Shown one piece after another: positions 1-64,000 of a stretch of 64,000 nucleotides of DNA. Every line of letters begins with the position of its first letter. The stretch's first letter is position 1. The notes below the pieces were generated by a model, which saw nothing but the letters and a program-made list of their open reading frames with translations, searched no databases and was not told the DNA's origin. The stretch is from Rhodoplanes sp. GTDB lineage: Bacteria; Pseudomonadota; Alphaproteobacteria; Rhizobiales; Xanthobacteraceae. Both the position numbers and the translations under genes were made by a program. The stretch covers positions 124,001 to 188,000 of the forward strand of contig NZ_JACAAX010000002.1 in NCBI RefSeq assembly GCF_013377085.1. The letters run 5' to 3'.

Positions 1-1
1 C

Positions 2-193
2 CTGTCGGCCGCCGGCGTCCTGATCTTCGCCGGGCTCACCGCCTGGGACACCCAGAAGATCAAGGAGATGTACGACGTGAACGACGACGGCACCGTCGCC
101 GGCCGCAAGGCCGTGATGGGCGCGCTGTCGCTCTACCTGGACTTCATCAACCTGTTCCTGATGCTGCTGCGGCTGGTCGGCGACCGCCGCTGA
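2..193 (+). CDS. Bax inhibitor-1 (BI-1/YccA) family membrane protein, C-terminal part
   Basis: Only the last 63 codons lie in the window; the 5' part is cut off by the window edge. The fragment has a hydrophobic segment followed by the typical family stretch WDTQKIKEMY, then a last hydrophobic helix (LYLDFINLFLMLLRLVG) and the stop. BI-1 family members are seven-TM inner-membrane proteins; bacterial homologues are thought to be pH-sensitive calcium leak channels or partners of FtsH. A strong terminator follows 30 bp after the stop, so this gene ends its transcription unit. Confidence 0.85.
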   Translation: MSAAGVLIFAGLTAWDTQKIKEMYDVNDDGTVAGRKAVMGALSLYLDFINLFLMLLRLVGDRR

Positions 194-222
194 TCGCGCT
201 GCACCATGACTGAACCGCACGA

Positions 223-248
223 CGCCCCGGCCCCGGCCGGGGCGTTTT
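223..248 (+). terminator. Rho-independent terminator after the BI-1 gene
   Basis: A GC-only inverted repeat (cgccccggcc / ggccggggcg) is followed directly by TTTT. It lies 30 bp past the BI-1 stop on the same strand and separates that gene from the downstream GNAT gene. Confidence 0.8.
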
Positions 249-287
249 CTTTCGGACTTCGCCGAAAAGCGGCATTATCGGCGAATC

Positions 288-824
288 ATGACGCTGACGC
301 CGGCACCGACGACCTTCCGTCCCGCGACCCTCGCCGACATCCCGGCGGTCACGGCCATCTATGCGCATGCGGTGATGCACGGCACCGCCTCGTTCGAGGT
401 CGATCCGCCCGCCGAGGCCGAGATGGCGCGCCGCCTGTCGACCTTGCAGGCGAGCGGGCATCCCTATCTGGTCGCCGAGAGCGAGGGGACCGTGCTGGCT
501 TTCGCCTATGCGGGGCCGTACCGGCTGCGGCCGGCCTATCGCTTCACGGTCGAGGACTCGATCTATGTCGCCCCGACGGCGATGCGGGCCGGGCTCGGCC
601 GCGCGCTGCTGTTCCGGCTGCTGGTGGAGAGCGAGAGGCGCGGCTTCCGCCAGATGATTGCGGTGATCGGCGACGCCGAGCAGATTCCCTCGATCGAGCT
701 GCACCGCGATGCCGGCTTCCGGCTGGTCGGCATCCTCGAGGGGGTCGGCCGGAAGTTCGACCGCTGGCTCGGCTCGGTGATGATGCAGCGTGCGCTCGGC
801 GACGGCGCCACGAACCCGCCCTGA
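288..824 (+). CDS. GNAT N-acetyltransferase, phosphinothricin acetyltransferase-like
   Basis: 178 aa, one GNAT fold over nearly the full length, the size of PAT/YncA (MnaT) enzymes. It starts with the typical N-terminal pattern FRPATLADIPAVTAIYAHAV (about residues 10-29). The acetyl-CoA-binding loop is seen as RAGLGRALLFRLLVESERRG (about 100-119), and the family ending HRDAGFRLVGILEGVGRKF follows. PAT-like enzymes transfer acetyl from acetyl-CoA to the free amine of glufosinate-type compounds, methionine sulfoximine or amino acids; the true substrate cannot be told from sequence. The gene stands alone after a terminator. Confidence 0.85.
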   Translation: MTLTPAPTTFRPATLADIPAVTAIYAHAVMHGTASFEVDPPAEAEMARRLSTLQASGHPYLVAESEGTVLAFAYAGPYRLRPAYRFTVEDSIYVAPTAMRAGLGRALLFRLLVESERRGFRQMIAVIGDAEQIPSIELHRDAGFRLVGILEGVGRKFDRWLGSVMMQRALGDGATNPP

Positions 825-856
825 CGGACGGGCCCTTCGGCGCGGTGCCGCCGCCC

Positions 857-1237
857 CTACACGACCCTGAGGCTCGCCTTGTCGAGCTCGCGCAGCACGC
901 GGTCGAGCTCGTGGCCGACCTTGACGATCAATCCGGTCGCCGAGACGACCCGGTAGGCGCCCTGGCGGCGCGACAGCTTCGGGTTCTTCTCGATGCGATA
1001 GAGCGCCACCTCGGCGCTGCGCCGGAAGACCGAGAAGACGGCGCGGTCCTTGTGGAAGTCGATGGCGTAGTCGCGCCACTCGCCCGACGCGACCTTGCGG
1101 CCGTAGAGGCCGAGAATGCGGGACAGCTCGGGCCTGCTGAAGGTCACGCGGGCGGGGCTGGCCGGGACGGAGGCGAAGCCCGCTCCCTCGCCCCCGCGGG
1201 ACTCGCTCGGGTCCGTGTCGCCAAGCTCGAGGCTCAT
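857..1237 (-). CDS. DUF2794 domain-containing protein
   Basis: 126 aa cytosolic protein of the alphaproteobacterial DUF2794 family, of unknown function. The conserved part runs from about residue 30 (VTFSRPELSRILGLYGRKVA) through WRDYAIDFHKDRAVFSVFRR to the basic C-terminus. The first 25 residues are low-complexity and acidic. It is convergent with the upstream GNAT gene, with 32 bp between the stops. The family is almost confined to alphaproteobacteria, which supports the taxonomic reading. Confidence 0.8.
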   Translation of the reverse strand: MSLELGDTDPSESRGGEGAGFASVPASPARVTFSRPELSRILGLYGRKVASGEWRDYAIDFHKDRAVFSVFRRSAEVALYRIEKNPKLSRRQGAYRVVSATGLIVKVGHELDRVLRELDKASLRVV

Positions 1238-1544
1238 GCGGCTCCTCCTGGTCGGCTGGTATGGTCGGGTGATGTGGTCACGAGACCGTCATGATCGCGC
1301 CGGGACCCGACGAGGGCAAGTATCGCGTCGCGCCGCAGCGGCATTGCGGCGCTGCCGGATCATCACGCGGTGGACGGGTGGACCGACGACGACGCAACGC
1401 CGCAGCGGCAGATCGAGCCCGCTACTGCCGGCCCTGTCACGGCGCCTCACGAAACGATCACGCGTTCGTTAGACGCTTCATAATGCTGCCGGATTTCGGC
1501 CTCGCCGCGGTCGAGCCGGGCTGGCATCTTATGAGGATTGGCAT

Positions 1545-1720
1545 AGGGTCCGGTCCAAGAAGAGAACCGGTTCCTCAGCCCCCCAGCCCCCCGGGCTCGT
1601 AAGGGCCGGACCCTGTCGCCAAGGCGCCTGTCTCCGAGACCCCCGCATCAGGACAGCGGCGCCATGATTTCCGCACCCATGATCTGCAGCGAGACAGGCC
1701 GGCTCCCCGCCGGCCTTTTT
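1545..1720 (+). ncRNA. Candidate structured small RNA in the DUF2794/DUF1223 gap
   Basis: The 570-bp gap between DUF2794 and the DUF1223 gene has no convincing ORF but holds three ordered hairpins on the plus strand. First, agggtccggtcc (1545-1556) pairs with gggccggaccct (1603-1614). Second, ggcgcctgtc (1623-1632) pairs with gacagcggcgcc (1652-1663) with a 2-nt bulge. Third is a perfect 8-bp terminator stem. The ~46-nt loop of the first stem contains two C6 tracts and the palindrome gaaccggttc. The end of the unit is clear, the start is a guess, and no known RNA family was recognised. Positions 1238-1544 show nothing else. Confidence 0.35.
1696..1720 (+). terminator. Rho-independent terminator of the candidate small RNA
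   Basis: Perfect stem aggccggc / gccggcct with loop tcccc, running into TTTTT. No plus-strand protein gene ends nearby, which implies an untranslated transcript upstream. In the other orientation there is no T-tract. Confidence 0.65.
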
Positions 1721-1807
1721 CGTTTCGGCGTGTGTCCGGTCTCGGGCCATGCGACCGCGGCGCCGGCAGCGATGCCGCGGCGGCCGGTCTGAACGACGCG
1801 AGAAGAG

Positions 1808-2752
1808 CTACTTCAGCCGCTCGAAGGCAGCGCCGAAAATGGTGCCGGGCGCGGTGGAGCTGCCGCCCTGGATCAGCACCGCGACGGCGTCGACCTTGTC
1901 GCCGGCGACCTCGCCGACCGGCACCGACCAGGAGCGCAGGCCGCCCGTCCAGTCGCCGAGCTTGTGCCAGCGCCGCACCACATTGCTGTAGACGATGGTG
2001 CGGCCGTTGTTCTCGCCGCGTCCGACCGCAACCTCCACGGCCGAGGAGACGCCGAGCAGCCACACCTCGCCGGCCATTGCGGCAGCGGGCGCGCCCGCCG
2101 GGGGCCCGGCCATCGCCACTCCCGCGGCCACGCCGCCCTTGGGCGCCTCGGTGCTCACCGACACCTTGCCGTCGGCGACCGACAGCCGGACCGGAACCGA
2201 GAGGGCGGCGCCGCGGGCGCGGCTTTTCGCCATGGCGCCTTCGATGGCGGCCTTGTCGCTGCCCAGCACCGGCAGGGTGCCGTTGACGATGACCTGCGGC
2301 GTGTAGACGGCGCGATCGCCGCGCGCATGCGAATAGGCGGCCTGGCGCGCCGTGTGGCGCGGATCGGCGAGCGTGTCCTTCCAGCCCAGGTAATCCCAGT
2401 AGGTCACCGGCATGCTGACGGCGATCAGGGTCGGGTCCTTCTTCAGCTCGGCGAGCACCCGGTCTGCGGCCGGGCAGGACGAGCAGCCCTGGCTGGTGAA
2501 CAGCTCGACCACGGCGCGGGTCTGCGCCCCGAGCGACTGGACCGGGGTGGTATGTGCCGACGACAATTGCGGGCCGCCGGCCGAGGCCGGGGACGAGGTC
2601 ACGGGAGGGGGTGCGGAGAGGGACCGCGTCGCAGGCAATGGGTCGGCGGAGGGCGGAGTGGTGCCCGATTGCGCCGACGCGGCCGACGGCAGCGCGGCCC
2701 CGGCGAGAGCAATGACGAGACCGCCGGAGATGAGCGCGTGCCTCGTCGTCAT
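1808..2752 (-). CDS. Secreted thioredoxin-like DUF1223 protein
   Basis: 314 aa from the ATG that gives a clean Sec signal peptide (hydrophobic residues 8-25, ending ASAQ at about 27); longer starts upstream would place basic sequence before it. A Ser/Pro/Thr-rich linker (about 28-75) leads to the DUF1223 domain, with VVELFTSQGCSSCPAADRVL carrying a CxxC pair at Cys90/Cys93. YTPQVIVNG follows further on. The family has a thioredoxin-like fold and is expected in the periplasm; its role is unknown. It is downstream of acnA on the same strand but separated by a hairpin. Confidence 0.8.
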   Translation of the reverse strand: MTTRHALISGGLVIALAGAALPSAASAQSGTTPPSADPLPATRSLSAPPPVTSSPASAGGPQLSSAHTTPVQSLGAQTRAVVELFTSQGCSSCPAADRVLAELKKDPTLIAVSMPVTYWDYLGWKDTLADPRHTARQAAYSHARGDRAVYTPQVIVNGTLPVLGSDKAAIEGAMAKSRARGAALSVPVRLSVADGKVSVSTEAPKGGVAAGVAMAGPPAGAPAAAMAGEVWLLGVSSAVEVAVGRGENNGRTIVYSNVVRRWHKLGDWTGGLRSWSVPVGEVAGDKVDAVAVLIQGGSSTAPGTIFGAAFERLK

Positions 2753-2977
2753 ACTGAACCTCGCCGTTTTGTTTTGGGCTTCACCGGCGCGGCGGCGAGC
2801 CGATCGGTCCGTTGCGCTGGACCGCAGGACCCCTCGAAGGGCGATGTGCAGCACGGGTGGAATCGATGCCTGGACCTGGGATAGACGCCGCCCCGCTCAC
2901 CCGCCACTCACTTCGCGGTGAGGCCGTGTTAGCCCGTACGGGCGAGGATGGCGAGTGGTGCGTGGGACACACACGGA

Positions 2978-3003
2978 ACGGCCGCCGCGCGAGCGCGGCG
3001 GCC
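2978..3003 (-). terminator. Hairpin downstream of acnA
   Basis: Perfect 11-bp GC stem (cggccgccgcg / cgcggcggccg) with a 4-nt loop, 22 bp beyond the acnA stop. The strand lacks a good T-run, so it may act as an mRNA-stabilising or Rho-assisted end rather than a classic terminator. Confidence 0.5.
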
Positions 3004-3025
3004 GCAGCATTCGAACCGTCGTCCG

Positions 3026-5731
<2,706 letters not shown>

Positions 5732-5830
5732 GAGGCCTGTTCCATTCCGGCGGGCGCCGGACTGCCTGTCGACGAGATCGCCCCGGGGCGATAGTGATCG
5801 CCTGTGATACGGCGCCGGGGTGTCGTCGGG

Positions 5831-5860
5831 TTGGAGATCTTGGGCACGAACGGCTTATAA
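5831..5860 (+). promoter_or_regulatory. Possible sigma-70 promoter for the ccm operon
   Basis: ttggag (5831-5836) and ttataa (5855-5860), 18 bp apart, lie in the acnA/ccmA divergent gap about 100 bp before the chosen ccmA start. Both boxes match the consensus only moderately. Confidence 0.3.
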
Positions 5861-5958
5861 GAGCTTTCTTGGAATTCTGCTACATCATCGATGTTCTAAA
5901 CAAGACGAAGCGGAGGGCGGCCTTCGACCGGCCGGCCGGGGGTCATGTCGGAACGGCC

Positions 5959-6564
5959 ATGGACTTGATCGGACGCGATCTCGCCTGCGTGCGGGGGCAA
6001 CGCGAGATCTTCGCCGGGCTGGACTTCCGGGTCGGTCAGGGCGAGGCACTGATTCTCCTCGGACCCAACGGGGCGGGCAAGAGCTCGCTGTTGCGGCTGA
6101 TCGCCGGGCTGGTGCGGCCGACCGAAGGCCTGGTCGCGCTGGAGGGCGGCGACCCCGAGCTGACGGTCCCCGAGCAGGCGCATTATCTCGGCCACCAGGA
6201 CGCCCTGAAGCCGTCCCTGACGGTCGCCGAGAATCTCGGCTTCTGGATCGACGTCCTCGACGGCGAGCGGGCTGCGATGGCCGAGGCGCTCACCGCGGTC
6301 GCGCTCGACGAGATCGCCGATCTGCCGGCCGGCTACCTCTCGGCCGGGCAGCGCCGGCGCCTGTCGATCGCCCGGCTGGTCGCCGTCGAGCGGCCGGTGT
6401 GGTTGCTCGACGAGCCGACCTCGGCCCTCGATGCCGCCTCGCAGGAACGCCTCGCCGCGCTGATGACCGCGCACCTCGCCGGCGGCGGCCTGCTGCTCGC
6501 CGCCACCCACGGCCCGCTCGGCCTCGCCGGCACCCGCGAGCTGCGGCTGGGAGGACGGGCATGA
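5959..6564 (+). CDS. ccmA: Heme exporter ATP-binding protein CcmA
   Basis: 201 aa from the ATG starting [10 protein letters not shown], the usual CcmA length; the reading frame is open further upstream but that stretch looks non-coding. Walker A GPNGAGKS (35-42), signature LSAGQ (127-131) and Walker B LLDEP (149-153) are present. CcmA is the ATPase of the CcmABCD complex, which releases holo-CcmE during cytochrome c maturation at the inner membrane. It opens the ccmA-B-C-D-G operon; the 253-bp gap to ccmB is unusually long and filled by a repeat. Confidence 0.95.
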
Positions 6565-6604
6565 GCGGGACGTGTGCTGCTCACTTGCTCCGCGATCCGG
6601 GCTT

Positions 6605-6760
6605 ACCCCCCTCCCCACCCCTCCCCCACAAGGGGGGAGGGAGCCGGCTGCGGCATGTTTCGATGCAGAGCCCGATCACGAGCACCTCTGGTCCGAGCGC
6701 GACGACGTCGCGGCTCCAGCGTTCCATCCCCCCTTGTGGGGGAGGGACAGGGAGGGGGGT
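6605..6760. repeat. REP-type element with 33-bp inverted ends between ccmA and ccmB
   Basis: The left arm (6605-6637, acccccctcc ... acaagggggg) and right arm (6728-6760) are near-perfect inverted copies of 33 bp enclosing about 90 bp. A short form of the same C5/G5 palindrome recurs at 49108-49132. It has no coding capacity and looks like a non-autonomous REP/MITE-like element. Confidence 0.75.
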
Positions 6761-6817
6761 GGCCACGATCTCGGCCGCAGCGATAGCGCGCCTCTTCCGC
6801 CACTCCGGAGTCTCCCC

Positions 6818-7486
6818 ATGACGGCGCTGCGCGCCCTCCTGGTCCGCGACATGCGGATCGCGCTGCGGGTCGGCGGCGGCGCCATGATGGGGGTGCTGTT
6901 CTTCCTCACCGTCGTCACCCTGATGCCGTTCGCCATCGGGCCGGATCTGGAGCTGCTGCGCCGGATCGGCCCGGCGATCCTGTGGATCGGGGCGCTGCTC
7001 GCCTCACTGCTGGCGCTCGACCGCCTGTTCGCCGCCGACCACGACGACGGCTCGCTCGACCTGATCCTGATGGGGCGCCTGCCGATCGAGCTCGCCGTCG
7101 CCGCCAAGGGCCTGGCCCACTGGCTCACCACCGGCCTGCCGCTGGTGATCGCCGCACCGGTGCTCGGCCTGTTCCTCAATCTGGAGCCGGCCGCCATCGG
7201 GGCCGTCGCCCTGACGCTGCTGGTCGGCACCCCGGCCCTCACCTTCACGGGCCTGATCGGGGCGGCGCTGGCCACCGCGCTGCGCCGCGGCGGACTGCTG
7301 CTGCCGGTCCTGGTTCTGCCGCTCACCGTGCCGGTGCTGATCTTCGGCGTCGCCGCCTCCAATGCCGCCGTGGTCGGCCCGGTGCCGTTCGGCACCCCGT
7401 TCACGATCCTGTGCGCCCTGACGCTCGCGAGCCTCGTGGTCGGCCCCTTCGCGGCCGGCGCGACGCTGCGACAGGGGATGGAGTGA
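6818..7486 (+). CDS. ccmB: Heme exporter permease CcmB
   Basis: 222 aa from the ATG giving MTALRALLVRDMRIALRVGG; this fits the CcmB length, while the open frame upstream runs through the repeat and is not real. Six hydrophobic segments are visible, and FAADHDDGSLDLILMGRLPIE lies in the conserved cytoplasmic loop (about 69-89). CcmB is the membrane partner of CcmA and CcmC in the inner-membrane complex that loads and releases CcmE-heme. Another repeat lies between it and ccmC. Confidence 0.95.
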   Translation: MTALRALLVRDMRIALRVGGGAMMGVLFFLTVVTLMPFAIGPDLELLRRIGPAILWIGALLASLLALDRLFAADHDDGSLDLILMGRLPIELAVAAKGLAHWLTTGLPLVIAAPVLGLFLNLEPAAIGAVALTLLVGTPALTFTGLIGAALATALRRGGLLLPVLVLPLTVPVLIFGVAASNAAVVGPVPFGTPFTILCALTLASLVVGPFAAGATLRQGME

Positions 7487-7488
7487 GC

Positions 7489-7643
7489 GCCTCACCCTCC
7501 CCTCGAGGGGGATGATCGACGCGCGCAGCGCGTCGGGGTGGGGTGAAGCCGCGAACACAGGCTTCGCCTGTCACCCCCTCCCGGACCGCTTCGCGGTCCG
7601 ACCTCCCCGTCGCGGCGAAGCCGCGACACCCAGGGGGAGGTGA
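7489..7643. repeat. Composite palindromic repeat between ccmB and ccmC
   Basis: Several hairpins follow one another: cctcccc/gggga-type arms, gacgcgcgcagcgcgtc, aggcttcgcct, ggaccgcttcgcggtcc and gtcgcggcgaagccgcgac. The block is bracketed by tcaccctcccc at the left and ggggaggtga at the right. It fills most of the 216-bp gap inside the operon. Confidence 0.7.
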
Positions 7644-7702
7644 CGAAAGCTCCGTAGAAGTGTCGCATTGCGCCGCCAGGACGTGCGGACTAAGAGACAG
7701 AA

Positions 7703-8437
7703 ATGGCCTGGATCGACCTTGCCAATCCGACCCGCTTCCTGCGCATCGTCGACCGGGTGCTGCCCTGGCTGACGGCGCTGACCGTGCTCGCCTTCGCGTT
7801 CGCGCTCAACGGCGCCTTCGAGGCGCCCGACGACTACCAGCAAGGCGCCACCGTCAAGATCATGTTCATTCACGTGCCGGCCGCATGGCTCGGCATGTTC
7901 TGCTGGGGCATGATGACGATCTCGGCGCTCGGCACCCTGGTGTTCCGCCATCCGCTGGCCGACGTCGCCGCCAAGACGGCCGCCCCGCTCGGCGCCGCCT
8001 TCACGTTCGTCTGCCTGCTGACGGGCGCCCTGTGGGGCCGGCCCATGTGGGGCACCTACTGGGTGTGGGACGCGCGGTTGACCTCCGTGCTGGTGATGTT
8101 CGTCATGTATCTGGGCCTGCTGGCGCTGTGGCGCAGCGTCGAGGACCCGGCCCGCGCCGGCCGCGCCGCCGCCATCCTCACCCTGGTCGGCGCCCTCAAC
8201 CTGCCGATCATCAAGTTCTCGGTCGACTGGTGGAACACGCTGCACCAGCCCGCCTCGGTGGTGCGGCTCGGCGGCCCGACCATCCACCCGGCCATCCTGA
8301 TCCCGCTGCTCGCGATGACGATCGCCTTCACGCTGCTGTTCGTCGCGCTGCATCTCGGCGCCATGCGCAACGAGGTCTTGCGCCGGCGGGTGCGCACGCT
8401 GCGCCTGCTGCAGGCGCAGACGGCGCGGGGAGCCTGA
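7703..8437 (+). CDS. ccmC: Heme transporter/lyase subunit CcmC
   Basis: 244 aa with six TM segments. The periplasmic tryptophan-rich WWD motif is seen as WGTYWVWDARLTS (residues 116-128). Flanking axial-ligand histidines are candidates at His57 (IHVPAAW) and His181 (NTLHQPAS). CcmC binds heme and passes it to CcmE for cytochrome c maturation. The stop is 2 bp before the ccmD start. Confidence 0.96.
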   Translation: MAWIDLANPTRFLRIVDRVLPWLTALTVLAFAFALNGAFEAPDDYQQGATVKIMFIHVPAAWLGMFCWGMMTISALGTLVFRHPLADVAAKTAAPLGAAFTFVCLLTGALWGRPMWGTYWVWDARLTSVLVMFVMYLGLLALWRSVEDPARAGRAAAILTLVGALNLPIIKFSVDWWNTLHQPASVVRLGGPTIHPAILIPLLAMTIAFTLLFVALHLGAMRNEVLRRRVRTLRLLQAQTARGA

Positions 8438-8439
8438 GC

Positions 8440-8655
8440 ATGGACCTCGGTCTCGGCCCCCATGCGGTGTTCATCGTCGCCTCCTATGCGGTGACGCTCG
8501 TCGTGGTCATGGCCCTGATCGGCTCGGTGTGGATCGATCACGGCCGCCAGACCCGCCTGCTCGCCGATCTCGAGGCGCGCGGCGTGCGCCGCCGCTCCGC
8601 CGAGCCGCGGCTGCCGACATCGCCGGCCGATCCGGTCAAGGAGACCACGGCATGA
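8440..8655 (+). CDS. ccmD: Heme exporter protein CcmD
   Basis: 71 aa, a small single-TM protein: short N-terminus, then HAVFIVASYAVTLVVVMALI (about 8-27), then a basic cytoplasmic tail (HGRQTRLLADLEARGVRRRS). This is the normal CcmD topology; CcmD helps release holo-CcmE from CcmABC. Its stop overlaps the ccmG start (ATGA), which indicates translational coupling. Confidence 0.93.
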   Translation: MDLGLGPHAVFIVASYAVTLVVVMALIGSVWIDHGRQTRLLADLEARGVRRRSAEPRLPTSPADPVKETTA

Positions 8656-9248
8656 CGGCGTTGCCCTCCGACCCGCCGGCCGGCGCCCGCCGGCGCTGGC
8701 TTGTGCTGCTGCCGCTCGCGGTGTTCTTGGGCGTGGCCGCCCTGTTTCTCTACCGGCTCGGCGCCGGCGATCCCGCTGCCCTGCCCTCCGCCCTGATCGG
8801 CCGCGCCGCGCCCGTCACCGAATTGCCCGGCATCGCCGGGCTGACGCGCGACGGCCAGCCGGTGCCCGGCGTCACGGCCGCCGACCTGAAGGGCGCCGTC
8901 ACGGTGTTCAATGTCTGGGCGTCGTGGTGCGTGCCGTGCCGGGACGAGGCGCCGCTGTTGATGCGGCTCGCCGAGGACAAGCGCATCCGCATCGTCGGGC
9001 TGAACTACAAGGACGACCCGAGCAACGCCATCCGGTTCCTGGAGCGCTACGGCAATCCCTATGCGGCGACCGGTGCCGACCTGCGCGGCCGTGCCGGCAT
9101 CGAATGGGGCGTCTACGGCGTCCCCGAGACCTTCGTGATCGGCCGCGACGGCACCGTCGCCTACAAGCTGGTCGGCCCGGTCACGGCGAACAATCTCGAC
9201 ACGGTACTGCGACCCGCCATCGCCAAGGTTTTGGCTGCGGGGTCGTAG
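8652..9248 (+). CDS. ccmG: Thiol:disulfide interchange protein CcmG/DsbE
   Basis: 198 aa, anchored by one N-terminal TM helix (about 16-34) with the thioredoxin domain in the periplasm. The active site WASWCVPCRDE has Cys93 and Cys96, and the cis-proline loop is GVPETFVIG. It reduces apocytochrome c (or CcmH) thiols for heme ligation. Last gene of the visible ccm operon; ccmE, ccmF and ccmH are not in the window and must be elsewhere. Confidence 0.95.
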   Translation: MTALPSDPPAGARRRWLVLLPLAVFLGVAALFLYRLGAGDPAALPSALIGRAAPVTELPGIAGLTRDGQPVPGVTAADLKGAVTVFNVWASWCVPCRDEAPLLMRLAEDKRIRIVGLNYKDDPSNAIRFLERYGNPYAATGADLRGRAGIEWGVYGVPETFVIGRDGTVAYKLVGPVTANNLDTVLRPAIAKVLAAGS

Positions 9249-9290
9249 CGCCCTCCTTGACGGCCGACGTCCGGATCATATCCTACCGGT

Positions 9291-9530
9291 ATGGGACAAG
9301 AGCCGACACGACACTCGGTTTACTCGACAATCTCGGCAGCGAGCCAAACGGTCGTTCCAGCAGAAGTACGGGAACGGCTCGGACTCCAGCCGGGAGATAC
9401 TCTTCGCTATCGGTTGTCGCCCGAAGGCGTGATCCTGGACAAGGCACGGCTCGAGGAGGTCGAGGACCCGTTCGCGATCTTTACCGAATGGTCGAGTGAG
9501 GCTGACGAAAAGGCCTATGCCGACCTCTGA
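9291..9530 (+). CDS. AbrB/MazE-family antitoxin
   Basis: 79 aa. The swapped-hairpin DNA-binding motif is clear: STISAASQTVVPAEVRERLG, then LQPGDTLRYRLSPEGVIL. The C-terminus is acidic and aromatic (EEVEDPFAIFTEWSSEADEK), as in antitoxin tails that bind PemK/MazF toxins. It is followed by, and overlaps by 14 bp, a PemK/MazF-like toxin gene. No clear ribosome-binding site precedes the ATG. The pair lies about 40 bp after ccmG and is probably autoregulated. Confidence 0.8.
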   Translation: MGQEPTRHSVYSTISAASQTVVPAEVRERLGLQPGDTLRYRLSPEGVILDKARLEEVEDPFAIFTEWSSEADEKAYADL

Positions 9531-9870
9531 TCCCGGCACGGCCTACGCGCGCTGGGACGTCGTGGTCGTCCCGTTCCCCTATGCAGATCGACTCGCTGAA
9601 AAGCGTCGCCCGGCGCTGGTCATCTCCAACTCGCGTCTTGCAGCTTTGGGCCTCGTCTGGGTGGCGATGATCACCAGCGCCGAAAACAAGGGCTGGGACT
9701 GCGATGTCGACATGGTCGATCCTGCGGCCACCGGGCTCACTGCGCTGTCGGTCGTCCGACCCGCCAAGATCGCCTGCATCGATACGAGCCGAATACTCCG
9801 TCGTATCGGCTCGCTCGATGTCGCAACCGCCGACGCCGTCGGCACCGCCCTGGACGCGTTCTTGAGCTGA
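9517..9870 (+). CDS. PemK/MazF-family endoribonuclease toxin
   Basis: 117 aa from the ATG overlapping the antitoxin end. It shows the family start ARWDVVVVPFPYAD, then EKRRPALVISN (RPA segment) and MITSAENKGWDCDV, and ends with ALSVVRPAKIACIDTSRILRRIG. PemK/MazF toxins cleave mRNA at short motifs when the labile antitoxin is lost. The stop lies 4 bp from the convergent proB stop. Confidence 0.8.
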   Translation: MPTSDPGTAYARWDVVVVPFPYADRLAEKRRPALVISNSRLAALGLVWVAMITSAENKGWDCDVDMVDPAATGLTALSVVRPAKIACIDTSRILRRIGSLDVATADAVGTALDAFLS

Positions 9871-9874
9871 CGCG

Positions 9875-11005
9875 CTACCCCTGCCCCAGCACCAGATCGT
9901 CGCGGTGGATCATCGCGGTGCGGCCGTGTGTGCCGAGAATGCCGGCGATGTCGCCGGAGGAGTGGCCGCGGATGCGCTCGGCGTCGGCGGCGTCGTAGGC
10001 GACCAGGCCGCGGCCGATCTCGAAGCCGTCCGGCCCGCGCACCAGCACGGCATCGCCGCGTGAAAACTCGCCCTCGATGCGCACGATGCCGGCCGGCAGC
10101 AGGCTCTTGCCGCGCCGCAGCGCCGCCACGGCGCCGGCGTCGATCGTCAGCGTGCCCTTCGGCTCCAGCGAGCCGGCGATCCATTTCTTGCGCGACGTCA
10201 CCGGGTTGCCGGCGGCCAGGAACCAGGTGGCGCGGCCGCCCTCGGCGATGGCGCGCAGCGGGTGCTCGATCCGACCGGAGGCGATCACCATGTGGGTGCC
10301 GCCCGTGGTGGCGATCTTGCCGGCCTCGATCTTGGTGCGCATGCCGCCCTTGGAGAGCTCCGAGGCCGAATCCCCGGCCATCGCCTCGATCTCCGGGGTG
10401 ATGCGCTCGACCACCGGGATCAGGGTCGCGCTCGGGTCGATTCCGGGCGGCGCCGTGTAGAGCCCGTCGATGTCGGACAAGAGTACCAGCAGGTCGGCGC
10501 TCGCCATGGTGGCGACGCGGGCGCCGAGCCGGTCGTTGTCGCCGTAGCGGATCTCGTTGGTCGCCACCGTGTCGTTCTCGTTGATCACCGGCACGGCCCG
10601 CCAGTCGAGCAGCCGCGCGATGGTCGAGCGGGCATTGAGATAGCGGCGGCGCTCCTCGGTGTCGCCGAGCGTGACGAGAATCTGCCCGGCCGTGATGCCG
10701 TGGCGGCCGAGCGCCTCGGCCCAGATGCGGGCGAGCGCGATCTGGCCGATGGCGGCGGCGGCCTGGCTGTCCTCCAAGGCGAGCGGCCCCTTGGGCAGCC
10801 GCAGCAGCGAGCGGCCGAGCGCGACCGCTCCCGAGGAGACCACCAGCACGTCGCGGCCGTCGCGATGCAGGCCGGCGAGATCCTCGACCAGCGAGGCGAG
10901 CCAGGCCTCCTTCACGCCGCCGGCCTCGACGTCGACCAGAAGCGATGAGCCGACCTTGACGACGATGCGGCCGAAATCGGTCAGGGCGGGCGGCGTACCA
11001 GACAT
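9875..11005 (-). CDS. proB: Glutamate 5-kinase
   Basis: 376 aa from [20 protein letters not shown]; longer starts exist but add no conserved sequence. It has an amino-acid-kinase domain (KVGSSLLVD with Lys17, [38 protein letters not shown]) and a C-terminal PUA domain (about 285-370). It catalyses ATP-dependent phosphorylation of glutamate, the first step of proline synthesis, and is normally feedback-inhibited by proline. In most relatives proB directly follows obgE; here a PepSY gene and a DUF72 gene lie between, and proA is not in the window. Confidence 0.95.
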
Positions 11006-11238
11006 GCGCGGACTTCTGAGCGTGACGGAGGACGACATGGGCATGCCATCCCATACCGAGGCCGGGTTTGGCAATCGAGCCGGTCGCAGGGCTGCCGCAC
11101 GGTCCGGCGCCAGCGCCGCGACGGTGTCGGGATACGCTCCGCGACGCAGCGGAAACCGAATTACGGCCCAGGGGTTTACCCTGAAGGCGGCATCGCGGTG
11201 CCGCCCCGAGGAGCGCCCTCGAACCAGGAGGCCACGCC

Positions 11239-11979
11239 GTGCCCGTGACGACCATGGTCCATATCGGCACGTCGGGCTGGAGCCATGACGGCTGGCGCGG
11301 CGTGTTCTTTCCCGACGACCTGCCGAAGCGGAAATGGCTCGCCTGGTACGCCGGCCGCTTCAACTCGACCGAGATCAACGGCTCGTTCTTCCGCACGCCG
11401 CCGCTCGCCGCGGTGTCGGCCTGGCGCGACCAGACGCCGGACAACTTCGTGTTCTCCTGGACGGCATCGCGCTTCATCACCCACTGGAAGCGACTGTCGC
11501 CGCGCACCGCAGACAGCCTGGCGCTGATGCAGACACGGCTCGACGCGCTCGGCCGCAAGGCCGGGCCGGTGCTGTTCCAGCTTCCGGCCCGCTTCATCCT
11601 CGACCGCGAGCGCCTGCAGATTTTCCTCGGCCTGCTGTCGCCCGGCCGGCCCTATGTGCTCGAGGTGCGCGACCCGAGCTGGTTCGACGACGAGGTCTAC
11701 GACCTGCTGCGCAAGCATGACGTCGCGCTGTGCCTGTCCGACCATCGCGACGCCCGCGCCCCGTGGGAGCTGACGGCGCGCCACGTCTATGTGCGCGGCC
11801 ACGGGCCGGAAGGCGACCATCACGACCGCTACCCGGACGCGACGCTGCGCGAGTGGGCCGACCATATCCGCACCTGGCGGCACCAGATGCGCACCGTCTA
11901 CGTCTATTTCGACAACGAGCAGAAGAGCGCCGCCCCGCACGATGCGCAGCGCCTGATGGAGATTTTGGCCGAGACCTGA
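11239..11979 (+). CDS. DUF72 (YecE-like) protein
   Basis: 246 aa TIM-barrel-like DUF72 protein. Landmarks are [18 protein letters not shown] at the N-terminus, [27 protein letters not shown], and the C-terminal [20 protein letters not shown]. The start is a GTG preceded by an AGGAGG-like site 7 bp upstream (11226-11231), better than any ATG. Function is unknown. It is flanked by minus-strand genes on both sides and breaks the obgE-proB synteny. Confidence 0.88.
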
Positions 11980-11999
11980 GGCGATCCGCAGCGCGCGCG

Positions 12000-12911
12000 T
12001 CAGGCCACAGCGACGGTCGTCACGCGCACGCGGCTGCGGCGGCGACGGATCTGCCGACGCGCCCAAATCCACAGGCCGGTGCCGAGCAGGCCGAGCAGCA
12101 CGACCGACGTCACCACATTGACGAGGGCCGACCACGCGCCGGCCCAGTTGCCCTCGTGGATCAGCCGCGGCCAGTTGCGCGCCGTGGGCACCAAGCCGTC
12201 GCGGCCGACCGCGAACACCGCGTGCTCGCCGCCGACATCGATGCGGGCGAGCTGGGCCTTGCCGCGCTGGCGCACCCACAGCAGGGTGGAAGGATCGTGC
12301 GCGGCCGTGACCATCCGGACCGCCTCGCGCAACGGCACCGCCGGCCCCGCCGCCGGGGGCGAGCCGGCCGAAAGCGTGATGCCGAAGGCGAGCGCGAGGC
12401 CGGTGAGCGGGCTGAGAATCACGAGCGGCAGCGCCACCCAGGCGATACCCTTGTGCCAGCCCGAGAGCGAGCGGTTGAGCCGCGGCCAGCCCATCAGGAT
12501 GCCGAGCACGGCGAGAGCCAGCATGGCGATGGTGCTGGCCGTCACCAGCCAGCCGAGGTCGAAGATCAGGTGCTCGTGCAGGCGGCGCGAAGCGCCGAAC
12601 AGGCTCGCCAACGGACCGATGTCGGCGCGCTCCGCGCCGGTCGAAAAATCGATCACGATCGGCTGGTCGCGCACGCCGGAGAGCATCAGCGAGCCGTCAT
12701 AGGGCCGCAGCGCGACGCCGCGCGCCTTGCCGGCGGGATCGTGGCGGACCAGCAGCTCGTCGAGCTTTTGGGCCGTCACGGTGCCGGGCGCGGAGCCGGC
12801 CACCATGGGCTCGAAGGAGAGGATCAGGCCGGTGATCAGCAGGACGGCGAGCGGCACCGCGAACACCAGCGTGATCCAGCGATGCAGCCGCAACAGAGCT
12901 TGGCGCGACAT
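12000..12911 (-). CDS. PepSY-domain transmembrane protein
   Basis: 303 aa. The N-terminal TM helix follows the family signature LLRLHRWITLVFAVPLAVLLITG. Further TM segments lie at about residues 127-150, 161-185 and near the C-terminus (VVTSVVLLGLLGTGLWIWA), before a basic tail. PepSY-associated TM proteins sit in the inner membrane and are often linked to iron or siderophore reduction; no partner gene here shows its substrate. It ends 21 bp from the convergent DUF72 stop. Confidence 0.82.
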   Translation of the reverse strand: MSRQALLRLHRWITLVFAVPLAVLLITGLILSFEPMVAGSAPGTVTAQKLDELLVRHDPAGKARGVALRPYDGSLMLSGVRDQPIVIDFSTGAERADIGPLASLFGASRRLHEHLIFDLGWLVTASTIAMLALAVLGILMGWPRLNRSLSGWHKGIAWVALPLVILSPLTGLALAFGITLSAGSPPAAGPAVPLREAVRMVTAAHDPSTLLWVRQRGKAQLARIDVGGEHAVFAVGRDGLVPTARNWPRLIHEGNWAGAWSALVNVVTSVVLLGLLGTGLWIWARRQIRRRRSRVRVTTVAVA

Positions 12912-13041
12912 GACGGCCCCCGAAAGTCTCTCGCCCAAGTCGGGTTATCCACCCAGCCGGCGGCTGTGTTCAAATGAAGTCTCGGTAAGGAAATGCAGGC
13001 TGTCCGCTGACGTCACCCTGACGGGCGATGTCGGCTGACCG

Positions 13042-14082
13042 TCACGGCTGCCAGCCGGCGGGCTCCGGCACCAGGTCGGCGCGCTCGGCCGCGCGGGCCC
13101 CCTCGACCACGGCGAACACGGCGCGCAGGACCTCCGGCACGCCCTTGCCGGTCACACCCGACAGCAGCAGCGGCGTCGTCTTGGCGGCGCGCTTGAGGCG
13201 GGCGACCTGCTGCTTGAGATCCTCCGGGCTGAGCGCGTCGATCTTGTTCAGCGCGACGATCTCGGGCTTGTCGACGAGGTCGTGCTCGTAGGCGGCGAGC
13301 TCGGCCCGAACCGTCTTGTAGGCCTTGCCGGCATGCTCGCCGGTGCCGTCGACGAGATGCAGCAACACGCGACACCGCTCCACATGGCCCAGGAACCGCG
13401 TGCCGAGCCCGGCGCCTTCGCTCGCCCCCTCGATCAGGCCCGGAATGTCGGCCAGCACGAACTCGCGGCCGTCGACCGAGACGACGCCGAGCTGCGGATG
13501 CAGCGTCGTGAAGGGATAGTCCGCGATCTTCGGCTTGGCGGCGCTGACGGCGGCCAGCAAGGTCGACTTGCCGGCATTGGGCAAGCCGACCAGGCCGGCA
13601 TCGGCGATCAGCTTGAGGCGCAGCCAGATGGTGCGCTCCTCGCCGGGCTGGCCCGGATTGGCCCGGCGCGGCGCCTGATTCGTGGAGGTCTTGAAATGGG
13701 CGTTGCCGAAGCCGCCATTGCCGCCCTTGGCGATGACGACGCGCTGCCCGACCGCGGTGAAGTCGGCCAAAAGCGTCTCGTTGTCCTCGTCGAAGATCTG
13801 GGTGCCGACCGGCACCTTGAGGATCGCGTCGGCGCCGCGCCCGCCGGCCCGGTCCTTGCCCATGCCGTGGGTGCCGGTCTTGGCCTTGAAGTGCTGCTGG
13901 TAGCGGTAGTCGATCAACGTGTTGAGGCCGTCGACGCACTCCGCCACGACATCGCCGCCGCGTCCACCGTCGCCGCCGTTCGGCCCACCGAACTCGATGA
14001 ACTTCTCCCGCCGAAACGAGATGCACCCGTTCCCGCCGGCGCCCGACGCGATGTAGATCTTGGCCTGATCGAGGAATTTCAT
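13042..14082 (-). CDS. obgE: Obg-family GTPase CgtA
   Basis: 346 aa. The glycine-rich Obg fold covers residues 1-158 ([12 protein letters not shown]), followed by the GTPase domain: G1 GLPNAGKST (166-174), G3 DIPG (212-215), G4 NKID (279-282). It is an essential GTPase for 50S ribosome assembly and stress control. It has a normal place downstream of rplU-rpmA-GNAT on the same strand. Confidence 0.97.
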
Positions 14083-14199
14083 GCCGAACTGGTAGCGCGG
14101 ACGAGCCGGGGCGGCAATCGCAGCGGCCCAGTTCCGATCACGACACCGTGTCGGGTCGCCGGCGCGCCGGCGCCGACGACCGTTTCGATCGATAAATTG

Positions 14200-14811
14200 C
14201 TACGCCACGTAGCGCACGCGGGTCGAGGTGCGGCCCCAGTCCTTCAGCGAGGACCAGATGGCGCGCTCCAGCCGCAGGCAGTCGACCGGTGCCGACGAGC
14301 GGATGGCGCGGATGCGGTGGAGCACCACGCTGGTCCACTGGAACCCGCACTTCTCCAGCACGCGGCGGGAGGCCGGGTTGCTGGTGCGGGCTCCGGCCTG
14401 CAGGGCGTTGTAGCCGTGGTCGGCGAAGGCATGGTCGACCAGCGCGCGCACCGCCTCGGTGGCGAAGCCCTGGCCCCAATAGCGGGCGCCCAGCCAGTAG
14501 CCGATCTCCGGCGAATGCCCGTTGCGCCATTCGAGCCCGCAGGCGCCCATCACGGTGCCGTCGCGCCGGGCGATCAGAAAGGTCTCGTCGCGGCTGTCGA
14601 GATTGGTCGAGGCGATCCAGTCCTCGGCGTCGCCGAGCCCATAGGGATGCGGGATGCGGAGCGTATTCTCGGCGATCCGGCGGTCGTCGGCGAGCGTCGC
14701 TACAGTTTTCGCGTCCTCGAGTCGCGGCGCCCGCAGAATCAGTCGGCCAGTCTCGAGGACGTGGGTACAGGTCTCGGGCAGGCCGTCTCTGGGTCGTTCG
14801 AGGATGGTCAT
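14200..14811 (-). CDS. GNAT acetyltransferase, RimJ/RimL type
   Basis: 203 aa from MTILERPRDG; the frame is open upstream through the rpmA region but that part is not coding. It has TGRLILRAPRLEDAKTVATL, the beta4 stretch GACGLEWRNGHSPEIGYWLG, the CoA loop YWGQGFATEAVRALV and the ending NPASRRVLEKCGFQW, all typical of RimJ/RimL-like N-acetyltransferases. It lies between rpmA and obgE as in many alphaproteobacteria, so acetylation of a ribosomal or translation-related protein is plausible but unproven. A terminator sits just upstream, so readthrough or its own promoter is needed. Confidence 0.87.
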   Translation of the reverse strand: MTILERPRDGLPETCTHVLETGRLILRAPRLEDAKTVATLADDRRIAENTLRIPHPYGLGDAEDWIASTNLDSRDETFLIARRDGTVMGACGLEWRNGHSPEIGYWLGARYWGQGFATEAVRALVDHAFADHGYNALQAGARTSNPASRRVLEKCGFQWTSVVLHRIRAIRSSAPVDCLRLERAIWSSLKDWGRTSTRVRYVA

Positions 14812-14830
14812 CGCGGGCTCCTTCAGTCCA

Positions 14831-14867
14831 GAAAAGAAGAGGGGGAGCCGGCGCCCCGTCTCCCCCT
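14831..14867 (-). terminator. Terminator between rpmA and the GNAT gene
   Basis: agggggag (14840-14847) pairs with ctccccct (14860-14867). On the minus strand the stem is followed by a pyrimidine run rich in T (cttcttttc). It lies 67 bp past the rpmA stop and 20 bp before the GNAT start, so it probably reduces ribosomal-protein transcription into GNAT-obgE. Confidence 0.6.
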
Positions 14868-14933
14868 CCACGAACCCGTTCTGACGAGGGTCCACCGGGT
14901 GACTGGCGCCGGCGGACCTCGTTGATCCACCGT

Positions 14934-15206
14934 CTACTCGGCCGCAGCCTCCGTCGCCGGTACAACCGACACGTAGGTGCGGCCACGGGCTTTGGCGCGA
15001 TATTGAATCGTGCCGTCGACCGTGGCGAAGAGAGTGTGATCCTTGCCGAGGCCGACGTTCACGCCCGGATGCCATTTCGTGCCGCGCTGGCGCACGATGA
15101 TGTTGCCGGCCCGGCACTGCTCGCCGCCGAACTTCTTCACGCCGAGACGTTGACCGGCCGAATCACGCCCGTTGCGCGAGGAGCCGCCTGCTTTTTTGTG
15201 AGCCAT
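14934..15206 (-). CDS. rpmA: 50S ribosomal protein L27
   Basis: 90 aa, full length. The start [20 protein letters not shown] is the conserved L27 N-terminus that reaches the peptidyl-transferase centre, without the Firmicute-type leader. [26 protein letters not shown] follows. It is co-transcribed with rplU, 112 bp downstream of it. Confidence 0.98.
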
Positions 15207-15318
15207 CGCTCGAATCCGTTTCGCTTAAGGGGTTCTAGCTTCGATTTGTGACCAAATCATCACCGGAACGGTCACGAGATGTTAAGCCCGCGGGCCATTC
15301 CGGCGCCTCGGCGGCGCC

Positions 15319-15693
15319 CTATTCCGCCGCCGGAGCCTCCGGTGCCGATTCGGCCGGCTTCGCCGTCCGTGACGGCGCACGCCCCTCGGTCAGAATCTCG
15401 GTGATGCGCACCACCGTGAAGTCCTGTCGGTGGCCGCGCTTGCGCCGCGAGTTCTTGCGGCGGCGCTTCTTGAAGGCGATGACCTTGGGGCCACGGCCCT
15501 GGCGGACGATCTCGCCCGCGACCGCGGCGCCCGCGACCGTCGGGGCGCCGAGCAGGGTCTCGTCCCCGCCCACCACCAGAACCTCGCCGAAGGTGACCAC
15601 GTCGCCGGGCTCGCCCGCGATGGTGTCGACCTGCAGCAGGTCGTCGGCGACCACCCGGAACTGCTTTCCGGCGGTCTTGATGACTGCGAACAT
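15319..15693 (-). CDS. rplU: 50S ribosomal protein L21
   Basis: 124 aa from [20 protein letters not shown]. The L21 signature region [20 protein letters not shown] lies at about 69-88. The C-terminal tail ([10 protein letters not shown]) is Ala/Pro/Glu-rich, longer than E. coli L21 but common in Rhizobiales. First gene of rplU-rpmA; its ~155-nt leader carries a strong hairpin next to the promoter. Confidence 0.97.
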
Positions 15694-15810
15694 CTTTCTG
15701 TCCTCGTGTTCGGATCCGGCCTGGACGGGCCGGCTTCTTTCAGTCGGTTGCTCTTGATCGGCCGCAGGGCGGCCGGACGATGGCCGGAGCGCCAAAATCC
15801 ACGCTGCAGC

Positions 15811-15842
15811 CAAAACAAAACGCGCGGGCCCGAGGGCCCGCG
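15811..15842 (-). terminator. Terminator-like hairpin at the start of the rplU leader
   Basis: Perfect 8-bp stem cgcgggcc / ggcccgcg with a 4-nt loop (15823-15842). On the minus strand it is followed by cgttttgtttt. It begins within about 10 nt of the predicted rplU transcription start, so it acts on the rplU transcript itself and not on an upstream gene. It is a candidate attenuator or 5'-stabilising structure. Confidence 0.6.
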
Positions 15843-15854
15843 GCACGTTTTGGG

Positions 15855-15883
15855 TTTATGGCGACTGGGTGACGTCCTGTCAA
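15855..15883 (-). promoter_or_regulatory. Strong sigma-70 promoter of rplU-rpmA
   Basis: Read on the minus strand: perfect -35 TTGACA (15883-15878), 17-bp spacer, -10 CATAAA (15860-15855). It is the best promoter match in the window and places the start at about 15848, giving a leader of roughly 155 nt. Confidence 0.75.
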
Positions 15884-16062
15884 GGAAACCGGGGTTCTGG
15901 ACCGGTCCGGCCCCCCGGGGCGCCCTGGCCGCCCCGGAGAGGCGCGCGGCAGGACCGTGGGTCGCGCAGGCGATCCCGCCGCAGCGGCCTTGTCTCGGCA
16001 ATGAAGCTTCGTGTAGAAGTCCGACGCGCCGGGCGACGTCGTCGTCCTGCACTCGGCCCCGC

Positions 16063-16152
16063 GGAGAGGTGGCAGAGTGGTTGAATGCACCGCACTCGAA
16101 ATGCGGCATACGGGTAACCGTATCGGGGGTTCGAATCCCTCCCTCTCCGCCA
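16063..16152 (+). tRNA. tRNA-Ser (anticodon CGA), CCA encoded
   Basis: Class II tRNA. The 7-bp acceptor stem ggagagg (16063-16069) pairs with cctctcc (16142-16148), followed by discriminator G and an encoded CCA. The anticodon stem ccgca/tgcgg flanks ctCGAaa, with the anticodon at 16097-16099. There is a long variable arm (catacgggtaaccgtatc) and a T-loop gttcgaatc. It reads UCG codons. Its 3' end borders the atypical island that follows, the usual position of an integration site. Confidence 0.95.
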
Positions 16153-16214
16153 CCTAAAGCTGTAAGCGGGAAACTCCTTCAAAATCAACAACTTACAGAT
16201 CGGCCGAGTTTCTT

Positions 16215-16240
16215 CGGTGGAGCACTGCGGTGGAGCACTC
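16215..16240 (+). repeat. Tandem 13-bp repeats just after tRNA-Ser
   Basis: cggtggagcact is present twice in perfect tandem (16215-16226 and 16228-16239) with a 13-bp period, 63 bp past the tRNA. A 7-bp inverted repeat ctgtaag/cttacag (16160-16166, 16192-16198) lies between. The arrangement resembles arm-type integrase binding sites beside an att site, but no integrase gene remains. The rest of 16153-16493 shows no gene. Confidence 0.5.
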
Positions 16241-16493
16241 TGCACCGGGTTGTGCCACGACGCGCCGCGATTCTCGACTCTATAGTTGGGGTGATTCAGG
16301 GCGGTTGAGGTTCTGAATCTTTCTCCACTACGCCTCGTAGAGGGAGAAATTTACCTATCGAGCAAAGCAGTCACCAGCGCGTCGCGCGCATCGACATAAG
16401 GGAAATGGGGACGCCGAAGTGCCGGCGGGCGTCATTGCCTATTATATTGCGGCGTGCCGCGCCTACATGTTCCATCTGCTGCAGGAGATTGGA

Positions 16494-17171
16494 ATGGACC
16501 CCACGCTCGGTGTGCCCGCAACGAAGTTGATCGATGCGTTCAAGTCCATTCCGACATGGCTGTTGGCGGGTCTACTCATTTCCCTCGCGTCGATCTGGCT
16601 ATGGCCGCCATTCCTGCTCGCGCTTCCCGAACCGGTGCGCTCGAACGTCCCGGTTGTGCTGTTCGTCCTGGCGACGTTGACCATCTGCAATCTCGTGAGC
16701 TTGTGGCTTGCGCATGCTGCCGAACGCCGGCAGCATTCCCGGGCACAAGAACGTGACCGATTGATGCATCTCTATCGTCCGCTCAATGCGCTCTTCCTGA
16801 CGCGGCACATCACGGTCTGCACCGCCCCCGCTTCGCCGCGCTTGCGGCATCGGGTCGAGAACGCCTGGGAAGCGCTCGGAGAGTATGAGCGGCGCTCGCG
16901 AGGCATCAATCGGGCTTTTCACGCGCTCTTCGACAAACAGAGTTCGTCGAGCGCTGAGGTCGAATATGGCGGCGACTTTCCGTTGGTCGCGATCATTGAT
17001 CTGGTGCGCAAGAATGTCCGGTATGCGAAACCCCAGCTGCAGGATCTCATCAATCGTGCCGATCGCTCGCGGTACGAGGAGTACGACAACGCCTTGATGA
17101 CCGACGCGGAGTATGCGCTGTTCGAACACATCGACAGCGAACATCGCCGACTGTCGGCTCGGGTCGGATAG
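16494..17171 (+). CDS. Hypothetical two-TM membrane protein of the island
   Basis: 225 aa. I chose the ATG at 16494 because aggag (16483-16487) lies 6 bp upstream; a GTG at 16419 would add 25 residues. Two hydrophobic helices (about 22-43 and 52-73) are joined by a short loop. A basic, charged cytoplasmic region follows (RRQHSRAQERDRLMHLYRPL), then an unrecognised soluble domain to the end. I recognise no family. It has lower GC than its neighbours and lies first in the tRNA-linked island, convergent with the HEPN/protease pair. Confidence 0.6.
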   Translation: MDPTLGVPATKLIDAFKSIPTWLLAGLLISLASIWLWPPFLLALPEPVRSNVPVVLFVLATLTICNLVSLWLAHAAERRQHSRAQERDRLMHLYRPLNALFLTRHITVCTAPASPRLRHRVENAWEALGEYERRSRGINRAFHALFDKQSSSSAEVEYGGDFPLVAIIDLVRKNVRYAKPQLQDLINRADRSRYEEYDNALMTDAEYALFEHIDSEHRRLSARVG

Positions 17172-17186
17172 AGCCGATCGAATTTT

Positions 17187-17210
17187 CATGATCGCGCGAG
17201 CGCGATCATG
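17187..17210. terminator. Convergent hairpin between the two-TM gene and the HEPN gene
   Basis: Perfect 10-bp stem catgatcgcg / cgcgatcatg with loop cgag, midway between two convergent stops (17171 and 17222). No T-run follows on either strand, so it is only a likely transcript end. Confidence 0.4.
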
Positions 17211-17221
17211 GCTCGACCGGC

Positions 17222-18430
17222 TTATCCTGGCGGCTCCAACTCCACGATCTTCCAATCCGGCTTGGTGCCGAGATCGAGCAATTTCCCGATCGCGGAAACG
17301 TACAAAGCAAAAGCCCCCTGTAGGATTGCGTCGACGATCTTTCCGCCGCGAGGCTTCAATGAGCCTCCGTGCGTCGCCTGGTTGCGGAGTTCGTAGAGCG
17401 AGGCGATCGACTGTCGATTCTGCGAACGCAGGGCGACTGGGCCTCCGACGAGTTGTGCGGTTCTTACACTCACCTTCCAACTCGGCGGAGCGTTGTCGCC
17501 CTGATCGCTCAAGGCGATCTCGAACGCGAGAGCCAGATCCAGGACGCGATCGATCTCCTGTTTGCGTGATTGGCTCAAACGGAATCTCTCCATCGACCGG
17601 AGAAGTCGCGATCGCTGCTCGCCCTCCAGACGTCCATAGCTATTGATGCTCGCGACGATCCGATCGCAGTCGACCGGAATAGCAAGCTTAACGGACGGGT
17701 TGATCTCCGGAAGCAGCCACGTGAGGCTGTTCTCCCATTCGGCCCATTCCAGTTCTTTATCCGCGTATTCGAACCAGCACGCGATCGCGACCGGATGACC
17801 AATGCAGCAGGCTTGGAGAAGGATAGATATTTCATCGATCCTGCAAATGGCGTTGTTCATGACTCCGAAAGCCGCAGCGTCGCTCCGGATGTAAGGAAAT
17901 TCTTGCAGCGTCTCGACGAGCGCGGCGGTCGGACGGTTATAGTACGTCTGCAGAAGCCACTGCGAGCCGTCGTAGCAGGGGTTCGCCCGATCCAAGATCT
18001 TTCTCTTCATGTAAGAATCGGAAAGAGCATCGAACGGTGTCAGCCGCGCTGACTGCGCCAAAGAGACGTCGTGATCGACGCGCAATCCCCAGAACGCAGC
18101 CTTTAAAAGACCCGTGGTTTCGCGCGTGGTCATCAGGCGCATGAGCCAAGAGACCGCGCCTTCGACGTCGTCGGTGAAGTGGACGCCTTTGTCGAACAGC
18201 CGTACGGCCAGACCATGGGCGTCGATAACTGGTCCCGAGCCGCCACTGAACAGAACTTTTCCTGCGATCGCGCGATAGGCGTTGCATCGTTCGATCGCGG
18301 TCACGAGCGTGGCAACCGCGCCGTCACTCGGGCCGCCTCCAAGCAACGTCCGCTTCATCTCCTGCCGCTTGTAGTCCTTCGAGACCGCCTCCAAAGCAGT
18401 CCGGAGAACAGCGGCATCGTCTTCAAACAT
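17222..18430 (-). CDS. HEPN-domain protein (ApeA-like C-terminal HEPN), coupled to a protease
   Basis: 402 aa. The last ~110 residues match the ApeA-like HEPN pattern: IDRVLDLALAFEIALSD (about 293-309), WKVSVRTAQLVGG, then LYELRNQATHGG with R349-x4-H354, the HEPN RNase signature. Residues 1-290 are an alpha-rich region with no recognised domain. Its start overlaps the protease stop by 8 bp (ATGTTTGA), so the two are translationally coupled. HEPN proteins are commonly RNases in toxin-antitoxin and anti-phage systems; whether this one is active is inferred from the intact RNxxxH only. Base composition is less GC-rich than the core genes. Confidence 0.65.
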   Translation of the reverse strand: MFEDDAAVLRTALEAVSKDYKRQEMKRTLLGGGPSDGAVATLVTAIERCNAYRAIAGKVLFSGGSGPVIDAHGLAVRLFDKGVHFTDDVEGAVSWLMRLMTTRETTGLLKAAFWGLRVDHDVSLAQSARLTPFDALSDSYMKRKILDRANPCYDGSQWLLQTYYNRPTAALVETLQEFPYIRSDAAAFGVMNNAICRIDEISILLQACCIGHPVAIACWFEYADKELEWAEWENSLTWLLPEINPSVKLAIPVDCDRIVASINSYGRLEGEQRSRLLRSMERFRLSQSRKQEIDRVLDLALAFEIALSDQGDNAPPSWKVSVRTAQLVGGPVALRSQNRQSIASLYELRNQATHGGSLKPRGGKIVDAILQGAFALYVSAIGKLLDLGTKPDWKIVELEPPG

Positions 18431-19274
18431 CGTCCTCGGTCCCCTTCGCCAGGGTCGTGTCGGCGTCCATTGCGATCAGCCCTCGTTCGACGAGTTGCCG
18501 CAACGTCGTCGTAGGTCCGCCCGCTGCCGCGTCCGAAATACGCTCGGGTATCGAAAGATCTAGAAGCGCTTCCGCGGGAGTGACGAAAGCGATGTCGGTC
18601 GCGCCGTCGTAGCTGCACGACGCGATCCCGAACACACGCCCGGCGGCGTCGAAGACGGGACCGCCGCTCGACCCTCCATGCAGGTTGATGCTGGTCCGGA
18701 AGTAGGGCGGCTTCAGCTTTGCCGACGGGCCGCGCTCCTCGAAGTGCTCCTCAAGGGCGCCATCGTAAAAGTCAGGCTGCAACCTGAAGACCTTTCCTTC
18801 ATCCGTGTCGACGACGGAGTGAAGCGGGTAACACCAGGTGCTGACGGGTGAGCCAATCGAAGGCGGCCGCGAGGACAGCGAAAGGACTTTGGGCCTGACG
18901 ACGCTGCCCGACGCATCGTCGACGAATTCGTACCGCGGAATGCCGAACGCGACGTCGGCGGTCGGGTGGACGAAGAACCTCCAGATCGGAAGGAAGAGGG
19001 TCCGACCGTCCGGCAGCGTGTGCGCGATCCCGACCGAGTCCCGCCTCTCAGCGAGCTGTCGCTCCGATTCGAGCGCGACATGGGCCGCTGTGGCGAAGCC
19101 TCCCTTGACCTGAAGATAGAAGCCGGTGCCGATCAGCGAGAAGCCGCCGGCGTCGGGGCTTCGGAGAATGGCGAAGGTCGCGAGGCGCCCGTCCGAGATG
19201 ACCGAGTCGGCGTTCTGCATGCGCCAAGACCCGGCGCTCGCGGTACCCGGCAGAGGTCTAAGGCGTCCGTTCAT
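18423..19274 (-). CDS. Trypsin-like serine protease of the island
   Basis: 283 aa, no signal peptide, so probably cytosolic. It is a chymotrypsin-fold domain with an intact triad: FATAAHV (His65), HPTADVAFG (Asp107) and NLHGGSSGGPVFD (Ser203). Residues 225-245 (TDIAFVTPAEALLDL) complete the fold; a C-terminal extension to 283 is unassigned. Trypsin-like proteases without export signals are frequent in bacterial conflict operons, where they activate or release an effector. The downstream coupled HEPN gene is the natural candidate target or partner. Confidence 0.8.
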   Translation of the reverse strand: MNGRLRPLPGTASAGSWRMQNADSVISDGRLATFAILRSPDAGGFSLIGTGFYLQVKGGFATAAHVALESERQLAERRDSVGIAHTLPDGRTLFLPIWRFFVHPTADVAFGIPRYEFVDDASGSVVRPKVLSLSSRPPSIGSPVSTWCYPLHSVVDTDEGKVFRLQPDFYDGALEEHFEERGPSAKLKPPYFRTSINLHGGSSGGPVFDAAGRVFGIASCSYDGATDIAFVTPAEALLDLSIPERISDAAAGGPTTTLRQLVERGLIAMDADTTLAKGTEDDV

Positions 19275-19648
19275 GACCGCAATCTAGTCGAACGCGCGAG
19301 GATGCGTCGAGCCTCCCCAAGGGTCTGGCGGTCTCCTAGAATCCGCGGACGGGCGGCGGATCTCTGCCGATCTATGGAATGAGCGATTTTGAGCGTTGCG
19401 TATTTGATTCGGCGATCCACAATCGACGGCTTAAGACCTTGAGATAGAATGGCAATTTGACAGTTGCGGGGGGCTTCGCCGCCCGGTCGACGAGCGCTGG
19501 CGCCGCGGGCGTCGCGGAAGGCTCTAGGAGCGCGACATGGGTACGAGCAGACGATCCGCACGTTGCGGTACCCGACCAATAGGTGCAGGCAGAGCGAGAC
19601 GGCATAGACTATGGTACCTCGCTGCGATCGTGTCCGCGCCCTCGTCCA
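19275..19648. other. Divergent intergenic region of the island
   Basis: 374 bp between the protease start (minus) and the zinc-ribbon HEPN start (plus). No credible ORF or RNA is seen. It must hold the promoters of both units; short AT-richer patches around 19375-19460 are the likeliest place, but no box is convincing. Confidence 0.4.
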
Positions 19649-20626
19649 ATGAATGCCGGCTCCCAAATGATCGTTAACGTCCCGACGCCGCAGACTTTGA
19701 ACGATGTCGCGCTGCGGCTGTATTTCTCGGCCTGGTCGTCCCTGATATACGTTCGGGTTCACTTCGACGAGGCGTTCCCCCCGGGCGAAGATTCGCGACC
19801 GGAGAAAGGCGGCTGGGCGGAGGAGTGGTCGGAATACATCGAAGGGTGCCAGCCAGAATTGCAGGCCGTCTGCTCGGTGATCCAGCAATCAAACGAGCTG
19901 GCATTGAAGGCGAGGATCTGTGCGGTCAGCCCCTACCTTCTGCTGCTCAACAGCACCCCCAAACTTAGCACCGTTCCAGGAGACATCGACTTCTCGGAAT
20001 TGCGGACCATCGACGCATCTGACCTTCCGGCATCGGTGAATTCGCTCTGCAAGGAAACGTTGAGCGACGAGTACATCCGGTCGTACAACGAAATCCGCTC
20101 GCTCAGGAACAAAATCGCGCACCTGGGTCATGCAGGCTCCAAATTCGAGCCCGAAACGCTCTTGGAACTCTTGGTCGACCAGTACATCGAGCTCTGGAGT
20201 GAAAGGGCTTGGCTCACGGACCGCGTCAATTTCGCCTCGCGCACCGGCTTAGCATTCTTCCAGGATGGTAAGTACACGTCCGCGGCCGCCGAAGTCATGT
20301 GCGAGCTTCCGTTAATCTTCACTGCTATAAAGAAGAGCGCGTTCAAGAAGCTTTTCGGTATCGAGAAGACCACGCGGAGATACCTCTGCCATGCCTGCGT
20401 TACAGACGCTTCCGTACGGTATCACGAGGTCGATCCGGTCCGGTCCAGGACGGCTTATCTGAAGGACAAATTCACCCTCCATTGCCTGATGTGCGGCGTC
20501 GACTACTCGGTCGTTCGGGAAGCCTGCCGCTCGGACGGATGCACGGGAAACGTCATCAGCAGGAGCGGGTATGCCGAGTGCGACGTCTGCCACACGTGCG
20601 GATCGGAGCAAACTGAGGCGTCGTAG
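19649..20626 (+). CDS. HEPN protein with C-terminal zinc ribbons
   Basis: 325 aa from ATG 19649 (ATG 19667 is an alternative; a longer open frame upstream is not conserved-looking). The N-terminal half is a HEPN-type helical domain: SNELALKARICAVSPYLLLL, then SYNEIRSLRNKIAHLG with R153-x4-H158. The last 80 residues carry paired cysteines: CHAC, CLMC, then CRSDGC and CDVCHTC, enough for two zinc ribbons. The layout suggests an RNA- or DNA-binding module attached to a HEPN RNase. No named family recognised. It diverges from the protease/HEPN pair. Confidence 0.6.
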   Translation: MNAGSQMIVNVPTPQTLNDVALRLYFSAWSSLIYVRVHFDEAFPPGEDSRPEKGGWAEEWSEYIEGCQPELQAVCSVIQQSNELALKARICAVSPYLLLLNSTPKLSTVPGDIDFSELRTIDASDLPASVNSLCKETLSDEYIRSYNEIRSLRNKIAHLGHAGSKFEPETLLELLVDQYIELWSERAWLTDRVNFASRTGLAFFQDGKYTSAAAEVMCELPLIFTAIKKSAFKKLFGIEKTTRRYLCHACVTDASVRYHEVDPVRSRTAYLKDKFTLHCLMCGVDYSVVREACRSDGCTGNVISRSGYAECDVCHTCGSEQTEAS

Positions 20627-20655
20627 GTCGTAAATGGACGTCAGCGACTTTCCGC

Positions 20656-20805
20656 ATGACAAACGCTCAAAGGCGAGTCCGAAACGCGCCCGGTCGTGTA
20701 AACTGGATCCTTGACCTTTGGGCTGCGGGACATGTCGGTGATCTGCGAGCGACGGCGATTGCGGACATGATCGCCAACCCGCGGAAGCGTTTACGTGAAG
20801 ATTGA
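20656..20805 (+). CDS. Small ORF after the zinc-ribbon HEPN gene
   Basis: 49 codons from ATG to TGA, 29 bp after the HEPN/zinc-ribbon stop on the same strand. The product is basic, with a central stretch NWILDLWAAGHVGDLRATAI followed by ADMIANPRKRL that looks like real protein rather than frame noise. No ribosome-binding site is obvious and no family recognised. It could be the tail of a decayed gene or a small partner of the HEPN protein. 20806-21063 holds no gene; a REP-like half palindrome (gtcgcgggtcgagcccgcgaatgac) lies near 20990-21013. Confidence 0.3.
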   Translation: MTNAQRRVRNAPGRVNWILDLWAAGHVGDLRATAIADMIANPRKRLRED

Positions 20806-21063
20806 CGAGCTGCAGAGTATATCACTCGACCTCCGTCTTAATACGGAATGTCAGCCGCGATCGGCAGTATTTCTGTATAGGGCTTCGGCATTCCCGAATG
20901 CTCCTGCCGCGCGCAGGACCCGCTCGCGCTCCATTGCCGTCCCGGAAGGGGGAATCTCCAGGAACACCGCCACGACGCTGAACTGGGCAGTCGCGGGTCG
21001 AGCCCGCGAATGACGTGTCGGGAGGGCGTGTCGTTGCTCACGCGGGCTCGAGGCTACGGGGTC

Positions 21064-21104
21064 GCCCCGCCGGCCGAGCACACCGCGTCGTCGGCCGGCG
21101 GGGC
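21064..21104 (-). terminator. Long GC hairpin downstream of the gal-type operon
   Basis: Perfect 14-bp stem gccccgccggccga / tcggccggcggggc with a 13-nt loop, about 45 bp past the last gene of the minus-strand operon. No T-run follows on the minus strand. Confidence 0.5.
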
Positions 21105-21148
21105 ATTTGGATGTGCCCCGCCGGCTGACCCGTCAGCGCGATCTCATG

Positions 21149-22057
21149 TCACGCTTTGGCCTTCTGCTCTTCCGCGGTCAGCACCTTGTCGAGAACGTCC
21201 AGGATCTCGGTGTAGCTCTTGGGCTCTCCGCCGGGCCAGGTGACGTTGCGCAGACGCTCGTGGGCCCAGGCGATGCGCTGGCCGGTCGCCTTGGCCATGA
21301 TCGGATCCAGCCCGAGCTCGGCCACCGTGTCGGCCGACTCCGCCATCTCGGTCACGCGCCGGGCCCCGTGAATGGCCGTCCGGCCGAGGTAGTAGGTCGC
21401 GACCTGGCGCCAATCCAAGCCCGGGAACGTCTCCGACACGGAATCCAGGATGCGCTCCTCGATGCCCCAGCGACGAGCGGCGACCAAGCTCTCCAACAGC
21501 AGGGACTCGATGCCCTTGATCATGATGCTGCGCAGCATCTTGTTGAGCGACGCCTGGCCGACCGTGTCGCCGGCCGCTTCGGCCTTCATGCCGAGCTTGC
21601 CGAGCCGCTCCGCCAGCTCCTGCGCCTTCGGCCCCGCCAGCAGCAGCGGGACGCGATGCCCGTAGGGCGGCACCCGCGCCATGACGGCGGCCTCGACATA
21701 ATCCGCGCCGGAGGGCGTGACGGCCGCGCCCACCGCACGCTTGGTGCCGGGCGAAACCGAGTTCATGTCGATATAGAAGCAGCCGGGCTTGAGGAACGCG
21801 GCGGCCGAGCGGGCCGCGGCCACGGCCGCGCTGCCGACGACGAGCGACAGCACGATGGTCGCCCCGTCGAGCGCCTCGCGGAGGTCGCCGCAGGGCTGGA
21901 TTCCGGCCGCCTCCGCCGTCTTCTTCAAGGCGGCGCCATCGGGCCCGGCAAACCGCAGGTCGAAGGCCTTCACCGGGACCTTCGCCTCCTTGACCAGGCC
22001 CGTCGCGATGCTGCGGCCGGCTTCGCCGAAGCCGATCAATGTCAGGCGTTCACTCAT
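21149..22057 (-). CDS. NAD(P)-dependent dehydrogenase with DUF1932 domain
   Basis: 302 aa from MSERLTLIGFGEAGRSIATG, where the Rossmann GxGxxG-type loop is visible. It has a 6-phosphogluconate-dehydrogenase-like NAD-binding domain (about 1-180) and a C-terminal DUF1932 helical domain containing LNKMLRSIMIKGIESLLLES. Its ATG overlaps the preceding aldolase stop by 8 bp. Its place in a GalDBC-type cluster suggests oxidation or reduction of a hydroxy-acid intermediate, but the reaction is not known. Last gene of the operon. Confidence 0.8.
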   Translation of the reverse strand: MSERLTLIGFGEAGRSIATGLVKEAKVPVKAFDLRFAGPDGAALKKTAEAAGIQPCGDLREALDGATIVLSLVVGSAAVAAARSAAAFLKPGCFYIDMNSVSPGTKRAVGAAVTPSGADYVEAAVMARVPPYGHRVPLLLAGPKAQELAERLGKLGMKAEAAGDTVGQASLNKMLRSIMIKGIESLLLESLVAARRWGIEERILDSVSETFPGLDWRQVATYYLGRTAIHGARRVTEMAESADTVAELGLDPIMAKATGQRIAWAHERLRNVTWPGGEPKSYTEILDVLDKVLTAEEQKAKA

Positions 22058-22754
22058 GTCCGATCCTCCGTCCGTCGGGGTCGACATAGACCAGTCCGGC
22101 TTTGGCGAGCGGCTCGCGCATGTTGTACATGTCGAGGCCGAGCGTCCCGGCGGCGAGCTTGGCGCGCTTGCCGGCCTCGTCGGCGATCCGCTTCTCGCCC
22201 TTGACGGCGACCTCGGCCGCGTCGGCCTTGGCGATCACGACGACACCGTCCTCGTCGGCGATGACGACATCGCCCGGCTCCACGACGCGGCCGGCGCAGA
22301 CGATCGGGACATTGACGGCGCCGAGCGTCGCCTTGACCGTGCCCTTCGCCGAGATCGCCTTCGACCACACCGGGAAGCCCATCTCGCGCAGCCCCTTCAC
22401 GTCGCGCACGCCGGCGTCGATGACGAGGCCGACGACGCCACGCGCCTTGAGCGAGGTCGCGAGCAGCTCACCGAACATGCCGTCGGTGTTGTCGGCCGTG
22501 CAGCCGACCACCAGGATGTCGCCCGGCTGGCACTGCTCGACGGCGACGTGAATCATCCAGTTGTCGCCCGGCTGAGCCAGCACCGTGACGGCCGTTCCGG
22601 TCGCTTCGGCGCCCGTGTAGATCGGACGCATATAGGGCTTCATCAGGCCGATGCGGCCGTAGGCCTCGTGGGCCGTGGCGACGCCGAGCGTGGCGAGCCG
22701 CTCGACCAGCGCCGGCTCGGTGCGCGGGGGGTTGCAGACGCAGACCGTCTTCAT
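22050..22754 (-). CDS. galC: 4-carboxy-4-hydroxy-2-oxoadipate aldolase (RraA/LigK/GalC family)
   Basis: 234 aa. The RraA-like fold has the metal/substrate site GELLATSLKARG followed by VIDAGVRD (Arg117, Asp118), the pattern of class II pyruvate aldolases of this family. GalC/LigK splits CHA into pyruvate and oxaloacetate, the last step of the gallate and protocatechuate-4,5 pathways. The start overlaps the galB-like stop by 4 bp (ATGA). The assignment rests on family plus the GalB/GalD neighbours; RraA-type RNase E regulators are shorter and lack this context. Confidence 0.82.
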   Translation of the reverse strand: MKTVCVCNPPRTEPALVERLATLGVATAHEAYGRIGLMKPYMRPIYTGAEATGTAVTVLAQPGDNWMIHVAVEQCQPGDILVVGCTADNTDGMFGELLATSLKARGVVGLVIDAGVRDVKGLREMGFPVWSKAISAKGTVKATLGAVNVPIVCAGRVVEPGDVVIADEDGVVVIAKADAAEVAVKGEKRIADEAGKRAKLAAGTLGLDMYNMREPLAKAGLVYVDPDGRRIGHE

Positions 22755-23476
22755 GCCAGTTCCCCCAGCGCCATCGGGAACAGCCGCTGATAGGCCTCGC
22801 CATAGGTCATCGGCTTGCCGGTGTTGCGGCCGCCCTGGACGCCACGGTTCAGCGCCACCCGCTCGTAATAGGCCCACAGATGCTTCTGGGCGGCGAGGAT
22901 CTCGAAGGTCTTGCGCTTGATCTCCCAGACCTCGTCGATGTTGAGGATCACCTGGGGCTTGAAGTTGCACATCTCCGGCTGATGCGGCTCGAACAGAAAG
23001 ACGGGCGGCGCCGCGTAGGTGTAGTCGGCGCCCGGCTTGTGGCCCATCGCCTGGGCGAGAATGCGCGCCTCCTGGGCGAAGCGCGCCGCCTCCGGATGGT
23101 CGACGTTGTAGGGATCTTCCAAAGCGTGGGTGAGGACGAAGGACGGATTGAGCTCGCGATAGATGTCGATCAGCCGATCGAGATGCTCCGCCGTGAGATG
23201 CAGCGGATAGTCGCCGGCGTCGAAGAACTCGATCTCGGCGCCCAGCATCGCGGCGGCGCGCTCGGCCTCGTCCTTGCGGCCGGCCCGGACCTTTTCCATC
23301 GTGATGCCGGGCTGCTTCCAGGCAAACTGGCTCTCGCCGCGCTCGCCATAGGCGAGGCAGACGATCTTGACCCGGTAGCCCTTCTTGGCGTGCAGCGCGA
23401 TGGCGCCGCCGGCGCGCCAGACGAAATCGCCCGGATGGGCCGTGACGACCAGACCGGTCTTGGTTTTCTCGGACAT
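22751..23476 (-). CDS. galB: 4-oxalomesaconate hydratase, GalB-like (PIG-L/LmbE family)
   Basis: 241 aa from MSEKTKTGLVVTAHPGDFVW. The zinc-site motif is AHPGD, with His14 and Asp17 kept and Gly in place of the first Asp of the usual AHPDD. HALEDPYNVDHPEAAR carries the further histidines. GalB adds water to 4-oxalomesaconate to give CHA. It sits between the galD- and galC-like genes on the same strand, coupled to galC. A generic LmbE deacetylase is the alternative, but the cluster makes GalB more likely. Confidence 0.78.
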   Translation of the reverse strand: MSEKTKTGLVVTAHPGDFVWRAGGAIALHAKKGYRVKIVCLAYGERGESQFAWKQPGITMEKVRAGRKDEAERAAAMLGAEIEFFDAGDYPLHLTAEHLDRLIDIYRELNPSFVLTHALEDPYNVDHPEAARFAQEARILAQAMGHKPGADYTYAAPPVFLFEPHQPEMCNFKPQVILNIDEVWEIKRKTFEILAAQKHLWAYYERVALNRGVQGGRNTGKPMTYGEAYQRLFPMALGELA

Positions 23477-23531
23477 GTCGAAAGTCTCCTCGCGTAACTG
23501 GGGGCAGAAAGGGTAGGTGCCGGCGCGCCGC

Positions 23532-24659
23532 TCAGACGGCGGCCATCGTGGCTCCGGCGGCAAATCCCTCGGCGGCAACGGCGGGAACGAACACGCGCCC
23601 GTCGAAAAGCAGTCGGGCCGTCCGCAGCAGGCCGGCCCGCTCGACCACGGGACCGGTGCCGTCGCCGACCTCCAGCCGTACCGTGAACTCGCCGGTCGGA
23701 TGCTCGACCGACATGGTCTTGACCGGCCCGGGCGGAACGACCGCGCAGCGCTGCGCCGGCGAGCCCGGCAGCACGCAGGCGGTGGCGACGGACACGGCGG
23801 CGAAAACCCCGATCGCGGCGTGGCATTCGTGAGGGATGAAACTGCGTGTCGAGACGTGGCCGCCGTTCTTCGGCGGCGCGACCAGCACCATCTTGGGCAC
23901 CACCTGGCTGGTCACGTCGCCCAGCTTCATCAGCGGGCCGACCTCGAGCCGGATGGCTTCGAGCCGGGACCGGAAGGCCGAGTCCGCCATCAGCTCTTGC
24001 GGGGTCTCGTAGCCGGTCTTGCCGAGCGCCGAGGCCTCGATGACGACGACCGGCATGCCGTTGTCGATCAGCGTCATCGGCACGCCCTGCACGACATCGA
24101 CCGGATTGCCGGTGGGCAACAGCGACCCGCAGACCGAGCCGGCGGCGTCGAGGAAGTTGATCGGGATCGGCGCGGCGGTGCCCGGCACGCCGTCGATTCT
24201 CGCATCGCCGGAGTATTCGACGGTCCCGTGCGGCGTGGCGATCAGAAGCTCGGCCACCGTGCCGGTGTTGACGGTGCGCACCGTCACCTTGGTCGACGGC
24301 GCCGTCGCCGCGACCAGCCCGCGCTCGATGGCGAACGGGCCGACGCCGGCGAGAATGTTGCCGCAATTCGGCGTCGTATCGACCTTCGCACGGTCGACCG
24401 AGACCTGAGCGAAGAGGAAGTCGATGTCGATGCCCGGGGCCGTCGATCGCGAGACGATCGCGACCTTGCTGGTCAGCGGATGGGCACCACCGATGCCGTC
24501 GATCTGGCGCGGATCGGGCGAGCCGAGTGCGGCCAGCAGAATGCGGTCACGCGCCGTCTTCTCGACGGGCAGATCATCCGCGAGAAAATAGGCACCCTTC
24601 GAGGTGCCGCCACGCAAGATCATGCATCTGATGCCACTCTGCACGGCGTCCTCCTGCAC
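23532..24659 (-). CDS. galD: 4-oxalomesaconate tautomerase, GalD-like (PrpF family)
   Basis: 375 aa, full-length PrpF/GalD fold (two diaminopimelate-epimerase-like halves). Landmarks are RCMILRGGTSKGAYFLADDL near the N-terminus, TTPNCGN with candidate catalytic Cys99, and TRSFIPHECHAAIGVF in the second half. GalD moves the double bond of 4-oxalomesaconate so that GalB can hydrate it. PrpF (methylaconitate isomerase) is the other family option; galB and galC immediately downstream favour GalD. First gene of the operon, starting 100 bp after the LysR stop. Confidence 0.8.
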   Translation of the reverse strand: MQEDAVQSGIRCMILRGGTSKGAYFLADDLPVEKTARDRILLAALGSPDPRQIDGIGGAHPLTSKVAIVSRSTAPGIDIDFLFAQVSVDRAKVDTTPNCGNILAGVGPFAIERGLVAATAPSTKVTVRTVNTGTVAELLIATPHGTVEYSGDARIDGVPGTAAPIPINFLDAAGSVCGSLLPTGNPVDVVQGVPMTLIDNGMPVVVIEASALGKTGYETPQELMADSAFRSRLEAIRLEVGPLMKLGDVTSQVVPKMVLVAPPKNGGHVSTRSFIPHECHAAIGVFAAVSVATACVLPGSPAQRCAVVPPGPVKTMSVEHPTGEFTVRLEVGDGTGPVVERAGLLRTARLLFDGRVFVPAVAAEGFAAGATMAAV

Positions 24660-24714
24660 GGCCGGAGCACTCGGTTCGGCTCCGGCGGCCGAGGATCAGT
24701 GTAGATCGCCGCTC

Positions 24715-24758
24715 CCATGCGAAATAATTCTAAGTTTTTGAGGTAGCATGAATTCATA
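24715..24758 (-). promoter_or_regulatory. AT-rich promoter/regulator region of the gal-type operon
   Basis: A sharp AT-rich patch (atgcgaaataattctaagtt, then ttgaggtagcatgaattcat, running into the LysR 3' end) lies upstream of the galD-like start. The palindrome atgaattcat is a candidate LysR half-site or core. Exact boxes cannot be assigned. Confidence 0.4.
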
Positions 24759-25664
24759 TCATACAGTCGAGCGGCGCTCCTTTCGAAGCTCCCGCACGAT
24801 CATCCGGCTGAGCTCTTCGGCGAGAGGAGAAAGCGGAACACCGGCTCTGGAGACGATGCCCAGCGCGCGTGTCACTTTCGGGTTGTGCAACGGCACCATC
24901 GCAATATCGGCTTCGGCGCTGTTGACGGCGAGCCTCGGAAGGATCGTCACGCCGACGCCGGCGGCGACCAGTCTGACGGCCGTCGCGGTGTGCTGCACCT
25001 CATAGAGCCATTGCAACTTCTCGCGTCGGCTGCCCAGCGCGTCGTCGAGAAGCAGGCGGTTGCCGGTCTGCTGGCTGACCCGGATCAGCGGATAGGGGGC
25101 GAGCGCGCTCCAGTTGATCGCCGCTTCCTTGGCCAGCGGATGATCGGTCGCACAAACCAGAACGAACGCCTCCTTGAGCAGGATGTTGATGGCGAGGTCG
25201 GACCGGTTCGCAGCGACGATCGTCAGGCCGAATTCGGCCGTACCGGCCCGGACGAGCTCGCTGATCTCCGAGGCGGAGTTGTCGTAGACGCGCACGGCGA
25301 CGGCCGGATAACGCTCGCTGAACCGCCGGATGATGTGCGGCAGGTAGCGCTGGGCGATGGTGGGAAGGCAGCCGATGGAGAGTTGCTGTTCTCCGGTCGT
25401 CCCCTCGTGCCGGACCTCGTCCATCGCGGCGGAGAGATCCTCCAGGGTCGCCTGAGCCCTCGGCAGGAGCTGCAGGCCGGCACGGGTCAGCGTGACCGGA
25501 CGGGTGGTGCGCGACAGAAGCTTGACCCCGAGATCGTCCTCGAGCTTGCGGATGCGGTGGCTGAGTGCCGTCTGCGACAAATTGAGATGTGCGGCCGCCC
25601 GCTGGAAATTGCCGCGCTCGGCGATGCTCAAGAAGGCCTGGATTCCGAGAAAATCGACACGCAC
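24759..25664 (-). CDS. LysR-family regulator of the gal-type cluster
   Basis: 301 aa. The N-terminal winged HTH is FLGIQAFLSIAERGNFQRAAAHLNLSQTALSHRIRKLEDDLG (about 4-45), followed by the effector domain (from about 90). It lies directly upstream of the galD-galB-galC operon on the same strand and is divergent from a TctC receptor gene, so it probably controls both in response to a pathway intermediate, as GalR/LigR do. The effector is unknown. Confidence 0.85.
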   Translation of the reverse strand: MRVDFLGIQAFLSIAERGNFQRAAAHLNLSQTALSHRIRKLEDDLGVKLLSRTTRPVTLTRAGLQLLPRAQATLEDLSAAMDEVRHEGTTGEQQLSIGCLPTIAQRYLPHIIRRFSERYPAVAVRVYDNSASEISELVRAGTAEFGLTIVAANRSDLAINILLKEAFVLVCATDHPLAKEAAINWSALAPYPLIRVSQQTGNRLLLDDALGSRREKLQWLYEVQHTATAVRLVAAGVGVTILPRLAVNSAEADIAMVPLHNPKVTRALGIVSRAGVPLSPLAEELSRMIVRELRKERRSTV

Positions 25665-26132
25665 GTGAGCCTCGCATGCTGACGGGATTCGGGTGATGAT
25701 GCCCGCAATAGCGACATCGCGCCTGAGCGGCTTCAGGAGAGAGCGGGTCCGTCCCGTGTCTTGGTTCGGGGATTGGATCCTGGACCGGAGGAGGCGACCC
25801 GGATCTCCGGATTACATAAGTCTCGTCCGCACGATAGCGGTTTTCGGGAGTGTTCAGAAGGGCGGATTTCACGCGCCGGGCGAACGCGGTACCGCATGCC
25901 GCGCTGTCCCCGAACGCCGGCTCGCCACCGCCCGGGGGCGACGGCGGACGGCCCGCGAACATGAAAACGATGCATCGAATCTCGAATACTTTGAATTACT
26001 TCCAGGCTCCCCCTTACGGTAACGTGGGTGTCCATTCGCACGTGCTTGATGCCGCATAATTCAGAAGAGACAAAGGGGCGTCGCACCATTCCGGCGCCCC
26101 CCGTCGACGCTTAGAGACGAAGGAGAGGGCAA
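25665..26132. other. Divergent LysR/TctC intergenic region
   Basis: 468 bp without a credible gene. The stretch nearest the TctC gene (25975-26060) is AT-richer and contains ttgaat and the partial palindrome ttacggtaacgt, candidate promoter or operator elements. A purine-rich ribosome-binding site (gaaggagagg) precedes the TctC ATG. Confidence 0.4.
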
Positions 26133-27116
26133 ATGACGATATCGCGCCGCACTTTGATCACCGCGGCGGGTGGTCTCGCAGGCGGTCTGCTGCTGACACG
26201 GCCCGCCCGAGCCGCGTTTCCGGATCGCTTCATTCGATTTGTCGTGCCGTTCGCGGCGGGCGGAAATGCCGACACGGTGGCGCGCCTGGTGGGCCAGGGC
26301 ATGACCGAGCAGTTGGGTCAGCCGATCGTCGTCGAGAACCGCCCCGGCGCGGGGGGAAGCATCGGCGCCGAGCTGGTCGCCCGCTCGACGCCCGACGGCT
26401 ACACGATCCTGATCGGGCCGAATGGTCCGCTGGTCAACAACCAGTTCATCCAGGCCAAGGTCGGATACGAGACGCTGAAGGATTTCATGCCGATCGGCCT
26501 CACCGGCATCGTTCCGCACGCCCTGGTGGTGACGCCGTCGCTTCCGGTGAAGTCCGTGGCGGAATTCGTTGCCCTCTCGAAGAGCAGCCCGATCGAGGTC
26601 GCCACCAGCGGTTACGGCAGCGCCACCCATTTCACGCTGGAGCGGTTCATCGCCAAGACCGGCGCCAACGTGGTTCACGTGCCCTACCGCAGCGGCGGAG
26701 CCCTGATGCCGGACCTGATCGGCGGCAGCGCCCGGGCCGCGATGACGGAATTCTCCATCCCGCTTCCCCTCCATGTCGACGGCAAGGTCCGGATTCTCGC
26801 GATCGGTGCGGAAAAGCGCTCGTCGCTGGCGCCCGACGTCCAGACCATGATCGAGGCCGGTGTCCCGGATTTCATCGCCGGCAGCTACGTCGCCCTGCTC
26901 GTGCCGGCCGCAACGCCGTCCGATGTCGTCGACCGCCTGCAGGGGGCGCTGGCCAAGGCGCTGGCATCGAAGCTGGTGCTGGACCAGTTCGCCAAGCTCG
27001 GCATCGACGTGGTCACGCCGGATCTGATGACCCCGACCGGGGTCATCGCGTTCCTCAAGAACGACCTCGAGCTCTGCCGCGAAGCCGCGAAGGTGTCGGG
27101 CATGAAGCCGAACTGA
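26133..27116 (+). CDS. Tripartite tricarboxylate transporter receptor (TctC/Bug family)
   Basis: 327 aa. A Tat-like signal (SRRTLITAAGGLAGGLLL, cleavage near ARAAF) is followed by the Bug fold: FVVPFAAGGNADTVARLVG, VVENRPGAGGSIGAELVARS, VPYRSGGALMPDLIGG. Bug receptors bind carboxylates in the periplasm, here plausibly an aromatic acid or pathway dicarboxylate. No tctA/tctB lies next to it; the nearest set is at 35.7-37.7 kb with its own receptor. Divergent from the LysR gene. Confidence 0.9.
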   Translation: MTISRRTLITAAGGLAGGLLLTRPARAAFPDRFIRFVVPFAAGGNADTVARLVGQGMTEQLGQPIVVENRPGAGGSIGAELVARSTPDGYTILIGPNGPLVNNQFIQAKVGYETLKDFMPIGLTGIVPHALVVTPSLPVKSVAEFVALSKSSPIEVATSGYGSATHFTLERFIAKTGANVVHVPYRSGGALMPDLIGGSARAAMTEFSIPLPLHVDGKVRILAIGAEKRSSLAPDVQTMIEAGVPDFIAGSYVALLVPAATPSDVVDRLQGALAKALASKLVLDQFAKLGIDVVTPDLMTPTGVIAFLKNDLELCREAAKVSGMKPN

Positions 27117-27126
27117 GCGTGTCGGG

Positions 27127-27150
27127 CGCTCGGCCCCCGCGGGCCGAGCG
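27127..27150 (+). terminator. Hairpin after the TctC-like gene
   Basis: Perfect 10-bp GC stem cgctcggccc / gggccgagcg with a 4-nt loop, 10 bp past the TctC stop and about 50 bp before the next start. No T-run follows; it may only limit readthrough. Confidence 0.45.
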
Positions 27151-27202
27151 CAACGCGTGATGCATGGCTTACGGCCGTCGTTATGGCTCATGGAGAACCA
27201 GC

Positions 27203-27949
27203 ATGAAATTCCGCGTCCTCGCAGCAACGGCGATTGCGCTTCTCTTCTCCGTCGTCGCCAATGCTGCCGAAATACGAGTGATGTCCACCCAGGCGCCCGA
27301 GCAGGCTTATCGTGCCCTGGTTCCGGAGTTCGAGAAAGCCTCCGGGCACAAGGTCACGACGATCTTCTCGGGAACGGTCGACATCAACAAGCGGCTGGCG
27401 GCCGGCGAAACCTACGACGTGCTGATCATGGCCCGGCCGTCGATCGACGAGCACACCAAGAGCGGCAAGGTGGTGGCCGACAGCCGCGTCGATCTCGCCA
27501 AGTCGGGAATCGTCGTCGCCGTGCGGAAGGGCGCCCCGAAGCCCGACATCAGCACAATCGAGGCGTTCAAGAAGACGCTGCTGGCCGCCAAGTCGATCGG
27601 TTATTCGACCGGTCCGAGCGGCGTTTATCTCGTCACCCTGTTCCAGCGCCTGGGCATCACCGACGAGATCAAGGACAAGCTCAAGCAGACCCCGACCGGC
27701 ATCTTCGTCGGAAGCATACTCACCAGCGGCGAGGTCGAGATCGGCCTGCAGCAGGTGAGCGAGCTGATCGCCTTCCCGGACTGCGAGATCATCGGCCCGC
27801 TGCCCGCAAACATTCAGCAGATGACCCAATTCACCGCAAGCATCATGGTCGACGCAAAAAGCGTCGACGCGGCGAAGGAGTGGATCAAGTTCCTCGTCTC
27901 GCCGGCCGGTGCGGCGGCCTTCAAGAAAACCGGCATGGAGCCTGGCTGA
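27203..27949 (+). CDS. ModA-like periplasmic substrate-binding protein
   Basis: 248 aa from MKFRVLAATAIALLFSVVAN, a Sec signal ending NAAE (about 22), with a ggag site about 10 bp upstream. It has a periplasmic binding protein type II fold like molybdate-binding ModA (COG0725): IRVMSTQAPEQAYRALVPEF, KRLAAGETYDVLIMARPSID, then GSILTSGEVEIGLQQVSELI. No modB/modC genes are near, so the ligand is probably organic and linked to this catabolic cluster. It is convergent with the LigI-like gene. Confidence 0.8.
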   Translation: MKFRVLAATAIALLFSVVANAAEIRVMSTQAPEQAYRALVPEFEKASGHKVTTIFSGTVDINKRLAAGETYDVLIMARPSIDEHTKSGKVVADSRVDLAKSGIVVAVRKGAPKPDISTIEAFKKTLLAAKSIGYSTGPSGVYLVTLFQRLGITDEIKDKLKQTPTGIFVGSILTSGEVEIGLQQVSELIAFPDCEIIGPLPANIQQMTQFTASIMVDAKSVDAAKEWIKFLVSPAGAAAFKKTGMEPG

Positions 27950-28165
27950 ACCGCGCGGACGCCGTGTCTCGTCGCTTGGTTGGACGAGCACGGATCGCTT
28001 GGTGACGGCAGCGTCGAACCGGCCCTGCCGCCGCGGAACCAGGCCGACCAATTGATCGCGGCACCGCGCGAGCGGCGTCCGCGATCAGTTTTTGTTTTGC
28101 AGGCTTGAAAGGTCCGAGGACGCGGTCGACGCAAGCGCCCGGACGGCTCGACCCCGAACGTCATC

Positions 28166-28199
28166 GGGCCGATGCGACGCTGACGCGGCGCATCGGCCC
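28166..28199. terminator. Convergent hairpin before the LigI-like gene stop
   Basis: Perfect 11-bp stem gggccgatgcg / cgcatcggccc with a 12-nt loop between two convergent genes. It can serve either strand. The rest of 27950-28237 shows no gene. Confidence 0.5.
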
Positions 28200-28237
28200 T
28201 GCCAGACGTAGATCCGGTTGCGTCGGCTCGATTGCCG

Positions 28238-29218
28238 TCAGACCGGATCGAACTTGAACAGCTTTTGCGGATTCTCGACGAGGAGCTTGCGCTGGACCGC
28301 GGGGTCCGGCGCATACAGCGGGATGAGATCCACCTGGTCGCCTTCGTTGGGCATGAACTTCACGTTCGGATGCGGCCAGTCGGTTCCCCACAGCACCCGA
28401 TCGGGCGCCGTCTCGACCAGCTTCCGGGCGAACGGGACGACGTCCGTGAACGGAGCCCCCGCCGCCGTGGCGCGCTCCGGCCCGGTGATCTTCATCCAGC
28501 ACTTCTCGTCGGTCTTGAACAGCTCGACCAGCGCCTTGAAGCCGGGCGCCTCGAGCCCGTCCGCGACCTTGATCGCACCCATGTGATCGATGACATACGG
28601 AATCGGCAGCTTCCGCAGCCGGGGCGCGAACATGTCCAGCTTGTCGGCCTCGAGATAGATGTCGACGTGCCAGCCCAGGCCCTTGATCTGGTCGATGACG
28701 CGATCGAAGACGCTGGTGTCCGGGGCGTTGCGAAGCCGGCTCAGGAACGTGAACCGACATCCCCTGATCCCGGCCTTGTCGAGCGCTTCCAGCTCGCGGT
28801 CGGACAGCTTGTCGTCGATGGTGGCGATGCCCCGATAGGCGTTGTTGCTGCCCGCGATGGCGTCGGTGACGATGCGGTTGTTGGTCCCGTAGATCGTGGC
28901 GTTGACGATGACGGCCCGCTGCACGCCGAGGATGCCCTGGAGCTTGCGGAAGCTTTCCACCGTGGCTTCGGGAGGCGTGTACGACCGATCCTCCGAGTAG
29001 GGATATTTCGAGATGGGTCCATAGATATGCATATGCGTGTCGACGGCGCCGGCCGGCATCCGGAACACCGGCTTCCGGGTATCGGGAACCGGCCCGGGCA
29101 CGGCCGGGGCCTTGGCGGTCGGAACCGGCCCCTCTGCGGCGAAAACGCCTGGGAGTGAGCACAACTGAAGTCCGGCGGTTATGCCTGCGAGCGTGATCAT
29201 GCTTTCTCGACGGTTCAT
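28238..29218 (-). CDS. Exported amidohydrolase, 2-pyrone-4,6-dicarboxylate lactonase (LigI)-like
   Basis: 326 aa. The N-terminus MNRRESMITLAGITAGLQLC has twin arginines and a hydrophobic core, a Tat-type signal ending near VFAAE. The amidohydrolase domain has THMHIYGP (His62, His64), DHMG (His212) and GTDWPHPN (Asp280), the same residue spacing as LigI after removing the leader. LigI opens 2-pyrone-4,6-dicarboxylate to 4-oxalomesaconate, the substrate of GalD/GalB encoded nearby. Known LigI is cytosolic, so the leader is unusual. A related exported lactonase of other specificity is possible. Confidence 0.75.
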   Translation of the reverse strand: MNRRESMITLAGITAGLQLCSLPGVFAAEGPVPTAKAPAVPGPVPDTRKPVFRMPAGAVDTHMHIYGPISKYPYSEDRSYTPPEATVESFRKLQGILGVQRAVIVNATIYGTNNRIVTDAIAGSNNAYRGIATIDDKLSDRELEALDKAGIRGCRFTFLSRLRNAPDTSVFDRVIDQIKGLGWHVDIYLEADKLDMFAPRLRKLPIPYVIDHMGAIKVADGLEAPGFKALVELFKTDEKCWMKITGPERATAAGAPFTDVVPFARKLVETAPDRVLWGTDWPHPNVKFMPNEGDQVDLIPLYAPDPAVQRKLLVENPQKLFKFDPV

Positions 29219-29718
29219 CGTGGCATCTCCTCGAGGAGTCAGGAGAGACAGGATCTGGCGGGAGGGCTTGATTTCGGTCTTGATCGACTCTCGTTGCGCG
29301 ACAGCGTGTGGATCGCCGGACGCGGCACGACTATCGAGGCGTTTTGGAAACCACTGCCTTGCCGGCCCGCGACGTGGGACTCCTCACGACCTTTCACCCA
29401 ATCGGCCAGTGCGGGTGAACCGTCAAATGACTAATACTCCACAATAGATGCATCCGATGCATCGCCGACACATGCGGTCATTCGCGCCTCGGCGGGTCGA
29501 TCGATCGGCCATCGGCCGGATGCTCGGTTCCCCATCGCCGGCCATGGCTCTCCGCCGGCACCTTCGGAGCGCCGGCGAGCCGCGTGACGATCATGTCCAT
29601 CCCGGCGTCGCGCTGGATGTGCACCACCATTTCGGTGCATACTGATCGTGCGTTCAAGTGACACGCGTATTCCCCCTCCTCTCTCCTCCTGATCAGCCCC
29701 GCAGCGATCGATTCTGGA
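29219..29718. other. Intergenic region between LigI-like and acyltransferase genes
   Basis: 500 bp divergent gap without a credible gene. Around 29425-29465 the sequence is AT-richer and holds the tandem motif gatgcatccgatgcatcg, a candidate operator. A pyrimidine-rich run (ccccctcctctctcctcct) precedes the acyltransferase start by about 25 bp. Confidence 0.35.
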
Positions 29719-30786
29719 ATGGTCAAAAACATCCAAGCCTTGCGCGGCGTGGCAGTCATGCTTGTCCTGATTGCGCACCTGACCAAGATCGAGGAAAAGT
29801 ATTTTTCCGGCGAACCTGTCCTCCCTGCCTTTCTGTCCATCGGCATTTCCGGCGTCGATATCTTTTTCGTCATCTCCGGGTTCGTGATGGTTCATGTCAC
29901 CCGCAACTCCGGTGCGGGGCTGCCCGATGCGATGGAGTTTTTTGCCCATCGGGTGACCCGCATCTATCCGCTCTACTGGTTCTACAGCCTGATGGTGTTG
30001 GTCGTATTCCTGATCCGTCCGAGCTGGGTGAACAACGCACAAGGCAACCAAGTCGACCTGCTGGCCTCCTTCATGCTGCTTCCCTTGCCGCAAGGCCAGA
30101 TGCCGTTGCTCGCGGTCGGATGGAGCCTGATCCACGAGATGTATTTTTATGTCGCCTTTGGGCTGCTCCTTCTCGTCCCAAGGCGCTTTTTGGGTCACAT
30201 GCTGGTCGCATGGTTTGGGGCCGTGTGTGCTTGGCGGGCCTTCGACGTGACGTCCGAGTCCGCAACCATTCAGCTCGTATTCCATCCGCTGACGCTGGAG
30301 TTCATTGCAGGCGCGCTGATTGGACGGGCTTACCTGTCGCAACAGGGACGGTTTCCCAAAACGGCCATTGTCGTCGGTCTGGCATTCTGGTGTCTTGCTT
30401 ACGGCGTGTTTTCGCAAACCGTGGGCTACGGCATGGAGGCCGTGGAATGGCGCCGCGTCGTCGTATTCGGAATTCCCGCCTCGCTGATCGTCTATGGGGC
30501 GGTGATCTTGGAGCGCGACGGCAGGCATGTGTTGCCGAAATGGATGATGCGGATCGGGGATTGGTCCTACTCGATCTACCTGTCTCATTTGTTGGCCATA
30601 TCTGCTTTGGGCAGGCTTTGGGCGGGGCTTCATGGCGAGGTCGTCTGGCTGAATGGAGCAGCCATCATCGCGTTCTTCTCGGCAGCGATCCTTTACGGGC
30701 AAGTCAGCTATCTCTGGATAGAGAGGCCGCTTCAAATGATGACTCGCCTGCGCCTGCTTCCCTCTCCGTCGAAACCCCGTCATTGA
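29719..30786 (+). CDS. Acyltransferase family 3 membrane protein
   Basis: 355 aa with about ten TM helices. It starts IQALRGVAVMLVLIAHLTKI, carrying the catalytic-type Arg and His of acyltransferase-3 proteins; SGVDIFFVISGFVM and FFAHRVTRIYPLYW follow, and SYSIYLSHLLAI is near the end. These inner-membrane enzymes O-acetylate or O-acylate sugars of exopolysaccharide, LPS or small molecules. No polysaccharide genes surround it, so the acceptor is unknown. Base composition is slightly lower in GC than its neighbours. Confidence 0.85.
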   Translation: MVKNIQALRGVAVMLVLIAHLTKIEEKYFSGEPVLPAFLSIGISGVDIFFVISGFVMVHVTRNSGAGLPDAMEFFAHRVTRIYPLYWFYSLMVLVVFLIRPSWVNNAQGNQVDLLASFMLLPLPQGQMPLLAVGWSLIHEMYFYVAFGLLLLVPRRFLGHMLVAWFGAVCAWRAFDVTSESATIQLVFHPLTLEFIAGALIGRAYLSQQGRFPKTAIVVGLAFWCLAYGVFSQTVGYGMEAVEWRRVVVFGIPASLIVYGAVILERDGRHVLPKWMMRIGDWSYSIYLSHLLAISALGRLWAGLHGEVVWLNGAAIIAFFSAAILYGQVSYLWIERPLQMMTRLRLLPSPSKPRH

Positions 30787-31155
30787 CGCCGTGATCATGG
30801 GCGAAGGCGGACCCCTGCGGATTGTCGGGGATGGGGCGTGAGGAGAGATCCCTCTCGCCACGTCGGTCCATCCCGGCGGCCCGCCCGGCGTCGATTGACG
30901 CGCCGGTCTCCGCAGCGGTAGAGGGGACGACAGTCGTTCCGCCCGTGATGCATGGTCACAGGCGGATTCTCGGATGCGCCGTGGAGCTGACGGAGAGCTC
31001 CTCTCTCCGCCATCTTGGTTGTTTTTTGTCATGACCGGTTCGCCCGCATCGACGAGCAGGACCCTCGGCTGCCACCCGGTCGCGCGCCCGGCACGCGCCC
31101 AAGTCTCGAGAGTCCCCGCCGTGGCCGGCAACCCGATCGAAAGGCGAGAGTCGGC
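30787..31155. other. Intergenic region before the second aconitase
   Basis: 369 bp without a credible gene. A 7-bp hairpin cggagag/ctctccg (30991-31009) is followed 12 nt later by TTTTTT, a weak terminator for the acyltransferase gene. The aconitase frame is open upstream of its ATG but the extra sequence is not conserved. Confidence 0.35.
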
Positions 31156-33816
<2,661 letters not shown>

Positions 33817-34609
33817 CGGACATTGAGGGGCCGGCCGGCGACGGCGACGGCGAAGCCCTCGGACAAGCGGAGCGGCGTGCAGCGGTCGAGGCTCGCCGTG
33901 ATGGCGTCGCGATAGACCCGCCGCGTGTCGGCGTTCACGCCCGGCGTCGCATAGGTCACCAGCGGCGCGCCCATCAGGGCGCCGGCGCGACTCATGCCGA
34001 AACGGACCGACATCTGCATGCCGGCCCGGCGCTGGTCTCCCGGCGGCGGAACCCAGCAGGTGCGGAGCGCCGCGGCGAGCGCCTGCAGCGAGCCGATCGG
34101 CTTGTCCGAGGGCGCGGCGCGATCCGGTGCAGTCTCGTCGCTGTCGATGGTCAGCCGCAGCGAGTCCGGCAGGCAGGAGCGCGTGCTGCAGTCGGGGACG
34201 GCCGCGGACGCGCCGGCGGGCGCAGCGCGACGGCGGCCCGAGCCGGGCCCGTCCGCTCCGGGCTCCGGCGTCACCAGCACGGGCACGCCGCCGGGCGCCT
34301 CGCGATACATCGGCACGCCGCGGGCCGCGGCGCCGGGCGCGATCGTGGTGCCGCCGACGCCGACCCCGCCCGGCGTATAGCCCTGCACGGGTGCGCCGGG
34401 CGCGATCGGGATGCCGCCCGGCCCCGGCGTCGTCGTGAGCTGGGCGAGCGCGACGGTGGTCGAGCCGACCAGGACGAAAGTGCCGGCGACGAGGCGGAGC
34501 ATGGCGGACCTCGCAGCGTGAAGAGATACGCCCATTGTGCGCAAGACGCCGATCGTTGTCACCGGTCGCGGGTCGGTCACCGACCCGCACTGCAAAACCG
34601 CGCTGGCCG

Positions 34610-35689
34610 TCAGGCCCATTCGGCTCGCGCCTCGGCGCTGAGATCGACGGTGCCGCGCACGCCGATGTCGTCGAAATGCGCGTCGAGAAAGGTGCGCGCC
34701 GAGCGCCGGCCCTCGTCGCGCAGGAACTCGAAGAACTCGAAATCGGTCGACATCCGGCTGGCTGCCGTGAGGTCGTGCCCGATCACGTCGAGCGCGATGC
34801 GATGCAGCTTGATGCGGCGGTACTCGCCCGGCGCGGTGCCGTGCGGCAGGCGGCCCTCGTCGATCAGGCGCGCCACGAACTCGATGGCGCGGACCTCGGA
34901 GAGCAGCGAGGAATTGAAGTTGATCTCGTTGACGCGGTCGAGAATTTCGCGGGACGTGGTGGGCGTCATCCGGCGCTCCAGCGGATTGAGCTGAACGATC
35001 AGCACGTCCTCGGTCGCCGTGGTGTGGAAGAATGGAAAGAGCGCCGGATTGCCGAGATAGCCGCCGTCCCAGTACGGCACGCCGCCGATCTCGACGGCCC
35101 GGAACAGCATCGGCAGGCAGGTCGACGCCAGGATCACGTCGGCCGTGATCTTCTCGCGCGAGAAGACGCGCAGGCGGCCGGTGTGAACGTCGGTGGCCGA
35201 GACAAATAGCTGCAGGGCGTCGTGGACGCGCACCGCGTCGAAGTCGACGAACCGTTCGATCAGGTCGCGAAGCGGATTGATGTCGAGCGGACGGAGATCG
35301 TAGGGCGGGAAGAAGCGCCCCAGCGCGTCGAACCACATCCCCACCGGCGTGCTCTCGAGCGGAAAGAACGACAGCAGACGGTCCATCACGGCCCGTTGCA
35401 TCGTGTCGAGCTGGCCGCGCGTGCTGACGGCGTGCCACAGGTCGGCGAGGCGCTTCTGCGCCTCCTTCGGTCCGCCGCGGGCGAGCCCGTCGGCCAGCAT
35501 CACGGCGTTCACGGCGCCGGCCGAGGTGCCGGAGATACCCTCGATCCGCAGCCGCCCGTCGGCGAGGAGCTGATCGATCACCCCCCAGGTGAAGGCGCCG
35601 TGGGCACCCCCGCCCTGCAGGGCCAGGTTGACGCGCTTGGTCCCGGCCGGCGGGACCTCGAGTGGCTGTCCGGATGGCTCGATCGTCAT
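34610..35689 (-). CDS. Patatin-like phospholipase (RssA type)
   Basis: 359 aa. The oxyanion loop is LALQGGGAHGAFTWGVID (about 23-40), the nucleophile elbow GTSAG carries Ser56, and the second catalytic residue is Asp208 in YWDGGYLG. The C-terminal third (about 250-359) is an alphaproteobacterial extension with helical charged sequence. Patatin-like enzymes hydrolyse phospholipid or other acyl esters; cytosolic here, no signal peptide. It lies 9 bp after tctA on the same strand, possibly co-transcribed. Confidence 0.88.
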   Translation of the reverse strand: MTIEPSGQPLEVPPAGTKRVNLALQGGGAHGAFTWGVIDQLLADGRLRIEGISGTSAGAVNAVMLADGLARGGPKEAQKRLADLWHAVSTRGQLDTMQRAVMDRLLSFFPLESTPVGMWFDALGRFFPPYDLRPLDINPLRDLIERFVDFDAVRVHDALQLFVSATDVHTGRLRVFSREKITADVILASTCLPMLFRAVEIGGVPYWDGGYLGNPALFPFFHTTATEDVLIVQLNPLERRMTPTTSREILDRVNEINFNSSLLSEVRAIEFVARLIDEGRLPHGTAPGEYRRIKLHRIALDVIGHDLTAASRMSTDFEFFEFLRDEGRRSARTFLDAHFDDIGVRGTVDLSAEARAEWA

Positions 35690-35698
35690 GGCGGCAGT

Positions 35699-37198
35699 CT
35701 ACTCCGCCAGCGCCTCCTTGCGCTTGCGGAAAACCGTCGGCGACAGCAGCACCAGGATCAGCATCGCCGCGACGACCAGCAGAACCGCGCTGATCGGCCG
35801 CTGCAGGAACACCAGCAGGTCGCCGTCGGAGAGCAGCATGGCGCGGCGGAAATTCTCCTCGAGCTGCGGGCCGAGCACGAGGCCGAGCAGCAGCGGCGCC
35901 GGCTCGGCGCCGACCTTGATGAAGAAGTAGCCGACCAGCGCGCAGCCCAGCATCAGCCAGATGTTGAACACGCTGTTGGCGATGCCGTAGGTGCCGATGC
36001 AGCACAACAGCGCGATCGCCGGGAACATCAGCCGGTAGGGGATCTTCAGCATCGACACCCAGATGCCGACCAGCGGCAGGTTGATCACCAGGAGCATCAG
36101 GTTGCCGACCCACATCGAGGCGATGACGCCCCAGACGAGCTGCGGCTGCTCGGTCATGATCTGCGGGCCGGGCTGGATGCCGTGCATCATCAGGGCGCCG
36201 ATCATCAGCGCCATCAGGGCATTGGCCGGGATGCCGAGCGTCAGCAGCGGGATGAAGCTGGTCTGGGCGCCGGCATTGTTGGCGGCCTCCGGCGCGGCGA
36301 CGCCCTCGATGGCGCCGTGGCCGAACATCGCCTTGTTCTTCGACAGCTTCTTCTCGACCGCATAGGCCGTGAACGGCGGCAGCGCCGCACCGCCGCCCGG
36401 CAGCACGCCGAGAATGCAGCCGATCAGCGTGCCGCGCGTCATCGCCGGGAAGCTGGCCTTGAGATCCGCCCAGCTCGGGATCAGGTCGCGCACCTTCTGG
36501 CTGACCACCTGGCGTACCGGCGGCCGCTCGAGATTGGCCATGATCTCGCCCAGCCCGAACAGGCCCATGGCGACCGGCACGAAGTCGATGCCGTCGCCGA
36601 GCTCGGCGACCCCGAAGGTCATGCGGGCGGCGCCCGACGACACGTCGATGCCGATCAGCCCGAGCAGCAGGCCGAGCAGCACCATGGCCAGCGCCTTCAT
36701 GACCGAGCCGTGCGCCAGCACGACGGCGGCCAAGAGGCCGAGCACCAGCAGGCTGAAATACTCGACCGCGGTGAACTTCAGGGCCAGCGCCGACAGCGGC
36801 AGGCTGAGCAGGCAGATGACCACGGTGGCGATGGTGCCGGCATAGAACGAGGAGATCGCCGCGATGGCGAGCGCCGGCCCGGCGCGGCCCTGCTGCGCCA
36901 TCTTGTGGCCGTCGAGGCAGGTGACCACCGACGAGGTCTCGCCCGGCACGTTGACCAGGATGGCCGTGGTCGAGCCGCCGTACTGGGCGCCGTAGAAGAT
37001 GCCGGCCAGCATGATGAAGGCCGAGGTGGCGTCGAGCCCGAACGTGAAGGGCAAGAGCAGCGCCACGGTCGGGATCGGGCCGATGCCGGGCAGCACCCCG
37101 ATGGCGGTGCCGATGACGACGCCGATCAGGCAGTAGAGGAGATTGATCGGCTCCACCGCGGTGGCGAGGCCGAGGGCGAGATTGCTGAACAGATCCAT
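35699..37198 (-). CDS. tctA: Tripartite tricarboxylate transporter, large permease TctA
   Basis: 499 aa with about 11-12 TM segments. Family motifs are GVVIGTAIGVLPGIGPIPTV near the N-terminus, FYGAQYGGSTTAILVNVPGE (about 67-86), and a second GCILGVLPGGGAALPPF in the repeat half. It carries substrate and counter-ion across the inner membrane with TctB. It completes the tctC-tctB-tctA set on the minus strand. Confidence 0.95.
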   Translation of the reverse strand: MDLFSNLALGLATAVEPINLLYCLIGVVIGTAIGVLPGIGPIPTVALLLPFTFGLDATSAFIMLAGIFYGAQYGGSTTAILVNVPGETSSVVTCLDGHKMAQQGRAGPALAIAAISSFYAGTIATVVICLLSLPLSALALKFTAVEYFSLLVLGLLAAVVLAHGSVMKALAMVLLGLLLGLIGIDVSSGAARMTFGVAELGDGIDFVPVAMGLFGLGEIMANLERPPVRQVVSQKVRDLIPSWADLKASFPAMTRGTLIGCILGVLPGGGAALPPFTAYAVEKKLSKNKAMFGHGAIEGVAAPEAANNAGAQTSFIPLLTLGIPANALMALMIGALMMHGIQPGPQIMTEQPQLVWGVIASMWVGNLMLLVINLPLVGIWVSMLKIPYRLMFPAIALLCCIGTYGIANSVFNIWLMLGCALVGYFFIKVGAEPAPLLLGLVLGPQLEENFRRAMLLSDGDLLVFLQRPISAVLLVVAAMLILVLLSPTVFRKRKEALAE

Positions 37199-37211
37199 CG
37201 CGGCCGGCTCC

Positions 37212-37661
37212 TCACCAGGGCCAGATCGGCACCGGCAGCTTCAGGGCTTGGACGAACACGAGGACGGCGCCGACCGCCATGGCGCTGCCGAACAGCACCG
37301 TCTCGACGACGCGCATCTCGCGGCTGGCAAAACCGGCGATGACGATGGTGACGACCGAGGCGATCATCAGCCCGGCCGTCGTCACCAGCACGGCGAAGGC
37401 GGCGACCGCGGCGAGGATGAAGATCACGGCGCGCGGTTGCGGCGGCGCGATGCTCTTGAACGGGCTGACGAGCCCGCGCCCGACGAAGAACAGGCCGAAG
37501 GCGCACACCAAGGCGGCGATCGCCCGCGGCATGTAGCCGGGCCCCATATTGGCCGCCGTGCCGACCCGCAGGCTCCACGTCGCGACCGTGGTGAAGGCGG
37601 CGACGCCGACCAGGAAGAGGCCGAACAGCAGATCCTGCAGGTCGATGCGGCGACCGGTCAT
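37212..37661 (-). CDS. tctB: Tripartite tricarboxylate transporter, small permease TctB
   Basis: 149 aa from MTGRRIDLQDLLFGLFLVGV, with four TM segments. GTAANMGPGYMPRAIAALVC (about 34-53) is the typical TctB loop. 13 bp upstream of tctA. The gap to tctC is filled by a REP element. Confidence 0.9.
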   Translation of the reverse strand: MTGRRIDLQDLLFGLFLVGVAAFTTVATWSLRVGTAANMGPGYMPRAIAALVCAFGLFFVGRGLVSPFKSIAPPQPRAVIFILAAVAAFAVLVTTAGLMIASVVTIVIAGFASREMRVVETVLFGSAMAVGAVLVFVQALKLPVPIWPW

Positions 37662-37710
37662 GCGATCATCCTTCCCGTTCTTCGAGGTTCGGGCGAACCC
37701 TCTCGTTCGG

Positions 37711-37817
37711 TCATTCCGGGCTCGGCTGCGGAGCAGCCGAGACCCGGAATCCAGCCCCGACGCACCGTGTCCATCGCTGGATTCCGGGTTCGCGCGTCCC
37801 GCGCGCCCCGGAATGAC
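37711..37817. repeat. REP element (gtcattccggg family) between tctC and tctB
   Basis: 107 bp bracketed by tcattccggg and ccccggaatga inverted ends, with inner arms cccggaatccag / ctggattccggg and a GC hairpin (ggctgcggagcagcc). Same family as the copies at 51571, 52548, 54650 and 59571, but with a different central spacer. Confidence 0.85.
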
Positions 37818-37851
37818 CACGAACTGATCAGCCGTCCCTTCGTCGCGCCCC

Positions 37852-38826
37852 TCACTCGCCCTTGATGCCGTTCTCGCGCACGACCTCGCCCAGCGTCTTC
37901 ACGTTCTCGGCGAGCCAGGCCTTGAAGGCCGCCGGGCCGTCCGCCTTCACGGTGCCGCCGAGATCGGCGATCTTCTGGGCGATGTCGGGGTTCGCCAGGA
38001 TCTTGCGCAGCTCGGCGTCGAGCTTGGCGATCAGCTCGGGCGGCGAGCCGGCCGTCACCATCAGGCCCTGCCAGGTGCCGGAATCGCCGGCCGGCAGCTT
38101 GGCCTCGTCGAAGGTCGGCAGGTCCGGTACCGAGGCGAGCCGGGCCGGACCCGACACGGCGAGGCCGACGAGCTGGCCGTTCTTGACGAACTGCAGCGAG
38201 CCCGAGACGCCGTTGAAGATCACCTGGCTCTCGCCCGACACCACGGCGCGCGTCGCCGCGGCGCCGCCCCGGTACGGGACGTTCTTCCACTCGATGCCGA
38301 GCGCCTTGCCGATGCGGATCGGGGTGACGTGATTCATGCCACCGATGCCCGAGTTGGCCACCGCGACCTTGCCCGGATTGGCCTTGGCATAGGCGACCAG
38401 CTCGGCCACCGACTTGACCGGCAATTGCGGCGCCACGGCCAGCACATAGGGCGCGAACATGATCATGCCGACCGGCGCCAGATCCTTTTGCGGATCGAAG
38501 GTGAGGTCTGCGAACAGGCTCGGCGCCAGCGCCAGCGTGCCGACGTCGAGCAGCAGCAGGGTGTGGCCGTCCTTGGCCGCCTTGGCGACCGCGTCGGCGC
38601 CGATATTGCCCGAGCCGCCCGGCTTGTTCTCGACCACCACGGCCTGGCCGATGGCCTCCTGCAACTTCGGAGCGATGAGTCGCGCCAAAATGTCGGACGA
38701 GCCGCCCGGCGCATAGGGCACGACGATCCGCACGGCGCGAGTGAAGCTTTGGGCCTCGGCGGCGGAGGGCTGCAGGGCTGCGCCGACGAGCGCGGCCATG
38801 ACGAGCAGACACAACGATCGGAGCAT
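37852..38826 (-). CDS. tctC: Tripartite tricarboxylate transporter receptor TctC
   Basis: 324 aa. I chose the second ATG (38826) because GAGG lies 6 bp upstream of it. Sec signal MLRSLCLLVMAALVGAAL, cleaved near AEAQS. The Bug motifs are VRIVVPYAPGGSSDILARL, VVENKPGGSGNIGADAVAKA and VPYRGGAAATRAVVSGE. It is the periplasmic receptor for the TctAB permease encoded downstream; ligand unknown (a di/tricarboxylate or aromatic acid). Confidence 0.92.
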   Translation of the reverse strand: MLRSLCLLVMAALVGAALQPSAAEAQSFTRAVRIVVPYAPGGSSDILARLIAPKLQEAIGQAVVVENKPGGSGNIGADAVAKAAKDGHTLLLLDVGTLALAPSLFADLTFDPQKDLAPVGMIMFAPYVLAVAPQLPVKSVAELVAYAKANPGKVAVANSGIGGMNHVTPIRIGKALGIEWKNVPYRGGAAATRAVVSGESQVIFNGVSGSLQFVKNGQLVGLAVSGPARLASVPDLPTFDEAKLPAGDSGTWQGLMVTAGSPPELIAKLDAELRKILANPDIAQKIADLGGTVKADGPAAFKAWLAENVKTLGEVVRENGIKGE

Positions 38827-39116
38827 CGGCATCCTCGCTATTCCGTTCTCTAATGGCGAAAATTCATTCGAGGGGCGGCACGGCGGCGGGGCCGGGAGTG
38901 TCCAGCATGCCACCGCAGCGGACGGCAGGGCTGGCGGATGATACGGCGAGTCAACGGCGGCGTCTAAGCCGGAAAGCGCAACGCCGGCATCCGGGTCCCC
39001 CGGCGGCCCGCCGATGCCGCGTTGCGGCGCCGCCGCAAATAACCGCGCATTCCGCCATTTCTGAACAACCGCCGGGCGGGAGCCGACCCCGCTTTCCGGC
39101 CACGCTAGTCGAAATG

Positions 39117-39132
39117 CACGTACTAATACGTG
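39117..39132. promoter_or_regulatory. Palindromic operator candidate in the tctC/TAXI divergent gap
   Basis: cacgta-ctaa-tacgtg, a perfect 6-bp inverted repeat with a 4-bp centre, lies in an AT-richer patch of the 436-bp gap between tctC (minus) and the TAXI receptor gene (plus). Its shape fits a GntR- or TetR-type operator. No regulator gene is adjacent. The rest of the gap shows no gene. Confidence 0.4.
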
Positions 39133-39262
39133 TTCAAGATTATGCCATCGGTCAGCCACGGATTCGGCGCCGCTGAGGCTCACCTCTCGCCTGCTGGCAG
39201 ATCTGTCGCCTGTCTGACGTTGGGCGGGCGATGCGTAGACCCGACCGGGGGGCGGAGGGGAC

Positions 39263-40408
39263 ATGTTGTATCGCGTAGCCGTGCTGGCAGCTTTGCTGCT
39301 GGCGCTCGTACCGGACGTGGCGCCGAGCCCGGCGCGGGCCCAATCGATCCCGTCATCGCTGCAGGACTCCGGACCGGAGGCGATCGTCCGCCAACGCAAG
39401 AACGCCTGGACGATCGGCGTCGCCGGCGGCCTGCTCGACGGCTCCAACATGCGGTTCGTCGACGAGCTCGCCAAGGCACTCGACGACGGCGACAACCTGC
39501 GCATCCTGCCGATCGTCTCCTACGGAGCGGCGTCCAATCTGGAGGATCTCCTCTATCTCCAGGGCGTCGACGCCGCCGTCACCCAGGCCGACGTGTTCGA
39601 GTACTTCCGGGTCGAGCGGCGCACCCCGAACCTGGCGGTGCGGGTCAACTACATCCTGTCGCTGCCGATCTCCGAGCTGCACATCCTGGCCCGCGAGGAC
39701 ATCCGCACCATCCAGGACCTCAAGGGCAAGAAGGTCAATTTCGGCCCGGCCGGCAGCGGCTCGAGCCTGACCGGCACGATCGTCTTCCAGCGGCTCGGCA
39801 TCCCGGTCCAGCAGGTGATGATCGACCAGTCGAGCGCGCTGCAGCAGCTCCGCGCCGGCGACGTCTCGGCGCTGGTGCGGGTGGTGACCAAGCCGGTCGA
39901 CTTCTTTGCCAAGATCCCGCCCGGCTCCGGCCTGCACCTTCTGCCGGTGCCGTTCTCGAAGAGCATGGCGGACTATTACGGGATCGGCGAGTTCACCGAC
40001 AAAGAGTATCCCGGCCTGGTGCCGCCGGGCCGCACCGTCGACACCATCGGGGTGCCGGCCGTGCTGGCCGTCTACAACTGGGCACCCAACACGCCGCGCC
40101 ACGCCAAGGTCGAGCGGCTGGTGACGCGCCTGTTCGAGAACTGGGACAAGCTGCAGAAGCCGCCCTTCCACCCGAAATGGCGCGAGATCAATCCGGCCGC
40201 CACGGTGCCGGGCTGGACGCGGTTCGCTGTCGCCGACCGGATGGTGCAGAAGCTGCGCGCCGACACCTCGGCGCGGCAGCAGAAGTCGCTGCGCAATGAT
40301 TTCCAGGAGTTCTTGACGAGCTCCGGCGCCAGCGCCGACGGCGACCGTGAGGCGCTGTTCCGCCAGTTCCTCCAGTGGCAGCAGACGCGAAGCACGAAGC
40401 CGCAATAG
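39263..40408 (+). CDS. TAXI-family TRAP transporter solute-binding protein
   Basis: 381 aa. Signal peptide MLYRVAVLAALLLALVPDVA, cleaved near ARAQS. The TAXI fold is seen in IGVAGGLLDGSNMRFVDELA, YLQGVDAAVTQADVFEYF and LKGKKVNFGPAGSGSSLTGT. The C-terminus (about 300-381) is a helical extension. TAXI proteins deliver ligands to TRAP permeases, but no TRAP permease is in the window, so it is an orphan receptor. Followed 62 bp later by a small secreted protein gene, probably co-transcribed. Confidence 0.88.
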   Translation: MLYRVAVLAALLLALVPDVAPSPARAQSIPSSLQDSGPEAIVRQRKNAWTIGVAGGLLDGSNMRFVDELAKALDDGDNLRILPIVSYGAASNLEDLLYLQGVDAAVTQADVFEYFRVERRTPNLAVRVNYILSLPISELHILAREDIRTIQDLKGKKVNFGPAGSGSSLTGTIVFQRLGIPVQQVMIDQSSALQQLRAGDVSALVRVVTKPVDFFAKIPPGSGLHLLPVPFSKSMADYYGIGEFTDKEYPGLVPPGRTVDTIGVPAVLAVYNWAPNTPRHAKVERLVTRLFENWDKLQKPPFHPKWREINPAATVPGWTRFAVADRMVQKLRADTSARQQKSLRNDFQEFLTSSGASADGDREALFRQFLQWQQTRSTKPQ

Positions 40409-40470
40409 CCGACCGAGCCGGAGTCGCGGCGGGCGTCCGGCGCCCTTCTCGCACCAGCGAGGACAACCCA

Positions 40471-40869
40471 ATGCCGATCACACCGGGACGCCTGCTGCTA
40501 GCCGCGGGTCTCGTGCTCTGCGCCGTGGACGCGGGCGCCCAGACCCGGACCGCCACGCCGGCGCCGGCGACCCGCCTCGGACCACCGTCCGAATCCTACC
40601 GATGCGACCGCGAGCACGCCGCCGCCGAGGTGAAGCGGCTGACCGAGACCGGCATCATCGCCGAGCTCAGCCAGTTTCCGCCGAACGTCTCGGTGATCGT
40701 CGACAAGCGCCATTGGGACAGGACGGCCGCGCCGCTGCGCCGCCGCTGGGCCCAGGAGGTCGCCTGCGCGACCGGCGAGGGCTTGGGCACCATGCTCCGC
40801 ACCGTCACGTTCCGGGCCCGGGACACGAGCCGCCTGGGCAGCTTCTCGGACGCCGACCTGAAGGACTGA
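40471..40869 (+). CDS. Hypothetical small secreted protein
   Basis: 132 aa from MPITPGRLLLAAGLVLCAVD, a Sec signal cleaved near AGAQT; gagga lies about 10 bp upstream. The mature part is about 110 residues and has two Cys (YRCDREHAAAEV and EVACATGEGL) that could form a disulfide. No family recognised. It follows the TAXI receptor gene on the same strand. Confidence 0.65.
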   Translation: MPITPGRLLLAAGLVLCAVDAGAQTRTATPAPATRLGPPSESYRCDREHAAAEVKRLTETGIIAELSQFPPNVSVIVDKRHWDRTAAPLRRRWAQEVACATGEGLGTMLRTVTFRARDTSRLGSFSDADLKD

Positions 40870-40975
40870 CGACGGCAGCGGGACCTGCGTCCGCGTTTCA
40901 CCAACGCGGCGCGAACCGGCGCGATGACGCAACAGACGCCTGGGGCCGGTTCCGGTGGCGATGAACGAATCGTTA

Positions 40976-41056
40976 CCGCTCGTCCCCGCGAAGGCGGGGA
41001 TCCAGGGGCGACACGGCAGACAAACCCTGGGTTCCCGCTTGCGCGGGAACGAGCGG
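40976..41056. repeat. Palindromic repeat (ccgctcgt ... acgagcgg)
   Basis: 81 bp with inverted ends ccgctcgt / acgagcgg and two inner hairpins, ccccgcgaaggcgggg and gttcccgcttgcgcgggaac. It resembles REP elements that appear as 'RPREGGDPG/LRGNER' when translated. Unrelated in core sequence to the gtcattccggg family. Confidence 0.75.
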
Positions 41057-41106
41057 AGCGTGGGTCGACGTCAGCGAAAACCGCTCCAGCCGTCAGGCCG
41101 GCAGGA

Positions 41107-41385
41107 TCAGCGCACGACGGTGGTCAGCTCGGTGCAGTTGATCGCGCCGAACGCGCTGCGCACGCACTGGCGGCTGCTGACATACTGGACGCGCGGCGGC
41201 TCGGGCTTCGCGACGACGGCCGGGGCCGGCGCTTCAGCGGCTTTCGCCGGAGCGGGCGTCGCGGCGACCGCGACCGCGACCGGGCTCGGCGGTGCCATCA
41301 CGACCTGCTTGGCGCCCGGATACGGCATCTTGTTGAGCACGACGAGGGTCAACACCACAACGGCAAGGGCATAGATGATGCGCAT
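41107..41385 (-). CDS. Hypothetical small membrane-anchored protein
   Basis: 92 aa. One N-terminal hydrophobic helix (IIYALAVVVLTLVVLNKM) leads into an Ala/Pro/Val-rich linker (about 30-65), then a short C-terminal part with two Cys (SSRQCVRSAFGAINCTEL). Probably anchored in the inner membrane with a periplasmic disulfide. No family recognised. A purine-rich site precedes the ATG. Confidence 0.6.
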   Translation of the reverse strand: MRIIYALAVVVLTLVVLNKMPYPGAKQVVMAPPSPVAVAVAATPAPAKAAEAPAPAVVAKPEPPRVQYVSSRQCVRSAFGAINCTELTTVVR

Positions 41386-41566
41386 TGAGACACTCCAATC
41401 CGATGCGTCGGAAAAAGACCGCCGGACCGGACCGCGCCGGCCCGCATTACTTCAGACCGTCTGCGCGATGCCGCAACACGGTTGAGGCGATATTACCATA
41501 ACTCGTCCGCGCCGCCGCGACCTGGTCCGAGCCGTGGCGATACGTCGCGCGCTTCGCGCCCCCGCG

Positions 41567-42511
41567 TCACAAGGGCGCGAGGCCGGCCTCGATCTCGCGG
41601 CGCCGCGACTCGAGGAACGGCGGCAACGCCAGGGTGCGGCCGAGCGTCTCCAACGGCTCGTCCACGGCGAAGCCGGGGCCGTCGGTGGCGATCTCGAACA
41701 GGATGCCGTTCGGCTCACGGAAATAGAGGCTGCGGAAATAGTAGCGGTCGACCGGACCGCTCGACGGCACGCGCATGCGCCGCAACCGCTCCGCCCAATC
41801 CTGATACGCCGCATCCGGCACCCGGAAGGCGACGTGATGGACGCCGCCGGCGCCCGGCGCCGCGACCGGCAGGCCGGGCTCGACCGCGACATGCAGCTCC
41901 GCCGCCGCCCCGCCCTCCCCCATCGCATAGACATGCGTCTGCGACCCGGGGTGGCCCGGCGTCTCGTAATCTCGCGCGGGCGTCATGTTCATCACGGCCG
42001 TGAGCACCGCGTCGGTCGGGGCGAGATCCGGCACCGAGATGGTGATCGGCCCGAGGCCGCGGATCTGGTGCTCGGCCGGCACCGGGCTGTCGGCCCAGGC
42101 ATGCGCCTCGCCGGAACCGCCGTCGTCGATCAGGCTGAGTCGCTGCCCCTCGCGGTCCTCGACATCGAGGGTGGCGCGGCCGTCGCGCAGCACGATGTCG
42201 CCGCGGACGACGCCGGCGTCGGCAAGGCGCTGCCGCCACCAGGCGAGGCTCGCCTCGCCGGCTACCCGCAGGCCGGTGCGGCTGATGCTGCGGGTGCCGC
42301 GCCGCTCGCGCCCGACCGGCCAGTCGAAGAAGGTTAGGTCGGAGCCGGGCGAGGCGAGGCCATCCGCATAGAAGAGGTGATAGGCCGAGACGTCGTCCTG
42401 GTTGACGGTCTTCTTGACCAGCCGCAGCCCCAGCGTCCCGGTGTAGAAGGCGTGGTTTTCACGCGCGTCCGCCGTGACGGCAGTCAAGTGGTGGATCCCG
42501 GTGAGCTGCAT
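41567..42511 (-). CDS. Ring-cleaving dioxygenase of the VOC/MhqO family (copy 2)
   Basis: 314 aa with two glyoxalase/VOC modules. The start [20 protein letters not shown] supplies the first metal ligand region; [20 protein letters not shown] and [20 protein letters not shown] carry the second-half His and Glu ligands. The family includes MhqO/LinE-type Fe(II) enzymes that open hydroquinones between hydroxyl and carbon. It is the third gene of a dioxygenase - hydrolase - dioxygenase operon; it shares most landmarks with copy 1 at 43423-44361, which suggests duplication. Confidence 0.85.
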
Positions 42512-42562
42512 TTCTCTAGGTCCTCGGTGCGATCTGATACAGGCGCGGGCTGGACCGATTGA

Positions 42563-43204
42563 TCAGGCCAACCTCGCCAGGAAGGCTGCGGCGAGCGCGA
42601 GATCGCTCTGCGTCAGGCCGTGCCCGGCCGGAATCGTGCGGTGCGTGACGTCGGCGCCGGCCGCGGCGAGCACGGCGGCGAGCTTTTCAGGATCGCCCGG
42701 CGGCATGATCGGATCGGCATCGCCCGACACGATCAGGACGGGCGTGCGGTCGAGCTTTTGGGTCGGCGGCGCCGAGTCGAGCGGCACCATGACGCGCAGC
42801 AGCACCGCCCCGCTGAGCGTGCCGGGATGAAGCTGCAGCAGCGCGGCGGCGATGTTGGCGCCGTTGGAGAAGCCGAGCGCGACCGGCGCCGCGATCCCGT
42901 ATTTCTCACGCGCTGCGCTCACGAACGCAGCGAGGTCGGCGGCGCGGCGACGCACGTCGTCCTGGTCGAGCACGCCCTCGGCGAGCCGCCGGAAGAATCG
43001 GGGCGCGGCGCCCTCCAGCACGTTGCCGCGCGGCGACAGCAACGCCGCGCCGGGCGCGACGGCGCGGCCGAGCCCGATCAGATCGGTCTCGTCGCCGCCG
43101 GTGCCGTGCAGCACCAGCAGAGGCGGACGACCCGGCGTCTTCGCCGGCTCGAAGCGATGGATGTGAAGGTTCAGCGCAGACGTGTCTTTGGCGACGACGG
43201 ACAT
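42563..43204 (-). CDS. Alpha/beta hydrolase of the carboxylesterase/MhqD type
   Basis: 213 aa from MSVVAKDTSALNLHIHRFEP; the longer frame upstream runs through a repeat. The hydrolase fold shows LLVLHGTGGDETDL, nucleophile elbow GFSNGAN (Ser113), acid SGDADPIMP (Asp162) and PAGHGL (His195). MhqD-like enzymes accompany MhqO dioxygenases in quinone detoxification and may hydrolyse an acyl or ring-opened product. It lies between the two dioxygenase genes. Confidence 0.87.
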   Translation of the reverse strand: MSVVAKDTSALNLHIHRFEPAKTPGRPPLLVLHGTGGDETDLIGLGRAVAPGAALLSPRGNVLEGAAPRFFRRLAEGVLDQDDVRRRAADLAAFVSAAREKYGIAAPVALGFSNGANIAAALLQLHPGTLSGAVLLRVMVPLDSAPPTQKLDRTPVLIVSGDADPIMPPGDPEKLAAVLAAAGADVTHRTIPAGHGLTQSDLALAAAFLARLA

Positions 43205-43248
43205 TTGGGCCTCGGGGGTGAAGGGGGCCTCGTGATCTCTTTCTTTAC

Positions 43249-43394
43249 CTCTCCCCGCCACGCGGGGAGAGGTCGAGGTCCGCGCGCTCAGCGCGGACCT
43301 CGGGTGAGGGGGCGCCTCCGCATCCACGAGACGCCCCCTCATCCGTTTCGCCGCCACGCGACGAGCCACCTTCTCCCCGCACGCGGGGAGAAGG
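43249..43394. repeat. Composite REP element between dioxygenase copy 1 and the hydrolase gene
   Basis: Three hairpins in series: cctctccccgccacgcggggagagg, cgaggtccgcgc ... gcgcggacctcg, and ccttctccccgcacgcggggagaagg. Between them gagggggcgcctcc pairs with acgccccctc. It fills a 218-bp intra-operon gap. No coding capacity. Confidence 0.8.
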
Positions 43395-43422
43395 AGCGCG
43401 GCGCCATGCCGGGCCGAAAAAC

Positions 43423-44361
43423 TCACGCCACCTGCGGCAGCACCGCCTCGATGGCGGCGCGGCGCGGCTCGAGCTGCGGCGGCAACTTCAGGGCCGTGCC
43501 GAGGGACGCGATCGGCTCGTCGACGGCAAAACCCGGCTGGTCGGTGGCGATCTCGAACAGCACGCCGCCCGGCTCGCGGAAGTAGACCGAGCGGAAATAG
43601 TTGCGGTCGCGCTGCCCGGTCGTCGTGATGCCGTGCCGGTCGGCGAGGCGCGCGACCATGTCGGCTTGCGCCGCGTCGTCAGCCGCCCGGAACGCCACAT
43701 GATGAACCGAGCCGGCACCGAGCCGCCCGCGCGCCGGGCCGCCGGCCGTATGAAGATCGACGGTGGCGCCGACTCCCGCGTCCCTGGCATCGACGGCGCG
43801 ATAGCGCACCACCTCGTCGTCGCGGCCGACCTCGGCGAAGCCGAGCACGTCGGTGAGGATCGCGGCCGTCGGCGCCGGGTCGGCCAGCAGCAGGCCGACG
43901 CTGTGGACCCCGCGGATCGCCGCCTCGGCCGGGATCTCGGCCGTGCTCCAGGCCGGCTCGGCCTCGAGGCCGGGCACGCCGACGAGCGCCAGCCGCATGC
44001 CGTCCGGATCGCGGACCCGCAGCACCGTCTCGCCGAACCGCTTTTGCGGCGCCTCGTGGCGCAGGCCGGCGGCGACCAGCCGGTGGGTCCAGAACGCGAC
44101 GGCGGTCTCCGGGATGCGCAGCGCCGTCTCCATGGTCTCGCCGACGCCGACCTGACCGGGCGCGGCATGCTCCCACGGGAAGAAAGTGACGATGCTGCCG
44201 GGCTGCCCGGTCTCGTCGCCGTAATAGAAGTGATAGGTGCCGGGATCGTCGAAGTTCACGGTCCTCTTGACCAGCCGCAGCCCGAGCGTGCGGGCATAGA
44301 TGTCGAGATTGCGGTGGGCGCGGCCGGCCATCGCCGTGACGTGATGAATGCCGTGGGGCAT
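43423..44361 (-). CDS. Ring-cleaving dioxygenase of the VOC/MhqO family (copy 1)
   Basis: 312 aa, two VOC modules: GIHHVTAMAGRAHRNLDIYA at the start, RGVHSVGLLLADPAPTAAIL opening the second half, then VHHVAFRAADDAAQADMVAR and RSVYFREPGGVLFEIATDQP. First gene of the operon, divergent from a LysR gene across a 152-bp region with a clear palindrome. Putative Fe(II)-dependent cleavage of a (hydro)quinone or catechol. Confidence 0.87.
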   Translation of the reverse strand: MPHGIHHVTAMAGRAHRNLDIYARTLGLRLVKRTVNFDDPGTYHFYYGDETGQPGSIVTFFPWEHAAPGQVGVGETMETALRIPETAVAFWTHRLVAAGLRHEAPQKRFGETVLRVRDPDGMRLALVGVPGLEAEPAWSTAEIPAEAAIRGVHSVGLLLADPAPTAAILTDVLGFAEVGRDDEVVRYRAVDARDAGVGATVDLHTAGGPARGRLGAGSVHHVAFRAADDAAQADMVARLADRHGITTTGQRDRNYFRSVYFREPGGVLFEIATDQPGFAVDEPIASLGTALKLPPQLEPRRAAIEAVLPQVA

Positions 44362-44440
44362 CTGAGCCTCCTGCGGGGCGCCATCGCCCCGTCAAACTGT
44401 CGGTGTCTGGGCAGAGATGGGGCGCCGCGCCGCCACCGCC

Positions 44441-44456
44441 ATTGCATCCATGCAAT
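44441..44456. promoter_or_regulatory. LysR operator candidate attgcat-cc-atgcaat
   Basis: Perfect 7-bp inverted repeat with a 2-bp centre in the divergent gap between the dioxygenase and LysR genes, ending 2 bp before the -35 box of the LysR promoter. T and A sit at the outer positions as in LysR boxes. Confidence 0.6.
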
Positions 44457-44458
44457 TC

Positions 44459-44487
44459 TTGATGTGCACAGCGGCCAGTTGTATTGC
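44459..44487 (+). promoter_or_regulatory. Promoter candidate for the LysR gene
   Basis: ttgatg (44459-44464), 17-bp spacer, tattgc (44482-44487); predicted start about 20 bp before the LysR ATG. The palindrome directly upstream would allow autoregulation. Confidence 0.4.
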
Positions 44488-44513
44488 ACTGCTGAACAAA
44501 AGGTCCGCCCCCG

Positions 44514-45440
44514 ATGCCCGACTCGCACAAGACACTGGCCTGGGACGACTTCCGGCTGATCAAGGCGATCGCCGACGCGCGCACCCTGCCGGCTGCAGCG
44601 CCCCTGGTCGGCGTCAACCACTCGACGGTGTTCCGCCGGCTCGGCCAGATCGAGGCCGCCCTGGGCGTGGCGCTGTTCGAGCGCCACCGCACCGGCTATG
44701 CGCCGACCGCGGCCGGCGAGGAGATGATCGCGCTCGCCCGCCGGATGGACGACGACGTCGTCGCCTTCACGCGGCGGATCGCCGGGCATGAGGTGTCGCC
44801 CTCGGGCGAGCTCAGGGTGACCACCAACGATTCGCTGCTGGTGCATCTGCTCACGCCGCTGTTCGGCGACTTCCGCCGGCACTGCCCCGATGTGCGGCTC
44901 GACGTCGTGCTGTCGAACCAGGCCCTCAATCTGTCCAAGCGCGACGCCGACGTGGCGATCCGGGCGACCGACCAGCCGCCCGAGACCCTCGTGGGCCGCC
45001 GCGCCGCGACCATCGGCTGGGCCCTGTACGGTCGGGCCGCGGAGTTTCCGGACGGCGCGCCGCGCGACGAGACGGCCCTGTTCGGGCGCGACTGGATCGC
45101 GCTGGGCGAGCACCTCGCCGCCCTGCAGGCGGTGAAGTATGTCCGCGCCCATGTGGCGCCCGAGCGCATCGTCTACCGGGTGAACTCGGTGCTCGGTCTC
45201 GCCGAGGCGGTGGAGCATGGGCTCGGCATCGGCCACCTGCCTTGCTTCATCGGCGACGCGCGGCGGGCGCTGGTGCGCCTCGCCCCGCCCGATCCGGCGC
45301 TCGCCGCCGATCTCTGGCTGCTGACCCATCCGGACCTGCGCCAGGCCGCCCGCGTGCGGGTGTTCATGGACTTTTTGGCCACCGAGCTTCTGAAGCGCCG
45401 CCGCTTCATCGCCGGGGAGGAGCCCTCCGACAGGACGTAG
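44514..45440 (+). CDS. LysR-family regulator of the ring-cleavage operon
   Basis: 308 aa. The N-terminal HTH runs from DFRLIKAIADARTLPAAAPLVGVNHSTVFRRLGQIEAALG (about 9-48), with the usual second helix sequence changed to VNHSTVFRRL, typical of the subgroup near proteobacterial oxidoreductase operons. The effector domain covers about 90-295. Divergent from dioxygenase copy 1, so it probably activates that operon on sensing a quinone or ring compound. Confidence 0.86.
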   Translation: MPDSHKTLAWDDFRLIKAIADARTLPAAAPLVGVNHSTVFRRLGQIEAALGVALFERHRTGYAPTAAGEEMIALARRMDDDVVAFTRRIAGHEVSPSGELRVTTNDSLLVHLLTPLFGDFRRHCPDVRLDVVLSNQALNLSKRDADVAIRATDQPPETLVGRRAATIGWALYGRAAEFPDGAPRDETALFGRDWIALGEHLAALQAVKYVRAHVAPERIVYRVNSVLGLAEAVEHGLGIGHLPCFIGDARRALVRLAPPDPALAADLWLLTHPDLRQAARVRVFMDFLATELLKRRRFIAGEEPSDRT

Positions 45441-45560
45441 CTCCAGGCTCCCCATACGACCCGTCAGCCATGTCTCCGAACAGGTGTTTGCCATGTCCTC
45501 GGGCTGAACACTCGACCCGCGCATCCATCACGCTTCGCAAAAACACTTGTTCGCAGAAGG

Positions 45561-45590
45561 ATGGATCGCCGGGTCAAGCCCGGCGATGAC
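45561..45590. repeat. Short REP half-element
   Basis: atggatcgccgggtcaagcccggcgatgac: hairpin atcgccggg / cccggcgat with loop tcaag. A related half-element lies at about 20990-21013. It sits between the LysR stop and the convergent ring-hydrolase stop. Confidence 0.6.
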
Positions 45591-45640
45591 GCCGGTGAGG
45601 CAGAGATGTGGCGGGAACGAGCGGAACAGACTCGCCTCCC

Positions 45641-46741
45641 TCAGGCCGACCGTTCGGCGATCACCGCCACCGGCCCGCCGCCGTCGGGGCCCTGGTGCTC
45701 GGCGCCGCCCGAGACGTAGATCTCGGCATGGCCGACGAGGCCGGCCAGCGCGCCGCACACGAAGGCGCGGGCGTGGCGGGTCGACGAGATGTCGGAATCG
45801 TCCAGCATGGTGTGGCGATGGCCGCGCAGCTTGCCGTCGTGGCTCGCCTCCGCCTTGGACAACAGCGCGACCAGGCGGCTGCGCTCCGCCGGACCGAGCT
45901 GGCCGTCGGCCGCAAAGCCGAGCCGCCGCAGGGCGGCCCGCACCGGCTCCACGTCGATCCCGTCGCTCATCACGGCATGGTCGACGACGAGCGGCCCGAC
46001 CCACTCCGGCGAGGAGCCGAGCACGACGATCTCATGGTCCAACAGCTCGATGCCCGACGAGCACGAGGCGCGGCCGGACCAAAGTGAATAATCGGCCGCG
46101 ATCTTGTCGTCGGTAATCGTGTCGCGAAAAATCTCGCCGAGCGCGACGGCGACACCGAGCGCACTGGCGGCGCGCGAAAGGCCCATGGACTTGAGCGTGT
46201 CGCGGGTCGCGACGGTGTCGCCCTTCGCCTCCGCCTCGCCGATCCGCTGCAGCGTCAGCAGCGGGCATTTGATCTGGACGAAATGCACGTCGGCCGGATT
46301 CTCGATCCCGGCGTCGCTCATCGCGGCGCGCACGCCTTCGGCCACCATGTCGACCTCGGCGCCGCGGCCGAGCGCCGCGAAGGGCAGCATCGGCGTGCGG
46401 GTGCGGCCGATGGCGAGCGCCGGTCCTGTCGCGGTCTCGTTGGTCTCGCGCCGCTCGAAAACGGTCCAGTGCGGCGCCATGCCGCCTTCGGTGCCGCCCG
46501 ACATCACCAGACACACCGCATGCGCGGCGTCGGCCGACATATACCGCTGCAGCATCAGGCCGAGCGACTGGGTGGCAAAGCCGCGGGCGAAATCGTTGAC
46601 GCAGCCGTTGCCCTCGGTCTTGCCGAAGATGGCGACGATGCCGGCCGGATCGACGCGGCCGTCCCTGATGGCGGCTTCGATGCCGGAGACGTCGTCCGGA
46701 GCGGTGGCGGAGATGCGATGGACATAGGCGCGACGGGTCAT
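45641..46741 (-). CDS. Cyanuric acid hydrolase / barbiturase family ring-opening amidohydrolase
   Basis: 366 aa, the length of AtzD/TrzD/barbiturase. Three internal repeats each offer a Lys-Ser pair: Lys41 (FGKTEGNG) with Ser81 (MSGGTEGG), Lys158 (VQIKCP) with Ser229 (SCSSGIEL), and Lys296 (LLSKAEAS) with Ser344 (VSGGAEHQGPDGGG). The last also forms the usual metal site. The family opens cyanuric acid to carboxybiuret or barbiturate to ureidomalonate; sequence alone does not separate the two here. Last gene of the 8-gene N-heterocycle operon. Confidence 0.87.
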   Translation of the reverse strand: MTRRAYVHRISATAPDDVSGIEAAIRDGRVDPAGIVAIFGKTEGNGCVNDFARGFATQSLGLMLQRYMSADAAHAVCLVMSGGTEGGMAPHWTVFERRETNETATGPALAIGRTRTPMLPFAALGRGAEVDMVAEGVRAAMSDAGIENPADVHFVQIKCPLLTLQRIGEAEAKGDTVATRDTLKSMGLSRAASALGVAVALGEIFRDTITDDKIAADYSLWSGRASCSSGIELLDHEIVVLGSSPEWVGPLVVDHAVMSDGIDVEPVRAALRRLGFAADGQLGPAERSRLVALLSKAEASHDGKLRGHRHTMLDDSDISSTRHARAFVCGALAGLVGHAEIYVSGGAEHQGPDGGGPVAVIAERSA

Positions 46742-46751
46742 CGGACTCTCT

Positions 46752-48203
46752 TCAGGAACACACGAAGGCATCGGGGTGATAGTGCGCGCCGAGGGCGGCG
46801 CGCAGGTCCGGCAGCGCGGCACGAATGTCGGCCGTGGCGCCGAAGCGGCGGCGAAGCGTGGTCAGCAGCTCGGCTTCCAGCGCCGGCAGGTCGACGCCCG
46901 TGACGGTGCCGTCGCGCACGACGTGGCGGCCAGCGACGTACAGGTCCTTCACATGCCGGCGGCGGGCGCGTGAAAACACGGTGTCGAGCGGCGGCACGGT
47001 ATCGTCGAGCCGGTCGGCCGTCAGCGCGTCCCAGTCGAGCACCAGCAGATCGGCCGCTGCGCCCGGCACGATCGCGCCGCCGTCCTGGTCGCCGAGCACG
47101 GCGAAGCGGCCGGCGGCGAGCGCGAAGCGCAAGACCTGCTCGCGGGACATGCGGGTTTCAAAGCCCTCGCCCTTGTGCAGCAGATAGGCGAGCTGCATCT
47201 CGGCGAGCGGATCCTCCCGCTCGTCGAGGGCGACGCCGTCGAGCCCCATGGCGACGCGGCAGCCGCGCCTGAGCATTTCGGCGAGCGGCGCAATGCCGGA
47301 ACGCAGCACCAGGTTGGACGAGATGTTGACCACGATGGTGGCGTCGCGCGCGGCGATCAGCTCCATTTCGTCGGCCCCGAGCCAAGTGCCATGCGCGAAG
47401 GAGGCGCGCGAGTTGACGAGGCCGAGCGCATCGAGGTGCCGGAGAATGCCCTGCGGGTAGGTCTTGTCGGCCCAGGCGCGCTGATAGCGGCTTTCCAGCA
47501 GATGCATGTGCACGCGCCGCCCGTGCACGGCCGAGCTCTCGGCGATGCGGGACAGGAGATCGTCGCTGCACCATTGCGGGCCGGCCGGGCCGTACTGCAC
47601 CGTGACGCCGTCGCCCTCGATCGCGGCCGCGGTCGCCTCGACCAGCGCCACCTGCTCGGCCGCCGGCAGCGGCGCGCCCAGGAATTTTTGGCTGACGCAG
47701 GCGCAAGCGGCGGGCGACAGGCGCTTCAGCACGGATTCTTGCGCGCCGTAGACCAGCGGGTTGCGGTCGCGGCACTGGACCGCGAAGGCGATCCTGATGC
47801 CGACGTCGCGCGCCGCCTTGGCCACCGCCTGCGCCTCGTCGAGATAGGCCGTGAGCCCCTGCACGCGGGTGTAGTGCGCCATCTCGGTGGCGATGCCGGC
47901 GCACGCGCTGCGACCGAACGCGACCGCCGCGGTGAGCCACGGATCGACCGCCGGGATGGCGGCGAGCTGCGGCAGCCACGCCTCCAGGGCGACATCGAAA
48001 TTGCCGATCTGGCTGTTGCGCACCACGCGGGCATGGTCGTGCGCGTTGACGAAGGCCGGCATCACCAAATTGCCGCTGGTCGCGGCCGAGGCGGCCGGCG
48101 CGACCGCGGCGACGCGGCCGTCGGCGACCGTAATCGTCTGGTTCGTCTGCGTCGGCCCGCCCGGATCGGCGAGAAGAACCGCGGCCTCGATACGGGTGGT
48201 CAT
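46752..48203 (-). CDS. Metal-dependent amidohydrolase, deaminase type
   Basis: 483 aa amidohydrolase of the TrzA/AtzB/cytosine-deaminase-like group. Metal ligands are FVNAHDHARV (His55, His57), VHMHLLE (His234), SFAHGTWL (His271) and MGLDGVALD (Asp322). The second half includes AADLLVLDWDALT, the usual C-terminal beta-sandwich. It probably removes an amino group from an s-triazine, pyrimidine or purine-like ring, making the substrate for the ring opener 10 bp downstream. Exact substrate unknown. Confidence 0.82.
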   Translation of the reverse strand: MTTRIEAAVLLADPGGPTQTNQTITVADGRVAAVAPAASAATSGNLVMPAFVNAHDHARVVRNSQIGNFDVALEAWLPQLAAIPAVDPWLTAAVAFGRSACAGIATEMAHYTRVQGLTAYLDEAQAVAKAARDVGIRIAFAVQCRDRNPLVYGAQESVLKRLSPAACACVSQKFLGAPLPAAEQVALVEATAAAIEGDGVTVQYGPAGPQWCSDDLLSRIAESSAVHGRRVHMHLLESRYQRAWADKTYPQGILRHLDALGLVNSRASFAHGTWLGADEMELIAARDATIVVNISSNLVLRSGIAPLAEMLRRGCRVAMGLDGVALDEREDPLAEMQLAYLLHKGEGFETRMSREQVLRFALAAGRFAVLGDQDGGAIVPGAAADLLVLDWDALTADRLDDTVPPLDTVFSRARRRHVKDLYVAGRHVVRDGTVTGVDLPALEAELLTTLRRRFGATADIRAALPDLRAALGAHYHPDAFVCS

Positions 48204-48245
48204 GACGAACGGCCTCCTGGTCCTGACGATCGAGCGCCGCCTGCC

Positions 48246-49019
48246 TCACCCCATCGCGAACTCGGTCTTGCGGTGGGCCCAGCCGGTGATCCGGTTCTCG
48301 ACCAGCGAGAACATGCCGTAGAGCGCGATGCCGAGCGCGGCCAGGATGAACAGGCCGGCGAACACCAGCGGCACGTCGAACGAGGCGGACGCGATCATCA
48401 TCACGTTGCCGATGCCGCGGTTCGACGCCACCGTCTCGGAGATGACCGAGCCGACGAAGGCGAGCGTGACGGCGACCTTCAGCGAGGCGAAGAAGTACGG
48501 CATGGCACGCGGCAGCCCGACGTTCCACAGAATGTCGAATTTCGTCGCGCGCAACGTCTTCATGACGTCTTCCAGCTCCGGCTCGGTCGTCGCGAGTCCG
48601 GTGGCGACGTTCACGACCACGGGGAAGATGCTCATGATCAGCGCCGTCAGCACGGCCGGAACCGTGCCGGCGCCGAAATAAAGGACGAAGATCGGCACCA
48701 CGGCGACCTTGGGGATCGACGAGAAGCCGACCAGCAGCGGATAGGCGACGTCGTAGGCGAGCTTCGACCAGCCGATCAGCACGCCGATGACGATGCCGAT
48801 CCCGACCCCGAGCACGAAGCCCAGCATGGTCGTGTAGAGGGTCTGCAGCGTATGCGGCCACAGCGCCGGCATGCGCTGCCAGAGCGTGACGAAGACCTGG
48901 CTCGGGCGCGGCAGCACCGAGTCGCTCACCCCGAAGGCGAGGCACAGCACCTCCCACACCACGAACAACCCGACGATCAGGGCGACCGAGGCAATCTTGC
49001 GCTGGACGTTGGAGCTCAT
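48246..49019 (-). CDS. ABC transporter permease (SsuC/TauC/ThiX type)
   Basis: 257 aa from MSSNVQRKIASVALIVGLFV; upstream ATGs run into a repeat. Six TM segments. The EAA loop is seen at VMKTLRATKFDILWNVGLPRAMPYFFASLK. Belongs to the nitrate/sulfonate/taurine-type permeases. It works with the ATPase (49212-50093) and receptor (52658-53695) of the same operon. Confidence 0.92.
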   Translation of the reverse strand: MSSNVQRKIASVALIVGLFVVWEVLCLAFGVSDSVLPRPSQVFVTLWQRMPALWPHTLQTLYTTMLGFVLGVGIGIVIGVLIGWSKLAYDVAYPLLVGFSSIPKVAVVPIFVLYFGAGTVPAVLTALIMSIFPVVVNVATGLATTEPELEDVMKTLRATKFDILWNVGLPRAMPYFFASLKVAVTLAFVGSVISETVASNRGIGNVMMIASASFDVPLVFAGLFILAALGIALYGMFSLVENRITGWAHRKTEFAMG

Positions 49020-49107
49020 CTCAGAATCCTCCGGCGTCACGGGATGCGTGTGTGCATGCGTCGACCCGGTCATGACGTACAGGACGAAGCCACGCGCTGC
49101 GTCCTGC

Positions 49108-49132
49108 TCCCTCCCCCGTTGTGGGGGAGGGA
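49108..49132. repeat. Short C5/G5 palindrome between ABC ATPase and permease genes
   Basis: tccctccccc / gggggaggga with loop gttgt, a perfect 10-bp stem of the same type as the long element between ccmA and ccmB. It lies in the 192-bp gap inside the N-heterocycle operon. Confidence 0.7.
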
Positions 49133-49211
49133 ACGCTGGATTCGCCAGCGCCAAGGAAAGAAGCTGCCGCCGCTGACGTCCTGACAACGTCACTCAGGAT
49201 CATGTCATGCC

Positions 49212-50093
49212 TCACACCGTCGCCGGCACGTCGCCGCGCGATTCGACGATCAGCTCGCGCAGGCGCTGCGTCATGGCGACGAAGTCGGGCTCGTAGGTCA
49301 TCGCCAGCGTGCGCGGGCGCGGCGCCTCGAACACGCGGTCGTCGACGATGCGGCCGGGCCGCGCGCTCATCACGCAGATGCGGTTGGCGAGATAGCCGGC
49401 CTCGCGCAGATCGTGGGTGACGAGCAGAACGGTCGGCCGCCGGGTGATCCAGAGCTGCTGCATGATCGCCCACAGCTCCTCGCGGGTGAACTGGTCGAGC
49501 GCGCCGAACGGCTCGTCGAGCAGCAGCAGTTGCGGCTCGTGCACCAGCGCGCGGCACAGCGAGGCGCGCTGCAGCATGCCGCCGGAGAGCTGCCACGGAT
49601 GCTTGTCGCCGAATCCGGCGAGGCCGACCTGGGCGAGCAGCGCCTCGACGCGGTCGCGGAACTCGGTCTTGCGCTTGGCCCGGTACTCGCCCCGGAACGG
49701 CGGCACGATCTTGAGCGGCATCATCACGTTGTCGCGGATCGACAGCCACGGCAGCATGGTCGGATTCTGGAACGCCATGCCGATGCGCACCGGCTCGGCC
49801 CCGACCTCGCGGCCGGCCACATAGACGAAGCCGGTCGAGGCGCGCAAAATCCCGCCGACCATTTTCAGGATGGTCGACTTGCCGCAGCCGCTCGGGCCGA
49901 CCAGCGCGACAAAATCGCCCTTGGCGATGCGGAGGCTCGTCTCGGCGAGCGCGTGAACCAGATTCGGCGCACGCCCATACGTGACGGTGGCACGCTCGAG
50001 CTCCACATAGGCGTCGACATGGCTCGGCTCGACGACCGGACCGGCCGGGATGGCATCGGAGGCGAGCGGCACGATCGGAGCCGGCGCATTCAT
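49212..50093 (-). CDS. ABC transporter ATP-binding protein (SsuB/TauB type)
   Basis: 293 aa from MNAPAPIVPLASDAIPAGPV. Walker A GPSGCGKST (66-74), Q-loop FQNPTMLPWLS, signature LSGGM (169-173), Walker B LLLLDEP and H-loop VTHDL. A 40-residue Ala/Pro N-terminal extension precedes the domain. Start overlaps the stop of the dihydroorotase-like gene by 4 bp (ATGA). It powers uptake through the permease encoded downstream. Confidence 0.93.
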   Translation of the reverse strand: MNAPAPIVPLASDAIPAGPVVEPSHVDAYVELERATVTYGRAPNLVHALAETSLRIAKGDFVALVGPSGCGKSTILKMVGGILRASTGFVYVAGREVGAEPVRIGMAFQNPTMLPWLSIRDNVMMPLKIVPPFRGEYRAKRKTEFRDRVEALLAQVGLAGFGDKHPWQLSGGMLQRASLCRALVHEPQLLLLDEPFGALDQFTREELWAIMQQLWITRRPTVLLVTHDLREAGYLANRICVMSARPGRIVDDRVFEAPRPRTLAMTYEPDFVAMTQRLRELIVESRGDVPATV

Positions 50094-51529
50094 GCGGCGA
50101 CCCCGCTGGCGCCGTCTGGCTTTTGGACGATCGCCGTCATGGTGCTGTCGGGGTTCCGCAGCTCCGGCTTCGGCATCTCCTGAATGGTGTGGACCGAGCG
50201 ACCCCAGCCGCGCGCGCTCTCCACCAGCGTGCGGTCCTTCATCACGAAGCGGCCGCGCACCAGCGTGTGGACCGGCAGGCCCGTGACGGCGCGCCCGTGC
50301 CACGGCGTGATTTTTGCGCGCGACTGCAGTTTTCGGTCGTCGATGGCCCAGTGGTGCCCAAGATCGACGATGGCGATGTCGGCGTCGGCGCCCGGCTGCA
50401 ACACGCCCTTTCTGGGATACAGCCCCCAGCACTTCGCCGGCGCGACCGCGGTCCAGCCCACATAGTCGCTGATCGACATGCGCCCGGCCGCGACCTCGGT
50501 GAGCATCAGCGGCATCTGAGTCTCGACGCCGGGGAAGCCGCAGTCGACCGTGAAGATGTCGTCGCGCACCTTCTCGTCCGGGATGTGGGGCGCGTGGTCG
50601 GTGGCAATCATGTCGATGGTGCCGTCCATCAGCGCGGCCCACAGCGGCGCCTGATTGCGGGCCTCGCGCACCGGCGGATTGACCCGGATGACGCCGCCGA
50701 GCCGGCCGTAGTCCTCGGCACCGAGCAGCAGATATTGCGGACAGGTCTCGCCCGTCACGTCGACGCCGCGCGCCTTGGCCTCGCGAAGCGGCCGCAGCTC
50801 CTCGGCCGAGGAGATGTGCAGCACATGGATGCGGCAGCCGGTCCATTCCGACAGGATCGCGGCCCGCGCCACCGCCTCGACCGCGACCACGGCGGGCCGC
50901 GCCGCGAGATGCGCCAAAGGATCCTTGCGGCCGGCCGCACGAAGCCGCGCCTCCCGCCGCGCCATGATGGACGCCGTTTCGGCATGCAGCGAGACGCGTT
51001 TGCCGGTGGGTGCCACCACCTCGAAGGCCTCCAGCATGCCGCCCGTCGAGGGCGAGGGCGTATTGCCGAAGGTGTTGCCCATGTAGAGCTTGAAGCCGAT
51101 CACGCCGCCGGCGACGAGGTCCGGTACATGCGCGATCGTGTCCTCGCCCAGGAGGCCATAGAGGCCGTAGTCGACATGGGCCTTCTCGGAGGCGAGCTTG
51201 TGCTTCATCGCCAGCGCCTCGGCCGTGCCGGTCGGCGGGATCACGTTCGGCATGTCGAACACGGTCGTCACGCCGCCGAAGGCGGCCGCCGCCGTGCCGG
51301 TGCCGAAATCCTCCTTGTGGGTGTAGCCGGGCTCGCGAAAATGCACATGCACGTCGATGGCGCCGGGCAGCACATGCAGGCCGGTGGCGTCAAGCGTCTC
51401 GGCCGCCTCCGGCATCGCCTCGCGGGCGCCGACCGACAGCACCCGGCCGTCCTTGACGGCGACGCTCGCCGGAAACGCCGAGGCGTCGGTCACCACCGTG
51501 CCGCCATGGATGACGAGATCGGCCTTCAT
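50090..51529 (-). CDS. Dihydroorotase / allantoinase / hydantoinase-family cyclic amidohydrolase
   Basis: 479 aa from MKADLVIHGGTVVTDASAFP. Metal site: IDVHVHFREPG (His61, His63), carbamylated Lys147 in GFKLYMG, His182 (SLHAETA), His238 (HVLHIS), Asp311 (ATDHAPH). The enzyme family opens cyclic ureides (dihydropyrimidines, hydantoins, allantoin, dihydroorotate). In this operon it is more likely catabolic than the pyrimidine-synthesis PyrC. Translationally coupled to the ABC ATPase. Confidence 0.88.
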   Translation of the reverse strand: MKADLVIHGGTVVTDASAFPASVAVKDGRVLSVGAREAMPEAAETLDATGLHVLPGAIDVHVHFREPGYTHKEDFGTGTAAAAFGGVTTVFDMPNVIPPTGTAEALAMKHKLASEKAHVDYGLYGLLGEDTIAHVPDLVAGGVIGFKLYMGNTFGNTPSPSTGGMLEAFEVVAPTGKRVSLHAETASIMARREARLRAAGRKDPLAHLAARPAVVAVEAVARAAILSEWTGCRIHVLHISSAEELRPLREAKARGVDVTGETCPQYLLLGAEDYGRLGGVIRVNPPVREARNQAPLWAALMDGTIDMIATDHAPHIPDEKVRDDIFTVDCGFPGVETQMPLMLTEVAAGRMSISDYVGWTAVAPAKCWGLYPRKGVLQPGADADIAIVDLGHHWAIDDRKLQSRAKITPWHGRAVTGLPVHTLVRGRFVMKDRTLVESARGWGRSVHTIQEMPKPELRNPDSTMTAIVQKPDGASGVAA

Positions 51530-51570
51530 CGGGGTCTCCTTCATGGTCGACCGCTCATTATCTCACCTCG

Positions 51571-51669
51571 GTCAGTCCGGGGCGCACCGAAGGTGCGAGC
51601 CCGGAATCCATAACCCCTGTCTGTGAGTATGGATTCCGGGCTCGCCGCTGCGCGGCGCCCCGGAATGAC
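51571..51669. repeat. REP element (gtcattccggg family), forward copy A
   Basis: 99 bp with inverted ends gtcagtccgggg / ccccggaatgac. The core cggaatccataacccctgtc ... tatggattccggg forms an inner inverted repeat. It lies between the SDR and dihydroorotase-like genes of the same operon. Confidence 0.85.
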
Positions 51670-51705
51670 GGAAGAGACATTGCCGCGGCGACATTCATCT
51701 GCGCC

Positions 51706-52497
51706 TCACAGCATCGCCCAGCCGCCGTCGACGGGTAAGTCGACGCCGGTGATCTGGCGGGACACGTCGCTCGCCAGGAACAGGCAGGCGTTGGCGACAT
51801 CGGCGTCGGTCGAGACGCGCTTCAGCGCATAATCGGCGGCGTGGCGCTTCATCGCCTCGTCGATCGTGATGCCGAGCTTTTTCGCCATGTCGGCGCACAC
51901 CTTGTCGCGGAAGCGCGGGCCCTCGACCATGCCGGGCGCGACGCAGTTGACGTTGATGTTGTGAGGGCCGGCTTCCAGCGCAAAGCTCTTGGTGATCCCG
52001 CGAAGACCCCATTTCGAGGCCGAGTAGGCGAGCCGCCCGGCCCTCCCCCGCAGCCCGAAGGTGCCGCCGACATTGACGATCTTGCCCCAGCGCCGCGCCA
52101 TCATGTCGGGCAGCACCGCCCGGATCGTGTTGAAGCAGCCGCCCATGTTGAGCGTGACGATCTCGTCGAACTCGTCCGGCGTGGTCTCGACGCCGGTCTT
52201 GCCGATCGGCCCGGAACCACCGGCGACGTTCACCAGAATGTCGATCTGGCCGTAGGCCGCGCGCGTCTGCGTGACGGCGGCGGCGCACTGCGCCGCGTCG
52301 GTGACGTCGCAGGGGATGACGATCGCGGCGGCCCCGCGCGCGTGGGCGGCGTCGGCGACCGGCTCGATGGCGGCGGTGTCGCGGCCGATCAGCGCCAGCC
52401 GGCAACCCTCGTCCGCAAAGGCGAGCGAGATCGCCGCGCCCATGCCCTTGGCGGGCCCGGTGACCAGGACGACGCGGCCGGCGAGATCGAGATTCAT
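51706..52497 (-). CDS. Short-chain dehydrogenase/reductase
   Basis: 263 aa classical SDR. Cofactor motif VTGPAKGMG (about 12-20), NVAGG (90-94), catalytic YSASK (Tyr158, Lys162) and the C-terminal ITGVDLPVDGGWAML. The usual catalytic Ser 13 residues before Tyr is replaced: the stretch reads NVGGTFG, leaving only Thr146 nearby, which may alter the reaction. It lies in the N-heterocycle operon; a role in oxidising or reducing the ring or a side chain is only inferred. Confidence 0.87.
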   Translation of the reverse strand: MNLDLAGRVVLVTGPAKGMGAAISLAFADEGCRLALIGRDTAAIEPVADAAHARGAAAIVIPCDVTDAAQCAAAVTQTRAAYGQIDILVNVAGGSGPIGKTGVETTPDEFDEIVTLNMGGCFNTIRAVLPDMMARRWGKIVNVGGTFGLRGRAGRLAYSASKWGLRGITKSFALEAGPHNINVNCVAPGMVEGPRFRDKVCADMAKKLGITIDEAMKRHAADYALKRVSTDADVANACLFLASDVSRQITGVDLPVDGGWAML

Positions 52498-52547
52498 GCG
52501 GGGTCTTCTTATGATGTTTGTCCGACTGCAAACGACAACTCTCGTCG

Positions 52548-52652
52548 GTCATTCCGGAAGTCGAGCGACGCTCGGCTGTCCGGAATCCATAACCCCTGTC
52601 TGTGGATATGGATTCCGGGCTCGCGAGCCTTCGGCCCGCGCCCCGGAATGAC
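52548..52652. repeat. REP element (gtcattccggg family), forward copy B
   Basis: 105 bp with inverted ends gtcattccgg / ccggaatgac and the same core as copy A (cggaatccataacccctgtc ... atggattccggg). It lies between the ABC receptor stop and the SDR start, 5 bp from the receptor stop. Confidence 0.88.
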
Positions 52653-52657
52653 AGATG

Positions 52658-53695
52658 TCAGAACAGCTTCTTCGGCAGGTCGGCGGCCGGCGGCAGGAAG
52701 CCGGGGTCGAAGATCTCGTCCACGGTCGGCGTCCGGGTCAGGCCGTTGGCGTCGACGATGATGTCGATCGCCTTCTTGAGCCGCGCCTTGTCGATGCTGC
52801 CGAGCCCGATGGTGGCGATCTCGGGGTGGTTCATCTCCGCCTTCACGGTGGCGTCGAAGCGCTCGCGCTCCACGTCGGTCTTGATCAGCGGCTCGCGCTT
52901 GGCGACCGAGGCCACGGCGGCGGCCGGATCCTTGAGGCCGTCGAGCACGCCCTTGTTGATCGCCTTGACCAGGCCCTTCACCACCTCGGGATGCTCCTTG
53001 GCGAGCTTCTTCGGCACGATGATGGCGTTGGAGTAGAGGTCCATGCCGTAGTCGCCGTAGTTGATGAAGCGGATCTCCTTGTCCGGGTCGACGCCGATCA
53101 GCTTGGCCGAGAACCGGATGGTGTTGACGTAGCCGAACACGCCCTCGACCTGGCCGCGCATCAGCATCTGCTCGCGCAGGTTCGGTGCCATGTTGGTGAT
53201 CGACACCTTGCTGCAGTCGATCTTGGCGATCTTGCAGAACGCCGGGAACAGTTTCAGTGCCCCGTCGTTCGCGGCTCCGCCGAGCGTGCGGCCTTCAAAA
53301 TCCTTCGGGGTCTTGATCGGACTGTCGGCCTTCACCGCGACCGTGAAGGGCGGCTGATTGAACATCACATAGACGGCGACCGGTGCCTCCTCGGGCTTCT
53401 TGGCGGCGAAGTCGATCAGCGCGTTGATGTCGCCGAAGCCGACGTCGTAGGTGCCGCTCGCCACCTTCGGGATCGGCGTCGCCGAGCCGTCGCCCTGGTC
53501 GATGGTGATGTCGATGCCTTCGGCTTTGAAGTAGCCGCGGTCCTCGGCCAGGAAGAAGAAGCCCTGCGGGCCCTGATACTTCCAGTTCAGCACCATCTTC
53601 AGCTTGGTGTCGGCGAGCGCGGCGGTCGGCAGCGCGGCGGCGACCGCGAGCGCCGCAGCGAGTGCGAGCGCCGAGGTCGAACGGAAGAAGCTCAT
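52658..53695 (-). CDS. ABC transporter substrate-binding protein (NMT1/THI5-like)
   Basis: 345 aa. Sec signal peptide (MSFFRSTSALALAAALAVAA, cleaved near ALADT). NMT1/THI5-like domain: KMVLNWKYQGPQGFFFLAED, GDGSATPIPKVASGTYDVGF, and a C-terminal half with DGLKDPAAAVASVAKREPL. This family binds pyrimidine-like and sulfonate-like ligands in the periplasm, matching the proposed N-heterocycle substrate. Start overlaps the hydrolase stop by 4 bp. Confidence 0.9.
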   Translation of the reverse strand: MSFFRSTSALALAAALAVAAALPTAALADTKLKMVLNWKYQGPQGFFFLAEDRGYFKAEGIDITIDQGDGSATPIPKVASGTYDVGFGDINALIDFAAKKPEEAPVAVYVMFNQPPFTVAVKADSPIKTPKDFEGRTLGGAANDGALKLFPAFCKIAKIDCSKVSITNMAPNLREQMLMRGQVEGVFGYVNTIRFSAKLIGVDPDKEIRFINYGDYGMDLYSNAIIVPKKLAKEHPEVVKGLVKAINKGVLDGLKDPAAAVASVAKREPLIKTDVERERFDATVKAEMNHPEIATIGLGSIDKARLKKAIDIIVDANGLTRTPTVDEIFDPGFLPPAADLPKKLF

Positions 53696-54474
53696 CGCGA
53701 AATCTCCTGTCGGGTGGGGGAAGGCGAGGAACCGGCCCCGGCGAGCGCGGTCTCGAGAGCGGCGCCGGTCGAGACGGCGCCGTAGAGCAGATCGACCAGA
53801 TCGAGGATGACCTCGGTGACGGAGGGCGCCGCCGGCGTGGCGCAGAGATCGGACAGCAGCACGCAGTCGTAGCCGCGAAAGCTCGCGTCGGTGAGGGTCG
53901 AGAACACGCAGCGGTCGGTGTTGATGCCGGCGATCAAGAGTGTCGTCACGTCGCGGGCGCGCAGCACCGAGTCGAGCTCGTTGTCGTGGAAGCCGCTGTA
54001 GCGGTGCTTGTGGACGACGAGATCCTGCGGCGCGACGACGAGCTCGTCGATGGTGGCCGCGCCCCAATGGCCCTGCACCAGGATGTCGCCGCGGCCGGAC
54101 GGCGACGGCTCGGCATAGCCGGGACGCGTGCCGCCCTTGCGGCCTTTGTGGAGGAGCGTCGCCGGCAGATTGGCGCAGTCGGCCCGCACGCCCCAGTTGA
54201 TCCACAGGACCGGGACGTCGGCCGCCCGCAGCGCCGCGCCGAGTGCATTGAGACCGGGCACGATGGCGCGGAGAGCAGCGGTGTCCACTCCGGCGCGCGG
54301 AAACCAGCCGTCCGGATGCAAAAAGTCGTTCTGCATGTCGACGACCAGCATGGCGGTGCGGCCGAGATCGATCTCGATCGTCTCGCCCGACGCCGCCGCC
54401 GGAAAGCGGACGATCCGCACCGGCTTTCGCTCGCGCACGAAACGCAGCGTTTTTGGCGGGGCCGTGTGGGGCAT
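53692..54474 (-). CDS. Isochorismatase-like cysteine hydrolase (biuret hydrolase/RutB-like)
   Basis: 260 aa. The catalytic triad is visible: Asp46 (LVVDMQNDFLHP), Lys156 (VVHKHRYSGFHD) and Cys189 (GINTDRCVFST). This family includes biuret hydrolase (BiuH), triuret hydrolase, ureidoacrylate hydrolase RutB and N-carbamoylsarcosine amidase, all cleaving carbamoyl-type C-N bonds. With a cyanuric acid hydrolase-family gene in the same operon, a BiuH- or ureido-acid-cleaving role fits. First gene of the operon, divergent from LysR. Confidence 0.82.
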   Translation of the reverse strand: MPHTAPPKTLRFVRERKPVRIVRFPAAASGETIEIDLGRTAMLVVDMQNDFLHPDGWFPRAGVDTAALRAIVPGLNALGAALRAADVPVLWINWGVRADCANLPATLLHKGRKGGTRPGYAEPSPSGRGDILVQGHWGAATIDELVVAPQDLVVHKHRYSGFHDNELDSVLRARDVTTLLIAGINTDRCVFSTLTDASFRGYDCVLLSDLCATPAAPSVTEVILDLVDLLYGAVSTGAALETALAGAGSSPSPTRQEISR

Positions 54475-54649
54475 CGAGGTCCGATCCGGGCGGCGGGGCG
54501 CGGGGGTGCGCGGGAAGCGGTTCTGCTGGCAACAACCGTGCCGAGACGCGGCCGTGCCCTGCAGACGCCCTGACGCTAGCCGATCGCAGCGGTGACTTCC
54601 GCCGCTGATTTTTTGCTGTATCGTTGCCGAAAAGGCATCACTTCACTTC

Positions 54650-54770
54650 GTCATTCCGGGACGCGCGCACCAGCGCGCGGGCCCGGAATCCATAATCCCG
54701 GCGCCGATTGCTCACGAAAGACAGGGGTTATGGGTTCCGGGCTCGGCCCTGCGGGCCGCCCCGGAACGAC
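54650..54770. repeat. REP element (gtcattccggg family), reverse copy C
   Basis: 121 bp. The outer ends match copies A and B, but the inner core gacaggggttatgggttccg reads in the opposite orientation to their ataacccctgtc. It lies in the 330-bp divergent gap between the hydrolase and LysR genes; that gap otherwise shows only promoter-like sequence (gctgattttttgctgtatcg). Confidence 0.85.
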
Positions 54771-54804
54771 GGCGAGGAAACGTCTCGTCCAGGACCCGAT
54801 CCCC

Positions 54805-55710
54805 ATGCGCCACCTGAAAATCCTGCGCTATGTCGACGAGGTCGCCCGCACCGGCTCGATCCGCAAGGCGGCCGAGCGGCTCGCCGTCACGGCCTCGGCC
54901 GTCAACCGCCGCATCATGGATCTGGAGGAGGAGCTCGGCGCCGACCTGTTCGAGCGCAAGCCGCGCGGCGTGCGGCTCACCGCGGCCGGCGAGGTGTTCG
55001 TGCGCTATCTGCGCGAGCAGGCCGGCGACGTCGAGCGGATGAAGTCGCAGATCGAGGATCTGCGCGGGCTCAAGCGCGGCACCGTGCGGATCGCCTGCAG
55101 CCAGGCGCTCGCCTACGACTTCCTGCCGCGTGAGATCGCCGCGTTCCGGGCCCGCTATCCCTATGTCACGTTCGAGGTGCGGGTGGCCGATCACGATCGC
55201 GCCATGGCCGAGCTCGAGGCCTTTGCGGTCGACTTGGTCGCGGTCTACCGCCCGTCGTTCCACGCCAGCTTCCGGCCGCTGATGACCGTCGAGCAGCGCC
55301 TGGTCGCGCTGATGCCGGACGACCACCCGCTCGCCGCGAAAAAGACGCTGCGGCTGCGCGACTGCGCCGACCATCCCGTGGCGCTCGCCGACCGCACGCT
55401 CGGCGGCCGCCAGCTCGTCGACGCCGCCTGCGCCCGCACCGGCGTCACGCTGCGCATCGTCGCCGAGTCGAACTCCTTCGAGATGCTGCGCGGCCTGGTG
55501 CGGCGCGACCGGGTGATCTCGTTCCAGATCGAGATCGGCGCCGATGTTTCGCCCGACGCCACGCCCGGCGTCGTCGCCCGCCCGCTCGATCCGCGCGACG
55601 TGCCGCCGGCTCCGCTGGTGCTCGGCCAGCTCCGCAGCCGCAACCTGCCGATCCCGGCCGCCGTGTTCGCCGAGCAGCTCGTACGCGCCATCGAGGGCAT
55701 GCGGGTGTGA
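54805..55710 (+). CDS. LysR-family regulator of the N-heterocycle operon
   Basis: 301 aa from MRHLKILRYVDEVARTGSIR; the open frame upstream translates the REP element and is not part of the gene. Winged HTH at about 1-60 (RKAAERLAVTASAVNRRIMDLEEELG), effector domain about 90-295. Divergent from the 8-gene operon, so the likely regulator. Confidence 0.88.
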   Translation: MRHLKILRYVDEVARTGSIRKAAERLAVTASAVNRRIMDLEEELGADLFERKPRGVRLTAAGEVFVRYLREQAGDVERMKSQIEDLRGLKRGTVRIACSQALAYDFLPREIAAFRARYPYVTFEVRVADHDRAMAELEAFAVDLVAVYRPSFHASFRPLMTVEQRLVALMPDDHPLAAKKTLRLRDCADHPVALADRTLGGRQLVDAACARTGVTLRIVAESNSFEMLRGLVRRDRVISFQIEIGADVSPDATPGVVARPLDPRDVPPAPLVLGQLRSRNLPIPAAVFAEQLVRAIEGMRV

Positions 55711-55858
55711 ACGTCCGCTCATCTCTGCGGCAGACGTGCCATGCTTTGCCCGCGCGTGGACCAAAATACCGTCACGCAACAGCCGAATACCTGCGGCATG
55801 GAACTCGGGTGCCCGCGCGCGATTGTCGACGCAGGGTCGAACCTTCCCCGAGGGTCTG

Positions 55859-57421
55859 GTGATCACCACGAGAAACACGAGTCGTCGCGACCTGCTGGTC
55901 GGGTCGTTGGCGTTGCCGTTCGTGCTGGCGGGCGCGGGACGTGCCGGGCCGGCCTTCGCGCAGGCGCCGGACAAGAGCCCGCCGCAGACCCCGGCCGAGA
56001 CGCCGTTCGACGCCAATGTGGTGCGCAAGACGGCGCGCGCGCTGGCCGAGAAGCCCTACGAGGCGCCCGACACCAAGCTGCCGGCCGGCCTCACGGATCT
56101 CGACTACGACAAGTACCGCACCATCAGGTTCAAGCCCGACCGGGCGCTGTGGCGCGGCGAGGGCCTGCCCTTCGAGGTGCAGTTCTTCCACCGCGGCTTC
56201 CTGTTCGCCGAGCGGGTCGCCCTCCACGAGGTGTCGCAGGGCAAGGCACGGCCGATCGTCTATGCGGCCGACCTCTTCGACTTCGGCGCCGTGCCGCCGC
56301 TGCCCCCCGACGCCCGCGTCGGCTTCGCCGGCTTCCGCCTGCACACGCCGATCAACCGGCCCGACACTTACGACGAGGTCGCCGTCTTCCTCGGCGCCAG
56401 CTATTTTCGCGCCGTGGCGAAGGGGCAAACCTACGGCCTGTCGGCACGCGGCCTGTCGATCGGCACGGGCGATCCCAAGGGCGAGGAGTTCCCCGCCTTC
56501 CGAGCCTTCTGGATCGAGAAGCCGGCCAAGCAGACCGGCTCGATCGTGGTGCATGCGCTGCTCGATTCGAAGAGCGCCGCCGCCGCCTACCGCTTCACCA
56601 TCCGGCCCGGCGAGACCACGGTGTTCGACGTCGAGATGACGCTCTATCCGCGCACCGACGTGCCGCTGCCCGGCATCGGCACCTGCACCAGCATGTTCTT
56701 CTTCGGCCCCAACGATCGCGCCGGCGTCGATGACTTCCGCCCCGCCGTGCACGATTCCGACGGGCTCGCCATCCGCAACGGCCGCGGCGAGGAGATCTGG
56801 CGCCCGTTGGTCAACCCGACAGACCTGCAGATCAGCACCTTCGAGGACACCAATCCACGCGGCTTCGGCCTCTTGCAGCGGAGCCGCGACTTCCGCTCCT
56901 ACCAGGATCTGGAGGCGCGCTACGAGACGCGGCCGAGCCTGTGGGTCGAGCCGATCGGCGACTGGGGCGCGGGCGCCATCCAGCTCGTCGAGATCCCGAC
57001 CAAGGAGGAGATCCACGACAACATCGTCGCGTTCTGGCGGCCGAAGGACCCGCTCGCCGGCAAGGGCGAGTACTGGTTCACCTACCGGCTGCACTGGGGC
57101 GCCGGCAAGGCCGGCGCGCCGCCGCTCGCCGCCATCGCGGCGACCCGTGCCGGCGCAGGACCCGACGACACCCGCCGCTTCGTGCTCGACATCACAGGCG
57201 ACAAGCTCGCCGGCATCGATCCGGCGAGCGTGCGCGGCGCCGTCGAGACCGACAAGGGCAAGATCCTCAACGTGGTCACGCAGCCCAACCCGGTGACGGG
57301 CGGCTGGCGCTTCTCCTTCGAGCTCGCCCCCGAGCGCGAGACCGTCGTCGAGCTGCGCGCCCGGCTGATGCGCGGCGACGAGGCGCTGTCCGAGACCTGG
57401 CTGTACCGATGGACGCCGTGA
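55859..57421 (+). CDS. mdoG: Periplasmic glucan biosynthesis protein MdoG/OpgG
   Basis: 520 aa from a GTG start with a cgaggg site about 6 bp upstream; no ATG gives the Tat signal. N-terminus ITTRNTSRRDLLVGSLALPF is a twin-arginine signal, cleaved near AFAQA. The MdoG domain follows: FDANVVRKTARALAEKPYEA, LDYDKYRTIRFKPDRALWRG, FQVQFF-type strand FEVQFFHRGFLFAERV, and YRLHWG near the C-terminus. Works in the periplasm on osmoregulated glucan backbones made by MdoH. Overlaps mdoH by 13 bp. Confidence 0.93.
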   Translation: MITTRNTSRRDLLVGSLALPFVLAGAGRAGPAFAQAPDKSPPQTPAETPFDANVVRKTARALAEKPYEAPDTKLPAGLTDLDYDKYRTIRFKPDRALWRGEGLPFEVQFFHRGFLFAERVALHEVSQGKARPIVYAADLFDFGAVPPLPPDARVGFAGFRLHTPINRPDTYDEVAVFLGASYFRAVAKGQTYGLSARGLSIGTGDPKGEEFPAFRAFWIEKPAKQTGSIVVHALLDSKSAAAAYRFTIRPGETTVFDVEMTLYPRTDVPLPGIGTCTSMFFFGPNDRAGVDDFRPAVHDSDGLAIRNGRGEEIWRPLVNPTDLQISTFEDTNPRGFGLLQRSRDFRSYQDLEARYETRPSLWVEPIGDWGAGAIQLVEIPTKEEIHDNIVAFWRPKDPLAGKGEYWFTYRLHWGAGKAGAPPLAAIAATRAGAGPDDTRRFVLDITGDKLAGIDPASVRGAVETDKGKILNVVTQPNPVTGGWRFSFELAPERETVVELRARLMRGDEALSETWLYRWTP

Positions 57422-59562
57422 CCTCCATGCACGACACGGTCGCGACCCGCCGCGCCACGCCGCCGGCCTACCTGCCGGCCGAACGGCCGCTCGCCATGCC
57501 GGAGCAATCGCTGTGGCGTCCCACCGGCGCACAGGGACCGGCACGGGCGCCGCAGCGCACCGCCCTGCGCCGCCTGTTCGTGTTCGGCTCGGCCGCGGCC
57601 CTGACGGCGGGGGGCGGCTACGAGATGTACGAGGTGCTGCAGGTCCAGGGCCTGACGGTTCCGGAAGCGGTCGTGCTCGCCCTTTTCGTCTCGCTGTTCG
57701 CCTGGATCGCCTTCTCGCTGGTCAGCGCCGTGATCGGCTTCTTCGCCATCCTGGTCGGGCCAGACCACACGCTCGGCATCGACCCGACCGCCCCGCTGCC
57801 CGAGCTGACAAACCGCACGGCCGTGCTGCTGCCGACCTACAACGAGGATCCGCACCGGGTGATGTCGCGCCTGCAGGCGATCTTCGAGTCGATCGCCGAA
57901 ACGGGCCGCCTCACCCATTTCGATGTCTTCGTGCTGAGCGACACCACCGACCCCGATGTCTGGGTGCGCGAGGAGGCGGCCTACCTGGCCCTGCTGGAGC
58001 GCACCGGCGCCCGCAACATTTTCTACCGCCACCGCCGCGAGAACGTCGCGCGAAAAGCCGGCAACATCGCCGAGTGGACGACGCGCTTCGGCGGCGCCTA
58101 TGCGCACATGCTGGTGCTCGACGCCGACAGCTTGATGACCGGCGACACGATCGTGCGGCTCGCTGCCGCGATGGAGGGGCATCCCGGCGTCGGCCTGATC
58201 CAGACCTTCCCGGTGGTGCTCAACGGCACCACGCTGTTCGCCCGCATCCAGCAGTTCGCCGGCCGCGTCTATGGCCCGCTGATTGCCCGTGGCATCGCCT
58301 GGTGGCACGGCTCGGAGAGCAACTACTGGGGCCACAACGCCATCATCCGGGTCGAGGCCTTTTCCGGCCAGGCCGGGCTGCCGCTGCTGCGGGGGCGAAA
58401 ACCGTTCGGCGGCCACATCCTCAGTCACGACTTCGTCGAGGCGGCGCTGATGCGGCGCGCCGGCTGGGGCATCCACATGGCGCCCGGGCTCGGCGGCTCC
58501 TACGAGGAGTGCCCGCCGTCGCTGACCGAGTATGCGGTGCGGGATCGCCGCTGGTGCCAGGGCAACCTACAGCATCTCGGCGTGCTGCCGGCACGCGGCC
58601 TGCACTGGGTGTCGCGGCTGCACCTGATCACCGGCATCGGCTCCTATGTCACGTCGCCGCTGTGGCTGGTGTTCCTGCTGGTCGGCATCCTGATCTCGCT
58701 GCAGGCGCAGTTCGTGAAGCCCGAGTATTTCCCCTCCGGCTTCTCGCTGTTTCCGCAATGGCCGGCCCAGGACCCGGTCCGCGCCGCCTGGGTGTTTGCC
58801 GGCACCATGGGCATCCTGGTCGTCCCCAAATTTCTCGGCTGGTTCGCTGCGATGACCCAAAGGTCCGAGCGACGCGGCACCGGCGGCATCCTGCGGTGCT
58901 TCACCAGCGTGATTCTCGAAACGTTCGTCACCAGCCTGATCGCCCCGATCATGATGCTGCTGCAGTCGCGTGCCGTCGCAGAAATCCTGCTCGGCCGCGA
59001 CGCCGGCTGGCAGGCGCAGCAGCGCGACGCGGCGCATGCCGGCTTCGGCCTGCTGACGAAGATCTACGGCTGGCACGTGGTGCTCGGCCTCGCCCTCGGC
59101 GCCGGTGCCTATGCGGTGTCGGCCCCGCTCCTGTTGTGGATGACGCCCGTGGTGGCCGGGCTGGTGCTGGCGATCCCGACCGTCGCGGTCACGTCGAGCG
59201 AGCGCGTCGGGCTGGCGCTGCGCCGCGCCGGCCTGCTGCTGATCCCGGAGGAGCGCGATCCGCCGGCGGTGCTGTGCCGTGCCCAGGCGCTGGCGGCGGA
59301 GCCGCCCGGCGCGGCCGATATGCCGGCCCTGGCGCGGCTCGCCGGCGATCCGACGCTGCTCGCCGCCCACGCCGCCATGCTGCCGGAGCGGGCGACCCGC
59401 CGAAAGGGCGACGTCGACGTCGCGCTGGTGGTGGCGCTCGCCCGTGTCGAGGACGCCGACACGGTCGCCGAAGCGGCGACGCTGCTCACGGCGAAGGAGA
59501 CGTTCGCCGTGATCGCCGACCCCGCCGCGCTCTTACAGGTGATGACGAAGCCGGCGGGGTGA
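57409..59562 (+). CDS. mdoH: Glucans biosynthesis glucosyltransferase MdoH/OpgH
   Basis: 717 aa, family 2 glycosyltransferase in the inner membrane. TM helices at about 54-70 and 85-115 lead to the cytosolic GT domain: TAVLLPTYNEDP, LSDTTDP, LVLDADSLM (Asp238, Asp240) and the product-binding YAVRDRRWCQGNLQHLG. Several C-terminal TM helices follow. Uses UDP-glucose to make the linear beta-1,2 glucan. Start overlaps the end of mdoG, so the pair is translationally coupled. Confidence 0.95.
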   Translation: MDAVTSMHDTVATRRATPPAYLPAERPLAMPEQSLWRPTGAQGPARAPQRTALRRLFVFGSAAALTAGGGYEMYEVLQVQGLTVPEAVVLALFVSLFAWIAFSLVSAVIGFFAILVGPDHTLGIDPTAPLPELTNRTAVLLPTYNEDPHRVMSRLQAIFESIAETGRLTHFDVFVLSDTTDPDVWVREEAAYLALLERTGARNIFYRHRRENVARKAGNIAEWTTRFGGAYAHMLVLDADSLMTGDTIVRLAAAMEGHPGVGLIQTFPVVLNGTTLFARIQQFAGRVYGPLIARGIAWWHGSESNYWGHNAIIRVEAFSGQAGLPLLRGRKPFGGHILSHDFVEAALMRRAGWGIHMAPGLGGSYEECPPSLTEYAVRDRRWCQGNLQHLGVLPARGLHWVSRLHLITGIGSYVTSPLWLVFLLVGILISLQAQFVKPEYFPSGFSLFPQWPAQDPVRAAWVFAGTMGILVVPKFLGWFAAMTQRSERRGTGGILRCFTSVILETFVTSLIAPIMMLLQSRAVAEILLGRDAGWQAQQRDAAHAGFGLLTKIYGWHVVLGLALGAGAYAVSAPLLLWMTPVVAGLVLAIPTVAVTSSERVGLALRRAGLLLIPEERDPPAVLCRAQALAAEPPGAADMPALARLAGDPTLLAAHAAMLPERATRRKGDVDVALVVALARVEDADTVAEAATLLTAKETFAVIADPAALLQVMTKPAG

Positions 59563-59570
59563 GAAATGTC

Positions 59571-59690
59571 GTCATTCCGGGATGCGCGTGAGCGCGCAGG
59601 CCCGGAATCCATAGTCCCGGTGCCAGTTGCTCTCGAAAGGACAGGGGTTATGGGTTCCGGGCTCGGCCCTCCGGGCCGCCCCGGAACGAC
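59571..59690. repeat. REP element (gtcattccggg family), reverse copy D
   Basis: 120 bp, nearly identical in layout to copy C (ends gtcattccggg / ccccggaacgac, core acaggggttatgggttccgg, hairpin gggctcggcc ... ggccgcccc). It occupies the whole gap between the convergent mdoH and TetR genes and may serve as a transcript end. Confidence 0.88.
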
Positions 59691-59697
59691 AGAAAGT

Positions 59698-60285
59698 TCA
59701 CCGCAGCGCGGCGAGGATGAAGTCCAGCATCTGGTCGAGCGTCGGATCAGGGAAATCGGCGCACTCGACCATCAGGCGCGGATGCGAGTAGCGGATCATC
59801 GCGGTGTGCAGGCAGCGCGCCGCATGCTTCGTATCGCCGGAGCGGAACTCGCCGCGCGCCGTGCCGTCGGCGATGATCGTCGCGATGACGCCGTCCATCC
59901 GCTCGACATACGCCTTCACCATCTCCCAGTTTTCGCTGATCGCGAGCGCGACGAGCTCGTGCAGCTTCTTCTCCACCGTGAATCGCTCGGCGTTCATGTG
60001 CTGCACGGTCGCGAAGAGGGCGCGCAGTCGCTCCGCCGCCGGTGCATCGCGCCGCGCGATCTCGACCGCGGTCGTGATCACCTCGCCGAGCAACTGATGG
60101 CCCACCGCCTCGTTGATCTCGTCCTTGGAGCGGAAGAAGCGATAGATGTTCGCCGGCGACATGCCGAGCTCGCGGGCGATGTCGGCGACCGTCGTCTTCT
60201 GATAGCCGATCTGCCGGTAGAGTCGGTCGGCCGTGGTGAGGATGCGGGTGCGGGTGTCGGACTCCCGGATCTCGGCACGCGTCAT
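59698..60285 (-). CDS. TetR-family repressor of the RND operon
   Basis: 195 aa from MTRAEIRESDTRTRILTTAD (GTG 12 bp earlier is possible). HTH: YQKTTVADIARELGMSPANIYRFFRSKDEI (about 28-57). The C-terminal ligand domain is helical (about 75-195). It is the last gene of an adaptor-permease-regulator operon, 83 bp after the permease stop, and probably represses it. Confidence 0.88.
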   Translation of the reverse strand: MTRAEIRESDTRTRILTTADRLYRQIGYQKTTVADIARELGMSPANIYRFFRSKDEINEAVGHQLLGEVITTAVEIARRDAPAAERLRALFATVQHMNAERFTVEKKLHELVALAISENWEMVKAYVERMDGVIATIIADGTARGEFRSGDTKHAARCLHTAMIRYSHPRLMVECADFPDPTLDQMLDFILAALR

Positions 60286-60368
60286 GTCGTTCACGGCCCC
60301 GCCTCCCTGGAACGGCGGATGTCGCAACGCCGTGGCGGCGATTGTATCGGGGATTCGGCGGGAATGTC

Positions 60369-63300
60369 TCATGGTTGTTGCGGCTCGGGAATACGGTGGT
60401 CGGCCGGGGTTCCGGGCGCGAGCCGCGGCGCGTCGGCGGCATCCGGGGCCTCGGGCGTATCCTCGTCCGAGGACTCGCCGGTGCCGCGCTCGTCGAGCGA
60501 GCGGCGGAACCACAGGGCATAGAGGGCGGGCAGGAACAAGAGCGTCAGCGCGGTCGCGACCAGGAGGCCGCCCATGATGGTGACGGCCATCGGGCCCCAG
60601 AAGCCGGAGCGCGACAGCGGGATCATGGCCAGCACGGCCGCCATCGCCGTGAGCACCACGGGTCGGGCGCGCCGCACCGTGGCGTCGACGATCGCCTCGC
60701 CGCGGCTGCTGCCGGCGGCGACGTCCTGCTCGATCTGATCGACCAGGATCACGGTGTTGCGGATGATCATCCCGGCGAGCGCGATCAGGCCGAGCAGCGC
60801 CACGAAGCCGAACGGCATCCCCGAGACGAGCAGCCCGAGGGTCGCCCCGATCAGGCCGAGCGGCGCGGTCAGCAGCACCAGGGCCAGTCGCGAGAAGCTC
60901 TGGAGCTGGATCATCAGGATCGTCAGCATCGCGACGAGCATCACCGGGAAGACCGCGAACAGCGACGCATTGGCCTTGGAGGATTCCTCGATGGCGCCGC
61001 CCATCTCGATCCGGTAGCCGGCCGGCAGCTTGCCGCGCAGGTCCGCCAGCGCCGACCAGATCGCGGCCGACACGTCGGGCGCCTGCACGCCGTCGCGAAT
61101 GTCGGTGCGCACCGTGATGGCCATGTCGCGACTGCGCCGCCAGAAGATCGCCTCCTCGTGGCCCTGCTCGATATGGGCGACCTGCGACAGCGGCACCGGC
61201 ACGCCGTTGCGCGCCACGACGGTGAGATCGCCGATGGCGCCGAGGTCGCCGCGCTGCGGCGCGATCGCCCGGGCCACCACGACGACCTTCTCGGTGCGGT
61301 CCCGGATGGTCGTGACCGTGTAGCCGGTGACGAGCGTCTGCAGCGTCTGGGCGACGGCCTGCGGATCGAGCCCGAGGGCGCGGGCCCGGTCCTGGTCGAG
61401 CACCAGGCGCACCGACGGCATCTGCTCGTTCCAGTCGAGCTGCGCCTCGATCGCGGCGGGGTTGGCCCGCATGATGTCGCGGACCTGATAGGCGATGCCG
61501 CGGACCGTGTTGGGATCGGTGCCGATCACCCGGAACTGCACCGGGAAGCCGACCGGTGGGCCGAAGTCGAGGCGGCTGACGCGCACCCGTGCCTCGGCGA
61601 GTGCGCCCTTGGCGACGGCGGTCTCGAACTTCGCCTTGAGGCGCTCGCGCGCCGGCACATCCTTGGAGACGATGACGATCTCGGAATAGGCCTCGTTCGG
61701 CAGCGCCGGGCTGATGCCCAGCCAGAAGCGCGGCGGCCCCTGCCCGACATAGGTGGTCCAGGTCGCGGCGTCCTCGTCGCCGGCGAGCATCGCCTCGGCG
61801 CGTTTCGCCGTCTCGAGCGTGGCACCGATCGCGGTGCCCTCGGGCAGGCGCATCTCGACGAACAGCTCGGGGCGGTCCGACAATGGAAAGAACTGCTGCG
61901 CCACCTTGCCGAAGCCGAGCACGGACAGCACGAACACCGCGAGCGTACCGGCCACCACCCAGACGCGATGGCGCACGCACCAGCCGATCAGCGCCCGCAG
62001 CCGCCGGTACAACGGCGTGTGATAGATGTCGTCCGGATCGTCGGCGTGATGCACCTTGAAGTTCGGCAGCAGCTTGACGCCGAGATAGGGCGTGAACACC
62101 ACGGCGACGACCCACGACGCCAGGAGTGCGATCGACACCACCCAGAAGATGCCGCCCGCATATTCGCCGGTCGACGAGGCCGCGAAGCCGACGGGCAGGA
62201 AGCCCGCCGCCGTGACCAGCGTGCCGGTCAGCATCGGGAAGGCGGTCGACTGCCAGGCGAACGAGGCCGCATGGGCGCGGTCGAACCCCTGCTCCATCTT
62301 CACCACCATCATCTCGACCGCGATGATGGCGTCGTCGACCAGGAGGCCGAGCGAAATGATCAGGGCGCCGAGCGTGACGCGATGCAGATCGAGCCCGATC
62401 AGCAGCATGATGGTGAAGACGATGCCGAGCACCAACGGCACCGACAGCGCGACGACGATGCCGGTGCGCCAGCCGAGCGACAGGAAGCTGACGCCGAGCA
62501 CGATGGCGAGCGCCTCGAGGAAGGACTGCATGAAATCGCCGACCGCCTCCTCGACGATCTTGGGTTGGTTGGCGATGCGCTCCCAGGTGAAGCCGAGCGG
62601 CGTGGCGCGCTCGATTTCGGCCATGGCAGCGTCGACGCCCTCGCCGAGATGCAGGATGTTGGCGCCCTTCTGCATGACGACGCCGACGGCGAGCGCCGGC
62701 GCGCCACGCTGGCGGAGCAGGTATTCGGGCGGATCGACGAAGCCGCGGCTGACGGTCGCGATGTCGCCGAGCCGCACCACCGTGCCGCTCGCCGCCGCGA
62801 CCGGCGTCTCCTTCACGGCCTCGACGCCGTCGAGCGCGCCCGTCACCCGCAGCGGGATCCGCGGCGAGGCCGACTGCACGACGCCGGCCGGCGCCATCGC
62901 ATTCTGCTTGGCGAGGCTGTCGAAGATCGCCTGGGTGGTGATGCCGAGATTGGCGAGCTTGACGTGATCGAAGTCGACGAAGATGCGCTCCTCCTGGGTG
63001 CCGTAGATCGTCACCTTGGTGACGTTCCGCACCTTCAGAAGACGCTGCCGCATCGATTCGGCGACGCGCTTGAGCTGGGCGTAGTCGGCGCCGTCGGAGC
63101 GCAGCGTGTAGAGCACCGAATCGACGTCGCCGTACTCGTCGTTGATGTTCGGGCCGATCACGCCGTCCGGCAGGTCGGGCTTGAGGTCGGCCATCTTGCG
63201 GCGGACCAGATAGAACAGATACGGCACCTGGCCGGGTGGCGTGGTGTCGCGGAACTCCATCAGGGCGGCGACGAAGCCGGGCTTCGAGTAGGTCGTGACC

Positions 63301-63545
63301 TTGTCGAACCAGGGCAGCTCCTGCAGCTTCTTCTCGATGCGGTCGGCGACCTGGAACTGCATCTCCTCGGTGGTCGCGCCCGGCCAGGCGGCGGTGACGA
63401 CCGCGACCTTGATGGTGAAGGACGGGTCCTCGTCGCGACCGAGATTCTTGTAGGACAGCGCCCCCATGACGCCGAGCATGATGATCAGGAAGAGCACCAG
63501 GGTCGGATGAGCGACCGCCCAGGCGGAGACGTTGAAGCGGCGCAT
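60369..63545 (-). CDS. RND efflux transporter permease, TriC/MexK-like
   Basis: 1058 aa, full-length AcrB-type inner-membrane pump. N-terminus FNVSAWAVAHPTLVLFLIIM then LGRDEDPSFTIKVAVVTAAW matches the TriC/MexK-like branch of HAE1 pumps. LLVDDAIIAVEMMVVKMEQG includes the conserved acidic pair of TM4; a second 5-TM block lies after residue 860. Uses proton motive force to export drugs, biocides or solvents with the adaptor encoded upstream. No outer-membrane channel gene is in the window. Confidence 0.95.
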   Translation of the reverse strand: MRRFNVSAWAVAHPTLVLFLIIMLGVMGALSYKNLGRDEDPSFTIKVAVVTAAWPGATTEEMQFQVADRIEKKLQELPWFDKVTTYSKPGFVAALMEFRDTTPPGQVPYLFYLVRRKMADLKPDLPDGVIGPNINDEYGDVDSVLYTLRSDGADYAQLKRVAESMRQRLLKVRNVTKVTIYGTQEERIFVDFDHVKLANLGITTQAIFDSLAKQNAMAPAGVVQSASPRIPLRVTGALDGVEAVKETPVAAASGTVVRLGDIATVSRGFVDPPEYLLRQRGAPALAVGVVMQKGANILHLGEGVDAAMAEIERATPLGFTWERIANQPKIVEEAVGDFMQSFLEALAIVLGVSFLSLGWRTGIVVALSVPLVLGIVFTIMLLIGLDLHRVTLGALIISLGLLVDDAIIAVEMMVVKMEQGFDRAHAASFAWQSTAFPMLTGTLVTAAGFLPVGFAASSTGEYAGGIFWVVSIALLASWVVAVVFTPYLGVKLLPNFKVHHADDPDDIYHTPLYRRLRALIGWCVRHRVWVVAGTLAVFVLSVLGFGKVAQQFFPLSDRPELFVEMRLPEGTAIGATLETAKRAEAMLAGDEDAATWTTYVGQGPPRFWLGISPALPNEAYSEIVIVSKDVPARERLKAKFETAVAKGALAEARVRVSRLDFGPPVGFPVQFRVIGTDPNTVRGIAYQVRDIMRANPAAIEAQLDWNEQMPSVRLVLDQDRARALGLDPQAVAQTLQTLVTGYTVTTIRDRTEKVVVVARAIAPQRGDLGAIGDLTVVARNGVPVPLSQVAHIEQGHEEAIFWRRSRDMAITVRTDIRDGVQAPDVSAAIWSALADLRGKLPAGYRIEMGGAIEESSKANASLFAVFPVMLVAMLTILMIQLQSFSRLALVLLTAPLGLIGATLGLLVSGMPFGFVALLGLIALAGMIIRNTVILVDQIEQDVAAGSSRGEAIVDATVRRARPVVLTAMAAVLAMIPLSRSGFWGPMAVTIMGGLLVATALTLLFLPALYALWFRRSLDERGTGESSDEDTPEAPDAADAPRLAPGTPADHRIPEPQQP

Positions 63546-63558
63546 CGTCGCCTCCGGG

Positions 63559-64000
63559 TCAGAACGACAGGGACGCGACGGGGCGCACGATCAGGCCGGC
63601 GTCGAGCTTCTGGACGCCGAGCATCACCACGCTCTCGCCTTCGGCGACGCCGTCCGTGATCAGCACACTGCGGCCGTCGTAGCGCGCCACCTTCACGGTG
63701 CGCGCCGTGAGCCGGCCTTTGTCGTCGACCGCCCAGACGGACGGGCCATGGCCGTGGTTGAACAGCGCCGTGAGGGGCAGCCGCGCGGAGCGCGTGCCGG
63801 TGCCCTCGCGCAGCGTCAGGGTCGCGCTCATGCCGAGCCGCACCGCCTCGTCGGCGGCCGGAATCGTGTAGCGGGCCGCATAGGTGCGGGTCGCCGTGTC
63901 GGCGGCCGGCGACAGCTCGCGCAGCCTCACCTCGTAGACCCGGTCCGGCACCGACCACAGGGTCAGGCTGCCGGAGGCCTCGCGGGCGCGCTCGACGAAG
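63559..64000 (-). CDS. RND efflux periplasmic adaptor (MFP), C-terminal part
   Basis: Only the last ~147 codons are present; the gene continues past the window end. The fragment covers the beta-barrel and membrane-proximal domains of an AcrA/MexA-type adaptor: YAARYTIPAADEAVRLGMSA, RLPLTALFNHGHGPSVWAVD, VKVARYDGRSVLITDGVAEG. It starts the operon with the permease 13 bp downstream. Confidence 0.88.
   Translation of the reverse strand, partial: FVERAREASGSLTLWSVPDRVYEVRLRELSPAADTATRTYAARYTIPAADEAVRLGMSATLTLREGTGTRSARLPLTALFNHGHGPSVWAVDDKGRLTARTVKVARYDGRSVLITDGVAEGESVVMLGVQKLDAGLIVRPVASLSF

Follow-up and report, generated by a model that had tools for sequence, protein, structure and literature searches.

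A trypsin-like protease gene and an overlapping HEPN-motif gene form a narrow, dissociable cassette in Rhodoplanes and Bradyrhizobium

A two-gene cassette in Rhodoplanes

We analysed a 64,000-nucleotide stretch of Rhodoplanes sp. DNA (the window) and found a gene for a standalone trypsin-like serine protease that overlaps a gene for a HEPN-motif protein. The pair is not an accident of the Rhodoplanes genome, and it is narrow and dissociable, with related loci that carry either gene without the other. We tentatively favour the view that the two genes make up a young, mobile cassette with a probable role in defence, whose ApeA-like RNase can work by itself and whose protease is an accessory. Three other readings are weighed below at the evidence that bears on them, and the likelihoods attached to all four are a matter of judgement.

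The protease gene lies upstream and the HEPN gene downstream, and both frames are intact in the window (Table 1). A reading made earlier from the window's letters alone (the sequence-only reading) had described an 8-bp overlap and translational coupling of the two genes. Both open reading frames were found, overlapping as described, and since the genes overlap, translational coupling is probable.

Table 1. Features of the protease-HEPN locus in window coordinates.
Feature	Position	Strand	Remarks
HEPN-motif protein gene	17222..18430	-	402 aa; predicted C-terminal ApeA-like HEPN, R349-N-Q-A-T-H354
Standalone trypsin-like serine protease gene	18423..19274	-	283 aa; triad H65, D107, S203
Overlap of protease stop and HEPN start	18423..18430	-	8 nt, ATGTTTGA; junction also in L042, L092 and the remnant locus L091
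DNA block common to the window and Bradyrhizobium macuxiense L042	17218..19311		81% identity, 2101 columns; two genes only
Codon of protease catalytic His65	19080..19082	-
Codon of protease catalytic Asp107	18954..18956	-
Codon of protease catalytic Ser203	18666..18668	-
HEPN Rx4H motif, Arg349 to His354	17369..17386	-
Divergent neighbouring gene	19583..20626	+	347 aa
ORF convergent with the HEPN gene	16419..17171	+	250 aa; near tRNA-Ser

Recurrence of the pair

Comparison of positions 15001-22000 of the window with the DNA of the B. macuxiense locus (L042, taken as genome G883) gave a single match at an E-value of 1e-5, the block listed in Table 1. Since this one 2.1-kb match holds the two genes, they behave as a unit sitting among unrelated neighbours. 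At L042 the protease is 81% identical and intact, and the HEPN gene carries two single-base frame changes, which are either real or draft errors. A second Bradyrhizobium locus (L092, genome G1108) has an intact HEPN gene of 402 aa (80% identical) next to a protease remnant that covers residues 188-283, roughly the last 40% of the protein, at 83% identity and with a frame break. At a third (L091, genome G1107) the protease is 82% identical over residues 1-242, and its frame stays open across the triad and changes near residue 243; a 39-codon frame is left of its HEPN gene, and only the first dozen or so codons look HEPN-like by eye. The sequence-only reading had named an absence of the pair elsewhere as evidence against it; the same pair and junction recur, or recurred, at three loci beyond the Rhodoplanes genome.

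The pair or its remnant is present at four of the nine loci whose protease shares 50% identity or more with that of the window. These are all four members of the closest clade (about 80% or more protease identity), and all four keep the 8-nt junction. They are close relatives and not four independent acquisitions. The association holds within this clade and was not seen at the five more distant loci, which have no HEPN homologue nearby. The synonymous divergence (dS) of obgE between the window genome and four Bradyrhizobium genomes was 0.52-0.77 and that of the pair against L042 was 0.59-0.88; with values so alike, vertical descent and an old transfer fit equally, and we rejected dating by dS.

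So narrow a distribution may indicate that a single Bradyrhizobium-related clade had an ancestor in which two unrelated cargo genes, each useful alone, came to share a transcript without any functional link. The confinement of the pair to one close clade fits this account, as do the five remaining loci and five more with proteases of about 27-33% identity, which have no HEPN homologue nearby, and the fact that one partner is frame-broken, truncated or lost at three of the four paired loci. However, the block occurs as a whole, junction included, at sites that are otherwise unrelated, both frames are intact in the window, and both genes are under purifying selection. For the protease, omega was 0.21 between the window and L042 and 0.17 for the L091 gene; for the HEPN gene it was 0.16, 0.14 and 0.09 in three pieces compared with L042, and 0.18 between the window and L092. 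We consider an association without a functional link unlikely, though second in likelihood among the four readings.

The protease

The protease matched Pfam Trypsin_2 (PF13365) with 47 bits (cut-off 27.6), the sole model above its cut-off. Its catalytic residues H65, D107 and S203 were invariant in all seven aligned proteases, that of the window included, and in four of four in an earlier set. The best of five predicted structures was a trypsin fold with a mean pLDDT of 81.3, the other four ranging from 62.7 to 41.1. Model score, His-Asp-Ser triad and fold together place the protein among the trypsin-like serine peptidases of PF13365. Its N-terminus is not hydrophobic (maximum 19-residue Kyte-Doolittle mean of 0.96 within the first 60 residues), and neither a signal peptide nor a transmembrane segment was apparent by hydropathy. 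The 283-aa frame, with Trypsin_2 alone above cut-off, contains no fused sensor or defence enzyme. PADLOC also gave weak matches to RT-Protease_XI (3.7e-7).

The HEPN protein

R349 and H354 were invariant in the nine aligned HEPN sequences, so that catalytic residues are retained in the aligned homologues of both proteins; their loss was something the sequence-only reading had named as speaking against it. By regular expression, R[NS]xxxH was present in nine of ten sequences, the exception (L065) having R-G. The sequence-only reading had also described a signal-less trypsin-fold protease and a C-terminal ApeA-like HEPN module; the Trypsin_2 match and the RNxxxH motif bear this out, the ApeA likeness coming by weak profile only. 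The best PDB profile matches of the 402-aa protein were chains of Ec2ApeA, an E. coli ApeA of solved structure, with E-values of 4.7e-4 for the whole sequence and a weak 0.017 for the best single stretch, and the similarity was confined to the C-terminal part, around the HEPN motif. Curated models behaved otherwise, with no match to the 402-aa protein at an E-value of 1 or below in Pfam, PADLOC or NCBIfam. A Pfam scan of nine members of the family reported HEPN_RiboL-PSP (0.056) and DUF3644 (0.15), in one member each; no MBL family came up in Pfam, and PADLOC gave no match. ApeA was not found in a single-sequence search with the 402-aa protein of the window. The AlphaFold model was unusable (pLDDT 37), and the N-terminal part has no assigned fold.

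We place the 402-aa protein in the HEPN superfamily as a predicted RNase that is ApeA-like by profile only. It differs from ApeA in that similarity rises above noise only around the HEPN motif, and Ec2ApeA, at 593 aa, is longer. To our knowledge, ApeA has no protease partner. The likeness to ApeA (PDB 9hxd and relatives, and the HEPN survey PMC3710099, as far as their available text goes) lies in a C-terminal HEPN with Rx4H, an N-terminal extension and the best PDB profile match. The title of a reference in PMC13405049 speaks of activation of ApeA by deoxydinucleotides. Even if its link to the protease is loose, this ApeA-like HEPN family escapes the Pfam and PADLOC models tested.

Each gene without the other

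Around five proteases of at least 50% identity, the stretch read holds no HEPN homologue: those of L043 (taken as genome G957, 74%), L060 (G952, 67%), L044 from Methylocystis (63%), L039 on a Methylovirgula plasmid (62.5%) and L045 from B. rifense (taken as G1018, 50%). The whole genomes of L043, L060, L044 and L045 likewise gave no HEPN homologue at an E-value of 0.001. The same was true of the stretches read beside the five distant proteases of 27-33% identity (L040, L041, L046, L047 and L093); L093 (G1024, about 29%) came from the genus search and is counted among them, and six B. multivorans records were counted once.

Conversely, seven full-length HEPN genes at least 38% identical were found, and three of them adjoin the protease or its remnant. 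These three are the genes of the window, of G883 (frame-broken) and of G1108; the others are in G114 (42-43%), G925 and G988 (both 39%) and G1006 (38%). No protease was detected at an E-value of 0.001 in the genomes of G114 and G925, with a query that gave matches in the family and genus samples, nor at 1e-10 in G925, G988 and G1006 within the sample of the genus of G883, to which we infer that G988 and G1006 belong. A trypsin motif was present near none of 13 HEPN loci without the protease (1-1.5 kb on each side scanned for L094 and L095), and the same scan caught all three trypsin-like ORFs of L045. G873, which has a HEPN fragment of 61-64% identity, gave no protease. The weak HEPN-domain matches L004-L007, L037 and L038 were left out of the neighbour counts.

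These loci bear on the idea that the protease is an off-switch, degrading a HEPN RNase that stays silent until infection blocks the protease. Some toxin-antitoxin operons place the antidote gene first, and the order and overlap seen here resemble theirs. Such a pair would not be expected to leave its toxin gene intact without the antidote gene. In G1108, however, the HEPN gene is whole and the protease next to it truncated, and the genomes of four full-length relatives of the HEPN protein (G114, G925, G988 and G1006) gave no protease match. Bacteria can therefore do without the supposed antidote, unless the HEPN protein of G1108 is inactive or unexpressed, which argues against a strict toxin-antitoxin bond. 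An off-switch of this sort is very improbable.

Wider searches agreed with a narrow distribution. At an E-value of 1e-3 the HEPN protein gave matches in seven of 385 genomes of the class and three of 199 of the order, the own genome included in each, and six of the eight non-own matches in these two samples were weak (E above 1e-8). It matched eight of 391 genomes of the family at 1e-4 (own genome included) and, at 1e-10, five of 146 in the genus of G883. The protease gave matches in 23 of 199 genomes of the order (1e-3); those besides the own genome were weak and mostly short around the Ser motif, and we took them as general trypsins and did not count them. At 1e-10 it matched four of 391 family genomes and seven of 265 genomes of the genus of G883. 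Both genes were present in two genomes of the family sample, the own genome and G883 (protease at 1e-10, HEPN at 1e-4). A protease alignment against a collection of 84,980 species yielded six relatives. Among 72,556 plasmid records, eight matched the protease, and the three neighbourhoods read held no HEPN homologue; three matched the HEPN protein, with no trypsin motif nearby. Phage records gave no match for either protein, and viral contigs no relative of either. We rejected a strict two-gene system conserved across bacteria, the plasmid neighbourhoods read for each gene being without its partner.

Does the protease activate the HEPN protein?

The sequence-only reading had proposed that the protease may, on infection, activate the HEPN RNase or set it free. 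The HEPN protein would then be a proenzyme, and infection would switch on the protease, which would clip it and release the RNase, as in the pairs of MBL nuclease and trypsin in Hachiman and AVAST. The overlap of the genes, the common origin of the pair at the four loci and the intact triad and Rx4H motif are consistent with this, and there is a published precedent for a trypsin-like protease that activates a paired pro-nuclease (PMC12799240, in its available part). However, an alignment of two paired and four unpaired HEPN proteins was collinear, with no pair-specific insertion, and the gate of known protease-activated nucleases is thus not seen. Moreover, the HEPN gene of G1108 is intact without a whole protease, and the published trypsins are fused to another defence protein while the one described here is standalone with only Trypsin_2 above cut-off. 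The missing insertion and the intact HEPN gene of G1108 beside its truncated protease make activation by removal of a gate less likely, and still allow cleavage elsewhere or an indirect role. Since relatives of each gene also occur alone, the proposal of the sequence-only reading gained no support, and protease activation of the HEPN RNase is possible but unproven; we regard it as unlikely and rank it third.

According to the reading we favour, the upstream gene would supply a cytosolic trypsin-like protease and the downstream overlapping gene an ApeA-like protein, in which a C-terminal HEPN RNase would follow an N-terminal region that may act as a sensor. This protein would be a self-contained effector directed at phages or other mobile DNA: sensing of infection by its N-terminal region would lead to dimerisation, RNA cutting and a stop in growth, and its unpaired relatives would presumably work alone in the same manner. 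The co-expressed protease may tune this effector or attack a second target. The data themselves show the cassette with its overlap and recurrence, the catalytic residues, purifying selection on both genes and the occurrence of each gene alone; RNase activity, a role in defence, sensing and contact between the protease and the HEPN protein are what we infer. This reading also draws on the lower GC content near tRNA-Ser, the integrase-like gene and the PD-Lambda-2_B match at the related loci, the protease's RT-Protease_XI matches and the profile similarity to ApeA. Against it count the weakness of that similarity and the lack of a complete defence system among the four window proteins scanned with PADLOC. 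The junction and the two frames kept in the window could reflect a real functional bond instead of an accessory role.

In its strongest form, such a bond would mean that the protease directly controls the HEPN RNase by cleavage. The pair would then be a minimal immune switch of two genes, with the first HEPN effector under protease control, and HEPN would follow MBL and NucA as the third type of nuclease recruited by trypsin-like proteases. We hold this to be unlikely. If the pair did work by proteolytic control, the principle would be extended from DNases to RNases, and the related loci that carry an intact HEPN gene alone, the protease alone or both would amount to a natural experiment.

Comparison with described systems

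That bacterial immunity can control nucleases by proteolysis was demonstrated only recently, for DNases; as far as the available text of PMC12799240 goes, a trypsin-like domain cuts gating insertions of an MBL DNase, and nuclease-protease pairs are described in Hachiman (HamMAB), AVAST, Lamassu and DRT, together with caspase-nuclease canu loci. The window pair resembles these in having a (here predicted) nuclease gene next to a gene for a trypsin-like protease, with catalytic residues intact, and in being mobile and modular. In that text the partner is a DNase of the MBL fold that carries gating insertions and whose gene typically precedes that of the protease, and the trypsin forms a fusion with a defence protein, whereas here a HEPN partner lies downstream, shows no gate by alignment and accompanies a standalone protease. 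An MBL-fold partner, a fused protease and a nuclease gating insertion absent from unpaired relatives, which mark those pairs (PMC12799240, same text), are thus all missing from the window pair.

The NucA-trypsin systems (System 3 in the accessible part of PMC7159879) share a two-part core of a trypsin-like peptidase and an endonuclease, and proteolytic activation has been proposed for them. They differ in that NucA belongs to the HNH superfamily, several members have transmembrane segments or fusions, and that part of the source describes no HEPN partner. Tha of S. aureus prophages, an abortive-infection effector, likewise joins an unrecognised N-terminus to a C-terminal HEPN RNase, but it is phage-encoded, has 301 aa, is activated by tail proteins and is inhibited by Ith, with no protease described in the available portion of PMC11087260.

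No HEPN-trypsin pair was found in open-licence full text. In the wider literature, as far as the sources were available, the matches listed comprised MBL and NucA systems and no HEPN-trypsin pair. The view of the sequence-only reading that no system of this composition had been described therefore stands for the HEPN partner within the literature searched, and falls for trypsin-like proteases paired with other nucleases (PMC12799240 and PMC7159879, each in its available part). The HEPN partner would be new; trypsin-nuclease pairs with MBL or NucA are already published.

Genomic neighbourhood

The GC content was 0.649 for the protease gene, 0.584 for the HEPN gene and 0.683 for the window. The region from 16 to 20 kb has a GC content below most of the window and adjoins tRNA-Ser. 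No integrase was recognised there by eye, and the ends of the island showed no direct repeat of the tRNA. No complete defence system was seen in the window, four island proteins having been scanned against PADLOC. At the other loci, about 1.8 kb separates the L042 pair from a PADLOC match to PD-Lambda-2_B (350.6 bits), and the L092 pair has an integrase-like gene (Arm-DNA-bind_3, 36.6 bits) in its vicinity.

The 250-aa ORF convergent with the HEPN gene has a hydrophobic segment (maximum Kyte-Doolittle value of 2.35 at residue 79) and matched no Pfam family above cut-off. The divergent 347-aa neighbour contains an RNKIAH HEPN-like motif and C-terminal zinc-ribbon-like Cys pairs, both recognised by eye, and gave weak PADLOC matches (Csx1, 2.9e-4).

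About 100 nt downstream of the HEPN gene, L042 (8161-9531) and L092 (6382-7596) carry a gene of 404-456 aa that is 85.5% identical over 380 codons between the two loci. A search of the window genome, run without a positive control, did not detect it, and relatives are on 92 plasmid records; we did not retain it as a core third gene of the cassette.

Two distant Burkholderia proteases (about 33% identity; L040, 7848-10222, and L047, 5899-10836) have PIN-domain proteins encoded downstream of them, by annotation in L040 and by eye in L047, and in L040 an 81-aa ORF lies in between. In the B. rifense locus L045 (5213-9839), a stretch of 4.7 kb holds three trypsin-like ORFs. The first two adjoin or overlap, according to which start is chosen, and a convergent 477-aa ORF containing an RNDAAH motif separates the second from the third. 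A common theme of a protease with swapped RNase effectors at L040, L047 and L045 was not adopted, because the intervening genes differ and the L045 ORF has no Pfam or PADLOC report.

Relatives of the 347-aa neighbour are on 20 of 72,556 plasmid records, the best of them directly after repABC on an Agrobacterium plasmid (L069, 3829-4788). The lone Methylovirgula protease (L039, 8043-8804) is likewise the next listed gene after plasmid repABC, and the spot after repABC is possibly a shared cargo spot for the two.
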